From contig JAQXDL010000051.1 of assembly GCA_029251375.1 (NCBI GenBank), positions 1-64,000 on the forward strand: a stretch of DNA of 64,000 nt. The letters run 5' to 3'. Below, in pieces: positions 1 to 64,000 of this stretch. Position 1 is the first letter of the stretch. Each line of letters begins with the position of its first letter. The translations under genes and the position numbers were made by a program. Under the pieces are notes generated by a model that did not search any database, was not told the origin of the DNA, and worked only from the letters and a program-made list of their open reading frames with translations. The stretch is from Pseudomonadales bacterium. GTDB taxonomy: Bacteria; Pseudomonadota; Gammaproteobacteria; Pseudomonadales; Azotimanducaceae.

Positions 1-183
1 AGAACCAAATATAAAGTGTGAGTAACTTTTGGGGTTTATTATTATTAGGTCATATTCGTATAGGGCATATGCAGCCCGATCCTCATCTACTTCTGGACGG
101 CATAGTCCAAGAGTTTCAATATCGACATCTAAGATTTTAGGGCCTGTATAGTCAAGCCCAACTAAAAGTACTTTCTTGGTCAA
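1..183 (-). CDS. Partial unknown protein, probable first integron cassette gene
   Basis: An open frame of 61 codons on the minus strand has no stop and runs off the left edge. The proposed start is TTG (complement of 181-183), preceded by an AGGAG Shine-Dalgarno sequence about six bases upstream. The peptide begins MTKKVLLVGLDYTGPKI and later has a hydrophobic stretch, YDLIIINP, which looks like alternating beta strands of a cytosolic alpha/beta protein. I do not recognise the family. Its place matters more: it reads away from intI and begins just past the attI-like region, which is where the first gene cassette of an integron sits. Most cassette genes have no known function, and some encode defence or toxin-antitoxin proteins, but nothing here shows which. 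That it is real is likely from its RBS and openness; that it is a cassette is inference. Confidence 0.55.
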   Translation of the reverse strand, partial: MTKKVLLVGLDYTGPKILDVDIETLGLCRPEVDEDRAAYALYEYDLIIINPKSYSHFIFGS

Positions 184-204
184 TCTTGGCTCCTTGCGAT
201 TAGA

Positions 205-259
205 ATATAACAACTTATTCTACTGCAACGGCCACATATCACGCTGCCGCATATCAACT
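205..259 (-). other. attI: Candidate integron attI recombination site
   Basis: On the minus strand, reading away from intI, the sequence GTTATAT (complement of 205-211) matches the core-site consensus GTTRRRY at six of seven positions. It lies 22 bases before the TTG of the adjacent leftward gene, a usual spacing for a cassette boundary. Just upstream of it, in attI reading direction, are two direct repeats (231-242 and 246-259) that could be the accessory integrase-binding repeats known from attI1. The exact crossover point is uncertain: the CGTTG and AGTTG triplets nearby are alternatives. The call rests on position relative to intI, one near-consensus core and repeats. Confidence 0.35.
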
Positions 260-381
260 CTAGACTCATTCTAGAATATCCTTGTTTTCATTTTTAATTC
301 AAAACTTTATAGCATTTTAATACCAATGCTTCTAGTGAGTTTTATGGCAAGTGCCTTTTTTCTACACGCCCCATATCAACT
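231..381. repeat. Three direct copies of GCCNCATATCAACT next to intI
   Basis: The copies are GCCACATATCAC at 231-242, GCCGCATATCAACT at 246-259 and GCCCCATATCAACT at 368-381. The last two differ by one base. Two are spaced 15 bp apart and the third lies 122 bp from the second. The motif contains GTTGATATG on the other strand, i.e. a GTT triplet in an integrase-core-like setting. They may be IntI binding repeats of attI or remnants of old cassette junctions. Confidence 0.6.
273..302 (-). promoter_or_regulatory. Candidate cassette promoter Pc, reading leftward
   Basis: On the minus strand TTGAAT (complement of 297-302) is followed after 18 bp by TATTCT (complement of 273-278), each sharing four of six bases with the sigma-70 consensus. 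It would transcribe toward the putative first cassette gene, as Pc does in integrons. The match is modest in an A+T-rich stretch, so chance is a real possibility. Confidence 0.28.
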
Positions 382-497
382 ACAACTTAAAGTAGATCAT
401 TTTCATTTTTCCCTTGTTGAATCAAACAGCTATGCATCTTTTCTCGAAAATTCGCTGGAGAAAAGAGGCATTGTCCGGTGAAAAACGAATTATTGGC

Positions 498-526
498 TTG
501 AAATTCAACAGAACAAATACTACTGT
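498..526 (+). promoter_or_regulatory. Candidate promoter of the intI-dnaE2 operon
   Basis: TTGAAA at 498-503 and TACTGT at 521-526 are 17 bp apart; an alternative is TTGGCT at 493-498 with AATACT at 516-521. In either case the -10 region overlaps or touches the LexA box, the normal geometry for repression by LexA. The start codon of intI lies at 562. Confidence 0.4.
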
Positions 527-538
527 ACATACATACAG
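523..538 (+). promoter_or_regulatory. LexA (SOS) box upstream of intI
   Basis: CTGTACATACATACAG is a perfect CTGT-N8-ACAG operator, with alternating pyrimidine/purine bases between the half-sites as in strong gammaproteobacterial SOS boxes. It begins 39 bp before the ATG of intI and overlaps the likely -10. LexA control of integron integrases is established for class 1 integrons and for the Vibrio cholerae superintegron; here dnaE2 follows intI directly and would share this control. Confidence 0.9.
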
Positions 539-561
539 TTTAAGAACAACAACTTCAGAAC

Positions 562-1575
562 ATGAACAATATACCTGTCCCTATTCCCGCAAATCCAGAA
601 CGCTTTATTGACCAGTTTCGTGCGCACATACGTGCAAACAATATGAGCTATGCGACAGAGAAAACCTACGTTGGCTGGGTCGTGAGGTATATACGCTTTT
701 GTCATCATCAACATCCGCTTTCACTACAAGACAGCGACATCGCTGCATTCTTAAGTCATTTGGCGGTAAACCGGCATTGTTCAATTAACACTCAGAAAGT
801 TGCTCTTAATGCCCTCGTGTTCATGTATCGAAGTTTTTTAAAGCGTGAGGTAAGTGTTCAGTTTCAAAAGTCTCGTTATGAAGCAAGAGTGCCTGTGGTA
901 TTCACCCATGATGAAGCATTACGCGTAATCCAAAACTTAGAGGGTGTATACAAACTAATCAGCCAATTGTTATACGGCACAGGCTTGCGGATTTCTGAGT
1001 GCATACAATTACGAATCAAAGATATTGATTTTGGTATGCAACAAATCCAAGTACGGCAAGGTAAAGGGCGAAAAGATCGTGTCACTATTTTGCCAGAGAG
1101 CTTGAAGGATAAATTACAGGCGCAGATTGCATTATCTCGATTACGCCACGAGGAGGATTCACTTAACGGTTTTAACACTGTTTATATGCCGGATGCATTA
1201 GCCAAGAAATACCCTAAGGCTTCGCGCTCTCTGGCATGGAAGTACGTTTTTTCTGCGCCCAATATCTCAGTCGATCCACGTTCTGGCGAGATGCGACGCC
1301 ATCATCTATACATCCAAACCGTTCAGCGTCAAATCAAAAAAGCCATTTATAATGCGAATATTTATAAACATGCCAGCAGCCACACTTTCCGTCATAGCTT
1401 CGCGACCCGACTATTAGAGAATGGCTATGACCTCCGTACCATTCAGGAATACCTTGGACATGCCGATGTTAAGACAACCGAAATCTACACGCATGTCGTT
1501 AAACAATTACAAAAACCCGTTATCAGCCCCCTAGATGGTATTCGGGAAGCAACACCTCGTTATGGTGCCGCATAA
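562..1575 (+). CDS. intI: Integron integrase (tyrosine recombinase IntI)
   Basis: Site-specific tyrosine recombinase that inserts and excises gene cassettes at attI and attC sites. The 337-residue protein has an N-terminal SAM-like DNA-binding domain (about 12-95) and a catalytic domain with Arg143 (GTGLRISEC), a lysine in GKGRKDR (168-173), His274 and Arg277 (HTFRHSF), His300 (LGHADVKTT) and nucleophile Tyr309. The stretch about 205-245, with YMPDALAKKYP, WKYVFSA and RRHH, is the extra helix region that separates IntI from XerC/D. Length is normal and all catalytic residues are present, so the enzyme should be active. A LexA box sits just upstream. It is followed after 2 bp by dnaE2. The gene points away from the putative cassette, the standard integron layout. 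The sequence looks more A+T-rich than dnaE2. Confidence 0.95.
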   Translation: MNNIPVPIPANPERFIDQFRAHIRANNMSYATEKTYVGWVVRYIRFCHHQHPLSLQDSDIAAFLSHLAVNRHCSINTQKVALNALVFMYRSFLKREVSVQFQKSRYEARVPVVFTHDEALRVIQNLEGVYKLISQLLYGTGLRISECIQLRIKDIDFGMQQIQVRQGKGRKDRVTILPESLKDKLQAQIALSRLRHEEDSLNGFNTVYMPDALAKKYPKASRSLAWKYVFSAPNISVDPRSGEMRRHHLYIQTVQRQIKKAIYNANIYKHASSHTFRHSFATRLLENGYDLRTIQEYLGHADVKTTEIYTHVVKQLQKPVISPLDGIREATPRYGAA

Positions 1576-1577
1576 TC

Positions 1578-4500
1578 ATGCAGACCGCTAATAAACCGAA
1601 ACCCTCCCCCTACGCCGAACTCCACTGCATCAGCAACTACTCCTTCCTGCGCGGTGCGTCGCATCCAGAAGAACTGGTCAAACAAGCCAGTGGTTTGGGC
1701 TATCGCGCTATCGCGATTACTGACGAGTGTTCTGTGGCGGGCGTGGTAAAGGCGCATGTGGCGGCAAAAGAAGTGGGCATTAAGTTGATTGTGGGTAGCG
1801 AGTTTCATTTTGATGAGGACGTGCATCTCATTGTATTGGCGCCCAATCGGGTTGGTTATGGTCAGCTGTGTCATTTGATTACGGTGGCACGGCGGCGAGC
1901 CGAAAAAGGCAGTTATCAAGTACGGTTAAAAGATATCCAATACGGCATGGATCAGTGTCTGGCGATCTGGTTGCCGGGCGAGTCAACCCAGGAAGCCAAG
2001 CTGGGTGAAACCTTGCAGGGTATTTTTGGCAATCGGCTTTGGTTGGGTATCGAGATCTTTCCCGATGGCCAAGAGATTGCCGCCTACCAGCAGGCCTTTG
2101 ATTTACATCAGGGTTTGCAGATCAATATGGTCGCCATGGGTGATGTACATATGCATCATCCTGATCGCAAAGCGTTGCAAGATGTTGTCTCGGCGGTGCG
2201 CATTGGGCAATCGGTGCGACTGGCGGGCAAGTTGTTGTTTGCCCATCGCGAAAAGCATTTGCGGCCCCTGGGCGTGATCGCGCAGATGTATCCCCCTGCT
2301 TTGTTGCAAGAAACCATCGTCATTAGCGAGCTGTGTGATTTCTCCCTTGATGAACTGCGTTATGAATACCCAGAGGAACTGGTGCCGCCGCATCTTTCGC
2401 CCGCCGCTTACCTGCGCCAGTTAGTGGAACAAGGCGCCAAGGAGCGTTGGCCGGCCGGTATCAAACCCCATGTGCAGGCCTTGATTGAAAAAGAGCTGGG
2501 GCTCATTGCCGAGCTTGAATACGAGTATTACTTTTTAACCGTGTTTGATGTGGTGCATTTTGCCCGCACCCAAGAAATCCTGTGTCAGGGGCGCGGCTCG
2601 GCGGCCAACAGCGCAGTGTGTTTTTGTTTGAAGATCACCGAGGTTGACCCGGCCAAGTCGAGTATGTTGTTCGAGCGGTTTGTCTCTAAAGAACGTAACG
2701 AGCCGCCAGACATTGATGTCGACTTTGAGCACGAGCGGCGCGAGGAAGTGATCCAATACATTTATAAAAAATATGGTCGCGATCGTGCTGCCATTGCGGC
2801 CACGGTAATCACCTATCGTCCGAAGAGTGCCGTGCGGGATGTGGGCAAAGCCTTGGGCATGGATTTGCAGTTGGTGGAAAAGTTGGCCAAGTCGTTGTCC
2901 TGGTGGGATAAGCGCGAGGAATTATTACAGCGTTTTGAGGAAGCTGGGATTAACCCCCGCAGCCCGGTGATTGCTCAATTTATGAGCTTGGTCAGCGACA
3001 TTCTTGGCTTTCCCCGGCATTTATCCCAGCATGTCGGCGGCTTTGTCATCTCGCGCGGGCCCCTATCGCATCTGGTGCCGGTGGAGAATGCCGCCATGGA
3101 TGACCGCACTATTATTCAATGGGACAAAAACGATCTTGAGTCCTTAGGCTTGATGAAAATTGATGTATTGGCGCTAGGCATGTTGACCGCGATTCGCAAG
3201 AGTCTGGATATGATCAACAATTATCGCGGCACAAACTTAACCATCGCCAGCATCCCGCCGGAAGACCCGCTGACCTATCAGATGCTACAACGGGGTGACA
3301 GCATTGGCGTGTTTCAGGTTGAATCCCGGGCGCAGATGTCCATGCTACCGCGTTTAAAGCCCGCCTGTTTTTATGATCTGGTGATTGAGGTGGCCATTGT
3401 TCGACCTGGGCCAATTCAGGGCAACATGGTGCATCCGTATTTAAAGCGGCGTAATGGCGAGGAAGCCGTGACCTATGCTAACGATGAGGTAAAGGCAGTA
3501 TTGGGCCGCACCCTTGGGGTACCAATATTCCAAGAACAGGTGATTAGATTGGCAGTGGTCGCGGCCGGCTTTACCCCCGGCGAGGCGGATCAACTGCGCC
3601 GCGCCATGGCGGCATGGAAAAGCAAAGGCGGCCTAGAGGTGTTTCAGCGAAAGTTGATTGACGGCATGTTAGCCCGTGGCCATGCACGCGAATTTGCCGA
3701 GCGTATCTGCGAGCAGATCAAAGGCTTTGGCGACTACGGTTTCCCCGAATCCCACGCCGCCAGCTTTGCCCTGCTGGTGTATTTTTCTGCTTGGCTTAAA
3801 CAACATGAACCGGCAGCTTTTTATTGCGGCTTATTGAACAGCCAACCGATGGGATTTTATTCGCCGTCGCAGCTGGTGCAGGATGCCAAGCGCCACGATA
3901 TTGAGGTGCGCCCGGTGGACATATTCCACAGTGAATGGGAAAGCACACTAGAAGAGCCCGAACAGCAAAGAAGCTACAACCCATCCAACTATTCACAGCC
4001 CGCGGTGCGTTTAGGCTTTAGTCGTATCAAAGGTTTTCGGCAAGATGTCGCCGAGCGAATTATTCAAGTACGCACCACGCAGCACATTACCAATCTGCAA
4101 AATCTGACAAGACAGGCCAGGCTCGATAAAGGTGATTTAGCGCGCTTAACCGAAGGTGGCGCATTAAAGTCGTTAACCGGTAACCGCTATCAGACCCATT
4201 GGGAAGCCAAAGGCATGATGGCGCAGCCGACGCCTAGTCAACAGGGACAAGGCGAGTTTGAAGGCTTGGGCAATGTTGCCGAACAAACGCCCATTTACCT
4301 GCCGCCACCCTCAGAGACCGACGACCTGCGCGCCGATTATACCAGCCTGCGACTGACCCTTGGCCGGCATCCGATGGCCATTCTGCGCCAACAAGACGCC
4401 TTTAGTGGTCTAAAAAGCGCAGCTGATCTTGAACAACTGCACCACGGTAGGTTCGTGCAGGTGGCCGGTATTGTCACCGGCCGGCAGCGCCCCTCCTCGG

Positions 4501-4730
4501 CCTCGGGCGTGTTGTTCTTAACCCTTGAAGATGAGACCAACAATATCAATATTGTGATTTGGACACGGGTGCTTGAGAATTTTCGAGCGGCAATTGTGCA
4601 AGGTCGGCTGTTAAAGATAAGGGGTGTAATGGAGCGAAAGGATTCAGTGATTCACGTCATTGCGAGCTATGTTGAAGACTACAGTCAGTATCTTGAACAC
4701 TTTTCATTAAAGTCGCGGGACTTTAAGTAA
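1578..4730 (+). CDS. dnaE2: Error-prone DNA polymerase III alpha subunit DnaE2/ImuC
   Basis: Translesion polymerase of the C family, known in many bacteria as the mutagenic component of the SOS ImuA-ImuB-DnaE2 system. The 1050-residue protein has the DnaE2-type PHP domain (start about 11, YSFLRGASHPEELV), the polymerase core with GRGSAANS (338-345) and the catalytic aspartates in PDIDVDFE (377-384), a helix-hairpin-helix region around 780-850 and an OB-fold near 945-1035. It lacks the C-terminal tail of replicative DnaE1, as expected. The start lies 2 bp after the intI stop and no strong Shine-Dalgarno is visible, so translation is probably coupled to intI. ImuA and ImuB, its usual partners, are not in the window. 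It converges on gspM with a 54-bp gap and no obvious terminator. Family assignment is very safe; SOS control through the intI promoter is inferred. Confidence 0.95.
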   Translation: MQTANKPKPSPYAELHCISNYSFLRGASHPEELVKQASGLGYRAIAITDECSVAGVVKAHVAAKEVGIKLIVGSEFHFDEDVHLIVLAPNRVGYGQLCHLITVARRRAEKGSYQVRLKDIQYGMDQCLAIWLPGESTQEAKLGETLQGIFGNRLWLGIEIFPDGQEIAAYQQAFDLHQGLQINMVAMGDVHMHHPDRKALQDVVSAVRIGQSVRLAGKLLFAHREKHLRPLGVIAQMYPPALLQETIVISELCDFSLDELRYEYPEELVPPHLSPAAYLRQLVEQGAKERWPAGIKPHVQALIEKELGLIAELEYEYYFLTVFDVVHFARTQEILCQGRGSAANSAVCFCLKITEVDPAKSSMLFERFVSKERNEPPDIDVDFEHERREEVIQYIYKKYGRDRAAIAATVITYRPKSAVRDVGKALGMDLQLVEKLAKSLSWWDKREELLQRFEEAGINPRSPVIAQFMSLVSDILGFPRHLSQHVGGFVISRGPLSHLVPVENAAMDDRTIIQWDKNDLESLGLMKIDVLALGMLTAIRKSLDMINNYRGTNLTIASIPPEDPLTYQMLQRGDSIGVFQVESRAQMSMLPRLKPACFYDLVIEVAIVRPGPIQGNMVHPYLKRRNGEEAVTYANDEVKAVLGRTLGVPIFQEQVIRLAVVAAGFTPGEADQLRRAMAAWKSKGGLEVFQRKLIDGMLARGHAREFAERICEQIKGFGDYGFPESHAASFALLVYFSAWLKQHEPAAFYCGLLNSQPMGFYSPSQLVQDAKRHDIEVRPVDIFHSEWESTLEEPEQQRSYNPSNYSQPAVRLGFSRIKGFRQDVAERIIQVRTTQHITNLQNLTRQARLDKGDLARLTEGGALKSLTGNRYQTHWEAKGMMAQPTPSQQGQGEFEGLGNVAEQTPIYLPPPSETDDLRADYTSLRLTLGRHPMAILRQQDAFSGLKSAADLEQLHHGRFVQVAGIVTGRQRPSSASGVLFLTLEDETNNINIVIWTRVLENFRAAIVQGRLLKIRGVMERKDSVIHVIASYVEDYSQYLEHFSLKSRDFK

Positions 4731-4784
4731 TGATCTTACTTGATGATCTAATCGCTGTCGAATAGCGAACGTGCGCGTTAACCA

Positions 4785-5282
4785 CTAGCTGCGCAGAATG
4801 ATCCGCGCGTTAACCAAGCCAGAGGCTTCTTCTCGATCGATTGATATCTGCTTGACGGTAAAACCTTCGTTACCGAGGTTTTCGAGCCAACGAATCAGAT
4901 CGTTGAAACCCACTTCGCTGAACCAAACACTGACACCGTCGGTGCCTTCGGGTTGCAGTCGATTCGGCTTAATGTTGAACCGGCCAGCTGAACTCGATAG
5001 TCGCGACAACAATGACTGCCCACTAACGGCGGCACTGGAGTTACCGGTTGATTGTCGGGCTTTACCTTCGCTGGCACGTAAGTAGTTTAGTAGCTCTGCC
5101 TGGCGCTGGTAATTCTGGCGGCTGTCTTCGACATAGCTGTTAGCCGGCGACCAAACCATAAAGTACAGCAGCATCAAACCAAGAAATGCCGACAGACCGT
5201 TTAACGCCAGACGGTCACGCTTTTCCAATTGCTGATAGCGCTGCTTTAACTGTTCGATTTGAGGATGGTTCAAAATGTTCAT
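4785..5282 (-). CDS. gspM: Type II secretion system protein GspM
   Basis: Small bitopic inner-membrane component of the secretion platform that pairs with GspL. The 165-residue protein has a short cytoplasmic N-terminus, one membrane helix at about 32-48 (FLGLMLLYFMVWSP), a coiled-coil-like stretch and a periplasmic ferredoxin-like domain (about 85-165). It is the last gene of the gspE-M operon and its start overlaps the gspL stop by 4 bp. No gspN follows; dnaE2 arrives from the other side. Sequence conservation in GspM is low, so the call rests partly on position. Confidence 0.88.
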   Translation of the reverse strand: MNILNHPQIEQLKQRYQQLEKRDRLALNGLSAFLGLMLLYFMVWSPANSYVEDSRQNYQRQAELLNYLRASEGKARQSTGNSSAAVSGQSLLSRLSSSAGRFNIKPNRLQPEGTDGVSVWFSEVGFNDLIRWLENLGNEGFTVKQISIDREEASGLVNARIILRS

Positions 5283-6565
5283 TCTGCACTGCCCCCAGAC
5301 TTAATCTTTACGCTGCCTTTAACCGTTTCATCACCTTGATTAATGGTGCCAATCACCGCATCGTAGCCAGCTTCATCCAAAGTTTGGGAATACTCGATCA
5401 GGCCATCGCTGCGCGAGGTTTCTAACTGCAGCACAAGATCGCCACGGCTTTCGTTGTAGTTTACGTTGTTTAATGTGATCGAACCGGCCGGCAACAGTTT
5501 TGCCGCACCGGCAAACAAATCTAAAAATGCCGCATCGGCACCCGAGCTCGACTCGCCCAGATGGGCACGCCAACGGCGTTTCAAATCACGTACGTTACGA
5601 TCGTTCGGAAACACATCGGTGTACAGCGCGCGGGCCTGACTTTCAATCCGATCAGCTTTGTTGTCAAAGTAGATACCCTGACCAACCATCAACAGCACGT
5701 GCACGGCAAACACGCAGGCCGCCAATATCACAACCGATCGCCAACTGCCGGGTCTTGATGCACGTTTTATCTCAACACGAAACTGACCTTGCAACAGATT
5801 AATGGCGGCGGCATCAAAGCCCCGACACAGTTGTTCAAAGGGATGGTAATCAAGCGCGGTGATCTCCGCAGGTTGCTCCAGCTCGGCATTAATTTGCGCC
5901 AAGGTCAAGGCAAAGGCTTCATCATCGGGATCTGACATAGCGATATAAAGCTGCGCTTTATTCATCTCGGGCACCAACGTCAGCGCCATCGCTAAACTAT
6001 GTCCGGGTACTGCAAAACCAAGACCGTGACCGTAACGTATCAAAGCCCTGTCAGCCTCAAGCATCACCTGGCACGTGTTTTCTTCGTCTGTTTGACTGGC
6101 ACCGGTTGCAAGCGCATTGCTGTTTAACAGATTGAGCTGAAGCACATCAGAGGTAATCAGCGCCGGTTGAATATGCAGCTCTTTAAGCAGGTTAAGTCGA
6201 TCGCGCAGCTGTTCGTTGTCGATAACGGCAACATTAACATCGCCCGCGCTGTTACGATCGCCAATCGCAAAGTGACAGTCTTCAACATCCTGAGCCAAGC
6301 TTTCTTCAACAATAAATGGCACGGCTTGCAGAATTTGTCGGGGTTGTTTGCTCGGCACTTTGGCGGATGTCAGCAATATATCTTCACCGCGCAACATGAC
6401 ATAGGTGGCGCCGCTAATATCTAAGGATGTCGATATTTCAGCAAAAGCTTCGCGGTTGCCTTCACCACGCAGACGGATGATGCCGGATGCCTCATCAAGC
6501 AATAGCCATTCAAGATGATCTTCGCCGCTGACTCGGCCTAATCGCAGAAACAGATTCTCAGCCAT
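5279..6565 (-). CDS. gspL: Type II secretion system protein GspL
   Basis: Inner-membrane platform protein that recruits the ATPase GspE. The 428-residue product has a large cytoplasmic actin-like domain (about 1-265), a single membrane helix near 278-298 (SVVILAACVFAVHVLLMVG) and a periplasmic domain (about 320-428) with a ferredoxin-like fold in known relatives. It overlaps gspK by 8 bp at its start and gspM by 4 bp at its end, showing tight translational coupling. Family length and topology are normal. Confidence 0.93.
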   Translation of the reverse strand: MAENLFLRLGRVSGEDHLEWLLLDEASGIIRLRGEGNREAFAEISTSLDISGATYVMLRGEDILLTSAKVPSKQPRQILQAVPFIVEESLAQDVEDCHFAIGDRNSAGDVNVAVIDNEQLRDRLNLLKELHIQPALITSDVLQLNLLNSNALATGASQTDEENTCQVMLEADRALIRYGHGLGFAVPGHSLAMALTLVPEMNKAQLYIAMSDPDDEAFALTLAQINAELEQPAEITALDYHPFEQLCRGFDAAAINLLQGQFRVEIKRASRPGSWRSVVILAACVFAVHVLLMVGQGIYFDNKADRIESQARALYTDVFPNDRNVRDLKRRWRAHLGESSSGADAAFLDLFAGAAKLLPAGSITLNNVNYNESRGDLVLQLETSRSDGLIEYSQTLDEAGYDAVIGTINQGDETVKGSVKIKSGGSAE

Positions 6566-7832
6566 TGTGCCTCTCTGTCGTTGCAGTAATTATTGGGGTT
6601 GCCGCAGTCAATGTTGCATCGAAAGTGACAGAGACGGCCAATGCATCAATAACCGGCACCAACGAGGGCACGCTGTTCAACAACGTTGGTCGTGATGCTG
6701 GTGCAAATGCTTGTGTATCTTCTAATGATTGATTAGTCACTTTTGGCAATATCTTCTTACTTTGGTCTCGGTAAATGACACGCATGCTGCCATCCGTACC
6801 GTCCCGTTGAATAATACTTGTGAGGTAGCCAAACCGGTCTTGGTATCGGGCTTTAATACTCACCTGAAAAAAATCCGATCTTACAGTAATTCCATTCAAA
6901 ACGCCCTGCACGCCCGCTTGCACCAGAAACGCCGAGGTCGACTCAAACGGCTGACCGGCATCGCGATCGGCAACCAATGCCTCGAGCGTGCCCAAATCAG
7001 TGCCAGGCAATAGCGCCTGCAAGACACTAGCCGGCGCGGTATTCACATTCACCTCGGTTTGCGGATCAGGTAGTGCAACTAAATACGGCTCGATAAGCCG
7101 AAACTGCTGTGCCTCCATCTCCATCAGTAGCCGCAACTCGGATATGTCGCCAATCAACTGGCCAGCGGTGCGATAGGGTTTTTCTAAGCCCAAATAGGCA
7201 TAGTCTTCCGCACCCAAGCCATCGTTGCCATCGTCAGCGTCAATCCAATCCTTAAGACTATGGACATGTCGATCCTCGGCGCCCTGTTGCGCAAACAACC
7301 TAATCAGACGGGCTTTGATGTCATTGTTTGGATTGGTGGTGCCACCCGCACTATTGCCGCTGTTGTTTTGAGGATAGTTTTGAGGATAGTTCTGAGAATC
7401 ATTTTGAGCGTCTCTATCAGAACTGTCTGAAGAACTGTTCTGCGAACCATATTGACCGTTATCATTAATGCGGGTTGAGCCGAGGCCATTAACGTTCAAT
7501 CGACTCTGAAGATCGATAATTTGCAGCTCAATTTCGCCATCTTCAAATTCAAACACTTCACCAAGCGCGGCCCACTCTTCGCCTAAATGATCAACCTGCG
7601 GTGTATCAATAAAATCCTGTCGTAACATCTGTCGTGCTAACTCTTCGCCGCCCAGAGCATATTGTTTAACAATGCTTTGATCGAAGCTTACGCGAGCACG
7701 GTTAATCGAAAAATTCTGCTCCGACGTCATCGCAACACCCAGGACGGTGGCGATGACCACAATCAGCAAGATTGAGATAAGTGCAACGCCTCGCTGCTGC
7801 GCTCTATAAGGGTATGTCGATTTCAATTTCAT
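6558..7832 (-). CDS. gspK: Type II secretion minor pseudopilin GspK
   Basis: Large tip pseudopilin that caps the GspI-J-K complex and starts pseudopilus assembly. The 424-residue protein has a prepilin-type leader with a probable cut in QQRG/VALISILLIVV; the glutamate at +5 is absent, as is usual for GspK. The alpha/beta pseudopilin domain is interrupted by the alpha-helical insert typical of the family. About residues 115-165 form a Ser/Asn/Gln-rich, low-complexity linker containing NYPQ repeats, encoded by a 12-bp tandem repeat. That linker is unusual. It overlaps gspJ and gspL by 4 and 8 bp. Confidence 0.93.
   Translation of the reverse strand: MKLKSTYPYRAQQRGVALISILLIVVIATVLGVAMTSEQNFSINRARVSFDQSIVKQYALGGEELARQMLRQDFIDTPQVDHLGEEWAALGEVFEFEDGEIELQIIDLQSRLNVNGLGSTRINDNGQYGSQNSSSDSSDRDAQNDSQNYPQNYPQNNSGNSAGGTTNPNNDIKARLIRLFAQQGAEDRHVHSLKDWIDADDGNDGLGAEDYAYLGLEKPYRTAGQLIGDISELRLLMEMEAQQFRLIEPYLVALPDPQTEVNVNTAPASVLQALLPGTDLGTLEALVADRDAGQPFESTSAFLVQAGVQGVLNGITVRSDFFQVSIKARYQDRFGYLTSIIQRDGTDGSMRVIYRDQSKKILPKVTNQSLEDTQAFAPASRPTLLNSVPSLVPVIDALAVSVTFDATLTAATPIITATTERHNG
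7366..7401 (-). repeat. 12-bp tandem repeat inside gspK
   Basis: Three units, two identical (TTTTGAGGATAG at 7366-7377 and 7378-7389) and a degenerate third. In the gspK frame they encode Asn-Tyr-Pro-Gln repeats in a low-complexity linker. The unit length keeps the frame. Confidence 0.8.
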
Positions 7833-8614
7833 GCGCCGTCCGCCCCTTGACCACTTACATCTGGGTCAATAGCGATACCCGGCCCGCCGTTACCGTTAGA
7901 GCTGGTGTTGGAATTGTTGTTGCCCTGACCATTCGACGACGAATCACGCTGTCGAATCAAAACATTTGAAACCAGCGGAAAGACTTTCCGCACATCGCCA
8001 AAGGCATCAGCGGAGATAACGACTTCAACCATAATCGGCAGCGGATCTGAATCCTCTTGACCCGGCCATGTATCACCCGATTCACCCTGCGCACCAATCA
8101 CATTGATTCTGAAGTCTGAGATTTCCGTCAGCAGTATTTGTTCGATCGGTTCGGCATCTTCGGCGCGGTCTAACACGGTCCAGAATGAGCGCACCAACGC
8201 ATTGTCCTCGTTCATCTCGTAGGCAACCCGCTGCAGATTACTGCGCGGCAGCGCAATGGGGTTGTTCCAACCGGTGCGAGTAAATTCGAGCGGGAAAGGA
8301 CCATTGGCGACCAAAAATGCCGGCTGCTGATCGCCAAACTCATCGCGAATGCCACGCGGCACCGCTTGGGATAAATCACGTTCCATCACCGCCATGGCAT
8401 GACTAAATTCTGAATAGAGCTTGATGCTGGCTTGGGTATGATCATGGGTATTGATCACCGTACGCAACATCTGGTTGGCACCCAAACCAATGATGGCGAA
8501 GATAGATATGGCCACCAAAACTTCGAGCAAGGTAAAGCCTTGTTCAGCATAGCGACGGTTTAGAGACAGCCGTTGTGATCGCGGCAGTAATTGCTGTTGG
8601 TTGGCCGACATCAA
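7829..8614 (-). CDS. gspJ: Type II secretion minor pseudopilin GspJ
   Basis: Minor pseudopilin of the tip complex. The 261-residue protein carries a prepilin leader ending at EQG/FTLLEVLVAISIFAIIG, with the canonical Gly at -1, Phe at +1 and Glu at +5, then a hydrophobic helix and a globular beta-rich domain. The C-terminal 35 residues are rich in Asn, Ser and Gly and probably disordered. It overlaps gspI and gspK by 4 bp each. Confidence 0.93.
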   Translation of the reverse strand: MMSANQQQLLPRSQRLSLNRRYAEQGFTLLEVLVAISIFAIIGLGANQMLRTVINTHDHTQASIKLYSEFSHAMAVMERDLSQAVPRGIRDEFGDQQPAFLVANGPFPLEFTRTGWNNPIALPRSNLQRVAYEMNEDNALVRSFWTVLDRAEDAEPIEQILLTEISDFRINVIGAQGESGDTWPGQEDSDPLPIMVEVVISADAFGDVRKVFPLVSNVLIRQRDSSSNGQGNNNSNTSSNGNGGPGIAIDPDVSGQGADGA

Positions 8615-9006
8615 TACTTACCCACAAAGCCGGTAAGCTCAGCAATGACATAGTCGGTATCACTGGCGGGCGACACACTGACAATCAGACGGCGCATATC
8701 CGGGTTATCGGTTGACTCAACATCCATCAGCACCTCCCAATCCTGCCCCGCCATGGTGACGTTAAATCGATCTGAACCTAAACGGGGAAAACTGTCTTCG
8801 GTGCGCGGCTGACCGCGGGTTTCATTAAGCTGATTTTCTGCGACCCAATAGGCCACGGTTCGCTGTTGCACAATGGCGGTTTGACTTACGGTTTGGGCGG
8901 CGTTACGAATCAGTGCGCCGGACACGACCGCAAAGATTGCCAGCGCAATCATCACTTCCAACAGGGTAAAACCGGCCTGTTTTGATGGTCTGCTAAAGCG
9001 CTTCAT
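8611..9006 (-). CDS. gspI: Type II secretion minor pseudopilin GspI
   Basis: Minor pseudopilin that nucleates the GspI-J-K tip. The 131-residue protein has the leader MKRFSRPSKQAG/FTLLEVMIALAIFAVV with Glu at +5, one hydrophobic helix and a short globular domain. Length is normal for GspI. It overlaps gspH by 14 bp and gspJ by 4 bp. Confidence 0.94.
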   Translation of the reverse strand: MKRFSRPSKQAGFTLLEVMIALAIFAVVSGALIRNAAQTVSQTAIVQQRTVAYWVAENQLNETRGQPRTEDSFPRLGSDRFNVTMAGQDWEVLMDVESTDNPDMRRLIVSVSPASDTDYVIAELTGFVGKY

Positions 9007-9562
9007 CTTCTACCCATTCGATGTCGCTATAACCATCGGATTGCAGCACCTTAGACAAATCAGGTGCCTGAAATATCTCTAACTCAAACGGTGTGGTCTC
9101 GCCACTGGATAATAAGAGTAACTTTGGCCCCTTTGAATCCTCGTCATCCGCCAGGCTGAAACCTTTGCCGACGATCTCAAGCGACAACTCAACGGTTTCA
9201 GGTAGCTTGCGAGTGAAAAAAGGTGCTTGTTGCATTTGCTCCCAGGCCTGGGTCATTTCGTCGTAGTAATAAAAACTGTAACCCTCATCTTCGATGCTGA
9301 AACCCATCTCAACCGCTTGCACCACGGCGTGTTCCCTTGCCATATCAAGCAACACTTCGATGCGACGTGCTTCGGTATCAAAATCCTGGGTACGGGTAAA
9401 TGATGGTAGATTGGCGACCACAAGGCCCGACATGATGCTGACGATAAACAACACGACGAGAATTTCGACTAAGGTAAAACCCGTTGCAAGGTGACGTTGC
9501 GCATGGCGCTGAAAAGATAGTCGAGCCTGCCGATGTTTGCTTGTTAGCGGCAACGCGCACAT
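8993..9562 (-). CDS. gspH: Type II secretion minor pseudopilin GspH
   Basis: Minor pseudopilin of the pseudopilus. The 189-residue protein has a somewhat long, basic leader (about 28 residues) ending at ATG/FTLVEILVVLFIVSIMSG with Glu at +5, followed by the GspH beta-sandwich domain. The real start may be an internal codon. It follows gspG by 6 bp and overlaps gspI by 14 bp. Confidence 0.92.
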   Translation of the reverse strand: MCALPLTSKHRQARLSFQRHAQRHLATGFTLVEILVVLFIVSIMSGLVVANLPSFTRTQDFDTEARRIEVLLDMAREHAVVQAVEMGFSIEDEGYSFYYYDEMTQAWEQMQQAPFFTRKLPETVELSLEIVGKGFSLADDEDSKGPKLLLLSSGETTPFELEIFQAPDLSKVLQSDGYSDIEWVEDEAL

Positions 9563-9568
9563 GACCGT

Positions 9569-10057
9569 TTAGTTATCGTCCGTACTGATGTCCGCATCGA
9601 CACCCTCGCCACCTTCTTTACGATCGGCGCCGTAGGAGTAAACCTCGTACTTGCGATCTTCACTGAAGTACAAATAGCCTTCATCCCAAGGATCTTTAGG
9701 TAACTTCTTTAAGTAGCCATCTCGGTTCCAACGACGTGCTTCAGGAAAACCGGAAGGTTCGTTCACCAAGGCATCTAAGCCTTGGTCGGTACTGGGATAA
9801 TTACCATTGTCGAGCCGATACAATTCTAACGCGGTGCCGATCGACTCAATGTCGGCCTTGGCAGCCTGGACTCTGGCTTCATCTGGACGACCAATAATAT
9901 TCGGCACAATCAGCGCACCCAGAATACCCAAAATGACGACCACCACCATGATCTCAATCAGCGTGAAGCCTTTTTGTAGGCTGCTCTGCATTGGCTTGCT
10001 GTGCATATTGCTCATACGGGCCTTGGTGTTCATATTGGTGTTCATATTGGTCATCAA
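9569..10057 (-). CDS. gspG: Type II secretion major pseudopilin GspG
   Basis: Major subunit of the pseudopilus that acts as the secretion piston. The mature part begins at QKG/FTLIEIMVVVVILGILGALIVPNI, with Glu at +5, and carries the GspG C-terminal features (YPSTDQGLDAL, WGDGYL-like stretch, calcium-site aspartates near the C-terminus). The leader as annotated is long (about 29 residues) and Met/Asn-rich because of a 12-bp duplication; one of the internal ATG codons (MSNMHSKPMQSS) may be the true start. It lies 76 bp after gspF. Confidence 0.94.
   Translation of the reverse strand: MMTNMNTNMNTKARMSNMHSKPMQSSLQKGFTLIEIMVVVVILGILGALIVPNIIGRPDEARVQAAKADIESIGTALELYRLDNGNYPSTDQGLDALVNEPSGFPEARRWNRDGYLKKLPKDPWDEGYLYFSEDRKYEVYSYGADRKEGGEGVDADISTDDN
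10019..10051 (-). repeat. 12-bp tandem duplication at the gspG start
   Basis: Near-identical units of GGTGTTCATATT occur back to back and encode the Met-Asn-Thr repeats at the N-terminus of the annotated gspG leader. The repeat makes several in-frame ATG codons and so leaves the true start open. Confidence 0.7.
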
Positions 10058-10133
10058 ATGGTTACCTAATTGTCTGAATACGCTTATCTAGAAAAGCATT
10101 GTCTTGAATTTTTATCTTGGTTTATAAATTACA

Positions 10134-11351
10134 CTATGCCACCAGCTGATTCAGATTGATGATCGGCAGCAAAATTGCCATCACAATGGTAAATACTGCG
10201 CCGCCCATTAATAACAGCATGAAAGGTCCAAACAGACTCAGCAACACGCCAAGCAGTAGCTCAACATCTTGTTGCATGCTATTGGATACCCGCGACAGCA
10301 TATCATCCAGTTGACCGCTCGACTCACCGCTGGCAATCATGTGCAACATAATCGGCGGAAAGTAGCCGCTCTGCTCAAGTGCGGCGTTAAGGCTCGAACC
10401 CTCACTAACCTTGATGGTTGCTTCGGCGACTTTGAGCCGTAGCCATGTATTCGACAATACCTGGCCGGCGATCTTCATCGCCTCCACTAACGGCACACCG
10501 CTGGAGGAAAGAATGCTTAAGGTGCTGGCAAATTGTGCGGTGTTCATACCGCGGCTCATCTTCGCAACCAGCGGCAAATGCAACAGGCGACGGTCAAACT
10601 CCAAACGGATTGATTCAACTTCTAATGCACGTCGTGCGGCGAACGCCAGCGCAACTAAAGCGATGACAACAAACACGCCGTAGTCTTTGACAAAATCACT
10701 CATGGCGATGATCAAGATGGTCAGTGCCGGCAGATCTTGGCCCGTATCGGCGAATACCTTAACGATATCCGGTACGACATAACCCAATAAACCGGCAAGA
10801 ATTGCGACGGTTAACAAAAACAGAATGACCGGATAAACCATAGCCTGTTGCACGCGCGAGCGCGATTCTTGCTGTGATTCAGTAAAGTCTGCAATTCGGT
10901 TTAACACCAGATCAAGATGGCCGGCGGATTCGCCAGCGGCAACCGTTGCTCGATAGAGCTCAGGAAATGCGCGGGGATACTCAGCCAAACTATTGGCTAA
11001 CGAAAAACCTTCCAGTACCTTGGATCTGACGGCGATCAACATGGCTTTGGTTTTTGGCTTTTCACTTTGTTTGGACACCGCCAGCAACGCTTCTTCAATC
11101 GGTAATGAGGCGGCAATAAGCGTGGCAAGTTGTCGTGTGACTAAGGCTAATTCTCGAATCGACAAGGCTGGCTTAAACAAATTGCCAAAGGCGTTGCTTG
11201 AGGCTTTTTCTTCTTTGGTGGCGGTCACGGTTAAAGGTGCCAGACCCTTGTCGCGTAACATCTGTCGAACCTGACGCGAACTGTCAGCCTCAAAGATGCC
11301 CTTCTGCTCGCGTCCCTTGTCGTTAAGGGCTATATATTCAAAGGCAGCCAA
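10134..11351 (-). CDS. gspF: Type II secretion inner-membrane platform protein GspF
   Basis: Polytopic core of the inner-membrane platform, thought to couple GspE ATPase motion to pseudopilus growth. The 405-residue protein begins AAFEYIALNDKGREQKG, has the two repeated cytoplasmic helical domains of the GspF/PilC family (about 70-195 and 270-395) and three membrane helices (near 170-195, 220-240 and 375-400). It starts 4 bp after gspE. Length and motifs are normal. Confidence 0.95.
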   Translation of the reverse strand: MAAFEYIALNDKGREQKGIFEADSSRQVRQMLRDKGLAPLTVTATKEEKASSNAFGNLFKPALSIRELALVTRQLATLIAASLPIEEALLAVSKQSEKPKTKAMLIAVRSKVLEGFSLANSLAEYPRAFPELYRATVAAGESAGHLDLVLNRIADFTESQQESRSRVQQAMVYPVILFLLTVAILAGLLGYVVPDIVKVFADTGQDLPALTILIIAMSDFVKDYGVFVVIALVALAFAARRALEVESIRLEFDRRLLHLPLVAKMSRGMNTAQFASTLSILSSSGVPLVEAMKIAGQVLSNTWLRLKVAEATIKVSEGSSLNAALEQSGYFPPIMLHMIASGESSGQLDDMLSRVSNSMQQDVELLLGVLLSLFGPFMLLLMGGAVFTIVMAILLPIINLNQLVA

Positions 11352-11355
11352 TTAT

Positions 11356-12894
11356 CTAATCTTCCGTTGTGACACGCAGTACTTCGTCGATCGAGGTCAC
11401 GCCGGCCAACACTTTGGCCCGGCCGTCCTCACGAATACCTGTGGTCCTTGACCGCGCATGTTCTTCAAGCCGTTGTTCTGATTCACCGTTGTGAATTAAA
11501 CGCCGCATCTCATCATCTACCAGCACCACCTCGTAGATACCCTGCCGACCACGGTAGCCTTCGTGGGCACATTTCTCGCAACCGACTTCATGGTATATCT
11601 CTGCTGTCTCGTCAGCTTTGAGCTTGAGAAATTCACGTTCATATTCATCCGGTGCGCGCTTCACTTTACAATGACTACACAAAACCCGCACGAGACGCTG
11701 AGCGACTAAGCCGACAATACTGTTGCTTAACAGATAAGGCTGCACACCCATATTCTCTAGCCGGGTCAAGGCACCAATGGCGGTGTTGGTGTGAATCGTC
11801 GACAGTACCAAGTGACCGGTTAAACTCGCTTGCACCGAGATGTCTGCTGTTTCAAAGTCACGAATCTCACCTACCATCACCACATCCGGATCCTGTCGTA
11901 AAATGGCTCTGAGTCCTTTCGCAAAGGTCATGTCCGCTTTGGTATTAACCTGCGTTTGGCCAATACCTTCTACGTCATATTCAATCGGATCTTCGACCGT
12001 GAGTATATTGCGAGATTTATCGTTCAACTGATCGAGGCAGGCATACAACGTGGTTGATTTACCAGAACCGGTTGGGCCGGTTACCAGAATAATGCCGTGC
12101 GGTTTTTTCACCAGCGACTGCATGTGTTTTAGATCAGAACCACTCATACCCATGTTGGTCAGATCGCGGCGGCCTTCTTGCTTATCGAGTAAGCGCATCA
12201 CAACCCTTTCGCCGTTGCTGGCGGGAATGGTCGACACACGTACGTCGACTTCTTTACCACCAATGCGTAACGAAATACGGCCATCCTGAGGCAACCGCTT
12301 TTCGGCAATATCCAGTTTCGCCATCACCTTTATACGAGACACTAATAAGGGTGCAAGCGCACGACGCGGGCTGACCACTTCTCTTAATACGCCATCTACA
12401 CGAAAACGCACAACCAGACGGGACTCATAGGTTTCAATATGGATATCCGAGGCGTCAACCTTAACCGCTTCGGTCAGCAATGAATTAATCAGCTTAATAA
12501 TGGGCGCATCATCTTCTTGCTCCATCAGGTCACTGTTTTCTGCGATGGAATCGGCGAGACTACCTAAGTCCATCTCTTCGCCGAGATCCTCGATCATCTG
12601 CATCGCTTCGCCGGAATCATTTTGGTAGGTAATCGATAATTTTTGATCAAACACGGACCGGTCAACCAGCTGGCTTCGAAACGGACGGCCAACCACACGC
12701 TGTACTTCAGCAAGGACCTGTGGCTGCAGACCAGCTTTGTAGATCACTTCGGCTGCGTCGGAACCAACATTAGCATCGCTATTCGGACTACCATTTGAGC
12801 TACCAAGTGAACTCTCAGCAACCGGCAACAGGATGACGCCATGTCGTTTCGCAAACGAAAATGGCAGGCGTTGGTTTAGTTCCGCTTCGCTCAT
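11356..12894 (-). CDS. gspE: Type II secretion ATPase GspE
   Basis: Cytoplasmic hexameric ATPase that drives pseudopilus assembly. The 512-residue protein has an N-terminal GspL-binding region (with a Ser/Asn-rich loop at about 29-45), Walker A GPTGSGKST (273-281), an Asp box, a Walker B region (about 331-346) and the zinc-binding tetracysteine Cys406, Cys409, Cys439, Cys442. It is the first gene of the operon. gspC and gspD, often upstream, are absent here; the gene beyond is a divergent LysR regulator. The ATG is preceded by AAGAG about six bases upstream. Confidence 0.96.
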   Translation of the reverse strand: MSEAELNQRLPFSFAKRHGVILLPVAESSLGSSNGSPNSDANVGSDAAEVIYKAGLQPQVLAEVQRVVGRPFRSQLVDRSVFDQKLSITYQNDSGEAMQMIEDLGEEMDLGSLADSIAENSDLMEQEDDAPIIKLINSLLTEAVKVDASDIHIETYESRLVVRFRVDGVLREVVSPRRALAPLLVSRIKVMAKLDIAEKRLPQDGRISLRIGGKEVDVRVSTIPASNGERVVMRLLDKQEGRRDLTNMGMSGSDLKHMQSLVKKPHGIILVTGPTGSGKSTTLYACLDQLNDKSRNILTVEDPIEYDVEGIGQTQVNTKADMTFAKGLRAILRQDPDVVMVGEIRDFETADISVQASLTGHLVLSTIHTNTAIGALTRLENMGVQPYLLSNSIVGLVAQRLVRVLCSHCKVKRAPDEYEREFLKLKADETAEIYHEVGCEKCAHEGYRGRQGIYEVVLVDDEMRRLIHNGESEQRLEEHARSRTTGIREDGRAKVLAGVTSIDEVLRVTTED

Positions 12895-12934
12895 TTAACT
12901 CTTCATCCTGGTTAACACCTTGGTCCTGATTACT

Positions 12935-12958
12935 CTGTGGCGAGCGCTGTGGTGAGCG
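12935..12958. repeat. 12-bp tandem duplication upstream of gspE
   Basis: CTGTGGCGAGCG is followed directly by CTGTGGTGAGCG, one mismatch. It lies in the 5' region of the gsp operon and belongs to the series of short tandem duplications scattered through this window. Confidence 0.75.
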
Positions 12959-13189
12959 CGATCTTAATCACTATCTTTGCCTCAATCTTGAACGCTACGG
13001 TTCACTATTAAAACAACCCCAATAGGTGAGGTACCTGCGACAGTAAAGAATCGCATTGTCGCACTAGCCGCGCGTCTAATCCAATAGACGGCCATCTTGG
13101 CAATAAAAAGACAATTCACATCACTAATTTGTAAAGATTTATGAAATCAATCTTCATTTCTTGTAAAAACATCTTTATGATGCCCCTAC

Positions 13190-13206
13190 TATAAGCATTG
13201 CTTATA
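13190..13206 (+). promoter_or_regulatory. Inverted repeat operator candidate of the LysR gene
   Basis: TATAAGCATTGCTTATA is a perfect 7-bp inverted repeat with a 3-bp spacer, about 47 bp before the LysR start. A dyad in this place fits autoregulation by a LysR-type protein, but no binding evidence is available from sequence alone. Confidence 0.4.
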
Positions 13207-13253
13207 AAAATTAACGCACCTATTAAACAACGTGATTATCCACAAGATCAATT

Positions 13254-14192
13254 ATGAAGCTAAGTGACATAGACCTAAACTTGTTCGTCGTTTTCGATGC
13301 GATCTATACAGAAGGTAATTTGACCCGCGCGGGTGAGATTATTGGCATCACACAACCGGCAGTGTCCAACTCGTTATCGCGATTACGCACGCTATTCAAT
13401 GACCCTATGTTCGTTAGAACAGCCGATGGCATGGTACCAACGCCAGTATCTCAGAATATTGTTGGTTCAGTTCGACAAGCCCTTGGACTTATCCGTTCAA
13501 GCGTACAAGAAAGTGAGTCCTTTGATCCGCTTGCCTCTGATAAACGCTTCAGAGTTAGTATGACGGATCTCAGCCAGTCAATTTTGCTACCGAATATGTT
13601 TGATCGGATTAGCCAAGAAGCCCCCAAGGTGTCGGTTGATTGCTATCACGTACGACGCAGAGACATGAATATTGAACTTGCGTCGGGCAACCTCGATCTC
13701 GCCATTGATATCCCCTTGGCACCCGATCCCCAAATTCGACAGGCGCCACTGATTTCGCATCCACACGTTTGTGTGGTTCGAAAAAACCACAACATAGTTA
13801 AAGATAAGCTAGACCTTACCACCTACTTGAGCATGGGCCATGTGCATATCTCGAGTCGTCGCGGTGGTCTAGGACATGTCGATCTTGCTCTAGGTAAAAT
13901 GGGAAAGCGACGTCACATCGCGTTGCGCACGCAACACTATCTGGCCACGCCGAACTTGATTTCTACAACCGATCTTGCGCTAACTGTCCCCAGAGTATTC
14001 GCACAGTTTTTAGCGAACCAGCTACCGGTCAAATTTCTTGAGTTACCATTCGAAGTACCAAATCTAGAGACCTACCTTTATTGGCATGAAAGTACCGATC
14101 GCGATCAGGCTAATAAATGGATGCGAGACCTCGTGCTTTCGCTACCTGAAAAGTTTCCTTGGGCACAAGAAGCTAAAGGATTAACAAAATAG
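13254..14192 (+). CDS. LysR-type transcriptional regulator (NodD/LeuO-like)
   Basis: DNA-binding regulator of 312 residues. The winged helix-turn-helix is at about 5-65 (DLNLFVVFDAIYTEGNLTRAG, then ITQPAVSNSLSRLR), with the NDPMFVRTADGMVPTP segment typical of the NodD/LeuO subgroup, followed by a linker helix and a periplasmic-binding-like effector domain (about 90-300). The inducer is unknown. It is divergent from gspE and reads toward pyrB, with a perfect dyad upstream. Whether it controls gsp genes, pyrB or distant targets cannot be told. Confidence 0.9.
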   Translation: MKLSDIDLNLFVVFDAIYTEGNLTRAGEIIGITQPAVSNSLSRLRTLFNDPMFVRTADGMVPTPVSQNIVGSVRQALGLIRSSVQESESFDPLASDKRFRVSMTDLSQSILLPNMFDRISQEAPKVSVDCYHVRRRDMNIELASGNLDLAIDIPLAPDPQIRQAPLISHPHVCVVRKNHNIVKDKLDLTTYLSMGHVHISSRRGGLGHVDLALGKMGKRRHIALRTQHYLATPNLISTTDLALTVPRVFAQFLANQLPVKFLELPFEVPNLETYLYWHESTDRDQANKWMRDLVLSLPEKFPWAQEAKGLTK

Positions 14193-14257
14193 AAAGTTAG
14201 ACAAAACTATACAAGCAATAGTTGAGCGACTAAATAACAGACGCGCAACCCATCAAT

Positions 14258-14288
14258 AAAAAAGCCGGACCTCAACGGTCTGCTTTCG
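14258..14288. terminator. Imperfect hairpin between the LysR gene and pyrB
   Basis: AAAGCCGGACC, a short TCAAC loop and GGTCTGCTTT form an imperfect stem. A run of A residues precedes it, so on the minus strand it would read as a hairpin plus T-run; on the plus strand the T-tract is weak. It could be a terminator or a leader hairpin for pyrB. Confidence 0.3.
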
Positions 14289-14308
14289 AAAAGGATCACT
14301 AGGTCATC

Positions 14309-15322
14309 ATGGACTTTGTCGGCAGCCACATACTTTCAGTCTCGCAATTTGATCGAGAGGCGATAGAAAAAGTATTTTCCGTTGCTGACCAAATGACCCC
14401 TTACGCTAATCGTCAGCGTGTCACACGTGTACTTGAAGGCGCTATTCTTGGCAGTATGTTCTTTGAACCAAGTACCCGTACACGGGTCAGTTTTGGTAGT
14501 GCCTTTAATCTGCTCGGCGGCGAAGTACGCGAAACAACAGAAGTTAAAGCCTCCTCTATCTCTAAAGGCGAATCTTTCTACGATACGGCAAGAGTCCTGT
14601 CCGGTTATAGCGATGTGATTGTGATGCGGCATGAAATTGAAGGCTCGGTGTCTGAGTTTGCCTCCGCCAGTCGTGTGCCAGTGCTCAACGGCGGTGACGG
14701 ATCGAACGAGCATCCCAGCCAAGCCCTACTTGACCTTTATACCATTCGTAAAGAACTGGCCGGCCAAGGCAAACAAATCGACAATCTGCGCATCTCACTG
14801 ATTGGCGACCTGCGATACGGTCGGGCCGTGCATAGCCTGTGTAAGTTACTCAAGCTATACAACAACGTTCATTTCACGCTTATCTCGCCACCTGAACTTG
14901 CCCTGCCCGGCGAATACGTAGAAGAGCTGCGCGCCGCTGGCCATGAAGTTGTCGAGTCTATTGACCTGCAACTGAACATTACTAACGCAGACATCTTGTA
15001 TCTAACACGAACCCAAGAAGAACGTTTTCCTTCGCAGGAGGAAGCTGATAAGTACAAAGGTCTGTACCGGCTCAATCAGTCTATCTACACCGAATACTGT
15101 GAGCCCAATACTGTCATCATGCATCCCCTACCACGAGATTCACGCGGCAATGCCAACGAGCTTGACAATGATCTAAATGAAAATCCAAATTTGGCCATTT
15201 TCAGGCAGACGGATAATGGCGTATTGGTCAGAATGGCCTTGTTCGCACTGATTCTAGACATCACGGATCAGGTCGATAAGCATTCCCGTGCTGTAAATTG
15301 GTACACGGCAAAACGGTTTTAA
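14309..15322 (+). CDS. pyrB: Aspartate carbamoyltransferase catalytic subunit
   Basis: Cytosolic enzyme joining carbamoyl phosphate and aspartate in the first committed step of pyrimidine synthesis. The 337-residue protein shows the carbamoyl-phosphate site FEPSTRTR (52-59), HPSQALLDL (about 135-143), GDLRYGRAVHSL and the HPLPR loop in the aspartate domain. It is a little longer than the E. coli chain (about 310). No pyrI regulatory gene or other pyr gene is adjacent. The start ATG has AAGGA and a closer AGG upstream. Confidence 0.95.
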   Translation: MDFVGSHILSVSQFDREAIEKVFSVADQMTPYANRQRVTRVLEGAILGSMFFEPSTRTRVSFGSAFNLLGGEVRETTEVKASSISKGESFYDTARVLSGYSDVIVMRHEIEGSVSEFASASRVPVLNGGDGSNEHPSQALLDLYTIRKELAGQGKQIDNLRISLIGDLRYGRAVHSLCKLLKLYNNVHFTLISPPELALPGEYVEELRAAGHEVVESIDLQLNITNADILYLTRTQEERFPSQEEADKYKGLYRLNQSIYTEYCEPNTVIMHPLPRDSRGNANELDNDLNENPNLAIFRQTDNGVLVRMALFALILDITDQVDKHSRAVNWYTAKRF

Positions 15323-15422
15323 AAAGCCGACAGACGCGACTGTGACAATGTTGAATTGTCATCACTTGAAGCGGATGATAAGCCAACAAATTAAACGGCA
15401 CTGATTCAACGTTAAAGCAAAT

Positions 15423-15452
15423 CCAGACAATGCAAAACCAGACAATGCAAAG
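15423..15452. repeat. 15-bp tandem duplication upstream of cysK
   Basis: CCAGACAATGCAAAA is followed by CCAGACAATGCAAAG with one mismatch, inside the 165-bp gap before cysK. It lies about 35 bp upstream of the cysK start and may affect its leader. Confidence 0.75.
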
Positions 15453-15487
15453 CCTATTTATTAAAGCGACTCTATTAAGGAGAGAAT

Positions 15488-16441
15488 ATGATCTACGACA
15501 GCATTCTTGACACCATTGGTAATACACCGGTTGTTAGACTAAACAACATCGCCCCAGCCAATCAGAACATATTCGCTAAGGTGGAATCCTTTAATCCACT
15601 GGGTTCTGTCAAAGATCGGCTCGCCTTTGCGATTATCCAAGACGCTGAACGCAGCGGTCGGCTCAAGCCGGGTCAGACAGTCGTTGAAGCAACCTCCGGT
15701 AACACAGGCATTGCGTTAGCAATGGTTTGTGCCGCAAAGGGCTATCCTTTTGTTGCCACCATGGCTGAGTCTTTTTCGATTGAACGTCGCAAGATCATGA
15801 AAGCGCTCGGCGCTAAGGTCATTTTGACCCCTGCAGCGGAACGCGGCAGCGGCATGGTGAAACGCGCCTATGAACTATCAGAACAGCATGGTTGGTTTAA
15901 AGCTGATCAATTTGAAAACCCAGCAAACCCGGCCTTTCATCGAAACACCACAGGGCCTGAAATTTTGAGCGACTTTGCCAAAAGAGAATTGAACTATTTT
16001 GTTAGCGGCTGGGGCACCGGCGGCACAGTAACCGGCGCAGGCGAGGTTATCAAAATGGCACGTCCTGACGTACAGGTGATCGGGGCTGAACCAGAGAATG
16101 CAGCGATGCTAAGCGGCGCAGACTGGTCTCCTCACAAAATCCAAGGCTGGACACCGGACTTTCTACCCGGCGTGTTGAATACAGAGATTGCTGACCAGAT
16201 GATTGCCATACCCGATGACAAAGCGATTGAAACATCACAGCAACTTGCCTGCAAAGAAGGCATATTCTGCGGTATTTCCAGTGGTGCGACCATGTGGGCT
16301 GCGTTGGAAGTTGCCAAGACAGCGCCCGACAACAGCACCTTTGTGGTTATATTGCCAGACACCGGCGAGCGTTATCTTTCAACACCGCTGTTTGAAAACA
16401 TCACAGAAGAATCAGATGACGCGTGGTTAGAAACCCTCTAA
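15488..16441 (+). CDS. cysK: Cysteine synthase A (O-acetylserine sulfhydrylase)
   Basis: PLP enzyme that makes cysteine from O-acetylserine and sulfide. The 317-residue protein has the PLP-binding Lys42 (NPLGSVKDR), the substrate loop TSGNTG (about 69-74), the phosphate-binding GWGTGGTVTG and the C-terminal SSGAT serine motif. Length matches CysK rather than CBS. A strong AAGGAGAG Shine-Dalgarno is just upstream. It stands alone among other genes of primary metabolism. Confidence 0.95.
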   Translation: MIYDSILDTIGNTPVVRLNNIAPANQNIFAKVESFNPLGSVKDRLAFAIIQDAERSGRLKPGQTVVEATSGNTGIALAMVCAAKGYPFVATMAESFSIERRKIMKALGAKVILTPAAERGSGMVKRAYELSEQHGWFKADQFENPANPAFHRNTTGPEILSDFAKRELNYFVSGWGTGGTVTGAGEVIKMARPDVQVIGAEPENAAMLSGADWSPHKIQGWTPDFLPGVLNTEIADQMIAIPDDKAIETSQQLACKEGIFCGISSGATMWAALEVAKTAPDNSTFVVILPDTGERYLSTPLFENITEESDDAWLETL

Positions 16442-16468
16442 CAGCCGTCGCTGCAGTCTTCGTAGCAA

Positions 16469-16505
16469 GCGTTTTAGCGCGCCTTTAGAAGCGCGTTATA
16501 AACGC
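16469..16505 (+). terminator. Bulged G+C-rich hairpin after cysK
   Basis: GCGTTT...GCGCGC, an 8-base loop and GCGCGT...AAACGC form a two-part stem just after cysK. There is no T-run, so it may be a rho-independent terminator of weak form or an mRNA-stabilising hairpin. Confidence 0.4.
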
Positions 16506-16657
16506 TCAGTATTTGCTTATCGTCGGAACTACTTCTCGTACTAGCAACTCGAGTTAACAGTCCAAGCAGCCGCTCAAGCTCGCAGCCACAATTTAAATCT
16601 CATCCAATGCGCTGGTTTTAGGCAATAAATCTAGACAACCCCTCAGCAGGTAACGCA

Positions 16658-17725
16658 ATGAATAAACGTTTACTCCCTGGCCGACTCGGTAACCCTGGTA
16701 GTACTTTTCTCACTGACCCGCGCGCCGACCAACGCATCGTCGCCATGCTTGAAGCTGGCGGAGATCTTGGTGATGATGTTGATCCTGTCTCGTTAGACGG
16801 GTCCTACCAAGAATGTCTTGATTACTGCAATGCCTTAGAAGCCTCTGCAGCTAAGATGCATCCTTTGATGGAATCGATCATGCCAAGCTATGATAATGTC
16901 ATTTCTAGCACCGAAACAATCAAAGGTGTCGACGGCAACGACATCAAACTGTATATCCACAAGCCAAAAAATCAGGACGGTCCGCGCCCCTGTATCGTGC
17001 ACACCCACGGTGGTGGCATGGTACTAATGACCGCGGCGGATCCCGGCTACGTGCGATGGAGAAATGATATCGCCAATGCCGGTCTTGTGGTTGTCGGCGT
17101 CGAGTTTAGAAACGGCGGTGGCAGCTTGGGGGATCATCCTTTTCCCGCGGGCCTGAACGATTGCGCCAGCGCACTGAAGTGGACCCACGAGCAGCGTGAA
17201 GCACTCAATATTTCAAGCATCGTGCTGTCAGGTGAATCCGGCGGTGGCAATTTATCACTAGCTACCACTCTTAAGGCGAAACAAGAAGGCTGGCTTGACT
17301 ATATTGATGGCGTATACGCCATGTGTCCTTATATCAGCGGCGCCTACGCCAATCCTCCGGAACAGCTTGTGTCTTTGGTCGAAAACGATGGTTACACATT
17401 GGATCGCGACATGATGGCGGCCCTTGTGAACGTCTATGATCCCAAAAGCGAGCACAGCAACAATCCCCTCGCCTGGCCTCTGCAGGCATCAGCTGAACAA
17501 CTCGCTGGCTTACCACCGCACATCATTTCAGTGAACGAGCTCGATCCGCTGCGGGATGAAGGTTTGGCGTTTTATCGCCAGTCACTTAAAGCGGGCAACT
17601 CGGTGGTTGCACGTACGGTGCATGGTACTAATCATGCGGGTGACTTAACCTTTCCGGATGCAACCCCGGATATCTACGCTGAGACATTGCGATCGCTGTG
17701 TGGTTTTGCCGGATCGCTAAGGTAG
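16658..17725 (+). CDS. Alpha/beta hydrolase, hormone-sensitive-lipase family esterase
   Basis: Carboxylesterase of the HSL (family IV) group, 355 residues. The oxyanion-hole HGGG is at 117-120, the nucleophile Ser194 in GESGG, and the likely acid and base are Asp296 (NELDPLRDEG) and His326 (GTNHAG). An N-terminal cap helix region (about 1-85) precedes the core. No signal peptide is seen, so it is probably cytosolic. The substrate is unknown; family members cleave short-chain esters and related compounds. It sits between cysK and dusC on the same strand, with a 216-bp gap upstream. Confidence 0.88.
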   Translation: MNKRLLPGRLGNPGSTFLTDPRADQRIVAMLEAGGDLGDDVDPVSLDGSYQECLDYCNALEASAAKMHPLMESIMPSYDNVISSTETIKGVDGNDIKLYIHKPKNQDGPRPCIVHTHGGGMVLMTAADPGYVRWRNDIANAGLVVVGVEFRNGGGSLGDHPFPAGLNDCASALKWTHEQREALNISSIVLSGESGGGNLSLATTLKAKQEGWLDYIDGVYAMCPYISGAYANPPEQLVSLVENDGYTLDRDMMAALVNVYDPKSEHSNNPLAWPLQASAEQLAGLPPHIISVNELDPLRDEGLAFYRQSLKAGNSVVARTVHGTNHAGDLTFPDATPDIYAETLRSLCGFAGSLR

Positions 17726-17793
17726 TTTTAAACCCACCAAATTTTTTACGTACAATTAAATTTTTCAAACACTCAGGATAGTATCGAAGACCC

Positions 17794-18726
17794 ATGAGAC
17801 TTATTTTAGCACCGATGGAAGGCCTTGCAGACGTGCACTTGCGACGCCTGCTGACAGCGCAGGGCGGTTTTGATTGGGTCGTCTCTGAGTTTGTTCGCGT
17901 GGTTGATCGCGCTTATCCCGATCGGGTTTTTTACAACACCTGTCCGGAACTACAAAATGACGGCAAAACCGATTGCGGCACGCCCATTCGCGTGCAGCTA
18001 CTGGGTAACGATTTAGATGCCATGGCCGCAAACGCACAGCGAGCGGTTGAGCTTGGCTCCTATGGCATCGATATTAACTTCGGCTGTCCCAGTAAAACCG
18101 TCAATCGGCGCCAAGGAGGTGCTGTCATGCTGAAAGAACCCGACAGCTTGTACAGAGTCGTCGCGGCTGTACGCAGCGCGCTGCCCGCCCACATAACGGT
18201 GTCGGCAAAGATGCGCTTGGGCTATGACGATTTATCTTTGATGCTCGACAATGCACAAGCGATTGAAGCTGGCGGTGCAACTGAGGTCACCGTGCACGCC
18301 AGAACGGGACTGCAAGGTTACGCACCTCCCGCACATTGGGACGAGCTGGCAAGAATTAACAATGCGATCAATATCCCACTGATTGCCAATGGCGATATTT
18401 GGACCGTTGCTGACTACCACGCTTGTGTTGCGACATCAGGTACAACGGACGTGATGCTAGGTCGAGGCGCGGTGAGATGCCCTGACCTTGCCAGCCGCAT
18501 TCGGTTAAATCAGATGACGCAGGCTCAGTGGCAAGCGGTTCGACATCTGTTAATTGATTTTTGGCACGATATCAGAGAGACGCTACCAGAAAAAGATTGT
18601 GCAGGCAGACTCAAACAATGGGTGAATCATTTACGCAAAGTACATCCAGACGCTGAAACGCTTTGGCAAGAGATTCGAACGGAGAAACAAGGTTCAAAGC
18701 TAGATCGTTTAGTTGAAGCTGCTTAA
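17794..18726 (+). CDS. dusC: tRNA-dihydrouridine(16) synthase DusC
   Basis: FMN enzyme that reduces a uridine in the D-loop of tRNA, position 16 for DusC. The 310-residue TIM-barrel protein starts MRLILAPMEGLAD, has the catalytic Cys98 in NFGCPSKTVNRRQGG, the KMRLGYDD and VHART segments of the FMN/substrate site, and a C-terminal helical tRNA-binding domain (about 245-310). The subgroup is given by length and by the SEFVRVVDR and NRRQGG segments. Confidence 0.93.
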   Translation: MRLILAPMEGLADVHLRRLLTAQGGFDWVVSEFVRVVDRAYPDRVFYNTCPELQNDGKTDCGTPIRVQLLGNDLDAMAANAQRAVELGSYGIDINFGCPSKTVNRRQGGAVMLKEPDSLYRVVAAVRSALPAHITVSAKMRLGYDDLSLMLDNAQAIEAGGATEVTVHARTGLQGYAPPAHWDELARINNAINIPLIANGDIWTVADYHACVATSGTTDVMLGRGAVRCPDLASRIRLNQMTQAQWQAVRHLLIDFWHDIRETLPEKDCAGRLKQWVNHLRKVHPDAETLWQEIRTEKQGSKLDRLVEAA

Positions 18727-18837
18727 CAGCCGCCAAATTCTGTGCATTTGGGAACGATAAGTAAAATGGCATAAATACCTCAAGGATTGGATTTCGTTTA
18801 TGCTAAAACCCTGTCATTTATTGTAGAGGATATTTGT

Positions 18838-20475
18838 TTGGAGCCACTGATTATTCTTGTGGCCTTCCTGTCGGGGTTATTGTTCCGAAGGTTTGGCTAT
18901 CCTTCCCTACCCGGCTATCTCATTGCAGGTTTTGCCTGTCATGCGATGAATATTGGGGATCTTCAGCTGATTAAAGCCCTTGCCGACGTCGGCATACTGC
19001 TGTTGCTATTTACCATTGGTATTAAACTCAATCTAAAGGAGCTCGTCTCGCCACAGGTTTGGGGCGTTGCCTCCTTACAGATTCTAATAGCAGTACCTTT
19101 AACCGTGGTGGTGATTGTCGCCGCGGGCATGGTATTTCCCGTCTTAGCACTAAAAGACATCTTTTCAGCGTGGATATTGGCTTTCGCATTGTCGTTCTCA
19201 AGTACCGTGTTTGCCGTGAAAATGTTTGAGGACCGCGGCGAGACTATATCCCTACATGCCAATTTGACCATCGGTATTTTAGTCATCCAAGACATCCTCG
19301 CCGTGCTTTATCTCGCTTTCACATCGGACACACCGCCGGGTGTTAGTGCACTGGCACTACTTTTGTTACCGCTACTTCGTCCCGTTGGTTTGTATCTGTT
19401 ACGCCATGCTGGACACGGCGAACTGGTGCTTTTGTTCGGCATTGCCTTCGCGCTCGGCATTGCACAAATGTTTGAGTCGTTGCATCTTAAGGCAGGCTTG
19501 GGTGCCTTGGTTGCGGGCGTTATTCTTGGGCAGTCGGATCGATCGAAAGAACTGTACTCTTCATTAACGGGTATTAAAGACCTTTTACTAATCGGTTTTT
19601 TTCTGCAGATTGGTTTTTACGGTTTGCCGTCGAAGGAAATGATTTTCGTCGCGCTGGTATTAAGCCTGCTCATATTCATAAGACCGGCGCTGTATTACCT
19701 ACTTTTTGTCGCCTTTAAACTGCGCGCTCGAACCGCATTACTAGCCGGCTTTGCGCTGTTTAACTACAGTGAGTTTGGACTGATCGTTGCCGCAATCGCA
19801 ACCGAACAAGGGCGATTATCGGTCGAATGGTTAACAACCTTGGCCTTAGCTGTGTCCATTTCATTTTTCCTAGCCACACCCCTCAACGCAAATGTACACA
19901 AAATTTATCATCGACTCCGCAAACATCTGTACAAACTGGAGCGACAAGATCGACTACCACGGGAGGCTGCAGCCGAACTCGGCAACGCGGAAATCGTTGT
20001 CTTGGGTATGGGTCGAATCGGCACAGGTGCCTACGCCTATTTCTCGGAAACAAGCCCAGGTAAAGTGATATGCGTTGAAGAAAGCTTTGACAAGGTCATC
20101 GATCTGCAAAATGACGGTTTGAACTGTGTCCATGCGGATGCAACAGACCATGATTTTTGGGCCCATGCGGATCTTTCTTCAAGGCACCTAATCTTGGTTA
20201 GCTTGAGCAATCACGCGGAAAATTTCACCGTTGTTAAATTAGCGAAATCCTTCGGTTTCGCTAACAACCTCGCAGTAGTATCGCGCTACCCCGATGAACA
20301 AGCAGAACTCGAACAGCTTGGCTGTATCGTCTTTAACCTTTACGCTGAAGCCGGCTATGGTTTCGCTGAGCATGTTGAAAAGCACCTGTTCGAACAGAAC
20401 CTAAACTTGACTCAGGAGTTGCACAAAAGGCGTAATCAAGAGCAGCTTAATAAGCCGCAACTGACGAAAGATTAA
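18838..20475 (+). CDS. Monovalent cation:proton antiporter with TrkA-N domain (KefB/YbaL-like)
   Basis: CPA2-type inner-membrane antiporter, probably exchanging K+ or Na+ for protons. About twelve membrane helices occupy residues 1-360, followed by a cytosolic Rossmann TrkA-N domain (VVLGMGRIGTGAYAYF) that senses nucleotide or redox ligands in relatives. I chose the TTG at 18838 because AGAGGA lies 7 bp upstream and the product starts at the first helix (EPLIILVAFLSG); the in-frame TTG at 18787 is preceded directly by its AAGGA and is spaced badly. There is no TrkA-C domain visible. It lies between dusC and a FAD oxidoreductase on one strand, probably one transcript. Confidence 0.88.
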   Translation: MEPLIILVAFLSGLLFRRFGYPSLPGYLIAGFACHAMNIGDLQLIKALADVGILLLLFTIGIKLNLKELVSPQVWGVASLQILIAVPLTVVVIVAAGMVFPVLALKDIFSAWILAFALSFSSTVFAVKMFEDRGETISLHANLTIGILVIQDILAVLYLAFTSDTPPGVSALALLLLPLLRPVGLYLLRHAGHGELVLLFGIAFALGIAQMFESLHLKAGLGALVAGVILGQSDRSKELYSSLTGIKDLLLIGFFLQIGFYGLPSKEMIFVALVLSLLIFIRPALYYLLFVAFKLRARTALLAGFALFNYSEFGLIVAAIATEQGRLSVEWLTTLALAVSISFFLATPLNANVHKIYHRLRKHLYKLERQDRLPREAAAELGNAEIVVLGMGRIGTGAYAYFSETSPGKVICVEESFDKVIDLQNDGLNCVHADATDHDFWAHADLSSRHLILVSLSNHAENFTVVKLAKSFGFANNLAVVSRYPDEQAELEQLGCIVFNLYAEAGYGFAEHVEKHLFEQNLNLTQELHKRRNQEQLNKPQLTKD

Positions 20476-20499
20476 ACGACATCACAACCGAGGCTAGCC

Positions 20500-21831
20500 A
20501 TGATTTTTACTGATCAATCCCCTGTTCAATTCAACGACCCCCTGCCTGAGTCGGTCGATGTTGTCGTTATTGGTGGTGGTGTAATTGGTATTTCAACGGC
20601 TTGGTTCTTGGCGAAAAGTGGCGTGTCCGTACTTGTCTGTGACAAGGGTCGCGTGGCGGGTGAACAGTCCAGCCGCAACTGGGGCTGGATTCGCCAGCAG
20701 GGTCGTGATTCGGCTGAGTTACCGATCGTGATTGAGAGTATCAATAGCTGGCAAAACTTGTCGAAAGAAATCGGAGAGGACATTGGCTTCACTCGCCAAG
20801 GTGTTCTGTACGCAGCTAAAAATGACAAAGAATTAGCGGAGCACGAGAAGTGGATGGATGTCGCTATCCAACATCAATTAGACACAAAAATGCTCAGTAG
20901 CAGCGAAGTCGACGATCTGATTAAAGATAAACCCGGACAGTACAAAGGAGCCTTATTCACCCCCAGCGATGCGCGCGCCGAACCCTTTAAAGCAGTCCCG
21001 GCTTTAGCCGCTGCGCTAAATAACAGAGGTGCTCTGATTCGTGAGAATTGTGCGGTTCGCGCCCTTGATATACAAGCCGGTCGCGTTACCGGAGTAGTCA
21101 CTGAACATGGCCGAGTGGCAGCACAATCCGTCGTCTGCGCCGGCGGCGCTTGGTCAACCATGTTTCTGGCAAACTTAGGCATCAACTTGCCGCAACTTTC
21201 GGTGCGCGCAACAGTCGCGAGAACGGCACCGGCGCCTGACATTTATCAAGGTAATGCAGCGGTTGGCGAGGTCGCTATTCGACGTCGTCAGGACGGTGGT
21301 TATACCGTAGCTTCAGGTCCCGAGAACGAACATTTCATAGGCGCCGACAGCTTTCGACACTTCTTTAAGTTCATGCCTGCGCTCTATCAAAGTATTCGCT
21401 TTATCAAATTGCGCTTCGGCGGTGACGTAATACAAAGAATGTTGCCAACGCGACATTGGCGCGACGATGAAGTCACACCCTTCGAGCAGACCCGCGTGTT
21501 AAATCCAGACCCCTCAACCAAGGCGTTAGCTGCCATGCGCAGGGAACTGAAAAACAGATTACCAACCCTCGGTGATATACCTTTCTCGGAAGCGTGGGCA
21601 GGCATGATCGATGTCACGCCAGACGTGGTGCCCGTCATGGATGAAATTGAGTCGCACCCTGGCTTGTTTTTAGCCACTGGCTTCAGCGGTCATGGTTTTG
21701 GTATTGGACCAGGCGCTGGCCGCGTCATGGCGGACATGGTGATGGGCAATCGTGCCGCACACGATCTAAGCCGATTCAAAATGGCGCGATTCACCGATGG
21801 TAGCCCGATGATACCAGGCCCCGGGCTTTAG
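20500..21831 (+). CDS. FAD-dependent oxidoreductase, DadA-like
   Basis: Flavoprotein of the DAO family (443 residues) that probably oxidises an amino acid or N-methyl amine and passes electrons to quinone or oxygen. The N-terminal dinucleotide motif VVVIGGGVIGISTAWFLA is at about 21-38 and the C-terminal FAD contact is ATGFSGHGFGIGPGAGR (about 402-418). EQSSRNWGWIRQQGRD near residue 56 is typical of DadA-like enzymes. The substrate cannot be named. The gene starts 24 bp after the antiporter stop and converges on mmuM-like 21865-22806. Confidence 0.87.
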   Translation: MIFTDQSPVQFNDPLPESVDVVVIGGGVIGISTAWFLAKSGVSVLVCDKGRVAGEQSSRNWGWIRQQGRDSAELPIVIESINSWQNLSKEIGEDIGFTRQGVLYAAKNDKELAEHEKWMDVAIQHQLDTKMLSSSEVDDLIKDKPGQYKGALFTPSDARAEPFKAVPALAAALNNRGALIRENCAVRALDIQAGRVTGVVTEHGRVAAQSVVCAGGAWSTMFLANLGINLPQLSVRATVARTAPAPDIYQGNAAVGEVAIRRRQDGGYTVASGPENEHFIGADSFRHFFKFMPALYQSIRFIKLRFGGDVIQRMLPTRHWRDDEVTPFEQTRVLNPDPSTKALAAMRRELKNRLPTLGDIPFSEAWAGMIDVTPDVVPVMDEIESHPGLFLATGFSGHGFGIGPGAGRVMADMVMGNRAAHDLSRFKMARFTDGSPMIPGPGL

Positions 21832-21864
21832 CAATGTCGTGTTAAAACAGTTCTGCCACTTCGA

Positions 21865-22806
21865 CTAAGCAGTCTGCGCCTGCGCTAAGGCTTCAATATA
21901 CTCAGGACCTATGCCGCAACAGCCACCAATAATTGTTGCACCCGCGGCTTCAAATTGCTTCGCTATCTGAACAAAGGCCTCAATATCTATGTCGCTGCGC
22001 ATGCCGATTTTAATGTCGCTATCAAGGGTCCAGTTTGGATCAACTTTATTGAATCGATTTGGATAACCGCCGATCGGCTTATCCGTCAATGTTGCTAACT
22101 CTCTTAGCGCTTGCAGAATAGCTTCAGGGTGTGTGCAGTTAAACAGGTAGGCGTCTACGCTAAGCGGCTCGATCAACGCCAACGCTTGCGCGACAGACTC
22201 GCCACTGCGTAAACCCGTGCCGGGCTGCTCATTCAATGTCCAAGCCACGTACACAGGCTTGCCGTTTCCATGTTTTTTTGCCTGTCTTGCCGCGTGCAAT
22301 GCTTCACGGCCACTCGACATTGTCTCGCATAAAAATAAATCAACATTCGGTTCGAGTGCTTTCACCATCGCCTCATAAATCGTCTCGGCATCGGCACTAC
22401 TGGGCACAAGATCCGGTCTGAAACTTTCGGACAAAGGTGGCAGAGAGGCAGCGACCTGAACCACCAATGGCTTCTCGCCGAACGCCACTTTAACATTTTC
22501 GTCTTGATCTCCCTGCTGACCAGATTCATCCACCGCTTGTCTCGCCAATTTGCCGGCGAGTTCGGTTAATTCAATATAGCCTTGGGCAAGATCATTTTTG
22601 CCAAGATAACTGGGAATAGTTGAATAGCTATTGGTCGTTATTATCTTCGCGCCGGCAGCAATAAAGTCCTTATGTACTTGTAAGACAATGTCTGGTGCAT
22701 CTAGCAGGGCTTGGGCAGACCACAAGCCTGTATTATCGTGAACACCTCGACGTGACAATTCACGACCCATACCTCCATCTAAAATTGTTAACATATTCGC
22801 CACCAA
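21865..22806 (-). CDS. Homocysteine S-methyltransferase family protein
   Basis: Zinc-dependent methyltransferase of the MmuM/betaine-homocysteine type, 313 residues. It begins with the LDGGMGREL substrate motif and carries the zinc ligands: a Cys in FNCTHPEAI (about 224) and the pair in GGCCGIGPEYI (about 296-297). The methyl donor may be S-methylmethionine or another methylated compound. It is downstream of the FAH-family gene with a 27-bp gap, a likely two-gene operon. The usual partner permease MmuP is absent. Confidence 0.88.
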   Translation of the reverse strand: MVANMLTILDGGMGRELSRRGVHDNTGLWSAQALLDAPDIVLQVHKDFIAAGAKIITTNSYSTIPSYLGKNDLAQGYIELTELAGKLARQAVDESGQQGDQDENVKVAFGEKPLVVQVAASLPPLSESFRPDLVPSSADAETIYEAMVKALEPNVDLFLCETMSSGREALHAARQAKKHGNGKPVYVAWTLNEQPGTGLRSGESVAQALALIEPLSVDAYLFNCTHPEAILQALRELATLTDKPIGGYPNRFNKVDPNWTLDSDIKIGMRSDIDIEAFVQIAKQFEAAGATIIGGCCGIGPEYIEALAQAQTA

Positions 22807-22833
22807 AGAGATTACCTAATCTGGTTAACAATA

Positions 22834-23703
22834 CTAACCAATAACGGTCTTTGCGATTTCTGGTACAACCGTATTTTCGATGTAACCTAACTTTTCGATT
22901 TCAACGCGAACCACATCACCGACTTTCATAAAAGAAGGTGGTTTCATCGCCATCCCAACGCCGCTGGGTGTACCCATAAAGAGCACATCACCCACATCTA
23001 ATGTGAAGGATTGGGTTAAATGCGCAATAGCCTCAAAGCAGTCAAAAATCAGGTGTTTGGTATTCGATTTCTGTCGCTGCTCGCCATTGACCGTACAAAG
23101 AATATCGAGATCATGCGGATTACCGACTTCATCCGGGCTTACCAACCAAGGGCCCATGGGCCCGTGGGTATCAAAAGACTTACCGATTTGAAAAGTGGGC
23201 ACACGCATCTGCCAATCGCGAACACTAACGTCATTGCCACAGAAGTATCCACCAATGACTTCATGGGCTCGGTCAGCCGGCACGTGCTTGCAGCGCTTGC
23301 TGATCACTAAACAAAGTTCGGCTTCATAATCGAGTTTGTCCGATACCATCGGCAGATTAATATCGGCATAAGGACCTGCCGCACAGTTGCGTTGTTTGTT
23401 AAACCACATCTGGAACGCTGGTGGCTTGGAGTTCGTTTCAGCAATGTGATCACCATAGTTAAGACCGATGGCCAAGATTTTACCGGGCACGGGTATCGGT
23501 GCATGTAACGACACAGACGATAAAGGTATACCAGGCTTAGACTGCGTTGCTGATGCGATGCCTTCCTTATCTAGACCACCGTCAAGCAGGGCAATCATAT
23601 CGCCAGCAATACCATTATCCGCGAGCGGGACAATCTCTTCGTCCCTGACAAGGCCAACGTTTAACGTCGCGTCATTCGCTGTTGAGTAGGTTGCAAGTTT
23701 CAT
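22834..23703 (-). CDS. Fumarylacetoacetate hydrolase family protein
   Basis: Metal-dependent hydrolase or decarboxylase of the FAH superfamily, 289 residues, acting on 2-oxo or 2,4-dioxo acids. The FAH fold starts at about 75 with ILAIGLNYGDHIAET; LDYEAELCLVISK carries the metal-binding glutamates and GYFCGNDVSVRDWQ the catalytic loop; the C-terminal FMGTPSGVGMAMKPP is also diagnostic. The substrate is not known. It is first in a two-gene operon with a homocysteine methyltransferase. A tandem repeat lies just upstream of the start. Confidence 0.9.
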   Translation of the reverse strand: MKLATYSTANDATLNVGLVRDEEIVPLADNGIAGDMIALLDGGLDKEGIASATQSKPGIPLSSVSLHAPIPVPGKILAIGLNYGDHIAETNSKPPAFQMWFNKQRNCAAGPYADINLPMVSDKLDYEAELCLVISKRCKHVPADRAHEVIGGYFCGNDVSVRDWQMRVPTFQIGKSFDTHGPMGPWLVSPDEVGNPHDLDILCTVNGEQRQKSNTKHLIFDCFEAIAHLTQSFTLDVGDVLFMGTPSGVGMAMKPPSFMKVGDVVRVEIEKLGYIENTVVPEIAKTVIG

Positions 23704-24354
23704 ACTGTCTGTCTCCTAAACATTGCCTAAACATTGCCTAATATATTGCCTAATATATCGCTTAAATATTGGACTCTTCTAGCGCTGCATCATACCAACT
23801 ACATCGCTACACACTAGCGAAATTTCTCACCTACAAACAATCCGCCTTGTTTGTCATATTCGATGCTGCCACTCCCACAAAAACACTCATCCATTATTCA
23901 ATAACACACCTCTCTACGGGCCTATGAAACTATTTGCAGAGAAGCTGATGAACAGTTCAATACAGACGGCAATAGGTGCGCCATCGAACCGACAAAACCT
24001 GAAATGCGCATCGAAAAAAATCATGTAAGATACAGGCAGAGAGCAACACGATTCGTACATCATCGGTAAAAGCTTGAGCTGCTATTTTCAATGAACAGCA
24101 CGCGCTAACTTGGGTGGAGACAACGTACCAAGACAAGTCTAGTTTGAGCAAACGCGGAGATGCGAAAGGTGGATTTGTTAACAAGCCTTAGCTTGTTGTC
24201 GCCGCAGTGACGGCAACAAAAACAACAAAGACAAAAAAGACAAAACTACAACATCAAGATAATCAACAGCGTTCAAACAGCGACCTGATACATCCCTTCA
24301 TTGAATAGAACGGCAATGTAGGCAACAGATACTTTTTGGTTACGGACTTAATTT
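23704..24354. other. 651-bp divergent intergenic region
   Basis: This gap separates the FAH-family gene (leftward) from the CoA transferase gene (rightward) and should carry both promoters. It contains the 11-12 bp tandem repeat at 23715-23771 and an A-rich stretch near 24215-24260. A 75-codon minus-strand frame (23957-24184) has no recognisable features and is not called. No RNA gene is evident. Confidence 0.5.
23715..23771. repeat. 11-12 bp tandem repeat, five copies
   Basis: The units are CCTAAACATTG twice, CCTAATATATTG, CCTAATATATCG and CTTAAATATTG. The array begins 12 bp upstream of the start codon of the FAH-family gene, so it lies in its leader or promoter. Confidence 0.85.
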
Positions 24355-25536
24355 ATGAGTTTACCTCTCTCGCAATACACAGTTTTGGACTTAACCCTGG
24401 CCCGGGCCGGACCTACGGCTGTACGCATGCTGGCGGACTGGGGTGCAAATGTTATCCGCATCGAACCACCACCGGGCGCAGGTGGCGGCGACGTGACCGG
24501 TGGACGCCACAGCCCAGACTCACAAAACCTGCATCGTAATAAGCGCGGCGTTACCATCGACCTGAAATCTGAGGCGGGCCGAGAGCTGTTTATGACTATG
24601 GCAAAAAAGGCAGATGTGATCGTCGAGAATTTTAGAATGGAAGTGAAATACCGTCTTGGGGTCGATTATGAATCCGTTAAAAAAGAAAATCCTAAAATCA
24701 TCTACGCCAGCATTTCTGGCTTTGGTCAGGATGGACCCTACGCAAAACGTCCTGGCGTTGATCAGGTTATACAAGGCACAAGCGGACTCATGTCGATTAC
24801 CGGTGAACCTGAAGGTGGCCCCATGCGCGTTGGCATCGCCATCAGTGACACTTCCGCTGGCATGTTTTTAGGCCAAGGGATTTTACTGGCGCTCATACAT
24901 CGAGAGCATACCGGCGAAGGACAGTGGGTCCATACCAGTTTGCTCGAATCCATGCTGTCAAAGTTAGACTTTCAAGGCGCGCGATATACGATGAAGGGAG
25001 AGATCGCCACACAAGAAGGCAACAACCACCCCACCAACTCGCCGATGGGTGTATTTGAAACCCGTGACGGCAAGGTGAACCTCGCCGCAAGTACCAACAA
25101 AATGTTCAAAGCGTTTTGCCAAAGCATGTCAGTGCCGGAACTCGCGGAGGATGAACGCTTCGCCACACCAAAAGCTCGAGTCACGAATAGACACGAATTG
25201 TGGCAATTGATAAACAATCTGACCCGCACCCAAACAACCGTTGAATTGGTCGATGAAATGAATGCGGCCGGCTGCCCCTGTGGTCCTATCTACAATATCG
25301 GTGAGGCATTTGAGGATGAACAGGCGCGGTTTCTGCAGATGCAACGACCGGTTAACCACGAAAAATTGGGCCAATACAATCTTGTACGCTCACCGATTAA
25401 TCTTTCTGCCTTTGAACAACCGGCATCTTTTGATCGCCCAGGACCTGAAGCTGGTGAGCACAATGCAGAGGTACTGGCTGAATTTGGTCTTAGTGCTGAT
25501 CAAATTGCGTCCCTGCGGGAAAGCAAGGTCATCTAA
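24355..25536 (+). CDS. CaiB/BaiF family (family III) CoA transferase
   Basis: Acyl-CoA transferase that moves CoA between two carboxylic acids, 393 residues. It shows the family start LPLSQYTVLDLTLARAGPTA, the RIEPPPGAGGGDVTGG nucleotide segment, NKRGVTIDLKSEAGRELF, and the GVDQVIQGTSGLMSITGEP segment bearing the catalytic aspartate region. The substrate acid is not known; relatives use carnitine, formate/oxalate, mesaconate or bile acids. It has its own long upstream gap and is followed by a tandem repeat, so it is probably monocistronic. Confidence 0.92.
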   Translation: MSLPLSQYTVLDLTLARAGPTAVRMLADWGANVIRIEPPPGAGGGDVTGGRHSPDSQNLHRNKRGVTIDLKSEAGRELFMTMAKKADVIVENFRMEVKYRLGVDYESVKKENPKIIYASISGFGQDGPYAKRPGVDQVIQGTSGLMSITGEPEGGPMRVGIAISDTSAGMFLGQGILLALIHREHTGEGQWVHTSLLESMLSKLDFQGARYTMKGEIATQEGNNHPTNSPMGVFETRDGKVNLAASTNKMFKAFCQSMSVPELAEDERFATPKARVTNRHELWQLINNLTRTQTTVELVDEMNAAGCPCGPIYNIGEAFEDEQARFLQMQRPVNHEKLGQYNLVRSPINLSAFEQPASFDRPGPEAGEHNAEVLAEFGLSADQIASLRESKVI

Positions 25537-25551
25537 TGTGTGCAGGATTTT

Positions 25552-25619
25552 TTGAACGACATATCTTGAAGGACATATCTTGAACGAAATATCTTAAACG
25601 ACATATCTCGCACAATATC
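25552..25619. repeat. 14-bp tandem repeat, about 4.8 copies
   Basis: Units TTGAACGACATATC, TTGAAGGACATATC, TTGAACGAAATATC, TTAAACGACATATC and a shortened TCGCACAATATC follow each other. The array starts 16 bp after the CoA transferase stop, in the 234-bp gap before the membrane-protein gene. Confidence 0.88.
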
Positions 25620-25770
25620 TTACAAATAGCTTGTTGAAAGCGAGAATCGGCGTTTCCAAGATTGAGACTAAACAAGCCTATTACCTGTCCAAGGTTTACG
25701 GCTGTTTACGATATACATGACAGCTTTAAAAAATCAGTTAGACTGACCAAAACCATGTAGAGAGGCACTT

Positions 25771-26424
25771 GTGAACGTCATTCGACAGCGCGCCAAAGAA
25801 AATTTCCCAACAGTACTTCTGTCTATATTAGGCATTATGCAAGCCCTTGCGATGGAGATTCTCTGGTCAAAGATTCAAGAACTTGATTACCTGTTTGAAT
25901 TTTCGATGCTCAGCGTGATCGCCTGGAGTCAGATCGCAGCAACCTTTATGAGTGTCGTGATTGTTTGGGTATCCTATTCTAGTTCCGCCATGCGCTTTCG
26001 CTGGGTGCCTACGACGATGGATTCCATATTCCCCTTCCTCATCGGCCTAGTTGAATTCACTATGATCGAAAGCATTGACCCTAACGAACCTGGTCAGTGG
26101 CTTTTAGCGATGACGCTTATATTTGCGTCGATGCATGGGGTTAGCCACTCGATGATGCGGGCGGCAAGAAAAGATGCAGATAATGCCTTCTTCTTTGCAA
26201 GTGTGTTACCCGCAAAACTATCGGACTTCAAAATAGAGTTCACCCTAGTACTGGCGCTATTTTTAACAAGCATCTATTTCTTATTTAGTAATGATCACAC
26301 TAACTTTGCGCTGTTATTGCCCGTTATAGCGGTTAACGCGCTGCTGCTCTTCCAGTTATATCTGGTCGAAGGTTTTTGGGCTCGATCCACAGCTGAGCAT
26401 GTCAAAAATGAAGAACCAGAGTAA
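25771..26424 (+). CDS. Membrane protein of unknown function
   Basis: I do not recognise this 217-residue protein. It starts at GTG with GAGAGG about 8 bp upstream. Five or six hydrophobic helices can be seen (about 15-30, 42-65, 83-100, 107-125, 150-168, 178-195), with charged loops and no signal peptide cleavage site, so it is probably an integral inner-membrane protein. No catalytic motif is visible. It stands alone between a CoA transferase and a convergent outer-membrane-like gene. Confidence 0.7.
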   Translation: MNVIRQRAKENFPTVLLSILGIMQALAMEILWSKIQELDYLFEFSMLSVIAWSQIAATFMSVVIVWVSYSSSAMRFRWVPTTMDSIFPFLIGLVEFTMIESIDPNEPGQWLLAMTLIFASMHGVSHSMMRAARKDADNAFFFASVLPAKLSDFKIEFTLVLALFLTSIYFLFSNDHTNFALLLPVIAVNALLLFQLYLVEGFWARSTAEHVKNEEPE

Positions 26425-26493
26425 ACACCACCTCTGACACGCTTAACTGATGTCGAGCCTCAAGCGTGTTTGTCCGAAGAGGTTTGTACGGGT

Positions 26494-27423
26494 TTAGAAT
26501 CGTGACGAGAAGGAAAAACCAATGATTGGCGCTGTGTCGACATCGGTTTGCGCTAACCGCCGGCCGCTTGCATCTTCGAGCCGCAAGCTACCATTAAACT
26601 CGGCGCCAACAAGCAGCGAAACGCGAGTCATAGGCCAAGGTGAATAACTTATCGTGGCCACCAGCGGCGAGCTTCGATCTTCACCGATACTGCCCGAACC
26701 CGGTGTTGACTCATCTAAACTGAAACGGGTTTTCTCAAAACGTCCCGACAGCCCGAAGGTCCATTTTTTGTCTAATTGATAATCCAGAGACAAACCTGGG
26801 CCTTGAGATGCCGCTAGACCTCTGCCAGTGTTAAGGCTCAACTTGTCGGTGATTTTCCAATCAACAACGATGATCGGAAAAACATTCGAGCCACCACCGA
26901 CCTCGCTAAACCAACCTAGTCCTGGACCCAGTGTCAATGTATCCGACATTTTCCAGCTCATACCGCCAATGATGCCTTCCGTGCGACCTTCGCTAGAACT
27001 TGCCCCTGATTCCTTAAAAGTTCTGACACTCGGGATTAATATGACATTAGTCGTATCGCTAGGTGCGAATCTGATCGGAACGGAGGCACTATAATTTTCG
27101 ATCTTGCCCCAGGGCTGCTGGCCATCAATAGTCGCGAAGGGCGAAAAATCATAGTCGGCTTTGCCCGCACCGATAGAGAGTAAAATGGTCGTATTTCTAT
27201 CCCATGCATAGCCTAGACTGGCCTCAGCGAAACTGCGAGTAACACCCATTTCACTTTCTGCATCGGATAGGTCTGTATCAAGCTGCTCGACGACACCGCC
27301 CGATAATCCCCACACCCACGGGCCAAATCGAAGCGGCGTTTCAGCCGCTTCGCTAGCGACGGATGTTAGGCAAGACATTATAAAAAGAGTGATAAATACA
27401 GCAGTACGAATCAAGGTAAACAC
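26494..27423 (-). CDS. Probable outer-membrane beta-barrel protein (DUF6268-like)
   Basis: The product is about 309 residues from a GTG start with GAAAGG 7 bp upstream; a longer frame from 27462 exists but lacks this signal and would put extra residues before the signal peptide. The N-terminus FTLIRTAVFITLFIMSCLTSVASEA is a Sec signal peptide. The rest is a series of amphipathic beta strands alternating with Gly/Asp/Ser turns, and it ends in aromatic FSFSSRF, the C-terminal signature of BAM-inserted barrels. It resembles DUF6268-type proteins of unknown function. No partner gene is adjacent. Confidence 0.7.
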   Translation of the reverse strand: MFTLIRTAVFITLFIMSCLTSVASEAAETPLRFGPWVWGLSGGVVEQLDTDLSDAESEMGVTRSFAEASLGYAWDRNTTILLSIGAGKADYDFSPFATIDGQQPWGKIENYSASVPIRFAPSDTTNVILIPSVRTFKESGASSSEGRTEGIIGGMSWKMSDTLTLGPGLGWFSEVGGGSNVFPIIVVDWKITDKLSLNTGRGLAASQGPGLSLDYQLDKKWTFGLSGRFEKTRFSLDESTPGSGSIGEDRSSPLVATISYSPWPMTRVSLLVGAEFNGSLRLEDASGRRLAQTDVDTAPIIGFSFSSRF

Positions 27424-27561
27424 AAACGACCTTTCAATAAGATTAAAATAAAGTATAAGCAATTGTTACGGCGACGATTCGGCTGTAGATGACCGAGCAA
27501 ACCGCGCTGACTTACACCAGTCATCACTGCAGGAGGTTAACGTTGCGAATCTTTTTTTCTA

Positions 27562-28110
27562 TCACACGTCTTCCGTGGAAGTTCGTTCCATACGATGACC
27601 ATAGTCCCAACTGGTGATCCAAGACGGACTAAGTTCCAGTACATACTCATCGTCCTTTCGATCAAGCAGCCATCTAGCTAATGAATCGTTCGAATCACCC
27701 AGGTACCGACCGATTAGCTTATGTAATGTCTCCTCAACACCAACACGTGTGAGTATTACTCGCCCCCTACCCCGCACGCCTTTGTAGGGTGGGTCATTGG
27801 GTGCGATTTCAAACGCACATTTATCGTTTTTAAGTAGCTGTTTAACGAGCAGGCTATTTTTGTGAGACGCACACAATAGAACATCGCGATCTGGATCGAA
27901 GAAATACCAAACCGAACAAATACTCGGAAACTCTTCGCCGTATGTCGCTATGCGCATGGGAATCGCGACTTGCGAGAGATAAGAAACTAACTGGTCACGG
28001 GGCCAGGCACTCGATTTGCTTATAAGCATGACATGTATCGCTGATGGGTGATGGCCGTATTTTCTCACAACACGGCCGTGACCTACACAATTAGTAGCGC
28101 TTGCGTTCAA
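27562..28110 (-). CDS. Pyridoxamine 5'-phosphate oxidase-like flavin-fold protein
   Basis: FMN- or haem-binding split-barrel protein of up to 182 residues. SICSVWYFFDPDRDVLLCASHKNSLLVKQL-like strands (given here in outline) and the middle segment KGVRGRGRVIL are typical of the PNPOx-like superfamily. The annotated start is TTG without a good Shine-Dalgarno; GTG near 28068 or ATG at 28029 (MLISKSSAW) is more plausible, since the fold begins after that point. Substrate and role are unknown. Confidence 0.75.
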   Translation of the reverse strand: MNASATNCVGHGRVVRKYGHHPSAIHVMLISKSSAWPRDQLVSYLSQVAIPMRIATYGEEFPSICSVWYFFDPDRDVLLCASHKNSLLVKQLLKNDKCAFEIAPNDPPYKGVRGRGRVILTRVGVEETLHKLIGRYLGDSNDSLARWLLDRKDDEYVLELSPSWITSWDYGHRMERTSTEDV

Positions 28111-28254
28111 ATGAGTTAAACAAATAAATCATCTGAGTGATGTCATCCGCATTGTGTTCGCCACCATCAGACCATCACCTACCGCGCAAACTTGATCCTT
28201 TTTTAGCTTTGTCACGTAACTAAGCTGACGCATCAATTATATTTAGGACCAATC

Positions 28255-28437
28255 ATGTTTGGACTATTCAAATCTGATCCATCTAAGAAACTTCTCAAGC
28301 AGTACAAAGCAAAACTAGAGAAAGCCATGCATGCGCAGCGCAATGGTGATATCCGCAGTTATTCTTTTCTGACTGAAGAAGCCGAAGCCTTGAAAGTACA
28401 GCTTGATGAACTAAAAACTGCATCAACGTCTCAGTAG
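28255..28437 (+). CDS. Small DUF6435-family protein
   Basis: A 60-residue basic/helical cytosolic protein starting MFGLFKSDPSKKLLKQYKA and containing AMHAQRNGDIRSYS. It matches my recollection of the DUF6435 family, small proteins of unknown function in gammaproteobacteria. The ATG has AGGA six bases upstream. Two helices with heptad-like leucines may form a coiled coil. No operon partner is near. Confidence 0.8.
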   Translation: MFGLFKSDPSKKLLKQYKAKLEKAMHAQRNGDIRSYSFLTEEAEALKVQLDELKTASTSQ

Positions 28438-28767
28438 TCCCAACAACCTGTGTTTTTGAGCTGATGCCTTGGTGAACATTGGATGAGCAAACAAAACATG
28501 GGCCAGCGGCGTCGTCAACTCGTGTTTTTCCCGAGCCGTTTGGCGAGTTTGACCTCAGGCTATCTGCGCACCGCTATAGCCGTGACTGGACCCTAGCGTT
28601 CCAAGCAACGCCCGCTTCGGCCGCTTAATGCTACTTATCCCTAGTCTTCGTGAACGATAATCGTGCCATATTGCCTCACATAATCGGGGCATCGCCATCC
28701 TAGCTTTTTTCTTATCGACGACTGGCGAGAAAGCCGCCAGCATGGTGCCAACCTTTTATAAATATAA
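28438..28767. other. 330-bp gap without a recognised gene
   Basis: The region lies between the DUF6435 gene and the prepilin-like gene, which ends here on the minus strand. A 62-codon minus frame (28555-28743) has no Shine-Dalgarno, family motif or sensible composition. No clear terminator, RNA gene or repeat was seen. Confidence 0.4.
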
Positions 28768-30609
28768 CTAGGGCGTCATCCTAAACACGGCAGTCTTAAG
28801 CGCTGTCTCTGTGCCACCGTCAGGACCAGTTGCAACTGCCTTCAAGGTCACGCCTAGATTTGATTTAAATCCGGCCGGGAGCTTTGCCTGCATCGCACCC
28901 AGATTCCAATTTGTCACATCAATTTTACCAGATCCTGACTTTCCAGAGCCGTCGGTCAGCGTAATGTTTGCTGGCAGCCCCTGAATCTCAAGTCGAGTAA
29001 TTTTACTGTCACTGTCTCCTGGCGCTGCACTAGCGGAAAGCGTTAGCGTCGCGGATGGCGGCACAAGCGCGAGTGCTGTATCGACGTCGGCTGACTGAAC
29101 ATTGAAGTTACCCTGCATCTGAACCGGATGACCCATACTATCAACCATCGCACCACCTTGAGATCGTACATCCATCGCTAGACCTTCAGCAGCGGTCGCA
29201 CTGTACAGTGGCGCTCGTAAGACGGCAGCCGCGTCACGTGTTTGCGTTCCAAGACTGGCGCCAAAAATCTGGCCGGCGTAATGTTCGTTAGCATTCCATC
29301 CATTCATCGATGCTGGCGTGTTCATTTTTTGGCCGATCACTGCGTGGCCGTTACCCGGCACGACACTACCCTTTGCGACATTTGGAATCGTTCTCTTCAA
29401 AACACCATTGTCGTAAATCAGTAACTCACCCGATGCCGAACTCCAAGTCACAGTAACACGATGACTCGCACCATCGGTAAGATCGAGCCCCGTATCGTAA
29501 CCGGTACTTAGGAATGCAATATTCAGATTATTTGGACGCCAGGCACTGATGATGTTGTTGTTACCTGCATTACCGTAATTAAAGATGACAGGTCCGGAGC
29601 CTGCGTTGGCATCACCACCACTGCGCCCAACAACACTAAACTCCAATGTCATTTCTCGCATATCACCGCCTGTATCAATCCGCGGTACAACAGCGCGACC
29701 GTCAGTACCTGTCTGCAACACTTCCTGCTGAGCGGTCAGCGTGAGCGTCACATTTGGCGCGTCAGTAATCGAGTTTACCTTTAGCGTCGCTGTCCCTGCC
29801 GCCGTCGCCTGTCCGTCGCTGATGACGTAACTTAGCCTAACATCACCGTGGAAATCAGCCGTAGGGGTGTAGGTAAAACCCGACCCTGCTACGTTAGATA
29901 CTTTACCTTGGCTTGCGGAAATAGACACAACCGTTATTTTGTCGCCATCGGCATCCCAAGCTCGACTAATGATCTTATTGATCGCCAATGGCGCAGCAAC
30001 TTGATCTTCATCAACAGTGCCAAAATCGACACTTTTTGCTGCGGTAGGTGCTTCATTAACCAAGTTTCCCGCGCCCGATAAGGCAGACCTTGAGCCGCCG
30101 CCTGCAATAGCCAGCGCGCTGTCGCAGTATGGCTCGCCCGCGTTGGAAACTAAAACACCAAAACTGACGACGCTATCTGTTACGACACCATCGAGTAACT
30201 GCCCCGGACGCGTGGTTTTAACTTCATCATAAAATGTTCGCGCGACATCGACACCCATCCGACCGTGGACATCCACCGCAGCGGCAACCTGCAATGCTAC
30301 TGCAAAACCTGCAGCTCCGGTGGGATCGGTTGGATCGTTGGGTACGGGGATAATATGTAACTCAACGTAGTCACTCTGCAGAGTGACTGCCTGTACTAAC
30401 GAATCATCACAGGCATGCACCCCTGTTTCGACTTTCGTTGGTGCAAGTACTGCAATCTGAATAGCTTCTAATGAACTAATCACCTCAACGGTACGGGTTT
30501 CTGTCAGATAGTTTGTATACATCGGCACAGCAAAGACAAGTGTCACAGCAATGAGTGTAATGGCCGTCAACATTTCTACGACCGTAAAACCTTTTGAGTT
30601 ACTCTGCAT
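28768..30609 (-). CDS. Large prepilin-like protein with tandem-95-like and LamG-like domains
   Basis: The 613-residue protein begins MQSNSKG/FTVVEMLTAITLIAV, a type III (prepilin) signal with Gly7 at -1, Phe8 at +1 and Glu12 at +5, and then a pilin N-terminal helix. After a short pilin-like part (to about 185) comes a cadherin/tandem-95-like domain (about 190-285: DEDQVAAPLAINKIISRAWD, GSGFTYTPTADFHGDV, LSYVISDG). A concanavalin-like LamG domain follows (about 300-480: HRVTVTWSSASGELLIYDNG). The C-terminus is another beta-rich region with DSDSKITRLEIQGLPANITL. Normal pilins have 130-200 residues, so this is a pilin stalk carrying a multi-domain adhesin-like head. No pilus assembly genes are adjacent; assembly could use the T2SS or a distant type IV pilus system. 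A 14-bp repeat array lies just upstream. Confidence 0.85.
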   Translation of the reverse strand: MQSNSKGFTVVEMLTAITLIAVTLVFAVPMYTNYLTETRTVEVISSLEAIQIAVLAPTKVETGVHACDDSLVQAVTLQSDYVELHIIPVPNDPTDPTGAAGFAVALQVAAAVDVHGRMGVDVARTFYDEVKTTRPGQLLDGVVTDSVVSFGVLVSNAGEPYCDSALAIAGGGSRSALSGAGNLVNEAPTAAKSVDFGTVDEDQVAAPLAINKIISRAWDADGDKITVVSISASQGKVSNVAGSGFTYTPTADFHGDVRLSYVISDGQATAAGTATLKVNSITDAPNVTLTLTAQQEVLQTGTDGRAVVPRIDTGGDMREMTLEFSVVGRSGGDANAGSGPVIFNYGNAGNNNIISAWRPNNLNIAFLSTGYDTGLDLTDGASHRVTVTWSSASGELLIYDNGVLKRTIPNVAKGSVVPGNGHAVIGQKMNTPASMNGWNANEHYAGQIFGASLGTQTRDAAAVLRAPLYSATAAEGLAMDVRSQGGAMVDSMGHPVQMQGNFNVQSADVDTALALVPPSATLTLSASAAPGDSDSKITRLEIQGLPANITLTDGSGKSGSGKIDVTNWNLGAMQAKLPAGFKSNLGVTLKAVATGPDGGTETALKTAVFRMTP

Positions 30610-30625
30610 TGACTGCTCCCCTTAT

Positions 30626-30751
30626 CTACTGAAACCGAGCTACTGAAACCGAGCTACTGAGACCGAGCTACTGAAACCTAGCCACTCAAACCCAGCTACT
30701 GAAACCTAGCTATTGACACCTAAATACTAGAATCTAACCACTGAGGCCCAG
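30626..30751. repeat. 14-bp tandem repeat (minisatellite), nine copies
   Basis: Nine uninterrupted units of 14 bp. The first two are CTACTGAAACCGAG exactly, the third has one change, and divergence increases toward the far end (for example CTATTGACACCTAA and CCACTGAGGCCCAG). The array begins 16 bp upstream of the start codon of the prepilin-like gene, so it is in its 5' leader or promoter. The gradient of divergence suggests recent growth at the gene-proximal end. Confidence 0.92.
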
Positions 30752-31047
30752 ATATCGACATTGTCCTTATCAACGTCGTTATTTATTAGCGACAAATCCT
30801 TGCTTGGCAATCTTCAATGCCATTTCATCGCACACGTCTGGCGCTCGGCTCAAACTTGCTTATTGCAACCCGACGATTGTACCTTAAACTTCTGTGTTTT
30901 TGCTCCCGTATAATGCATGCCGCAATCAGTTCCTAAAACTCTCTGCTGTTCTGAAAATCTAACCAGACGGCCGACAAATAATCTCAATCTGTTACTTGCA
31001 AGTAAACAACGTTGCTAAAAGTTCAAAGAGCAATCAATCGAGATATG

Positions 31048-31063
31048 TTGACGTTAACGTCAA
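31048..31063 (+). promoter_or_regulatory. Palindromic operator of the liu operon
   Basis: TTGACGTTAACGTCAA is a perfect 16-bp palindrome. Its left half supplies a -35 element (TTGACG) and a possible -10 (TAGGAT at 31072-31077) follows after 18 bp, so the regulator would sit over the promoter as MerR-family proteins do. It lies 21 bp before the liuR start. LiuR is the likely ligand; this is inference from position and symmetry. Confidence 0.75.
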
Positions 31064-31083
31064 CGTTAGTCTAGGATCGGTAC

Positions 31084-31479
31084 ATGCAAAATAACTATTC
31101 CATTCGTGATCTGTCCCAAGAGTTCGCAGTAACGACGCGAACGCTTCGCTACTACGAAGAAAAGGGGCTTCTAGCCCCTATTCGTCATGGTCAAAGTAGG
31201 CTCTATACGAGTGCTGATAGGGCCCGACTCATTCTTATCTTGCGCGGCAAAACCTTAGGTTTATCCCTTGAGCAAAGCGCCGATTTAATTTCCATGTACG
31301 ACCCAGAGTCAAATAATAAAAAACAACTCGAAGCCCTTATCGACAATATCCAAGCGCGAAGAAAGCAGCTAGAAGATCAGAAAGAGGAACTCGAGCGCAT
31401 GATTGTTGACCTACAAGATTGGGAACAACGCAGTCGAATTGCCATGCAGGGAAAGTCAAATAACAAACATTCAAACTAA
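31084..31479 (+). CDS. liuR: MerR-family regulator of leucine degradation, LiuR-like
   Basis: DNA-binding regulator of 131 residues. The winged helix-turn-helix is at about 4-70 (YSIRDLSQEFAVTTRTLRYY, then GLLAPIRHGQSRLYTSADR), followed by a dimerising coiled coil (about 85-120). There is no cysteine cluster, so it is not a metal sensor. It is the first gene of liuR-A-B-D, the usual place for LiuR, which in proteobacteria controls branched-chain amino acid breakdown. The spacing to liuA is 24 bp with a GAGGG Shine-Dalgarno. Confidence 0.88.
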   Translation: MQNNYSIRDLSQEFAVTTRTLRYYEEKGLLAPIRHGQSRLYTSADRARLILILRGKTLGLSLEQSADLISMYDPESNNKKQLEALIDNIQARRKQLEDQKEELERMIVDLQDWEQRSRIAMQGKSNNKHSN

Positions 31480-31503
31480 CGGTTTATCTGAGGGAAAAAC
31501 GCC

Positions 31504-32673
31504 ATGAATACATCCTATGCCATGTTGGATCACAACTTAGGTGAAGACCTAGATATGTTAAGGGACGTCGTTTTTAAATTTGCACAAACAGAAATCGCAC
31601 CCCGCGCTGCCGATATAGATACAAGCAACCAGTTCCCCACCGATCTTTGGCGCAAAATGGGTGACCTCGGTGTTCTCGGTATCACCGTGTCAGAGGAGTT
31701 CGGTGGCAGCAACATGGGTTATCTAGCACATGCGATTGTGATGGAAGAAATCAGCCGGGCATCAGCTTCGGTGGGTTTGTCCTACGGCGCGCATTCAAAT
31801 TTGTGTGTTAACCAGATTCATAAAAACGGGTCACAGGAACAAAAATCAAAATACCTACCCAAACTATGCTCTGGTGAGCATGTTGGCGCCCTTGCTATGT
31901 CAGAACCCGGTGCGGGATCAGATGTTGTCAGCATGAAACTTAAAGCCGAGAAGCAAGGTGACGTCTACGTCCTAAATGGTTCAAAAATGTGGATCACAAA
32001 TGGTCCGGATGCAGACACCTACGTTATTTACGCGAAAACGGACGTCAACGCAGGATCTCGCGGTATGACAGCGTTTATCGTTGAGCGGGATTCCGCAGGC
32101 TTCAGTCAGGCGCAGAAACTCGACAAGCTGGGTATGCGCGGCTCCAATACCTGCGAGCTCGTTTTCCAAGATTGCGAAGTCCCTGCCGGCAATATTCTTG
32201 GCCGCGAAGGCGAAGGCGTACGCGTATTAATGTCGGGCTTAGATTATGAACGCACCGTTTTGTCAGGTGGACCAGTTGGCATCATGCAGGCTTGTATGGA
32301 TATTGTTGTCCCTTACGTGCACGACAGAAAGCAATTTGGCCAGGCGATCGGCGAGTTTCAATTGATGCAGGGCAAGCTCGCAGATATGTACACAACCCTC
32401 AACGCCAGCCGCGCCTATCTGTACGCCGTCGCCCGCGCTTGTGACCGAGGTCAAGAAAGCCGCAAAGATGCAGCCGCGGTGATCCTCTACACTGCCGAGC
32501 AAGCTACGCAATGCGCATTACAGGCCATTCAAGCGCTCGGTGGCAATGGCTATATTAATGAATACGGCACGGGTCGATTGTTGCGTGACGCCAAGCTCTA
32601 TGAAATTGGTGCCGGTACATCAGAAATTCGCCGCATGCTCATCGGTCGAGAACTCTTTTCAGAGGCGGGCTAA
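31504..32673 (+). CDS. liuA: Isovaleryl-CoA dehydrogenase
   Basis: FAD enzyme oxidising isovaleryl-CoA to 3-methylcrotonyl-CoA in leucine degradation; electrons go to ETF. The 389-residue protein has the acyl-CoA dehydrogenase signatures [18 protein letters not shown] (about 129-146) and [20 protein letters not shown]. Glu249 in [15 protein letters not shown] is the catalytic base at the position specific to isovaleryl-CoA dehydrogenase. It is followed by liuB after 3 bp. The etfBA and ETF-QO genes elsewhere in this window could accept its electrons. Confidence 0.95.
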
Positions 32674-32676
32674 ACC

Positions 32677-34287
32677 ATGACTACTCTTAACACTGAAATT
32701 AATCCTCGCTCGGCTGACTTCACGGAGAACGTCGCACACATGCAGAGTCTTGTCGACGATCTGCAAAGTCATGTTGAACGAATCATTGCAGGTGGCGGAG
32801 AACGATACCAACAGCGGCATCAAGCTCGCGGCAAGCTACTGCCGCGAGATCGCATTGACGCTCTTATTGACCCGGGTTCATCCTTCTTAGAATTCTCGCA
32901 GCTTGCAGCGCACGACATGTACGGCAAGGATGACGTGCCCGCCGCTGGCATCATCACCGGCATTGGCCTCGTCAATGGTCAGCAGTGTGTCATTGTCGTC
33001 AATGACGCTACCGTTAAAGGCGGCACCTACTATCCCGTGACGGTGAAAAAACACCTGCGGGCGCAAGATATTGCGCAGGAAAACCACCTGCCCTGTATCT
33101 ATCTTGTCGACTCTGGCGGCGCCAATTTGCCCAACCAAGATGAAGTTTTTCCAGACAAACATCACTTTGGTCGAATCTTTTTTAATCAAGCCAACATGTC
33201 GGCAGAAAACATTCCACAGATCGCTGTTGTGATGGGTTCATGCACCGCCGGCGGCGCTTATGTGCCAGCAATGGCTGATGAATCGATTATTGTGAAAAAT
33301 CAAGGCACGATCTTTCTCGCTGGACCACCCTTAGTTAAAATGGCAACCGGCGAAGAAGTCAGCGCCGAGGAGCTTGGCGGTGCTGACGTACACTCACGAG
33401 AATCGGGTGTTACCGATCACTATGCAAGAAATGATCACCACGCACTCGAACTGGCTCGCAATGCGGTGAGCCGACTCAACCGAGTCAAACCGGTCGTCAT
33501 GGATATTGCCGAGGTTGTCGAACCACTGTTCCCAGCCAGCGATCTATTAGGGATCGTGCCGAAAAATGTTCGCAAACCCTACGATGTGAGAGAGGTGATC
33601 GCACGGGTATTTGATGGCTCAGAGTTTGATGAATTTAAAGCGCTATATGGCACAACATTGGTCTGCGGCTTTGCAAGGCTGTACGGTTACCCCGTCGGCA
33701 TTGTTGCCAACAACGGCGTTTTATTTGCCGAATCCGCACAGAAAGGTGCGCACTTTATCGAACTGTGTGCACAGCGAAAAATTCCACTCATATTCCTACA
33801 GAACATCACCGGCTTTATGGTTGGCCAACAGTACGAGGCCGGCGGCATAGCAAAACACGGTGCCAAGATGGTGACGGCGGTTGCCTGCGCGAAAGTACCA
33901 AAACTCACCCTCATCATCGGCAACTCTTACGGTGCGGGTAACTATGGCATGTGCGGTCGTGCCTATGATCCTAACTTTTTGTTTATGTGGCCGAACGCAC
34001 GGATTTCAGTCATGGGCGGCGAACAGGCTGCTGGTGTGCTTGCACAAGTGCGACGAACTCAAATCGAAAATGCAGGAGACGAATGGCCGATTGAGGAAGA
34101 AGAATCTTTTAAGCAACCGATTGTTGATGACTTCGATGCTCAGGGCCACCCCTACTACGCCAGCGCCAGGCTCTGGGATGACGGTGTTATTGACCCAAGG
34201 GACACACGACGAGTACTCGGTCTTGCTCTGTCCGCCTCACTTAACAAGCCAATTGCGGACACGCGATTCGGCGTTTTTAGGATGTAA
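32677..34287 (+). CDS. liuB: Methylcrotonyl-CoA carboxylase beta subunit (carboxyltransferase)
   Basis: Carboxyltransferase subunit that moves the carboxyl group from carboxybiotin to 3-methylcrotonyl-CoA. The 536-residue protein has the acyl-CoA carboxylase fold in two crotonase-like halves, with [16 protein letters not shown] at the start, [11 protein letters not shown], and [19 protein letters not shown] near the C-terminal half. It lies between liuA and liuD; liuD starts 4 bp later. Length is normal. Confidence 0.95.
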
Positions 34288-34291
34288 CCCA

Positions 34292-36307
34292 ATGTTTGCA
34301 AAAATACTTGTTGCCAACCGTGGCGAAATCGCTTGCCGCGTTATCCGCACTGCTAAGGCACTCGGCATTCAAACAGTTGCCGTTTACTCCGATGCTGATG
34401 CCAACGCGCTGCACGTTCAAATGGCTGATGAAGCTGTGCACATCGGTGGCTCTGCCCCCGCCGATTCCTATCTCATGATGGACAACGTTATTGCTGCTGC
34501 GGGGCAAACCGGCAGCGAAGCAATACATCCTGGCTACGGCTTTCTGTCCGAGAATGCAGCTTTCTGTCAGCTCTGTGAAAGAAATGATCTTGTATTTATA
34601 GGCCCGCCAGTTGACGCCATCGAAGCTATGGGTTCAAAGTCAGCGGCTAAAAAAATTATGGAAGGCGCTGAGGTACCACTGTTACCTGGCTATCACGGCG
34701 CAGATCAAGACCCACAACTTTTAAAGAATGCAGCAACCGACATTGGTTATCCGGTACTACTAAAAGCAGTGTCTGGCGGCGGTGGCAAAGGCATGCGCCA
34801 AGTCCACAGTCCTGATGAATTTGATCAAGCTCTAGCAGCCGCCAGGCGCGAAGCATTGTCAGGCTTTGGCGACGACGACATGCTGGTGGAAAAATATCTG
34901 CAACAGCCCCGCCACGTTGAGGTTCAGGTTTTCTGTGATGCGTCAGGCAATGGCGTCTATTTGTTTGAACGAGATTGTTCGGTACAACGCCGCCACCAAA
35001 AAATAATCGAAGAAGCACCCGCACCAAAATTACCTGACGGCATTAGGGAAAAGATGGGCGAAGCTGCGCTACGTGCCGCAGCCGCCGTTAACTACGTTGG
35101 CGCAGGCACGGTTGAGTTCCTATTAAACGCGAGCGGTGACTTCTATTTCATGGAAATGAACACACGACTTCAAGTCGAACACCCGGTCACCGAAATGATC
35201 ACTGGTCAGGATCTGGTGGAATGGCAATTGAAAATCGCCAACGGCGAACCTCTTCCCTGTAGTCAATCAGACCTCAACATTACAGGTCATGCATTCGAAG
35301 CACGCATCTATGCAGAAGATCCAGCCAACGAGTTTTTACCTGCCGCTGGCAAGGTCCTTTGGTTGCAACAACCGCAAGCGTCTCGTCATGTGCGAGTTGA
35401 CACGGGCGTCGCGACAAACGATGAGGTCGGCGTATTCTATGATCCAATGATCGCGAAACTGATTGTATGGGACGAAAACCGCGAACGCGCACTCGCTAGG
35501 CTTGACCATGCGCTTGCCAGCTATCGCATCATCGGCGTGACAACGAACATCAATTTTCTAAGGCGACTGATAACCCATACGGCATTTCGAAATGAAGAGT
35601 TAAGCACAGACTTTATTTCTGTCCATCAAAGCGCGTTGTTTGAAGAACACAGTACGCCAATATCATTAATAGCACCTGTGGCCGGTTTGTATCTAGCACT
35701 GCGACATGAGGCGCGATCCCAACAAACTTCTCGTTCGTCCAGTGATCCAACATCACCGTGGCACGCTGTCGATCATTGGCGTATGAATGCACCCCGCACT
35801 CACGTTGAGACCATTGTCGTTAATGACACTGAATTGACGCTTGCTATTGAACAAACGGACCCGCACACCTATTTGATCAAGGCCAACGACGATTTATTCA
35901 CTGTCAGCGGCAGTCTGCAAGGTCACGATTTGACCGCCATCGTCGATGGCCACAAACGGTCGGCGGTACTTGTCGATCATGACGACAGTGCTAACACAGT
36001 GATATCAATGTTCAGTGATGCTGGCAATTTTGATTTCAACCTTCGGCCGATTGATCTCGGTGAAGAGGTTGCTCACGATGATGGCTCAGGTTTTAAGGCA
36101 CCTATGAACGGTACGGTTGTCGAGGTGCTTGTTAAAGCCAATGATCAAGTTGCCGCAGGCGATACGCTGGTCATTATGGAAGCGATGAAAATGGAACATG
36201 CGATCAAAGCACCCGTTAAGGGCTTAGTTAGCGAAATCTATTACGGTAAGGGCGATCTTGTTGATGGCGGCGCTGACCTGCTGGCGTTCGAACCAGCAGA
36301 AAGCTGA
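34292..36307 (+). CDS. liuD: Methylcrotonyl-CoA carboxylase alpha subunit (biotin carboxylase/BCCP)
   Basis: Biotin-containing subunit of 671 residues that carboxylates biotin with ATP and bicarbonate. From the start MFAKILVANRGEIACRV come the biotin carboxylase N-terminal domain, an ATP-grasp domain (about 115-315; glycine loop SGGGGKGM), the carboxylase C-terminal domain and a BCCP domain with biotin Lys633 in EAMKMEH. The ATG at 34292 is 4 bp after the liuB stop; the frame is open from 33881 but that part overlaps liuB and is not conserved. liuC and liuE are not between or after these genes. Confidence 0.95.
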   Translation: MFAKILVANRGEIACRVIRTAKALGIQTVAVYSDADANALHVQMADEAVHIGGSAPADSYLMMDNVIAAAGQTGSEAIHPGYGFLSENAAFCQLCERNDLVFIGPPVDAIEAMGSKSAAKKIMEGAEVPLLPGYHGADQDPQLLKNAATDIGYPVLLKAVSGGGGKGMRQVHSPDEFDQALAAARREALSGFGDDDMLVEKYLQQPRHVEVQVFCDASGNGVYLFERDCSVQRRHQKIIEEAPAPKLPDGIREKMGEAALRAAAAVNYVGAGTVEFLLNASGDFYFMEMNTRLQVEHPVTEMITGQDLVEWQLKIANGEPLPCSQSDLNITGHAFEARIYAEDPANEFLPAAGKVLWLQQPQASRHVRVDTGVATNDEVGVFYDPMIAKLIVWDENRERALARLDHALASYRIIGVTTNINFLRRLITHTAFRNEELSTDFISVHQSALFEEHSTPISLIAPVAGLYLALRHEARSQQTSRSSSDPTSPWHAVDHWRMNAPRTHVETIVVNDTELTLAIEQTDPHTYLIKANDDLFTVSGSLQGHDLTAIVDGHKRSAVLVDHDDSANTVISMFSDAGNFDFNLRPIDLGEEVAHDDGSGFKAPMNGTVVEVLVKANDQVAAGDTLVIMEAMKMEHAIKAPVKGLVSEIYYGKGDLVDGGADLLAFEPAES

Positions 36308-36421
36308 TCATCTTAGCTTAAAGCAGCAGCGCTAAAATATAACTGATGTTAATATTGATTTGAGTGTGGCGCGCCATGCAGGCAATGAGTCGACTAACGA
36401 GTTAAAAAAGGAAACGGACAA

Positions 36422-37207
36422 ATGCAACTCTATCACAATGCACTCTCTAGCTGTTCTCAGAAAGTACGTATGGTTCTACATGAAAAAGCGCTCACGGTAG
36501 AAGACAAATTGATAGATCTGCAGAAAGGCGAGCAGTTCGACCCTGCCTACATGGCACTGAACCCAAATGCCGTTGTGCCAACACTGATTGACAATGGCAA
36601 TGTAATGATCGAGTCGACACTCATCAATGAATATTTACAAGACACCTATCCTGACATTAGTCTTGTGCCGAAAGACACCTACGAGCGTCACCAAATGCGC
36701 CTGTTGGTTAAAAAAATTGATGACAGCCTTGCCACTGCCTGCGGCGTGATTACTTATTCTATAGCCGTTCGGCCTGCCCTACTTGCACGACCAAGAGAAG
36801 ACGTTGATGCGATGATTGCAAAAATGCCCAGTGCCAAAAAACGGGAAATGCGAACAGCTGTGGTCGATTTAGGCGTGGCTGCGCCACAATTTAAAGAAGC
36901 AATGCAAACGCACCAATCTATATTCGATACAGCAGAGACAATGCTCACTGCACATAAATGGCTCGTTAGCGAGACCTTCAGCCTTGCAGACTGTGCGCTC
37001 ATGCCTTATGTCGTTCGAATTGATCACTTAGGTCAACAGCATGAAATCGAATCGCGGCCAAACCTTAAACATTGGTACGAAGCCATACAGGCAAGACCAA
37101 GCTTTAACGACGCGGTCACAAAATGGGCACCCGCTGCCGCAGTCACGATGTTTAAACAAGCTGGCGAAGCAGTTAAGGATGAGATTGCCAAAGTAATGCA
37201 GTCATAG
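36422..37207 (+). CDS. Glutathione S-transferase family protein
   Basis: Cytosolic enzyme of 261 residues that probably conjugates or isomerises with glutathione. The thioredoxin-like N-domain (about 1-78) starts MQLYHNALSSCSQKVRMVL with Ser10-Ser11-Cys12 near the glutathione site and has NPNAVVPTLIDNG and ESTLINEYL. The helical C-domain contains SLADCALMPYVVRID. It follows liuD by 114 bp with its own AAGGAAA Shine-Dalgarno and may share the transcript. The substrate is unknown. Confidence 0.88.
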   Translation: MQLYHNALSSCSQKVRMVLHEKALTVEDKLIDLQKGEQFDPAYMALNPNAVVPTLIDNGNVMIESTLINEYLQDTYPDISLVPKDTYERHQMRLLVKKIDDSLATACGVITYSIAVRPALLARPREDVDAMIAKMPSAKKREMRTAVVDLGVAAPQFKEAMQTHQSIFDTAETMLTAHKWLVSETFSLADCALMPYVVRIDHLGQQHEIESRPNLKHWYEAIQARPSFNDAVTKWAPAAAVTMFKQAGEAVKDEIAKVMQS

Positions 37208-37613
37208 ATAATGTGAGGCCAAGCCGCACATTGTGTTAAATCGATACTTAGCTAATACCACCGATAGAGATAAAAGCATCACGCGGTTCGAATAAAAATA
37301 CGAACAAGATTGCCGCTAACACGACCAGCGTGAAGCCAACCCACAACCGCACTTACAGTCGCGCAAGCTCCATACTCTCGGCATCAAATTACAGGCGCAA
37401 AATGCCCCTTGTTATATTCGTCAACACCCAAACTCGTGTCAGTGGCTACGAGTGCTACCCTTGTACGCCAGAGATGGTCAAAGTATCTGGGTGGCACATT
37501 GCGGAATAAATGCTAGTCGAGTGCCACTAGAGGCAATCATCTCTTACCGCATCCCTTACTGCATCCCTTACTGCATCAATGCCCACACCAATGACTATAT
37601 CAGTGCAGACATA
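37208..37613. other. 406-bp convergent gap without a recognised gene
   Basis: The region separates the glutathione transferase gene from the convergent MFS gene. It holds a short 12-bp tandem repeat at 37543-37578. A 60-codon plus frame at 37452-37634 runs through that repeat and is not convincing. No obvious terminator is present. Confidence 0.4.
37543..37578. repeat. 12-bp tandem repeat, three copies
   Basis: CTTACCGCATCC, CTTACTGCATCC and CTTACTGCATCA follow one another, just beyond the 3' end of the MFS gene. Confidence 0.8.
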
Positions 37614-38780
37614 TCAATTGCTTTGCTTCGGTAACTGCAACGACGTTAACAGCCCGATAAAACCAACTAAGCCTGACAATACGAAAACCACTAAAAAGGA
37701 GCCGGTGAAATCTGCCAATAGCCCACCGATGGGTGGCGAGATGGTTTGAGCTAAACCAAACGCTAGGGTTGCGGCAGCAAAGCTGGGGCCATAGTCCTGA
37801 ACTAGGGTATTTTCGACCACATAGAGCGTAATAAGTGAGGGTAGTCCGCTAAATAAAAGTCCAAGTCCAACACTCGCGAGGAGCGTCGGCACATAGACCC
37901 CGCTGAGGACAATCGCAATAAAAATCGGCCACAAGCCAAATGCTATTGATAAAGCCCAGCGTGCACCTAACCTGTTGGCCATTGCCACAAAAAGCGGACC
38001 ACCGAATATCATCGCAAAACCCATGAGTGTGAAGGCAAACGCCGCATCCACACTGGTCCAATAGCTATCATCTTCGAGTCGGGTGGTTAAAAAGCCCATG
38101 ACCAACAAATACATGAAACCAAAACAGGTATAAGCAAATAGCAGCGGCAGCCAACTTTGCATACGCTTAAGGGCACTAAATCCTCCAAAGCCTCCGCCAC
38201 CGGCTGGGCTGGCTTGTTGATGCCGAACTAAAGCGAGTACACCCAACAAAACAATCAAACCCGCGACCGCCATGACGAGGTAAACACTGGTCCACGCCTG
38301 ATCGCCCTGTGATGCACGCAGAGAACCGCCCAGCACACTGACAAAGGCAACGCCTATGCCTATACCCGAACCCATCAAGCCTACTGCGAGACCACGATGT
38401 TTAGGTGGTAGCGCGTCAGCAGCAATCATGGGCGCGGGAATCCATACACAGGCACCACCAAAGCCAGCGACAAACAGCGCCATCGCGAGCCAATGTGGTG
38501 AATCTGCAAATGATGCTAACAATAAGCCGCTGGTGGAAAGCACGAGACCTAATCGCAACACGCCGAGTAGTCGATAACGACTTGTTGCCCATGCGACGAA
38601 CATCGTACCTAACAGGTAGGCGCCCACATTCGATGCACTGACGAGCCCTGCAATAGTGTTGGAGATACCGAGATCATCGCGCACAGCCGGCAGCAATAAA
38701 CCGTAGCTAAATCGGCCAAAGGATTGCGCAACTGCCGCACCAAGGGCTATCAGAAGCACAGCTAACCAGCCATACAGCAT
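37614..38780 (-). CDS. MFS transporter, YbfB/YjiJ family
   Basis: Major facilitator of 388 residues with about twelve membrane helices. It starts LYGWLAVLLIALGAAVAQSFGRFSYGLLLPAVRDDLG, which fits the YbfB/YjiJ group, and has the loop motif between helices 2 and 3 (WATSRYRLLGVLR). The transported compound is unknown. It precedes nothing on its own strand; the SDR gene upstream (38878-39642) is also on the minus strand with a 97-bp gap and may be co-transcribed. Confidence 0.88.
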   Translation of the reverse strand: MLYGWLAVLLIALGAAVAQSFGRFSYGLLLPAVRDDLGISNTIAGLVSASNVGAYLLGTMFVAWATSRYRLLGVLRLGLVLSTSGLLLASFADSPHWLAMALFVAGFGGACVWIPAPMIAADALPPKHRGLAVGLMGSGIGIGVAFVSVLGGSLRASQGDQAWTSVYLVMAVAGLIVLLGVLALVRHQQASPAGGGGFGGFSALKRMQSWLPLLFAYTCFGFMYLLVMGFLTTRLEDDSYWTSVDAAFAFTLMGFAMIFGGPLFVAMANRLGARWALSIAFGLWPIFIAIVLSGVYVPTLLASVGLGLLFSGLPSLITLYVVENTLVQDYGPSFAAATLAFGLAQTISPPIGGLLADFTGSFLVVFVLSGLVGFIGLLTSLQLPKQSN

Positions 38781-38877
38781 CGTCGACTTGGGTTGTTTTA
38801 CATCGATAATGCTGTATCCACTAAATGGGCGTGAGGCGTTGCTTGATCTCGGAAGGTTTCATTCGTTCAGTAAACGA

Positions 38878-39642
38878 TTATCTCGGCGCGAAACGCTGAC
38901 CACCATCAACACGAATGGTTGAACCATTCATCATGGTGCACTCAAATATTGAAATGGCCATAACGGCAAATTCTTGAGGTCTGCCCATACGCTTAGGAAA
39001 CGCTGCGTCTTTTGTTAACTGTAACGCGCCTTCATCAGGGATACCTGCGGTTAGGCCTGTATCAAACAGGCTTGGTGCGATTGTCATGCAACGAATGCCA
39101 TGCGTACCAAGGTCGCGCGCCATGGTTAATGTCATCGCCGCAATACCGCCTTTCGCAGCAGTGTAAGCAACTTGGCCTATCTGGCCTTCAAATGCTGCGA
39201 TTGACGCAGTATTTATCATCACGCCTCTTTCACCGACGTCATTAGGCTCATTCTTTACCATGTGCTCGGCAGCAATCGTGTTGATGTTGAATGATGCAAT
39301 CAAGTTTAGATCGATGACACGTCTAAAATCATCAAGAGAGTGGCGTGAACCGTCCTTTTTAATTGTACGTTGACCAGCACCACCACCGGCGGTATTAACC
39401 ATGAAGTGAAGACCACCGAGCTGCTCGACAGCCGTTTCGAACGCCGTTACCATACCTTCGTAGTCCATCACATTACAGGGCACAAATGTTCCACCCAATG
39501 TCGCAGCGACTTCAGCGCCGTTTGAGGATTCTAGATCGAGGATGGCTACTTCGCCCCCTTTGGCAACGAAGGCTTCTGCCGTGGCTCGACACATGCCTGA
39601 AGCACCACCAACAAATATTGCTTTACTACCTGAAATGTCCAT
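38878..39642 (-). CDS. SDR-family dehydrogenase, 3-hydroxyacyl-CoA dehydrogenase type II-like
   Basis: NAD(P)-dependent oxidoreductase of 254 residues with a classical Rossmann fold. The cofactor loop is GGASGMCRA (about 12-20), with Asp36 at the end of beta 2 (AILDLES) favouring NAD. The NTAGGGAG turn is at about 83-90 and the catalytic Ser147, Tyr160 and Lys164 (YTAAK) are present. It resembles the HSD10 group that oxidises 2-methyl-3-hydroxybutyryl-CoA and other hydroxyacyl-CoAs. That would fit the branched-chain acid genes nearby, but the substrate is inferred. A strong AAGGGGA Shine-Dalgarno precedes the ATG. Confidence 0.88.
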   Translation of the reverse strand: MDISGSKAIFVGGASGMCRATAEAFVAKGGEVAILDLESSNGAEVAATLGGTFVPCNVMDYEGMVTAFETAVEQLGGLHFMVNTAGGGAGQRTIKKDGSRHSLDDFRRVIDLNLIASFNINTIAAEHMVKNEPNDVGERGVMINTASIAAFEGQIGQVAYTAAKGGIAAMTLTMARDLGTHGIRCMTIAPSLFDTGLTAGIPDEGALQLTKDAAFPKRMGRPQEFAVMAISIFECTMMNGSTIRVDGGQRFAPR

Positions 39643-39795
39643 AGATCCCCTTAAAATTGAATTGTTTGCGAAAAATTGAGGTGCCCATATTACAGCGACT
39701 AATCATCTCATTTCCAGAGTTAACTCGACCTCAGTACCACTTGCACAGATCATTAACAGTCAGGCAAAGTACTCAAATAGACAGGGATGAAAAAC

Positions 39796-40350
39796 ATGGC
39801 GTCACCTAGCAAATTCGCTCACATCGTTTATCGAACACATCGTTACCAGGAAATGATTGATTGGTATCTGCAAGTGTTTGACGCCAAGATTCAAAATCAA
39901 ACGGAGCAACTTTCATTTCTCACCTATGATGATGAGCATCATAGGTTTGCTTTTCTAAATCTTGACGGCGAACCATCGCAACAACAACCCGACCAGACCG
40001 CCTGCGGCGTCCACCATGTTGCCTATACGTGGGACACTATCACCGAGTTAATGGAGCAATATCAAAGTATGAGCGCGCTTGGCTGCAAACCCTTTATGAG
40101 CATTCGCCACGGACCAACTTTGTCGATGTACTACGCAGACCCAGATGGAAATGGGCTAGAGTTTCAAGTCGACTTGCTGGATGTAAAGCAAGCCAATGCC
40201 TTTATGGAAAGTGAAGCGTTTTATAGCAACGCGATTGGTGAACCTTTCGACCCTGACGAAATCGTTGCTGCGCTTAAGAATAATCAACCTATTGCTGCCC
40301 TTGTGATGCGTTCTGATCAAACAGCGGTCGACAATGTCCTTCCTATTTAG
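39796..40350 (+). CDS. VOC (glyoxalase/dioxygenase) family protein
   Basis: A vicinal-oxygen-chelate protein of about 184 residues with two beta-alpha-beta-beta-beta modules: FAHIVYRTHRYQEMIDWYL at the start and ACGVHHVAYTWDTITELM in the middle, then MSMYYADPDGNGLEFQVD with the likely third metal ligand Glu. Candidate ligands are His10 (frame from this start), His at about 83 and Glu at about 130. I prefer the ATG at 39796, which has AGGGA 8 bp upstream; the ATG at 39787 overlaps that sequence. It resembles extradiol-dioxygenase-like proteins. A GltS gene follows by 62 bp. Confidence 0.82.
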   Translation: MASPSKFAHIVYRTHRYQEMIDWYLQVFDAKIQNQTEQLSFLTYDDEHHRFAFLNLDGEPSQQQPDQTACGVHHVAYTWDTITELMEQYQSMSALGCKPFMSIRHGPTLSMYYADPDGNGLEFQVDLLDVKQANAFMESEAFYSNAIGEPFDPDEIVAALKNNQPIAALVMRSDQTAVDNVLPI

Positions 40351-40412
40351 TCAAACAAACAGACCTATAGTCATAGCAATACTCAGTATCGGTATCAGCG
40401 GAGCACCAAAGC

Positions 40413-41786
40413 ATGTTCGACAGTTTTAGCGGCGTTATCGCCTTCGCCTTCATGTCCAGTCTGCTCGTCGTTGCTACTGTACTGAGGGCAAAAATCCGTT
40501 TCTTACAAACCGCGCTGGTGCCGGCTAGCCTCATCGCCGGTGCTATTGGCTTTACACTGTTGGCAGCAGACCTATCTTTTGGTTACACGAGCAGTGATTT
40601 CACGCTGTTCACCTTTCATTGTTTCACCTTAAGTTTTATGTCCCTATGTTTGACCGGCTCACCAGCAGGCGCCAAGGGAAATACAGTGATTGCCGGTGGC
40701 AGTTGGCTTTCCGCCGTGTGGGTGTCGAGTTTAGTGATGCAGGCACTGATCGGGCTCGCTGTTGTTGTCACGTACAATGCACTCACAGGTAACTCTCTGT
40801 CGACGTTCCTCGGCATGATCGCGACCCACGGTTTTACACAAGGGCCCGGTCAGGCGATCGCATTGGGCAATATCTGGGAAACAGAATTAGGCATCGAACA
40901 CGCCGTCAGTTTTGGGCTCATCTATGCATCCATCGGCTTCGTTGTCGCATTTGTGTTTGGTGTGCCTGTAGCCAAATGGGCGATTACTAAAGGACTAAAT
41001 TTCAACCAAAAGGCACGCATTGATACGGACTTTCTTAGCGGCGTGCATGCGGTCGAATCGAGACCTGAAGCCGGCAGACAGGTGACCCACTCTGCTAACG
41101 TTGACAGCTTAGCGTTTCATATCGCGATATTAGGTATCGCCTACTTCATCACGCATCAGTATCTATTGTGGATTGCGCCCCTGGCACAAACTTGGGTTTT
41201 GGGGGATATACATTTCGGCATTCTGTTCAGCCACAATCTGTTCTTTCTACACGGCTTGATGGTCTGCGTCTTGATGCGACTGGTCATCGATCGGCTTGGT
41301 TATGGCCACTTTATTGATAACGACACGCAGCGACGCATCACTGGCAGTTCCGTCGATTTTATGGTCGTGGCGACGATGATGAGCATTCAGTTTGGTTTGC
41401 TGGTGACCTTTTTAGTGCCGATCGTGCTGGTGTGTATTGCGGTTTCGTTAGGTACCGCACTCATGTGTTTTCTATTCGGTCGTCAATTGCGGCATCTTGG
41501 TATTGAAAGAGCGCTAACGATATTTGGCTGTTGTTGTGGTTCGACCGGAACCGGACTGTTGTTACTTAGGATAGTCGACCCTGACTTCAGTACACCGATT
41601 GCGAAAGAGTTAGCTTTCTTTAATTTAGCGATACTCATAGCAGGTTTTCACATTCTGACATTGATGGCGCCGATACTGCCGTCTTACAGTATCAGCACAA
41701 TTATTGGCGTTTACGCAGCCACACTGGTTGTTGGCGGTATTGTCGCTGTCCTGCTTGGCCAACGTGTACCTGCACACACAGACTAA
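40413..41786 (+). CDS. gltS: Sodium/glutamate symporter GltS-like
   Basis: Inner-membrane Na+-coupled transporter of the ESS/GltS family, 457 residues with about ten to twelve helices. The re-entrant loop segments are visible: ATHGFTQGPGQAIALGNIWE (about 142-161) in the first half and GCCCGSTGTGLLLLRIVDPD in the second. It is longer than E. coli GltS (about 400) because of an N-terminal and mid-chain extension. The substrate may be glutamate or another dicarboxylate. It is likely co-transcribed with the VOC gene. Confidence 0.87.
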   Translation: MFDSFSGVIAFAFMSSLLVVATVLRAKIRFLQTALVPASLIAGAIGFTLLAADLSFGYTSSDFTLFTFHCFTLSFMSLCLTGSPAGAKGNTVIAGGSWLSAVWVSSLVMQALIGLAVVVTYNALTGNSLSTFLGMIATHGFTQGPGQAIALGNIWETELGIEHAVSFGLIYASIGFVVAFVFGVPVAKWAITKGLNFNQKARIDTDFLSGVHAVESRPEAGRQVTHSANVDSLAFHIAILGIAYFITHQYLLWIAPLAQTWVLGDIHFGILFSHNLFFLHGLMVCVLMRLVIDRLGYGHFIDNDTQRRITGSSVDFMVVATMMSIQFGLLVTFLVPIVLVCIAVSLGTALMCFLFGRQLRHLGIERALTIFGCCCGSTGTGLLLLRIVDPDFSTPIAKELAFFNLAILIAGFHILTLMAPILPSYSISTIIGVYAATLVVGGIVAVLLGQRVPAHTD

Positions 41787-41841
41787 TCAATCAACACAGA
41801 CTAGCGGCTTGCATGACAACCTGAGCCACGTTGGGTTTTGT

Positions 41842-42249
41842 TTAGGATTGTTGTCCCATCTGCGGTACACCTTCATCGAGAGACACCCAGTTCTGTTTGG
41901 TGTCGCACCAGACGTGGAACTGCGGTACGAAAGCCTCGGTATCATCCATTGTGCCGGTTTTAAGATATAGCGCGTCAGGTTGACTCGGCACAGCAGAGTA
42001 AATGGGTGATCCGCAATTTCCGCAGAAGAACCGTTCAACGGTACTACCACTTTTAGTTTCACTGTCTTTGTATACCTTTGGTGTACCCGAGTTAAATTTA
42101 AATTCCGACGTGGGTACGGCTGCAAGTGTTGAAAACGCAGAGCCCGCTTGTCTTTGACAGTTTTTACAATGACACACGCCTGTCATTGTCGGGGTATTTT
42201 CTATTTCATATTTAATTTCACCACAAAGGCATTGTCCTGTTACCGACAT
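41842..42249 (-). CDS. GFA/CENP-V family zinc protein
   Basis: A 135-residue zinc-binding protein of the glutathione-dependent formaldehyde-activating enzyme (GFA) family. Structural zinc ligands Cys7, Cys9, Cys76, Cys79 (QCLCG and FCGNCG) and the catalytic-zinc cysteines Cys26, Cys28, Cys31 (VCHCKNC) are all present. Activity on formaldehyde is disputed for many members. A consensus AAGGAG lies upstream of the ATG. It is a single-gene unit, convergent with gltS. Confidence 0.92.
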   Translation of the reverse strand: MSVTGQCLCGEIKYEIENTPTMTGVCHCKNCQRQAGSAFSTLAAVPTSEFKFNSGTPKVYKDSETKSGSTVERFFCGNCGSPIYSAVPSQPDALYLKTGTMDDTEAFVPQFHVWCDTKQNWVSLDEGVPQMGQQS

Positions 42250-42411
42250 TTCGAGCTCCTTTATTTTTGTATTTTTTTAGTGCTTCTTAAATGTTTTATC
42301 TTAACGACCGACAGTCACTATCAAGCTTTTTATACACTGAGAGCAATGCTAATAAGTTGCCCTCAGTGCATCGAAGCTGATTCCTTAACCAGTCATAACA
42401 ACCTCAGCGAT

Positions 42412-43545
42412 TTAAAAACCGGCGAGTGTCGCGTAGCGATCGCGATGAAAGGAACGATTACCGAAGGCTGTTTCGAGGGTTCGCGCCCGTTTCAAATAAA
42501 GCCCCGCGTCAAACTCGTCTGTCATACCGATGCCACCATGGATCTGGATGAGTTGGTTAGACATGTCGAAAAGAAACTCGCCGACTCGACACTTTGACAA
42601 GGACGTTAACAGCTCAATATCTCGATCATCATCAATAGCCTGCAGCGCTGCTTCTGAACAAGAACGAGCAAGTTCCATTTGACCAAATAGACCTGCGGCC
42701 CGATGGCCTAAAGCCTGAAAAGATCCAATCACTTGACCAAATTGTTCTCTGGTTTTTAAGTACTCAAGTGTCATATCAAACGCCTGCGCGGCGGTACCTA
42801 ACATCTCGGCACTCAGACCCGCCCTCGCACGATCTAGTGTCGCTTCCAAAATTGGCAAGCCCGCATCAACCTGACCCAGCATCGCATCAGCGCTGACTTC
42901 AACAGCATCCAAATCGAGGTTTGCATAACCGCGACTGTCTACCGTTTTAATCGCATTGCGACTCAAGCCTTTAGCGCCTGCATCTACCAGAAATAGGCTA
43001 ATGCCTTCCCTATCACCTGCGCTACCACTGGTCCTAGCCGCAACCACAAACGTGTTTGCTGCCATACCCTCGGCGACAAATGTCTTTGTGCCTGACAACT
43101 TAAAACCGGCGCCACTGGCTTGCGCATTTAGTGATGTATTTTCTGGCGCATGTCGAGGTCCTTCTTCCAAAGCAAGGGTTAGAATTTTGCTGCCATCAAC
43201 AATGCCTGGCAGTATTGCTTGCTTTTGTGCTTCGCTGCCACCAAGCAGTATTGCTGATGCGCCAACCAAGGCGGAGGCGAACAAAGGTGACGCCGTTAAC
43301 TGACGACCAGTCTCTTCGAGCACGACACCGAAGGTGAGAAATCCAAGATCCGAGCCGCCGTACTGTTCAGGAATGATAATACCTGTCCAGCCCATCTCAA
43401 CCATTGCCGACCAGGTTTCCGGGAAATAGTTATTAGCTATTTCTTTGTCCCGCATTTCGCGAAATTTATCCACCGGTGACTTATCTGCTGTCCAAGATTT
43501 CGCTTGATCACGAATCATGGATTGTTCTTCCGTTAATGCTGCCAT
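42412..43545 (-). CDS. Acyl-CoA dehydrogenase, smaller subunit of a pair
   Basis: FAD-dependent acyl-CoA dehydrogenase family protein of 377 residues, with N-terminal helical domain, mid-domain (GAKGLSRNAIKTVDSRGYANL) and C-terminal helical domain (LKTREQFGQVIGSFQALGHR; IQIHGGIGMTDEFDAGLYLKRART). The catalytic base position is not obvious. The next gene upstream (43558-44775) is another acyl-CoA dehydrogenase, 12 bp away. Such pairs form alpha2-beta2 heterotetramers in sterol side-chain and related degradation, where only one subunit carries the base. The substrate is unknown. Confidence 0.9.
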   Translation of the reverse strand: MAALTEEQSMIRDQAKSWTADKSPVDKFREMRDKEIANNYFPETWSAMVEMGWTGIIIPEQYGGSDLGFLTFGVVLEETGRQLTASPLFASALVGASAILLGGSEAQKQAILPGIVDGSKILTLALEEGPRHAPENTSLNAQASGAGFKLSGTKTFVAEGMAANTFVVAARTSGSAGDREGISLFLVDAGAKGLSRNAIKTVDSRGYANLDLDAVEVSADAMLGQVDAGLPILEATLDRARAGLSAEMLGTAAQAFDMTLEYLKTREQFGQVIGSFQALGHRAAGLFGQMELARSCSEAALQAIDDDRDIELLTSLSKCRVGEFLFDMSNQLIQIHGGIGMTDEFDAGLYLKRARTLETAFGNRSFHRDRYATLAGF

Positions 43546-43557
43546 TTTATAATCCCC

Positions 43558-44775
43558 CTATCCTTGCTGGGTTGTCTCTGGGAGACCGAGTATGTTTTTT
43601 GAAATGATATTGTTCTGAACTTCGTGGGAACCACCATATATTGATATCGCTTTACCCCATAGCCAGTCTCTAACATTCTCTAACTCTTCCGCAGCAAAAT
43701 CGTCGCCTTCCCAACCGATGCCTTGAGTACCCATGAACTCCATGGTCAATTCATTCTTGGTCTGCGCTATTTTGGTTGCCGAGTTCTTCAAGATGGATGC
43801 TGCAGCACTCACCTCAACTTTACCCTTGGCTTCCGCGGTAATGCGATTAACCGTTAAACCGTGCGCTTGGGCATCCATTAAGTGATTAGCCAATCGAACA
43901 CGCAGATCCGCATCTGCCAATGCACCATTTGCGTCGGTACCCGCATAGGTCTTGGCTTTATCTTGCAGCGTTGCCTTTTTAGCACCGCCGCCGGGGCTTC
44001 TGGCTTGTGTCTGACTTTGACGTTCGTGCTGCAGCAATCGCTTAACAACACTCCAGCCTTTATTCAGATCTCCCAGGAGGTCTGCTTTTTCGGCGCGAGC
44101 ATCATCAAAGAACGTATCGCAAAACGGTGACACGCCTGAAATGAGTTTGATGGGTTTAGTTGTCACACCCTCTTGTGCCATCGGCAGCAGAACGAAGCTT
44201 ATGCCGTTACGCTTTTTAGCGGCAGGGTCTGTTCGAACTAACGCACCACACCATTGAGAGATGTCCGCACCGGAAGTCCAGGTTTTCTGACCGTTAACAA
44301 CAAAGCTATCACCATTATCCACAGCTTTAGTCGCTAGCGACGCAAGGTCTGAACCTGCACCCGGCTCAGAAAGGCCTAAACACCAACGGACTTCACCGCT
44401 AGCGATACTTTTAAGATGACGGTTCTTTTGGTCGTCCGTACCATATTCTAAAATTGTCGGACCAACCATTGTGACACCCATGCCAGCCATCAGAGGAATG
44501 GGATTAAACGCACCAATCTTCGCCATTTCATGACTAATGATTTTCGCCTCTGGATGACCTAAAGCGGCTCCGCCGTATTCAACCGGCCAAGTTGGTGCGC
44601 CCCAACCTTTTTCGGCTAGACGCTGGCGCCATAGTTCAAAATCAGCCTTTTCGGATTCGCTCGCTTCCCCTTCCAGGCCCATCGCGGTGCCCGCGAGGGA
44701 TGGAGGAAAATTTTCTTTGACCCACGCTCTTGTCGTGGTTTCAAACTCCTTTAGAGCTTGTTCGTTAGACATCAT
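43558..44775 (-). CDS. Acyl-CoA dehydrogenase, larger subunit of a pair
   Basis: FAD-dependent acyl-CoA dehydrogenase family protein of 405 residues. It contains [20 protein letters not shown] (about 128-147), NGQKTWTSGADISQWCGALVRTD and the C-terminal WLWGKAISIYGGSHEVQNNIISK, the FAD- and partner-contact segment. The subgroup resembles the FadE-type partner of heterotetrameric enzymes. It begins with a double ATG; GAGG is 8 bp before the first. It is first in a two-gene unit, 45 bp after the aldehyde dehydrogenase gene, and may belong to a larger minus-strand operon from 48959 to 42412. Confidence 0.9.
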   Translation of the reverse strand: MMSNEQALKEFETTTRAWVKENFPPSLAGTAMGLEGEASESEKADFELWRQRLAEKGWGAPTWPVEYGGAALGHPEAKIISHEMAKIGAFNPIPLMAGMGVTMVGPTILEYGTDDQKNRHLKSIASGEVRWCLGLSEPGAGSDLASLATKAVDNGDSFVVNGQKTWTSGADISQWCGALVRTDPAAKKRNGISFVLLPMAQEGVTTKPIKLISGVSPFCDTFFDDARAEKADLLGDLNKGWSVVKRLLQHERQSQTQARSPGGGAKKATLQDKAKTYAGTDANGALADADLRVRLANHLMDAQAHGLTVNRITAEAKGKVEVSAAASILKNSATKIAQTKNELTMEFMGTQGIGWEGDDFAAEELENVRDWLWGKAISIYGGSHEVQNNIISKNILGLPETTQQG

Positions 44776-44820
44776 CGTTCCTCTTCATATCACAATAAAA
44801 ATTTTGTTAGCGACAAAACT

Positions 44821-46230
44821 CTAAGACGCTTTTGCCATGTTAATAACTTTAAGCTGGGTAAATTCAGCGAGACCTTCCTCACCGAGTTCATTACCGAGTC
44901 CAGACTGTTTCGCACCGCCAAATGGGATTGCTGGGTCCAACTCCGCGTGTTTGTTAATCCAAACGGTCCCAGAATCCATTTTCTCTGCTAGTGCATACGC
45001 TTTATCGAGGTCAGTCGACCACACTGATCCACCTAAACCCCAAGGAGAAGCATTAGCTAGGTCAATCACATCATCGTAATTAGAAAAACTCATGACCGGT
45101 AATACTGGGCCAAACTGTTCTTCGTCCACCAATCGCGAGCCTTCACTGATATCACGGACAATCGTTGGGCGAATAAAAAAGCCTGCTTGATCCGGCACGT
45201 CGCCACCAGCAATGACATTGCCGTCAACCTTGGCCTCTTCGATCAATTCTTTGACGCGCTCATATTGCATTTTATTTTGCAGTGGTCCTAACTTAGTGCC
45301 TTGTTGCGAACCATCACCGATCACGGTTTCATTCGCAATGGTTGCAAGCTCGTCACAGACTTCATCATAGATATTTTCGTGTACATAAAGTCTTTTCATC
45401 GCTATACAGACTTGACCACTATTTTGGAAAGCACTTTCAAACAGCTTCGGAGCCGTTTCTTTTGGATCGACGTCATCCATGACAATCCCTGCATCGTTAC
45501 CGCCTAGTTCCAGCGTAATACGCTTGAGTAAACCCGCAGCACCGGCCATGACCTTGGCACCGGTTGAAGTAGAACCGGTAAAAGAGATCTTGCGGATATC
45601 CGGATGAGCCGTCAGTGGTGCGCCAAGATCATTAGCATCTGTAATAATATTTAGTACGCCGGCGGGCACGATGTCTTTTATGAGTTCACCCAATCTGAGT
45701 GTGCTCAAAGGCGTCGTTGGCGCGGGCTTGAGTACCATAGTATTGCCTGCAATCAATGCGGGCGGCACTTTAAATGCCATTAAGATCAACGGGAAGTTCC
45801 AAGGCACGATAGCGCCGACAACACCGAGAGGCTTACGATGGGCTTCTACCCTTCTACCGTCAGAATCATCAATTACCTTGACCGGAAGATCTAAAGACAT
45901 GAAGTAGCGGAAGAAAGCGGCTGTTCCGTAAACTTCACCGGTTGCATCCGCCAGCGGCTTACCCTGTTCTTGAGTAAGTAGCTGTGCCAATTCAGTTGCG
46001 TTGGCTTCAATCACATCTGCTATGGCGCCGATGACTTTCTTACGTTCCTCGATATTTGTTGCACTCCAGGCAGGAAATGCTTCTTTGGCTGCTGCGACAG
46101 CGAGGTTTAGCTGCGATTCAGAAGCTCTGGGACACTCGACGATGGTTTCTTCTGTGGCAGGATTGATAACTGCCATAGTCTGATCGCCTGAGACTAGCTG
46201 TCCTTTAATTAGTAATTTGTAGTCGCCCAT
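44821..46230 (-). CDS. NAD(P)-dependent aldehyde dehydrogenase
   Basis: Aldehyde dehydrogenase of 469 residues. The catalytic Cys275 is in FQNSGQVCIAMKRLYV, the general base Glu241 in LELGGNDAGIVM, and the NAD contacts are GAIVPWNFPL (about 138-147) and SFTGSTSTGAKV. The ATG at 46230 has GGGGA 8 bp upstream; a TTG at 46245 adds five residues but is not preferred. Substrate is unknown; the neighbours (acyl-CoA dehydrogenases) suggest that the aldehyde comes from a carbon source feeding acyl-CoA oxidation. Confidence 0.92.
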   Translation of the reverse strand: MGDYKLLIKGQLVSGDQTMAVINPATEETIVECPRASESQLNLAVAAAKEAFPAWSATNIEERKKVIGAIADVIEANATELAQLLTQEQGKPLADATGEVYGTAAFFRYFMSLDLPVKVIDDSDGRRVEAHRKPLGVVGAIVPWNFPLILMAFKVPPALIAGNTMVLKPAPTTPLSTLRLGELIKDIVPAGVLNIITDANDLGAPLTAHPDIRKISFTGSTSTGAKVMAGAAGLLKRITLELGGNDAGIVMDDVDPKETAPKLFESAFQNSGQVCIAMKRLYVHENIYDEVCDELATIANETVIGDGSQQGTKLGPLQNKMQYERVKELIEEAKVDGNVIAGGDVPDQAGFFIRPTIVRDISEGSRLVDEEQFGPVLPVMSFSNYDDVIDLANASPWGLGGSVWSTDLDKAYALAEKMDSGTVWINKHAELDPAIPFGGAKQSGLGNELGEEGLAEFTQLKVINMAKAS

Positions 46231-46335
46231 TTGTTGTATCCCCAAAAAGTGAAGCTGACATCATAGGCAAACCACAGACAAATCGCTATTGCTATGCTTA
46301 CCTATAGATAGGGGTATTTTTATGGGTGATTTACC

Positions 46336-47298
46336 CTAAGAAGCTACTAAATCAGAGTTATTCAACAAATCTTGTGCCATCGTATCAAGTTTAGCTGTAT
46401 CCAAAGCGCCCGCCATACCAATCGCAACCAATTCAATGCCGACTGCACCGTCGATTAGGCTGTCTGGGCCGGGGTCACTCGCCTGTCGTTCAATTACTTT
46501 GCGATTACCTACAACCTGAAGCGTCAATTGATCGCCCGATTCGTCAACAATAACGCCTTTGCAACGCAGAACATGCGAATCAAGCTTTTGCATAAATGTT
46601 TCGAGTGCGGCGCGTGTGGCGGTTTGGGGTGTTGAAAAACTCCAACTGTCATAATGCTCATGAGCATGAATCTCTTCGTTAACACTGTTGCCGCGGGACT
46701 CAAGATCAAAAATGAGTGACATCGGCACATGACATTTAACGCTACAGGCAACAGGCACGCCTTCGGTCAACTCGGCAAGCCATGCCGTTAAATTATCAAC
46801 CTCACTTTCATCAATTAGATCGACTTTGTTTAGCAAAATAAGATCAGCCGATCTAAGTTGCCGCTGGATAGTTTTGGCAACGTATTTATCGTGGGCTTTT
46901 TCGCGCACCGTTTCAGCATCAGCAACTACAATAATACTCGCCAGCTTCAGTTCATCACTATGACCATATTGAGAAAGGTTATTTACGTCAGCCACACCAC
47001 TGGCTTCGACAATAATGTGGTCAGGCTTTGGAGAAGCTTCTAGTAGAGTCTCAACGGCATTCGTAAAACCGTCGGTCAATGTACAACAGACACAACCGTT
47101 GGCTAAATTAATCTGATTATCGGTTTGAGACTGAATTAGCTTGGCATCAATATTAATATCACCAAAGTCATTGATTAGCAGCGCAATGCGTTTGCTACTG
47201 CCATCTTCGGCCGATGGCAGGTTGTTGCGCAAGATATTGTTCAACAACGTTGTTTTACCTACGCCGAGGTAGCCACCGAGTACTGTAAAACCAATCAT
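46336..47298 (-). CDS. COG0523/CobW-family GTPase, putative metallochaperone
   Basis: G3E P-loop GTPase of 320 residues. It starts MIGFTVLGGYLGVGKTTLLN (Walker A about 8-18) and has the family CxCC metal site in NGCVCCTLTDG (Cys69, Cys71, Cys72), DHIIVEASGVAD (Walker B) and LILLNKVDLID (guanine specificity). A CobW C-terminal domain follows. COG0523 proteins deliver zinc, cobalt or other metals. The ATG at 47298 lies 8 bp after the amidohydrolase stop; the longer frame from 47352 overlaps that gene and is rejected. It may load metal into the adjacent amidohydrolase, which is inference. Confidence 0.9.
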   Translation of the reverse strand: MIGFTVLGGYLGVGKTTLLNNILRNNLPSAEDGSSKRIALLINDFGDINIDAKLIQSQTDNQINLANGCVCCTLTDGFTNAVETLLEASPKPDHIIVEASGVADVNNLSQYGHSDELKLASIIVVADAETVREKAHDKYVAKTIQRQLRSADLILLNKVDLIDESEVDNLTAWLAELTEGVPVACSVKCHVPMSLIFDLESRGNSVNEEIHAHEHYDSWSFSTPQTATRAALETFMQKLDSHVLRCKGVIVDESGDQLTLQVVGNRKVIERQASDPGPDSLIDGAVGIELVAIGMAGALDTAKLDTMAQDLLNNSDLVAS

Positions 47299-47306
47299 CA
47301 GCGCAA

Positions 47307-48959
47307 CTAACCTGCAGCTTGGTGTTTTGTACCGGCAAGCACAGTTCCCCAAACCTTGATGTCCCGAATGCTCATCGGGTCAACCACCAGCGGGTCTTCT
47401 TGCAGCACAGCAAAGTCAGCCTTTTTACCCGCTTCAAGCGACCCTACTTCATGATCAAGGTGAAGCTGATAGGCACCGGATATCGTCACGGCTTTTAGCG
47501 CCTCATAGGGACTAATCTTTTCGACCTCACCAAGCACGCGACCGCTAGGAGTCAGCCGATTAACGGCACACCACATAGTATGCAGCGAACCCAAAGGCGT
47601 CACACCCGCATCAGAATGAATTGAAAAAGAAACGCCTTCACGCAGTGCTGACGCACAGGGTTCCAGAGAGTTCGCACGTTCAGGACCAACCGTAATGTCG
47701 TAGTGTTGATCACCCCAATACCAAAGGTGATTGGTAAAGAAATTTGCGCATAACCCTAGCCTAGCCATTTTCCGCAGCTGTGCTTGAGTCGTTAGTTGCG
47801 CATGCGTAATTGTATGTCGATGATCCAACCAAGGATCTTCACGAACAATCTTTTCAACAGTGTCTATGGCAAGTTGTTGAGTCAGATTACCGTTGCAGTG
47901 CATGTGCACATTGATACTTGCTCGATGGAAAGGTCTTAACCAATCAGCGAATTGTTCAGGTACCGTTAACAACTGACCATGATCCTCTCCGGAGTAATAC
48001 CCAGGTTCGTCAATCAGCGCACTAAAACCCTGAATTGAGCCATCAAGAATAAATTTAATGCCGGGAAAACGTAACTTCTCACTCTCTTGCTTTCGTAGCG
48101 CAACAAACTGATCAGCGATTTGATCAAATGCCGCGGAAGCACCGGGCATTGCTGGAATGTTGTACTGAGCAATTCGGAGCGGGAAACTCGCTTCAGCCGT
48201 GATGTTTTGCCATCTATCCAGCAGTTTCGGCGCTATCAGTGAAGCACCACCAAGGTCTGTGCAGGTCGTAATGCCAGCATTGCACGCGAGTGCGCCAAAG
48301 TCCCTTAATGCTTGCTCTGTCTGGTTTATTCCTTGGACAATTCGGTTACCTGTTTTGCAACACCCCATCGCCGCAGGCTCACGCAGTTCACCATCGAGTT
48401 CACCATCTTCTTGCCGGCCAAGACCTTCGACCTGCATCTCTTTTGTGACACCATTGCTGACGAGCATTGGCGTATTCACTGTCGCGAGATGGCCGCTGGC
48501 ATGCTGCAGATAGATCGGTCTGGTTGAGGAAACCTGATCGAGTTCGTGTCGCGACAATCGCGGTTGACCCGGAAAGTAAATGGGATCAAAGCCAACGGCT
48601 ACCAATGGCTCATCAGGGTCCGTGAGTTTCGCTTCGGCTTCTTTAAGTGCACTAATCAGCTCCGCATAGCTTTTGATTCCCGGCGCGGTTGAACCGTCCG
48701 CTAACTTTCTCTCAAAGTAACCCATATAGGGCAAGAGCATCATACCGCCTGCCATGACATGCGCATGGGCTTCAACAAAACCCGGCACAATGATGTGATC
48801 AGAAAAGCTTGTGTCGAGTTCATACTCACCCCAACCTTCAAGCTCAGAAAGAGAGCCAACCCCTAGAATCAGGCCATCTCTGACAGCCGCGTGGGTGCCT
48901 TGCGGATTGGATGGATTCATCGTGATTATTTTCTTAGCTTGGTAAATCGTGATACTCAA
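47307..48959 (-). CDS. Metal-dependent amidohydrolase, YtcJ-like
   Basis: Amidohydrolase-superfamily protein of 550 residues. Metal ligands are suggested by HAHVMAGG (in FVEAHAHVMAGGMML), NVHMHCNGNLTQQLA, RHTITHAQL and SIHSDAGVTPLGSLH, and the C-terminal SGAYQLHLDHEVGSLEAGKKADFAVLQ is typical of YtcJ-like enzymes. The substrate is unknown. It starts at TTG with GGAAAG upstream; no ATG lies nearby. The COG0523 gene follows by 8 bp, an uncommon pairing that suggests metal supply. Confidence 0.9.
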   Translation of the reverse strand: MSITIYQAKKIITMNPSNPQGTHAAVRDGLILGVGSLSELEGWGEYELDTSFSDHIIVPGFVEAHAHVMAGGMMLLPYMGYFERKLADGSTAPGIKSYAELISALKEAEAKLTDPDEPLVAVGFDPIYFPGQPRLSRHELDQVSSTRPIYLQHASGHLATVNTPMLVSNGVTKEMQVEGLGRQEDGELDGELREPAAMGCCKTGNRIVQGINQTEQALRDFGALACNAGITTCTDLGGASLIAPKLLDRWQNITAEASFPLRIAQYNIPAMPGASAAFDQIADQFVALRKQESEKLRFPGIKFILDGSIQGFSALIDEPGYYSGEDHGQLLTVPEQFADWLRPFHRASINVHMHCNGNLTQQLAIDTVEKIVREDPWLDHRHTITHAQLTTQAQLRKMARLGLCANFFTNHLWYWGDQHYDITVGPERANSLEPCASALREGVSFSIHSDAGVTPLGSLHTMWCAVNRLTPSGRVLGEVEKISPYEALKAVTISGAYQLHLDHEVGSLEAGKKADFAVLQEDPLVVDPMSIRDIKVWGTVLAGTKHQAAG

Positions 48960-49173
48960 GGCTAGCTTTCCTCAGTGTTTGATGGTTGACGTATTTTTCA
49001 GACTAAGTTATCACGTTGTTGGGCTCAAGCGCAGGCGCGAACACTAAAAAGCGACACGATCGCCGAAGGGATATGAACCCATCTAAAGACAAGACTCGTC
49101 TTGCTCTCATAGCGTCGACATTTTGCGGAAAAAGATGCTTACTGACGCTGTTAATCAAAAAAGGGAGACTCAC

Positions 49174-49917
49174 ATGCAACTAGACGGAAAAGTTGTGGTT
49201 GTCAGCGGCGCTGCATCCGGTATCGGTGCAAGCGTCGTTAAACTTGCCGCAAAATACGGCGCAAGCACTGTTGGCCTCGATATTGATGATGAAGGCGGTC
49301 AGGCGGCAATCGCTCAAAATGGCGGCACCTACCAACACTGTGACGTGAGTAACACTGAGTCATGGGCAACGCTCGCTGACCGGCTCAGATCATCACACGG
49401 CGGTATCGACTATCTACATCTCAATGCAGGTATTCAGAGCGCACCACCGCAAGCCCCGCTTGCTGATTATCGATTTGGTTCGATGCAGATCGACAGATAC
49501 AAAAAAATGATGGGGGTAAACGTTGACGGGGTTGTTTTAGGTTTACATCATTTATTGCCCTTGATGCGCACTGGCGGCAGCATTGTCGTTACAGGCTCAT
49601 TAGCGGGCGTGACACCCTATGATATCGATCCTTTGTACAGCATGTCGAAACATGCCATCACAGGACTGGTGAGAAGCTTAAAGTCTGAGCTTAGTGAACA
49701 GGGACTGCGTATCAACGCGATTTGTCCCGGCGCTATAGACACCGGCATTATTCCCAACGATCAACGTGGCGGTGACTTTCAGTTTATGACAGCAGATCAC
49801 GTCGCTGATGAAGTCTTACATCTGTTCCAGACGACCGAGAGTGGCGCGACTTGGTTAAAGATCAAGGAATCAAAACCTGTCTATATTATGCATCCGCCGG
49901 GACGCAAGAGAGACTAG
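49174..49917 (+). CDS. SDR-family dehydrogenase
   Basis: NAD(P)-dependent oxidoreductase of 247 residues. The cofactor loop SGAASGIGASV is at about 11-21, Asp36 at the end of beta 2 favours NAD, NAGIQSA marks the NNAG turn (about 84-90), and Ser142, Tyr155 and Lys159 (YSMSK) form the catalytic set. The ATG at 49174 has GGGAG 6 bp upstream; the frame is open from 49123 but that part lacks a Shine-Dalgarno. Substrate unknown. It is alone on the plus strand, followed by a bidirectional terminator. Confidence 0.9.
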   Translation: MQLDGKVVVVSGAASGIGASVVKLAAKYGASTVGLDIDDEGGQAAIAQNGGTYQHCDVSNTESWATLADRLRSSHGGIDYLHLNAGIQSAPPQAPLADYRFGSMQIDRYKKMMGVNVDGVVLGLHHLLPLMRTGGSIVVTGSLAGVTPYDIDPLYSMSKHAITGLVRSLKSELSEQGLRINAICPGAIDTGIIPNDQRGGDFQFMTADHVADEVLHLFQTTESGATWLKIKESKPVYIMHPPGRKRD

Positions 49918-49998
49918 TTGGGTTTTGTCAAAATTTTCGGAATCGTCATTATTTTAATCCTTGTTAGATCAACTCGTGAGACGATGAGCGAGGGTAGT

Positions 49999-50062
49999 AA
50001 AGCAGAAAAGCTGTGTATTTGAGATTAAAAAAAAGGCACCTAAAAGGTGCCTTTTCTGCTTT
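49999..50062. terminator. Bidirectional nested terminator between the SDR and etfA genes
   Basis: The inner stem AAAAGGCACC-TAAAA-GGTGCCTTTT (50031-50055) has an A-run on the left and a T-run on the right, so it can end transcripts from both strands. It is enclosed by a 12-bp inverted repeat, AAAGCAGAAAAG (49999-50010) and CTTTTCTGCTTT (50051-50062), which could give an alternative longer hairpin. Confidence 0.85.
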
Positions 50063-50098
50063 CACTGCTAATTTAGCAGCGTTAAGTACTAATGGCTG

Positions 50099-51031
50099 TT
50101 AGCCAAGCATTTCGTCGAACTCAGGTACCGCTTTGAAGAGATCAGCAACAAGACCATAGTCTGCAACCTGGAAGATCGGCGCGTCTTCGTCCTTATTGAT
50201 AGCGACAATGACTTTACTGTCTTTCATACCGGCCAAATGCTGAATCGCACCGCTTATGCCGACGGCAATATAGAGGTCCGGTGCAACAATCTTCCCTGTC
50301 TGACCAACCTGCATATCATTAGGTACAAAACCAGCATCTACCGCTGCACGGGATGCACCAATTGCGGCACCCAGTTTATCAGCAACTGATTCCAACAGCT
50401 TAAAGTTTTCACCATTTTGCATGCCACGACCACCAGAGATAATAGTGCTCGCAGCGGTGAGTTCCGGACGTTCAAGCGCAACGATGTCTTCCTTGACCCA
50501 GGTTGACAAGCCACTGTCCTTGACGATGTCACAAGCTTCAATCGTTGCACTACCACCCTCGGCAGCAACACCATCAAAAGCTGTACCACGAACAGTGATG
50601 ACTTTAATTGAGTCTGACGACTGAACTGTAGCAATGGCGTTACCTGCGTAAATAGGACGCTCAAATGTATCTTCACTCACAACACCGCTGATGTCCGAGA
50701 TCTGAGCAACGTCTAGCAATGCCGCAGCGCGAGGCATAAAGTTTTTACCCGATGCTGTTGTCGAACCAATGATGTGTGAGTAACCCGCACCCAGCTCTAC
50801 AATTAGGTCTGCAATGTTTTCAGCTAACTGATGCGCATAGACGTCATTATCAGCAACGATAACCTTTGCTACACCGGCTATCTTTGCCGCTGCTTCACCT
50901 GCAGCGGCGCAATTACCACCTGCAACCAACATTTCGATGTCACCACCGATTGCCTGTGCTGCTGCAACGTTTACTAACGTCGCAGGTTTTACGGAGTTAT
51001 TGTCATGTTCTGCAATTACTAAAATAGTCAT
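50099..51031 (-). CDS. etfA: Electron transfer flavoprotein alpha subunit
   Basis: FAD-binding ETF subunit of 310 residues that accepts electrons from acyl-CoA dehydrogenases. The N-terminal domain starts TILVIAEHDNNSVKPATL; the FAD domain has GRGMQNGENFKLLESVADKL and the signature GQTGKIVAPDLYIAVGISGA (about 245-264). It overlaps the etfB stop by one base (TAATG). Electron acceptor is ETF-QO, encoded divergently at 52143. Confidence 0.96.
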   Translation of the reverse strand: MTILVIAEHDNNSVKPATLVNVAAAQAIGGDIEMLVAGGNCAAAGEAAAKIAGVAKVIVADNDVYAHQLAENIADLIVELGAGYSHIIGSTTASGKNFMPRAAALLDVAQISDISGVVSEDTFERPIYAGNAIATVQSSDSIKVITVRGTAFDGVAAEGGSATIEACDIVKDSGLSTWVKEDIVALERPELTAASTIISGGRGMQNGENFKLLESVADKLGAAIGASRAAVDAGFVPNDMQVGQTGKIVAPDLYIAVGISGAIQHLAGMKDSKVIVAINKDEDAPIFQVADYGLVADLFKAVPEFDEMLG

Positions 51032-51780
51032 TAGATCACCTTCGCTTCGTTCTTTAGTTTGTCAACCAGTTGTTCGACAGACTCAACAGTAATACCTGCC
51101 TGACGTTCCGCTGGAGGTGTAACCTTGAGTGTCTTAACGCGTGGTGTAACATCTATACCAAGATCAGCCGGAGACATAATATCAATTGGCTTCTTCTTAG
51201 CTTTCATAATATTCGGTAATGATGCGTAACGAGGCTCATTTAATCGAAGGTCGGTTGTAACAACGGCAGGTAGTTTTACCGTGATTGTTTCAAGACCGCC
51301 GTCAACTTCACGAATGACTGTCGCTTCAGTTTCGCTCAAATCAATTTTCGACGCGAAAGTTGCTTGTGGCATACCCGTGAGAGCGGCAAGCATTTGGCCA
51401 GTCTGGCTGTTATCGCCATCAATCGCTTGTTTACCAGTAATAACCAGTTGAGGCGCTTCTTTATCAATAATCGCCTTGAGTACTTTGGCAATTCCCAAAG
51501 GTTGAATTTCCTCGTCAGTTTCGATCAAGATTCCACGATCTGCACCCAGTGCAAGAGCGGTACGAATTTGTTCCTGACAAGCTGTAGGTCCTACAGAAAC
51601 AACAACTACTTCTTCCGCAGTACCTGCTTCTTTTAGTCGGACAGCTTCTTCAATCGCAATCTCATCGAATGGATTGACTGACATTTTCACATTGTTTAGA
51701 TCGACGCCGCTATTATCGCCTAGTACACGTATACTTACGTTGTAATCGACAACACGCTTGGCAGTTACTAGAACTTTCAT
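51031..51780 (-). CDS. etfB: Electron transfer flavoprotein beta subunit
   Basis: AMP-binding ETF subunit of 249 residues. The product starts [19 protein letters not shown] and has [18 protein letters not shown] and [21 protein letters not shown], both diagnostic. The ATG at 51780 is the conserved start; the frame is open to 51822 without further signal. It is first in the etfBA operon, divergent from ETF-QO. Confidence 0.96.
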
Positions 51781-52142
51781 GAATTCCTCTGCTCGTGATG
51801 GTAAAATCGTTGGCCCAGACATATCGACGTGGGATTACACCCAAAACACCGAAAACCGGGGGAAGCTATTAAAGGCAGCTGCCTCAAAGAGCGCGTATTC
51901 TGCCGTTTTATACCTACTCGGTCAATAGTACATTCAAGCCTGCAAGGTTCACCTAAGTCCATAATTCCTAAGCGATTCTTCCAAAGAGTGCAGCGCAGCA
52001 TTTATTGTCTATAATAGATACGAATGATTTCCTTTAATAGGCGAGTTTCCTTACAATAGCCGCCGACTATTTAACCGGGCGCTGAATACTTTATATCGCC
52101 CAAACCCCAGAGCTCATTACGAGCTGTTAAGGAGTATCTACT
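51781..52142. promoter_or_regulatory. Divergent promoter region between etfB and the ETF-QO gene
   Basis: This 362-bp gap must carry the etfBA promoter (leftward) and the ETF-QO promoter (rightward). A TATAAT -10 candidate for the rightward direction is at 52010-52015 with a poor -35. The ETF-QO RBS AAGGAG lies just before 52143. Two frames of 61-74 codons here have no features and are not called. Confidence 0.45.
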
Positions 52143-53801
52143 GTGGAACGAGAATCAATGGAATTTGACGTTGTTGTCGTCGGAGGTGGCCCTGCCGGCC
52201 TTGCGACAGCAATCAGATTCGCTCAACTTGCAGCCGAAAATGGCGAAGAATTCACTGTCTGTTTGGTCGAAAAAGGCTCAGAGATCGGCGCCCACATTCT
52301 TTCCGGTGCTGTGGTTGAACCAAGAGCACTTAACGAATTGTTTCCAGACTGGAAAGCCATGGGCGCTCCTCTCAACAATCCCGTCACGGACGATGATGTC
52401 TATTATCTCGTTGATGAGAAACAAGGTATGCGTCTTCCTTGGTGGTTAGTACCGAGCGCACTGCACAATCCCGGCAACTACGCGACCAGCCTTGGCAATC
52501 TTTGTCGTTGGTTAGGTGAGCAAGCTGAAGAACTGGGTGTCAATATCTTCCCAGGTTTTGCAGCCAGCGAAGTACTCTACAATGAAGACGGTTCAATTAA
52601 AGGTATCGCCACAGGCGATATGGGCGTTGCCGCAGACGGCGAACACAAGCCCTCCTATCAGGCCGGCTACGAACTGCATGCCAAATACACCGTGTTTGCT
52701 GAAGGCTGTCGCGGACACCTCGGCAAACAGCTCATACAGAAATTCGACCTCGCCAGAGATTCCGATACGCAACACTACGGTATTGGCTTTAAAGAAGTAT
52801 GGGATATCAATCCTGAGAAACATGTACCGGGCAAAGTCGTTCATACAGTTGGCTGGCCTTTAGGCCACTTCCCAGGCGGAACGCTGGGCGGGTCTTACAT
52901 GTACCATCTCGAGAACAATCAGGTGGCACTAGGCTTGATTGTTGATCTTGGTTATTCAAACCCACATTTGAGCCCCTTCGATGAATTCCAACGGTTTAAG
53001 CAACACAAAATTATTAAACAGTATCTCGAAGGCGGCAAACGCGTTTCCTATGGTGCCCGCGCGGTTGTTAAAGGTGGTTTGCAAGCCTTGCCAAAACTCA
53101 CCATGCCGGGTGGATTGCTCGTTGGGGATGACGCTGGCTTCCTCAATAACTTAAAGCAAAAAGGCACGCATACTGCGATGAAGTCCGGTATGTTAGCGGC
53201 GGAATCTGTTTATGCAGCGGTTAAAGCGGATGAACTCGGCGCGGAGTTAAACAGCTACCCCGAAGCCTTTGAAAAATCTTGGTTGTACGAGGAACTTTTC
53301 ACCGCAAGAAACACTACAGGTTGGTTACACAAGCTAGGATTATTACTTGGTTCTGCGGCAACTTGGGTAGATCAGTATATCTTTAGAGGTCGTATGCCTA
53401 TCACCCTGAAAGATCCAAAGCCTGATCATGCGGCCCTTAAGTTGGCTAGCAAATCCGAGAAAATTGATTATCCTAAACCCGACGGGGTCATCAGCTTTGA
53501 CAAGTTATCATCGGTTTTCATTACCAATACTTCGCACGAAGAAGACCAACCCTGCCATCTTCAGCTGAAAGACCCTAGCGTTCCGATCAGCAGCAATCTT
53601 CCTCTATACGATGAACCGGCCCAGCGCTATTGCCCGGCTGGCGTTTATGAAGTCATCGAAGAAACCGATGGTAGTAAGCGTTTTCAAATCAATGCTCAGA
53701 ATTGCATCCATTGTAAAACCTGTGACATTAAAGACCCTGCCCAGAATATCAATTGGGTTGTACCGGAAGGTACGGGCGGACCGAACTACGGAAATATGTA
53801 G
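52143..53801 (+). CDS. etfD: Electron transfer flavoprotein-ubiquinone oxidoreductase
   Basis: Membrane-associated FAD and 4Fe-4S enzyme of 552 residues that passes electrons from ETF to ubiquinone. The FAD motif VVVGGGPAGLATAIRFAQ is near residues 10-27, the quinone-binding region about 250-340 (GWPLGHFPGGTLGGSYMYH), and the iron-sulfur cysteines at the C-terminus are in RYCPAGVYE and NCIHCKTCDIKDP. The GTG start has AAGGAG 8 bp upstream; ATG at 52158 is a less likely alternative. It completes the acyl-CoA dehydrogenase-ETF-quinone chain with etfBA. Confidence 0.96.
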   Translation: MERESMEFDVVVVGGGPAGLATAIRFAQLAAENGEEFTVCLVEKGSEIGAHILSGAVVEPRALNELFPDWKAMGAPLNNPVTDDDVYYLVDEKQGMRLPWWLVPSALHNPGNYATSLGNLCRWLGEQAEELGVNIFPGFAASEVLYNEDGSIKGIATGDMGVAADGEHKPSYQAGYELHAKYTVFAEGCRGHLGKQLIQKFDLARDSDTQHYGIGFKEVWDINPEKHVPGKVVHTVGWPLGHFPGGTLGGSYMYHLENNQVALGLIVDLGYSNPHLSPFDEFQRFKQHKIIKQYLEGGKRVSYGARAVVKGGLQALPKLTMPGGLLVGDDAGFLNNLKQKGTHTAMKSGMLAAESVYAAVKADELGAELNSYPEAFEKSWLYEELFTARNTTGWLHKLGLLLGSAATWVDQYIFRGRMPITLKDPKPDHAALKLASKSEKIDYPKPDGVISFDKLSSVFITNTSHEEDQPCHLQLKDPSVPISSNLPLYDEPAQRYCPAGVYEVIEETDGSKRFQINAQNCIHCKTCDIKDPAQNINWVVPEGTGGPNYGNM

Positions 53802-53844
53802 TTCGTCTATTTTAGTCGATTGAGGCTAATGTAGTCCTAAAATG

Positions 53845-53884
53845 AAAAGAGCAGTTTCGCTAATCGAACTGCTCTTTTTTTTTG
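53845..53884 (+). terminator. Rho-independent terminator after the ETF-QO gene
   Basis: AAAAGAGCAGTT (53845-53856) and AACTGCTCTTTT (53867-53878) form a strong stem with a 10-base loop, followed by a run of T. It is placed 43 bp after the ETF-QO stop. Confidence 0.93.
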
Positions 53885-53939
53885 CTCGTTTGCGAGTCGA
53901 CCTTAACGCTGCATCAGATCGCAATTTTCCTCGTGCATG

Positions 53940-54512
53940 CTATGAAGGGTCAAGCATTACCGGGAAAAACTGATCAGCGCTCCACAATCCTAGCCAATTT
54001 TTACCTTGCCATGGTTCAGTCACCAGCAGATCCATTAACTGATAGAAGACATTACGATTAATTCTTGCTTCAAGGCCATCCCGAATATGAATGTAGGGTG
54101 CCGGCTCATCGGAGTCAGGGTCAATATCAATTCTCAGTGCATGATCACTATCGCAATTGACTTCTTCAGCCATGTTTGTCGTAAAACTCAATTTCTGCGT
54201 CTTACCCTTCCCTTCATTGCGCAACAGGATGGCGATAAAAGGCGCGTCCTCAACCAGAATTCTGCATTTCTCGACAGGGGTCACTAAGTAATAGTTGTCA
54301 TCTTCCTTTCTGAGTACTGATGCGAACAAATGCACCAATCGTTCGCGCTTGATGACTGTTCCTTCGTGAACCCATTCCCCATTCGCTCTAATGTGCATAT
54401 CGATGTCTTTAACATTATCGGGGTGCCAGAGGTGCACGGGGGGATGCGCAATACCCTTTACCTTCTCAAGGCCATTTAATATTGAGTAGGCAGCCGATTC
54501 ATTCATAGCCAA
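53940..54512 (-). CDS. DUF1285 family protein
   Basis: A cytosolic protein of about 190 residues in the DUF1285 family, whose function is unknown. HPPVHLWHPD (about 30-40 from the chosen start), DIDMHIRANGEWVHEGTVIKR and YYLVTPVEKCRILVEDAPF are recognisable family segments. I chose TTG at 54512 because GGAGG lies 8 bp upstream; the next ATG (54506) is too far from that Shine-Dalgarno. No operon partner. Confidence 0.85.
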   Translation of the reverse strand: MAMNESAAYSILNGLEKVKGIAHPPVHLWHPDNVKDIDMHIRANGEWVHEGTVIKRERLVHLFASVLRKEDDNYYLVTPVEKCRILVEDAPFIAILLRNEGKGKTQKLSFTTNMAEEVNCDSDHALRIDIDPDSDEPAPYIHIRDGLEARINRNVFYQLMDLLVTEPWQGKNWLGLWSADQFFPVMLDPS

Positions 54513-54741
54513 ATTGATATCCTCCAGATTCAACAACGAAACAATACTTTACACACAGAAAATTGTTTACACGTTCCACGCCACACGATCCGCTTATGTC
54601 GAGCTCGGAATTTGGCAGGGATACACCGTTTAACTGGCAACGTGCTCGTAAGATACCTACGAGGTTTTAACATGATTGGTTCAAAGCAGACGGGTGTCAG
54701 CGATGAGTGAGCATTGAAACGATAAAATACGCAACGCGCGT

Positions 54742-55704
54742 TTAGCCACCGATGAACTTCATCACCGTCACTTCACCTTGGAATGCTAGCTTCTTATCAT
54801 CAAGTGCGCTTAACAGTATTTTCTGCAGTTTTGGCAGCGCCACATGGGAAGGTTCATCGATCAGGTCGCCTATATATTGGCGTCGACTACTGCTCAAACA
54901 GCCATAAAGGTAACCATCAGAGGACAGTCTAAGTCGCGTACAAGAACGGCAAAAGGGTTCACTTTCGTTGGCGATAATACCAAACGTACCTCGACCAGGG
55001 ATCGCAAAGCGCGCCGCGGTTGAATCATAAGGCGCATCAGTTCGAGCAAACTCGTAGCGGGTTCTTATCTCGTCCAACAGTGATTCCATCGAAATAAAAT
55101 CCTGTTGAAATCCACCACCACTGACGAGATGACCCATTCTCATCAGCTCGATAAAACGTAACTCAATGCCGCGCTCTAGGCAATAATCAAGCATAGGCAG
55201 TATATCCTGACCATTTTGGCTACGCAGCGGAACCATGTTGATCTTAACTTTTAGTCCGGCCTCTAACATAGCATCAATGCCTGCGAGGACTGTTTCGAGA
55301 TCGCCGCTTCGAGCAATCTGCTGAAATTTTAGTGGGTTCAACGTATCAAGGCTAATGTTGATACGCTTCAAACCAGAGTCGATGATCACATTCTTTTTCT
55401 TCAACAGCAGTTGGCCATTAGTTGTCAGACTAATATCCTGCAAGGGCAATTTGGTCACACCGAGTAGGAAGTCATCAAACTTAGGGGTGACCAAAGGCTC
55501 ACCGCCAGTAATGCGGATCTTGTCGATACCTGTTGCTTGTTGCAGATAAACCACCGCTTTTAACAGTTCCGTCGCTGGCATCTCGTTTTGCGCTTTCATC
55601 AATCGCTTACCGTCGGGCACACAGTAGGTGCATGCGTAGTTGCATGCAGCTGTGAGACTGACTCGAAGGTTTCGAAATTGTCTGCCCAAACGGTCGACAA
55701 TCAT
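54742..55704 (-). CDS. moaA: GTP 3',8-cyclase MoaA
   Basis: Radical SAM enzyme of 320 residues that makes the first intermediate of molybdenum cofactor from GTP. The SAM cluster is Cys21, Cys25, Cys28 (ACNYACTYCVPDG); the second C-terminal cluster has cysteines in EPFCRSCTRLRL and GYLYGC; the chain ends in IGG, needed for activity in known MoaA. The ATG has AGGTAG 6 bp upstream. No other moa gene is adjacent, so the pathway is split across the genome. Confidence 0.95.
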   Translation of the reverse strand: MIVDRLGRQFRNLRVSLTAACNYACTYCVPDGKRLMKAQNEMPATELLKAVVYLQQATGIDKIRITGGEPLVTPKFDDFLLGVTKLPLQDISLTTNGQLLLKKKNVIIDSGLKRINISLDTLNPLKFQQIARSGDLETVLAGIDAMLEAGLKVKINMVPLRSQNGQDILPMLDYCLERGIELRFIELMRMGHLVSGGGFQQDFISMESLLDEIRTRYEFARTDAPYDSTAARFAIPGRGTFGIIANESEPFCRSCTRLRLSSDGYLYGCLSSSRRQYIGDLIDEPSHVALPKLQKILLSALDDKKLAFQGEVTVMKFIGG

Positions 55705-56172
55705 TTCATTGCTACCTAGTTGTTAATATCTATGGTGTTATTTGCGGGGTGACACGTTGGTGTTTTAATTGTGACGCCTCGCCCGAATTATTGCATGGAA
55801 GCCGACGCGATCATACTGCCTTAATGAATCTATAAAGCCCTACGATTATGCCGTCTATTTGAGCACTGTTGCAGAGATCCATTGAAGCGCGATATTGAAT
55901 CACCCTTTTGTACACTTCACTGTCGAAAACATCCTATAATTCGACCTGACAGCGAATAGATCAGCAACTGCTTGTGTCAGCTTATGTTGCGTCGACTTGT
56001 ATTACGTCGACTTATGTTGTGTCCACTTATGTTGTGTCAGCAGGGTTGCAACAGCCACACAAAAAAATCGGCGGGTGAGTCTTGCGACACAAAGAATAGT
56101 AGAATCACAATCAGAGTTTTCATCAATGCGCGAAACGATCAAGTTGGCAAGTCTAATCAACAGGTCTAATCA
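55705..56172. other. 468-bp divergent gap between moaA and the YiiX-like gene
   Basis: The gap holds the moaA promoter region, a 15-bp tandem repeat (55976-56050) and a 13-bp duplication (56148-56173) at the start of the YiiX-like gene. Two short plus frames at 55972-56182 run through the repeat and are considered spurious. Confidence 0.45.
55976..56050. repeat. 15-bp tandem repeat, about 4-5 copies
   Basis: GTCAGCTTATGTTGC, GTCGACTTGTATTAC, GTCGACTTATGTTGT, GTCCACTTATGTTGT and a degenerate GTCAGCAGGGTTGCA follow one another between moaA and the YiiX-like gene. Confidence 0.85.
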
Positions 56173-56173
56173 A
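56148..56173. repeat. 13-bp tandem duplication at the YiiX-like start
   Basis: CAAGTCTAATCAA and CAGGTCTAATCAA are adjacent and differ by one base; the second copy ends on the first base of the ATG and supplies its AGG Shine-Dalgarno. Confidence 0.75.
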
Positions 56174-57147
56174 TGGGTTTAATTACCGTCCTAACGCGCC
56201 CTATTGTCTCGTGGCTGACCCGCGAGGCGAATGTCCGTCCTCGCCCTTTGAGTGACTTTGAGCGACTTCAACACGAACTCAAACCCTGTGACGTGATTCT
56301 GGTCGAAGGTCGCTCGCGTATCAGCGATGTTATCCGGATGACGACCCAAAGCCCTTGGACACATGCGGCACTTTATATTGGACGTATACATGACGTCGAA
56401 GATCCCGACCTGAGGGAAATCATCCGCCACCACTATAAGGGGGAACCAACTGATAGGCTAATGATCGAGAGTCAACTCGGCCAGGGTACCGTCGTCAATA
56501 AGATTGATATTTATAAGCCAGAACATTTACGAATCTGTCGCCCTGCTCGACTCGGCACCAAAGATAGTCATCAGGTAATCCGTTACGCTGTTAGTCGACT
56601 GGGTGTCGACTATGATGTACGACAGATTTTTGATCTTGCACGGTTTATGTTTCCGTGGTCGTTTTTACCAAGGCGCTGGCGTTCGAGTTTGTTCCAACAC
56701 AATGCTGGTCGCTCTACTCGGACGGTTTGTTCGACAATGATCGCTGAAGCATTTGCATTCGTACAATTTCCGATCCTGCCTTTGGTGAAGCTCCCATCGG
56801 AAAATGGCATCAGCGAAAAAATGCAATTGTTTCGCCGGAATCCCAAGCTTTGCACACCCAGTGATTTCGACTATTCACCTTACTTTAAAATTATTAAATA
56901 CCCTTTCATCGATATCCATTTTCACGATAGTCATCATCTACTACCTTGGCACGGATCCAGAATTTTAGAAGAGGATGAATCGAGCCACTACCTAACCAAT
57001 GAGGGTGTGCCGAAAGATCATGAGGTGCAGCAGGCGATTGAAGAAGCTGTTGCGGTCACTCGCGCAGCTGAAGTCGGCGCCGAGGATAAAAATGATAGCA
57101 ATGCAGATGCTGCGGCAGAATCAAATGACGAACAAGTGAATCAGTAA
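56173..57147 (+). CDS. YiiX/YebB-like permuted papain-fold hydrolase
   Basis: A 324-residue member of the NlpC/P60-related YiiX group with circularly permuted papain fold. The catalytic His is in SPWTHAALYIG (about 61-71) and the catalytic Cys in TVCSTMIAEAFAF (about 185-197). LKPCDVILVEGRSRISDVIRM precedes the His. Relatives act as amidases or lipid-modifying hydrolases. No signal peptide is visible. The C-terminal 45 residues are acidic and Ala/Glu/Asn-rich (likely disordered). It is monocistronic, with a hairpin just after its stop. Confidence 0.85.
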   Translation: MGLITVLTRPIVSWLTREANVRPRPLSDFERLQHELKPCDVILVEGRSRISDVIRMTTQSPWTHAALYIGRIHDVEDPDLREIIRHHYKGEPTDRLMIESQLGQGTVVNKIDIYKPEHLRICRPARLGTKDSHQVIRYAVSRLGVDYDVRQIFDLARFMFPWSFLPRRWRSSLFQHNAGRSTRTVCSTMIAEAFAFVQFPILPLVKLPSENGISEKMQLFRRNPKLCTPSDFDYSPYFKIIKYPFIDIHFHDSHHLLPWHGSRILEEDESSHYLTNEGVPKDHEVQQAIEEAVAVTRAAEVGAEDKNDSNADAAAESNDEQVNQ

Positions 57148-57151
57148 AAAA

Positions 57152-57166
57152 CGGTATCCAATACCG
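57152..57166 (+). terminator. Short hairpin after the YiiX-like gene
   Basis: CGGTAT-CCA-ATACCG forms a perfect 6-bp stem starting 5 bp after the stop codon, with an A-run before it and only a weak C/T tract after it. A weak terminator is likely. Confidence 0.4.
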
Positions 57167-57276
57167 CTTCTAGCAAGAAAGCCAGGTCGGATTTAGGGGT
57201 ACGCTAGCTCAAACTAAGATTCAACTGAACCGACAAGCACGCCCTTTTTTTTGACACTGCGAAGTGATCGATCACG

Positions 57277-58707
57277 CTATTGAAAACGTTTTTGAATTGC
57301 CTCGATTAATTTTTTGGTAAACCCGTGCGCCCAAAAAACCTTGTTGGATCCTTTGACTAGCAGGACATCACCGGCTCTCAAGGTGTTCGCGAAGGCGTCC
57401 ACGTCGAACTCAGCAACCGTCCCGTAATGACCTGATTTACCTGGACAAGTCGAAAAACCATCGCCAAAGGTAATGACATCATTGAGCACGGCCGCATGCC
57501 CAGCAACTTGCTCGTGTGTCGTCAGAGATGTATCTCCCAGCTCAAGCATCTCACCAAGCAACGCGATCGTTCTTGCCCCGTCAGTCGAAGCAAGCGCATC
57601 TATCGCATAGGACATGCTGACCGAGTTAGCGTTGTAACTATCATCAATAACAACGATATTTGAAGCTGTTTTTGAAGCTGTTTTTGAAGCTGTTTTTGCA
57701 TTTGGTTCGCAGGCAATGCTGACTTGATTACCTCGACCACTTGGCGCTTCTAATAAGCTAAAATCAGCCGCAGCTTGCGCGACATCAGCACCCATTAGAT
57801 CTACTGCAGCCAAAACTGCTAGGGACGTTAGTACGCGGTGTTCACCGGCGTTATTAAGTGTATAGCTGACTTCTTTACCTCTTACCGACGCAACTAGCGT
57901 AGATTTATCAGAGCCGATCAGATGAACGTCAGCAGTTGCCTGCAGGCCAAAGGTGACAATATGACTCGCCCGCGTACCGAGTGTATTTAACGCCTCCGGC
58001 ACAATTAACACGCCATCGGGCTCTAGCCCATCGGTAATCGTCAATTTCTCACGCCTGATCGCATCGAGATTCTCAAAATTCCCAATATGCGCCGGCAGTA
58101 CATTCAATAAAATACTGACATGGGGTTTCGTCAGTAGTGACAAAGGTGCAATCTCACCTGGATGATTCGTGCCAACCTCGAACACGCCATAGCGACTTGA
58201 GCTCGGCATTCTTGCCAGTGAAACCGGCACCCCCCAGTGATTATTTAAACTGCCCGTAGAGGCATGGGTTGAACCTTGCTTTATTAACAGCTGTTCAAGC
58301 CAATGTCGCGCGGTTGTTTTGCCAGCACTTCCAGTGATTGCGACGACGGTACCGGTCATTCTATCTCTGGCGCTTGCACCTAATTGCCAAAGTCCATCAA
58401 GGGTGTCTTCAACAACGAGCACCGGATACTCTGGCTGTGCTTTCTCAAAATAGGCCGCTGACAACATTACCGCAGCGGCGCCATTGGCTATCGCTTTATC
58501 GACAAATTCATGCCCATCACGGGCTGATTGCGATGACGTACTGAAGCGGGGGCCAGGGTCACCGGCCAGGGCAATAAATAAATCGCCAGCATTGACCGAG
58601 CGACTATCAATGGAAATACCATGTATATCGGCCGCAAGCGACGATTGGTCAGGAAAAATTTCGGCAAGCGCCTGCCAAGTCCACAAGGTTTCATTCTGTT
58701 TTGACAT
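57277..58707 (-). CDS. murF: UDP-N-acetylmuramoyl-tripeptide-D-alanyl-D-alanine ligase
   Basis: Cytosolic Mur ligase of 476 residues that adds D-Ala-D-Ala to the peptidoglycan precursor. The N-domain (about 1-110) has SRSVNAGDLFIALAG; the P-loop GSAGKTT is at about 126-132; then FEVGTNHPGEI, and the C-domain with VVIDDSYNANSVSM. Start at 58707 has AGAGG 7 bp upstream and is 1 bp past the previous gene's stop. An extra Thr-Ala-Ser-Lys repeat, encoded by a 12-bp tandem, sits just before VVIDDSYNAN. It lies outside a dcw cell-division cluster, next to a GNAT and an acyl-CoA ligase gene, which is unusual. Confidence 0.94.
   Translation of the reverse strand: MSKQNETLWTWQALAEIFPDQSSLAADIHGISIDSRSVNAGDLFIALAGDPGPRFSTSSQSARDGHEFVDKAIANGAAAVMLSAAYFEKAQPEYPVLVVEDTLDGLWQLGASARDRMTGTVVAITGSAGKTTARHWLEQLLIKQGSTHASTGSLNNHWGVPVSLARMPSSSRYGVFEVGTNHPGEIAPLSLLTKPHVSILLNVLPAHIGNFENLDAIRREKLTITDGLEPDGVLIVPEALNTLGTRASHIVTFGLQATADVHLIGSDKSTLVASVRGKEVSYTLNNAGEHRVLTSLAVLAAVDLMGADVAQAAADFSLLEAPSGRGNQVSIACEPNAKTASKTASKTASNIVVIDDSYNANSVSMSYAIDALASTDGARTIALLGEMLELGDTSLTTHEQVAGHAAVLNDVITFGDGFSTCPGKSGHYGTVAEFDVDAFANTLRAGDVLLVKGSNKVFWAHGFTKKLIEAIQKRFQ
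57661..57698 (-). repeat. 12-bp tandem repeat inside murF
   Basis: Three units of TGAAGCTGTTTT(T) are repeated in frame and encode Lys-Thr-Ala-Ser repeats in the loop before the conserved VVIDDSYNAN segment. The repeat preserves the frame and may be an in-frame expansion of a surface loop. Confidence 0.85.
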
Positions 58708-58708
58708 G

Positions 58709-59263
58709 CTAAGGCCTCTGCGCTGCCTGTTCATCACTCATGAGTCGATGCACCATTGAATACGCATCTTCTCGACCGTCGTAGTAGCCGACGCATTGCT
58801 CTTGAATTGTATAACCTCGGCTTTCGTAAAACCGAATTGCCGTCGTATTCTGGCACCTAACTTCAAGCTTGATGTATTCCTGCCCCGCTATTCTTGCAGA
58901 TTCTTCGAGCCATAATAGTAAAGACTCACCTAACCCTTGCTGCCTGAACTCAGGCTTTGTGACCAATAAATTTAAATGACAATGACGGGGGTAAAATTCC
59001 ATCGCTGCAAAGCCCTGCACTAAACTTTGCTGGCGCGCAGTAATAACAACGCAATCCGGATGTTGAATGAGCTTCAATAGTCTTGCGGGTTTCCAGCGCC
59101 AATGTAGACCGGACTCAATATAGTCACGAGACAGATTTGCCAACTCGACACATTCTGTATTCTTAGCAAAGCCAATTTGGAAGCTCAACGGGAACAACAC
59201 TTGGCAGTAATGAGTTCGGCAGTCATAAGTTCGGCAACAAAGATCACGGTGCTTCAGTTCCAT
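58709..59263 (-). CDS. GNAT N-acetyltransferase, RimI-like
   Basis: Acetyl-CoA-dependent transferase of up to 184 residues. The acetyl-CoA site is TKPEFRQQGLGESLLLWLEE (about 107-126) and the C-terminal ENTTAIRFYESRGYTIQEQ-like strand is typical of RimI. The first 30 residues (LKHRDLCCRTYDCRTHYC) are poorly conserved and partly produced by a 15-bp duplication, so the true start may be further in. It overlaps the acyl-CoA ligase stop by 20 bp and ends 1 bp before murF. Whether it acetylates ribosomal protein S18 is uncertain. Confidence 0.85.
   Translation of the reverse strand: MELKHRDLCCRTYDCRTHYCQVLFPLSFQIGFAKNTECVELANLSRDYIESGLHWRWKPARLLKLIQHPDCVVITARQQSLVQGFAAMEFYPRHCHLNLLVTKPEFRQQGLGESLLLWLEESARIAGQEYIKLEVRCQNTTAIRFYESRGYTIQEQCVGYYDGREDAYSMVHRLMSDEQAAQRP
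59203..59232. repeat. 15-bp tandem duplication at the GNAT gene start
   Basis: GGCAGTAATGAGTTC is followed by GGCAGTCATAAGTTC (two mismatches). It lies in the N-terminal coding part of the GNAT gene and gives its Arg-Thr-Tyr/His repeats. Confidence 0.7.
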
Positions 59264-60917
59264 CGGGGCTGTGTGCTTCAGCTTGCTCTCGAAGTAAGTA
59301 TTTTTGCACCTTGCCGGTAGACGTTTTAATCAGATCGCCGAAAATCACGGTTTTGGGTACTTTAAAGCGTGCCATTTCAGTGCGGCAGTAACTGATAACC
59401 TCTTCGCTATTCAAACTTTCGCCTGACTTTACAGTGACAAATGCACAAGGGTGCTCACCCCACTTGCTATCAGATTTGGCGACGACCGCTGCTTCAAGTA
59501 TTTTAGGGTGTTTGAACAAAATGTCTTCGATTTCAATACTCGATATATTCTCACCGCCACTAATGATGACATCTTTGGACCTATCCTTGATCTGGATATA
59601 TCCATCAGGATGGCATACAGCGATATCACCGGAATGAAACCAACCGCCTTCGAACGCAGCCTGAGTGGTAACGGGATTCTTTAAGTAACCTTTCATGACG
59701 ATGTTACCGCGCATCATAATCTCACCCTGGGTCACGCCATCCCACGGCACAGGGTCAAGTGTATCCGGGTCGGCAACCATCATTGCGCCCGCCAACACCG
59801 AGGAGATACCTTGACGTGATTTCAAACTGGCCTTTTCTGCCTCAGAACAACCGTCCCACTCGGTACGCCATGCCGATACCACCATAGGACCGTAGGTTTC
59901 TGTTAACCCATAAACTTGTGTCACATTAATGCCGAGTGCTTCCATACCTTGGATCACCGCTGCTGGCGGCGCTGCTCCGGCGGTCATGACTTTAACCAAA
60001 TGTGTAATTCCCTGTTTGTGTTCGTCCGCGGCATTAATCAGCGAATTGAGAACGACAGGTGCACCACAAAAATGTGAAACTTTATTATGTTTAATTGACT
60101 CGAATACAGCATCTTCGCGCACATGACGAAGACAAACGGTGGTCCCCACGGTTGTTGCTAAGGTCCAGGGAAAACACCAACCATTACAGTGAAACATCGG
60201 CAGCGTCCAAAGGTAACGAGGATGTAAACCCATCTCCCAACTCAGGGCATTGTTGGCTGCATTCAAATAAGCGCCTCGATGATGGTAGACAACACCCTTT
60301 GGGTCGCCGGTTGTACCGGACGTATAGTTAAGCGAGATCGCTTTCCATTCATCGTTAGGTAAGGACCAATCAAATTCTTTATCACCTTGATCTAAAAGTG
60401 CGTCGTAGGTCACCTCGCCAATAAGATCACCGGCATTTTCATCATTGCGAAAATAGGGATCATCAACATCGATGACCCAAATCTTTTGCTCAGGGTGAGT
60501 GCCAGAAAGAATCTCAAGGGCTTGCGTCAAAACAACGGAGAACTCGCGGTCACTAATAAGTACCTTGGCTTCTGCATGCGCCAAAATAAATGCAATCGTC
60601 TTAGCATCTAATCGGGTATTGATTGCGTTTAGCACAGCGCCACACATGGGTACTGAAAAATGTACCTCAAACATTTCAGGAATATTCGGCAGCATGACGG
60701 CAACCGTATCGCCCTCGCCAATGCCCCGTTGATTGAGTACAGAAGCGAATTGCACGCAACGTTCGTAGGTCTCACGCCAACTACGTGAGGTATCACCGTG
60801 AACAACCGCTTCATAGTCGGGGTACAGAAGCGCTGCGCGTTTGATAAAACTTAATGGAGACAGAGGCTCATAATTGGCGAGGTTTTTGTCGAGATCTGTC
60901 TCGTATATGTTACTCAT
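59244..60917 (-). CDS. Acyl-CoA synthetase (AMP-forming), DmdB/fatty-acid-CoA-ligase-like
   Basis: Adenylate-forming ligase of 557 residues that activates a carboxylic acid with ATP and CoA. It shows the AMP motif LNYTSGTTGDPKGVVYHH (about 201-218), TQVYGLTETYGP, and the C-domain hinge KDRSKDVIISGGENISSIE with the catalytic lysine region near the end (PKTVIFGDLIKTSTGKVQKY). The N-terminal segment resembles long/medium-chain and methylmercaptopropionate-CoA ligases; the acid cannot be named. First gene of the ligase-GNAT-murF cluster. No Shine-Dalgarno of note. Confidence 0.9.
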   Translation of the reverse strand: MSNIYETDLDKNLANYEPLSPLSFIKRAALLYPDYEAVVHGDTSRSWRETYERCVQFASVLNQRGIGEGDTVAVMLPNIPEMFEVHFSVPMCGAVLNAINTRLDAKTIAFILAHAEAKVLISDREFSVVLTQALEILSGTHPEQKIWVIDVDDPYFRNDENAGDLIGEVTYDALLDQGDKEFDWSLPNDEWKAISLNYTSGTTGDPKGVVYHHRGAYLNAANNALSWEMGLHPRYLWTLPMFHCNGWCFPWTLATTVGTTVCLRHVREDAVFESIKHNKVSHFCGAPVVLNSLINAADEHKQGITHLVKVMTAGAAPPAAVIQGMEALGINVTQVYGLTETYGPMVVSAWRTEWDGCSEAEKASLKSRQGISSVLAGAMMVADPDTLDPVPWDGVTQGEIMMRGNIVMKGYLKNPVTTQAAFEGGWFHSGDIAVCHPDGYIQIKDRSKDVIISGGENISSIEIEDILFKHPKILEAAVVAKSDSKWGEHPCAFVTVKSGESLNSEEVISYCRTEMARFKVPKTVIFGDLIKTSTGKVQKYLLREQAEAHSPDGTEAP

Positions 60918-61090
60918 ACTTATGTTTTCGCTGTTAGTCTGATTTTTTTAACCATCGTTGATTTGTCAATTTTTGGACAGATACACAATGGTGCTTTCGC
61001 TAAATGAAAGGTACCATTTTCACTCCGATTTCACTATCTGCTTGTCACCAAGTAAGCCACAATACAAAAAGTTTATAGGAGCGATGGCAT

Positions 61091-61744
61091 TTGCCAAAAC
61101 CGATAGAGTTAATCATTTTCGACTGTGATGGCGTGCTTGTCGACAGTGAACTGATCGCAAATCAAGTTTTGCAGCAGGGTTTAGCCAGTCTCGGCTGGAC
61201 ACTGAGTCTGGCAGAAGTGATGCAACGGTTCATGGGTAAAAGCCTTGCCAGTTGTGAGGGCGAAATTGCCGCGTTTTTGAATACAGATATCCCTCAAGCT
61301 TTCTGGACCTCTCTACAGCAAACGACTTATGCGCGTTTCAGAGCGGATCTACAACCCGTGGCAGGCATCGTCGAAGTACTTGACGTCATTAAACAGCCTA
61401 AGTGTGTCGCCTCCAGCGGTAGCCATGAGAAAATCAATACGACCCTTGGCATCACAGGTTTGAAACACCACTTTAACGATGCCATTTATTCAGCAACGTC
61501 TGTCGATCACGGTAAACCCGCACCGGACCTGTTCTTATATGCGGCTCAACAGATGCAAACCGACCCTTCAGCATGTCTCGTCATTGAGGATTCACCCTAT
61601 GGCGTACAGGCAGCCCGCGCCGCCGATATGAGAGTGCTCGGGTACTGCGCCTTAACACCCAAAGAAAGAATGGGCGCTATCCCGACCTTTAATGACATGT
61701 CTACCTTACCCACTCTTATAAGCAAACTGCAGAACATACCTTAA
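61091..61744 (+). CDS. HAD-superfamily hydrolase, phosphatase/phosphomutase subgroup
   Basis: A 217-residue HAD hydrolase of the beta-phosphoglucomutase/Gph-like subgroup. The nucleophile Asp11 and acid Asp13 are in IIFDCDGVLVDSE; the alpha-helical cap follows (about 17-85); motif II is VASSGSHEK (about 113-121), motif III lysine in HGKPAPDLFLYAA and motif IV CLVIEDSPYGVQAARAADM. It starts at TTG with AGGAG 9 bp upstream; a nearby ATG at 61084 is out of frame. The substrate is a small phosphorylated compound, not identified. Confidence 0.9.
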   Translation: MPKPIELIIFDCDGVLVDSELIANQVLQQGLASLGWTLSLAEVMQRFMGKSLASCEGEIAAFLNTDIPQAFWTSLQQTTYARFRADLQPVAGIVEVLDVIKQPKCVASSGSHEKINTTLGITGLKHHFNDAIYSATSVDHGKPAPDLFLYAAQQMQTDPSACLVIEDSPYGVQAARAADMRVLGYCALTPKERMGAIPTFNDMSTLPTLISKLQNIP

Positions 61745-62006
61745 GCGGGGCGCTGCTAACTGTGTATATAAACCTTGGATCATCTCGTTACGATGTATGT
61801 CTTGTCGCGAAGTAAATTGAACTAATTCTCATCTCTGCAGGTCTTTTTAGGTCTACGGATCGTAGATACATTGTCGCCAAGTTGCTCTAACCGTGAGGTT
61901 GATTGTAGACACGATGTCAGGCGAATCGATTACAGAGGTTCGTTATTTTTCTGTGATAGCATGCAGCCTATCCCGAACGGCAATCTATACAAGCACGAGA
62001 AAATTT

Positions 62007-63869
62007 ATGATCACGCGTTTCTTCAGAGCAATATGGAATTTTATTACCGCTGCCAAACAAACCACTGGCAATCTTATCTTCATTGCAATCGTTGCATTTA
62101 TCCTCGTCAGTATTTTCGCTGTCGATACACCCACGATTCCAACGTCAGCCGCCCTGATCATTAGCCCTACGGGTAACATCGTCGAGCAAAAACAGTTTGT
62201 CGATCCTGTCGCTAAACTGATTACGGGAAATGAAGGAGACGATACTGAAACAAGACTCAGAGATATTCTAAACGCAATAACCGAAGCCACCCACGACAAA
62301 CGCATTAAGATCATCGTGCTTCAACTCGATCGCCTCAATGGCGCGTCCTTCAGTCGATTAGAAGAGATAGGCAACGCACTTGATAACTTTAAAGCAGCGG
62401 GTAAATCAGTTTACGCGTACGGTAAAAGCTATAGTCAAACTCAGTATTATCTTGCCAGCCACGCCGATGAAGTGTTTTTAGAACGTGACGCAAATCAGAT
62501 GTTTGGCGGTGTGTTTCTGCCCGGTCTCGGTGTTTATCCAACTTACTTCAAAGCAGCCCTAGATAAATTAGATATCACCTATAACGTCTACAAAGCCGGC
62601 CGATACAAAGGTGCTGTCGAACCCTATCTACGAGATGACATGTCGCCAGATGCCAAGCTAGACAATCAAGTGTGGCTTGATGCACTTTGGGACAAATATA
62701 CGCGCACCGTGGTCACGCATCGTGATATCAGTGCGGAAACGTTCAAGCAGTACACTCACCAATACGAGACGATATTGAGTGAGGTTAACAACGACGCCGT
62801 CAAGGCTGCGATTAACTACAACCTCGTTGATGGCACGCTGTCTAATAAGGAGTGGAACACACTGCTAACCGACATCGTTGGTTCACAGGCGAATGGCAAG
62901 GGCAAAACGTTCCAGCAAATTAACTTCAAGAATTACCTGAGTATTGTCAGGCCGCCTATGCCAGCAATGTCGACAGCCGATTCAAAGGTCGCTGTGATCA
63001 CTGCCAGCGGTGCCATTTACGATGGGACTCGACCTGCTGGCGATATTGGTAGTGATTCCACCGTCAAACTTATTCGACAGGCGCGCTTAGATGAATCAGT
63101 GAAAGCTGTTGTATTGCGTGTCGACAGCCCCGGTGGCAGTGCCACGGCCGCAGATCAAATACGAAAAGAGCTCGCGCGAACGCAGGCTGCGGGCAAACCT
63201 GTAGTGGTTTCAATGGGCAGTTACGCTGCCTCTGCTGGCTATTTTATAGCGGCCGAGGCAGATAAAATCTACGCAGCGGAGACAACCATTACAGGCTCGA
63301 TTGGTGTTTTTGCAACGATTCCAAGCTTTGAAAAAGTCGCCGACAAATTCGGCGTATCCAGTGACGGAGTTGGCACGACGCCTCTGAGTGGCTCGATCAA
63401 TGTGCTTCAGGGTATTGATCCCATCTACGACAAACTTATTCAAAATTCGATCACAAGCACTTACCAACGATTCATCAGCTTAGTGTCGACCGGTCGAAAC
63501 ATCAGCCTCGAGCAAGCCGACACATTGGCACAGGGTCGCGTCTGGGTGGCGACGGATGCATTGCAGCATGGCCTGATTGACGCGATCGGCGATCTCAACG
63601 ATGCCATTGAATCTGCTGCGATCCTTGCTGAAATCAGCCAGTACGACATTCTTGATATCCAACAATCCCTCTCTCCTCAGGAACTACTCATGCAGGAGAT
63701 TCTCAACAACACTACCAGTCTTGCTGAAACGATGGGCTTGTCATCATCTGCTTACTTCTCGCTGCCAGGTATCGGCTCTATGAGCAAACTTCAAACAGAC
63801 ATAAAACAATTGTTGGAAATGTCGGAAACACCCGGCATCTACCTGCGCTGCTTGGAATGCCAGCTCTGA
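62007..63869 (+). CDS. sppA: Signal peptide peptidase SppA (67 kDa type)
   Basis: Inner-membrane serine/lysine protease of 620 residues that clears cleaved signal peptides. There is an N-terminal membrane anchor (about 20-38: LIFIAIVAFILVSIFAV), then two crotonase-like halves. The catalytic Lys201 (GRYKGAVEP) is in the N-half and the nucleophile Ser409 (SYAASAGYF) in the C-half. Position and spacing agree with E. coli SppA. The ATG at 62007 puts the anchor near the N-terminus; the frame is open from 61893 but that part lacks conserved features. Confidence 0.95.
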   Translation: MITRFFRAIWNFITAAKQTTGNLIFIAIVAFILVSIFAVDTPTIPTSAALIISPTGNIVEQKQFVDPVAKLITGNEGDDTETRLRDILNAITEATHDKRIKIIVLQLDRLNGASFSRLEEIGNALDNFKAAGKSVYAYGKSYSQTQYYLASHADEVFLERDANQMFGGVFLPGLGVYPTYFKAALDKLDITYNVYKAGRYKGAVEPYLRDDMSPDAKLDNQVWLDALWDKYTRTVVTHRDISAETFKQYTHQYETILSEVNNDAVKAAINYNLVDGTLSNKEWNTLLTDIVGSQANGKGKTFQQINFKNYLSIVRPPMPAMSTADSKVAVITASGAIYDGTRPAGDIGSDSTVKLIRQARLDESVKAVVLRVDSPGGSATAADQIRKELARTQAAGKPVVVSMGSYAASAGYFIAAEADKIYAAETTITGSIGVFATIPSFEKVADKFGVSSDGVGTTPLSGSINVLQGIDPIYDKLIQNSITSTYQRFISLVSTGRNISLEQADTLAQGRVWVATDALQHGLIDAIGDLNDAIESAAILAEISQYDILDIQQSLSPQELLMQEILNNTTSLAETMGLSSSAYFSLPGIGSMSKLQTDIKQLLEMSETPGIYLRCLECQL

Positions 63870-63945
63870 TCCCATCTTCGGTTTTAGACATCGGCGTCGT
63901 GAAAATTGTCAGTGATGTTTGCGATGTCGTGGTCATGAGGCTGCT

Positions 63946-63973
63946 ACGTTGATACAGCTAAGTTGATACAGCT
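63946..63973. repeat. 14-bp tandem duplication near the right edge
   Basis: ACGTTGATACAGCT is followed by AAGTTGATACAGCT, one mismatch, about 80 bp after sppA. The rest of the window (63870-64000) has no recognisable gene. Confidence 0.75.
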
Positions 63974-64000
63974 GTCTCGCTGAATCTGCAGCCTGGTATG

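Follow-up and report, generated by a model that had tools for sequence, protein, structure and literature searches.

An integron integrase gene (intI) is followed at once by a gene for an error-prone DNA polymerase (dnaE2), on the same strand and with one LexA box, which lies before the first gene. This arrangement probably corresponds to a single SOS operon, LexA box-intI-dnaE2: an integron platform would have joined the start of dnaE2 and taken over its expression, and the original LexA-controlled promoter of dnaE2 would have been lost. The architecture itself is well supported. It is a real joining of two known SOS modules, apparently undescribed, which recurs in separate lineages, and this shared layout suggests that gene shuffling and mutagenesis are switched on jointly.

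The integrase and polymerase genes

The stretch of DNA which we have analyzed (the window, 64 kb) corresponds to bases 1–64000 of contig C33 (100 kb), in a 4.16-Mb genome with 51 contigs. Its start is the first base of C33, and only 561 bp are visible upstream of intI. The features of this region are shown in Table 1.

The product of intI scores 413 bits against the NCBIfam model TIGR02249 (integrase_gron, cut-off 265), a result which argues against a phage or Xer recombinase. It aligns with the solved IntI4 structure 2a3v over residues 19–325 (E 2e-77), and this stretch spans what we take to be the location of the IntI-specific insert. R143, K168, H274, R277, H300 and Y309, located from motif positions, are all found, as in tyrosine recombinases. 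Their catalytic roles are presumably those of the equivalent residues in XerD. We have compared it with locus L007, a contig of the MAG SI034_bin39. Its IntI identity is the same as that of contig C140 of G653, a genome of the window's family, and the two are probably the same contig. A dN/dS of 0.062 between the window and L007 (Nei-Gojobori, 325 codons) points to purifying selection on intI, a figure which is rough because dS is about 1.0.

The polymerase matches the error-prone DNA polymerase model NF004225 over residues 10–1050, with 1421 bits for a cut-off of 939. PHP, NTPase, finger, HHH and OB domains are found, and the PDIDVDF motif is present. A similarity search of the genome gives the window pair as the sole full copies of IntI and DnaE2: the remaining IntI matches are partial and Xer-like. 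A second, more distant DnaE (30%) is found on contig C15, which is taken as the replicative polymerase. There is no contiguous imuA-imuB-dnaE2 cassette in this genome, since imuA and imuB are located on contig C5, with a perfect LexA box of their own, and dnaE2 follows intI on C33.

Table 1. Features at the start of the window
Feature	Position	Strand	Basis
ORF, 5' part, 61 aa visible, cut at contig end	1-183	-	No Pfam match
attI/leader region of integron platform	206-522		Homology to L007 from 1668 on
Possible intI promoter, TTGAAA-N17-TACTGT	498-526	+	Second hexamer overlaps LexA box
LexA (SOS) box, CTGTACATACATACAG	523-538	+	CTGT-N8-ACAG, placed as the promoter box of a LexA operon
intI, integron integrase, 337 aa	562-1575	+	Profile match, IntI4 alignment, catalytic residues
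Stop-start junction, TAA(1573-1575)-TC-ATG(1578-1580)	1573-1580	+	2 nt between intI and dnaE2
dnaE2, error-prone DNA polymerase III alpha, 1050 aa	1578-4730	+	Profile match, domains
gspM	4785-5282	-	Convergent neighbour of dnaE2

LexA box, junction and integron platform

The LexA box is the sole CTGT-N8-ACAG match in the window. It is separated from the intI ATG by 23 nt, or 39 nt counted from its first base. Chance alone gives a mean of 0.87 such matches per 64 kb, which is the level we find, therefore the proof is not the motif but its position. Both hexamers of the possible intI promoter are also present in L007, and a consensus promoter scan of the window did not pick this promoter up.

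At the junction between both genes a motif scan detected no SOS box, and simple scans detected no terminator-like site and, in a crude search, no promoter-like site. No obvious ribosome-binding site precedes dnaE2, and a strong one is missing for both genes. A preliminary description of this DNA had reported a perfect box 39 nt ahead of intI and a complete dnaE2 starting 2 bp after the intI stop, with no strong ribosome-binding site of its own, and these observations hold. Its reading of one operator ahead of both genes is supported by the single box and by the absence of any other at the junction. From this arrangement we infer that intI and dnaE2 would be repressed by LexA, transcribed together and probably coupled in translation.

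In integrons, intI is divergent from the gene cassettes and attI lies between them. Homology between the window and L007 starts abruptly at TATAAC (206-211), a pattern which would fit an attI x attC crossover if the first cassettes differ between the two. The ORF at the contig end points away from intI, and its place and direction are those of a first gene cassette. What is seen next to intI is thus an attI-like boundary and a divergent ORF, up to the contig end at position 1. We found no overlap with window positions 1-260 among the available starts and ends of contigs, and the left end of the window is not linked to any of them.

Origin of the joint

Positions 206-1579 of the window are 81.5% identical to positions 1668-3041 of L007. 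This similarity breaks off abruptly on both sides: its left limit coincides with the expected attI crossover, its right limit with the stop codon of intI. Homology to G001, a genome of the same genus, begins at about 1610, inside dnaE2, and continues into the gsp genes. In G001 and G004, also of this genus, dnaE2 adjoins the same gsp genes, gspM included, therefore dnaE2 of the window is at its ancestral place. In G002, of the same genus, it is found away from gspM. None of these three genomes has intI beside dnaE2; G002 and G004 carry it elsewhere.

A LexA box, or a sequence similar to it, is found close upstream of dnaE2 without intI beside it in G001, G002, G004, G017, G252, G139 and G520. 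G001 has two of them directly 5' of the gene, one perfect and one with one mismatch, the box of G002 is perfect and that of G004 has one mismatch. The breakpoints relative to L007 and G001, together with the SOS-like boxes of dnaE2 in the same genus, argue that the SOS promoter of dnaE2 was displaced in the window lineage by an integrase module that carries a box of its own.

The joint in other genomes

We have compared by eye where the best matches to IntI and to DnaE2 are located in several sets of genomes. In the window's family (f1), IntI is found in 40 of the 200 genomes searched and DnaE2 in 158. The window is the only case seen with both genes adjacent; among the other genomes with IntI, 30 have the two genes at listed, non-adjacent places, five have no DnaE2 match and in four the place of DnaE2 is not listed.

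The situation in family f40 is another one. IntI is found in 35 of the 140 genomes searched, DnaE2 in 130. In 23 of the 35 genomes with intI, this gene immediately precedes dnaE2 and is read in the same direction; the other 12 lack this arrangement. These joined loci may be classified in two types. Type A (15 of the 23) has no box at the junction. A box is found 5' of intI in 14 of these loci; in the remaining one, L151, the contig starts at intI. From stop to start codon the spacing is 2-20 nt, as read by eye with L156 left out. In L146, from genome G291, intI is degraded and the box and dnaE2 are retained. Two of the tight loci, L149 and L150, have a less AT-rich CTGT-N8-ACAG inside intI, some 270 nt before dnaE2.

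Type B corresponds to the other eight joined loci, with a box between intI and dnaE2. A perfect box before intI is found only in L163, the other seven have none. In L157 the box before intI is imperfect and there is a gap of 448 nt, and intI of L165 is only partial. Since dnaE2 has its own box in this type, and seven of the eight loci lack a perfect intI box, adjacency does not always mean shared control or SOS control. Beyond these 23 genomes, G530 (L166) has intI fragments upstream of an intact dnaE2. Some f40 loci have attC-like sites beyond intI.

In a wider search of the order (390 genomes, IntI in 166 and DnaE2 in 215), no further direct adjacency was detected among the matches listed, apart from the window and f40. 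However, at least five f20 genomes contain intI-imuA-imuB-dnaE2. A search of the class (219 genomes, IntI in 82 and DnaE2 in 64) gave one more direct case in a genome of another order, G836, where a single box precedes intI. The best hits in this genome include seven attC-like sites of 73-85 nt, which lie beyond intI. Searches with the strict GTTRRRY consensus gave no convincing attC site; relaxed ones gave sites with cores such as ATAAC/GTTAT. We have kept G813 as a separate type: its LexA box-intI is followed by imuA-imuB, and dnaE2 is found further on with its own box.

Conservation of the adjacency, a check fixed in advance, speaks for the reading of one operator ahead of both genes: it is found in f40 and in another order and, in a looser form, in some Marinobacter. 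It does not extend to the window's own family, where the window is the only case seen. Wherever the DNA upstream can be seen, the tight loci have a box just 5' of intI, in 16 of 16 cases (the window, 14 of f40 and G836).

Control loci

As a control we have used 48 other intI loci (L007, L011-L015, L017, L054-L072, L074-L098 and L180, minus the four f20 loci L078, L080, L082 and L084), a set with some redundancy (L011 and L079 are one instance). After intI, the first ORF of 100 aa or more, chosen mechanically, is co-directional in 14 of them and convergent in the other 34. In no case is a co-directional ORF found within 20 nt of intI, and the smallest gap is 72. Judged by eye, the neighbours of intI are varied. 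A perfect box within about 120 nt before intI is found in 18 of the 48 controls, in 16 of 16 type A loci (the window and G836 included) and in one of eight type B loci. Fisher tests give p values of 5e-6 for the boxes and 5e-16 for tight co-direction, which are only descriptive because of the relatedness of the loci and because a tight junction is what defines type A.

One origin or several

The IntI tree (77 rows) groups the window with L007 and G002, with a support of 100. Most f40 integrases are found in another clade, and that of L164, a joined f40 case, comes from yet another one. In this tree the label adjacent or not adjacent requires at least four changes. The DnaE2 tree (78 rows) places the window inside its own genus (support 99), with six label changes. 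Both trees are quick ones, and the placement of G836, on a long branch, is unsure.

The window and the f40 operons might be taken as one inherited operon. AU tests reject this for both genes: p is 5e-16 when the window is held together with 20 joined f40 integrases and 5e-34 when it is held with 27 f40 DnaE2 sequences, three of them without intI, for groups which were named after the trees had been seen. The label changes do not distinguish gain from loss; the breakpoints speak for a gain in the window lineage.

Proposed mechanism and alternatives

Cassette shuffling by integrons and error-prone synthesis generate variation separately, and each is known to be under SOS control. In the operon which we propose, DNA damage would lead to cleavage of LexA and to the release of one transcript from the intI promoter of the fused platform (attI, promoter with LexA box, intI); dnaE2, deprived of its own LexA-controlled promoter, would be expressed from it. 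IntI would be translated, and ribosomes which end at the TAA would start again at the ATG 2 nt further on to give DnaE2 by termination-reinitiation. In parallel, imuA and imuB would be induced from their own LexA box elsewhere in the genome. Cassette excision and integration, as well as mutagenic lesion bypass, would thus rise together. We also infer that the coupling of intI and dnaE2 may be under selection.

The last point is where the main alternative differs. The platform may have landed before dnaE2 in a neutral capture: the genes would be co-transcribed, their joint expression would never have been selected, and only those cells whose dnaE2 kept a LexA promoter would have stayed fit. This explanation is possible, and we consider it with some doubt. 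It agrees with the broken intI genes of G291 and, upstream of dnaE2, of G530, both with an intact dnaE2, with the genomes of the same genus which lack the joint, and with the LexA box that many intI loci have anyway (18 of the 48 controls). It does not account so easily for separate joinings at one and the same gene, as indicated by the changes in the IntI tree, when the 48 other intI loci adjoin varied and mostly convergent ORFs; nor for f20/Marinobacter and G813, two more groups in which intI precedes imuA-imuB. A stronger version of selection, that evolution has repeatedly built an evolvability operon and that co-expression was selected since DnaE2 is an accessory factor of the integron, seems unlikely to us. 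DnaE2 might in that case, for example, replicate through or fill in the single-stranded attC x attI intermediates.

It is improbable that dnaE2 is driven mainly from a promoter within intI, which would make the operon one on the map only. The promoter scan is crude, and L149 and L150 do have a box-like match inside intI, but no promoter-like or LexA-like site was detected near the junction of the window, and in the seven genomes from G001 to G520 described above dnaE2 without intI beside it has a LexA or LexA-like box close upstream. Still harder to accept is an artificial junction, a chimera in the assembly of a draft genome. Among f1 genomes the joint was seen only in this one, and the best relatives differ between its two sides. 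Against this, the two reading frames which meet exactly at the joint are both intact, and the same layout is found in other genomes, some of them on long contigs (3.7 Mb in G519, 308 kb in G836).

In the operon proposed, one operator ties the dose of cassette shuffling to the dose of error-prone synthesis. These loci offer a natural system in which to ask if selection acts jointly on stress-induced mutation and cassette capture. Separate joinings permit a comparative test, and cultured Marinobacter with the looser form may serve as a contrast.

Relation to known systems

LexA-controlled integron integrases were reportedly described by Guerin and co-workers in 2009, and the imuA-imuB-dnaE2 mutagenesis cassette is said to have been described by Abella in 2004 and Erill in 2006. 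Cambray et al. 2011 (PMC3108266) deal with LexA-controlled integrases of Vibrio superintegrons and class 1 integrons; the words "polymerase", "operon" and "Marinobacter" were not found in the main text. The mutagenesis cassette is described in PMC3323433, according to which its presence in Vibrionaceae correlates with a superintegron-bearing chromosome. The preliminary description knew of no intI-dnaE2 operon, and our search of titles and first lines of abstracts gave none with the order LexA box-intI-dnaE2. This does not prove the absence of an earlier description, because most subscription papers and all bioRxiv preprints lie outside the search.

The window shares with Vibrio and class 1 integrons a LexA box at the intI promoter. 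In those systems intI is treated on its own, whereas in the window it is the first gene, followed by dnaE2. As in the mutagenesis cassette, dnaE2 is predicted to be under LexA control, and the genome also has imuAB with a box; however, dnaE2 is split from imuAB and placed after intI. Both Vibrionaceae and the window link an integron with dnaE2. In Vibrionaceae this link is the same chromosome only, with no shared transcription unit in the consulted part of PMC3323433.

Loci of the looser form are Marinobacter L008, L009 and L010 and those of five f20 genomes, where intI is upstream of SOS mutagenesis genes on the same strand, as in the window. There, imuAB lies between intI and dnaE2; in the window no gene lies between them. 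The f20 loci have two separate boxes in all five cases, one for intI and one for imuA. In Marinobacter a box is found before intI in L008 and L009, and none showed in L010. The intI-imuA-imuB-dnaE2 layout is not general in Marinobacter: in L014 and L015 the neighbours of intI are other genes, and the sequence of L016 stops within intI.

Other features of the genome

Contig C9 of this genome carries a second copy of window positions 208-482, with 74.8% identity and without intI. At their right ends C6 and C9 overlap exactly over 104 nt. We considered whether the cassettes that end C6 on the right form the array of the window's integron. This is not supported, given the overlap and the attI leader of C9, without intI; an integrase-less platform is the most likely owner of that array.

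Another perfect LexA box is located on C33, near 69 kb, 15 nt 5' of a gene for a FAN1/VRR-NUC-type nuclease, which is followed by a gene for a DinG-type helicase.

Integrase and mutagenesis genes in other genomes

A further layout of integrase and SOS mutagenesis genes is possibly represented by G813, a genome from the class-level search. In its contig C82, intI is immediately preceded by a LexA box, and imuA and imuB are found about 0.7 kb beyond it. In this locus (L182), no separate AT-rich box was found for imuA and imuB; dnaE2 lies several kb beyond them and has a box of its own.

In two other genomes, G291 (family f40, locus L146) and G530 (L166), an intact dnaE2 is found downstream of a degraded intI. 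G291 retains the SOS box, which shows that loss of the integrase need not entail loss of the polymerase.

Other SOS and integron loci in the source genome

The source genome of the window, G000, has the loci shown in the Table. Its imuB starts about 125 nt within imuA in the longest reading, and codes for a long ImuB (669 aa) with low-complexity stretches.

Apart from the IntI encoded with dnaE2 in the window's operon, we have found no other in G000. The second copy of the attI leader, the platform stretch before intI, has no intI and is followed by a TIR-domain ORF. Contig C9 is joined to the right end of C6 (L283) by an exact 104-nt end overlap, and the array reached there contains at least four attC-like sites: It is apparently an integron array without integrase.

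The FAN1/VRR-NUC-type nuclease gene overlaps the DinG-type helicase gene, and the pair is likely to be an SOS repair operon.

Table. Additional loci in G000
Feature	Stretch	Contig	Remarks
imuA-imuB	L053 184-2893	C5	
Second attI-leader copy	L268 5190-5462, - strand	C9, about 85189-85461	74.8% over 278 nt vs window 208-482
Nuclease and helicase gene pair	L073 798-5058	C33, about 64.8-69.1 kb	FAN1/VRR-NUC-type, DinG-type
Perfect SOS box	L073 5074	C33	15 nt ahead of the nuclease gene
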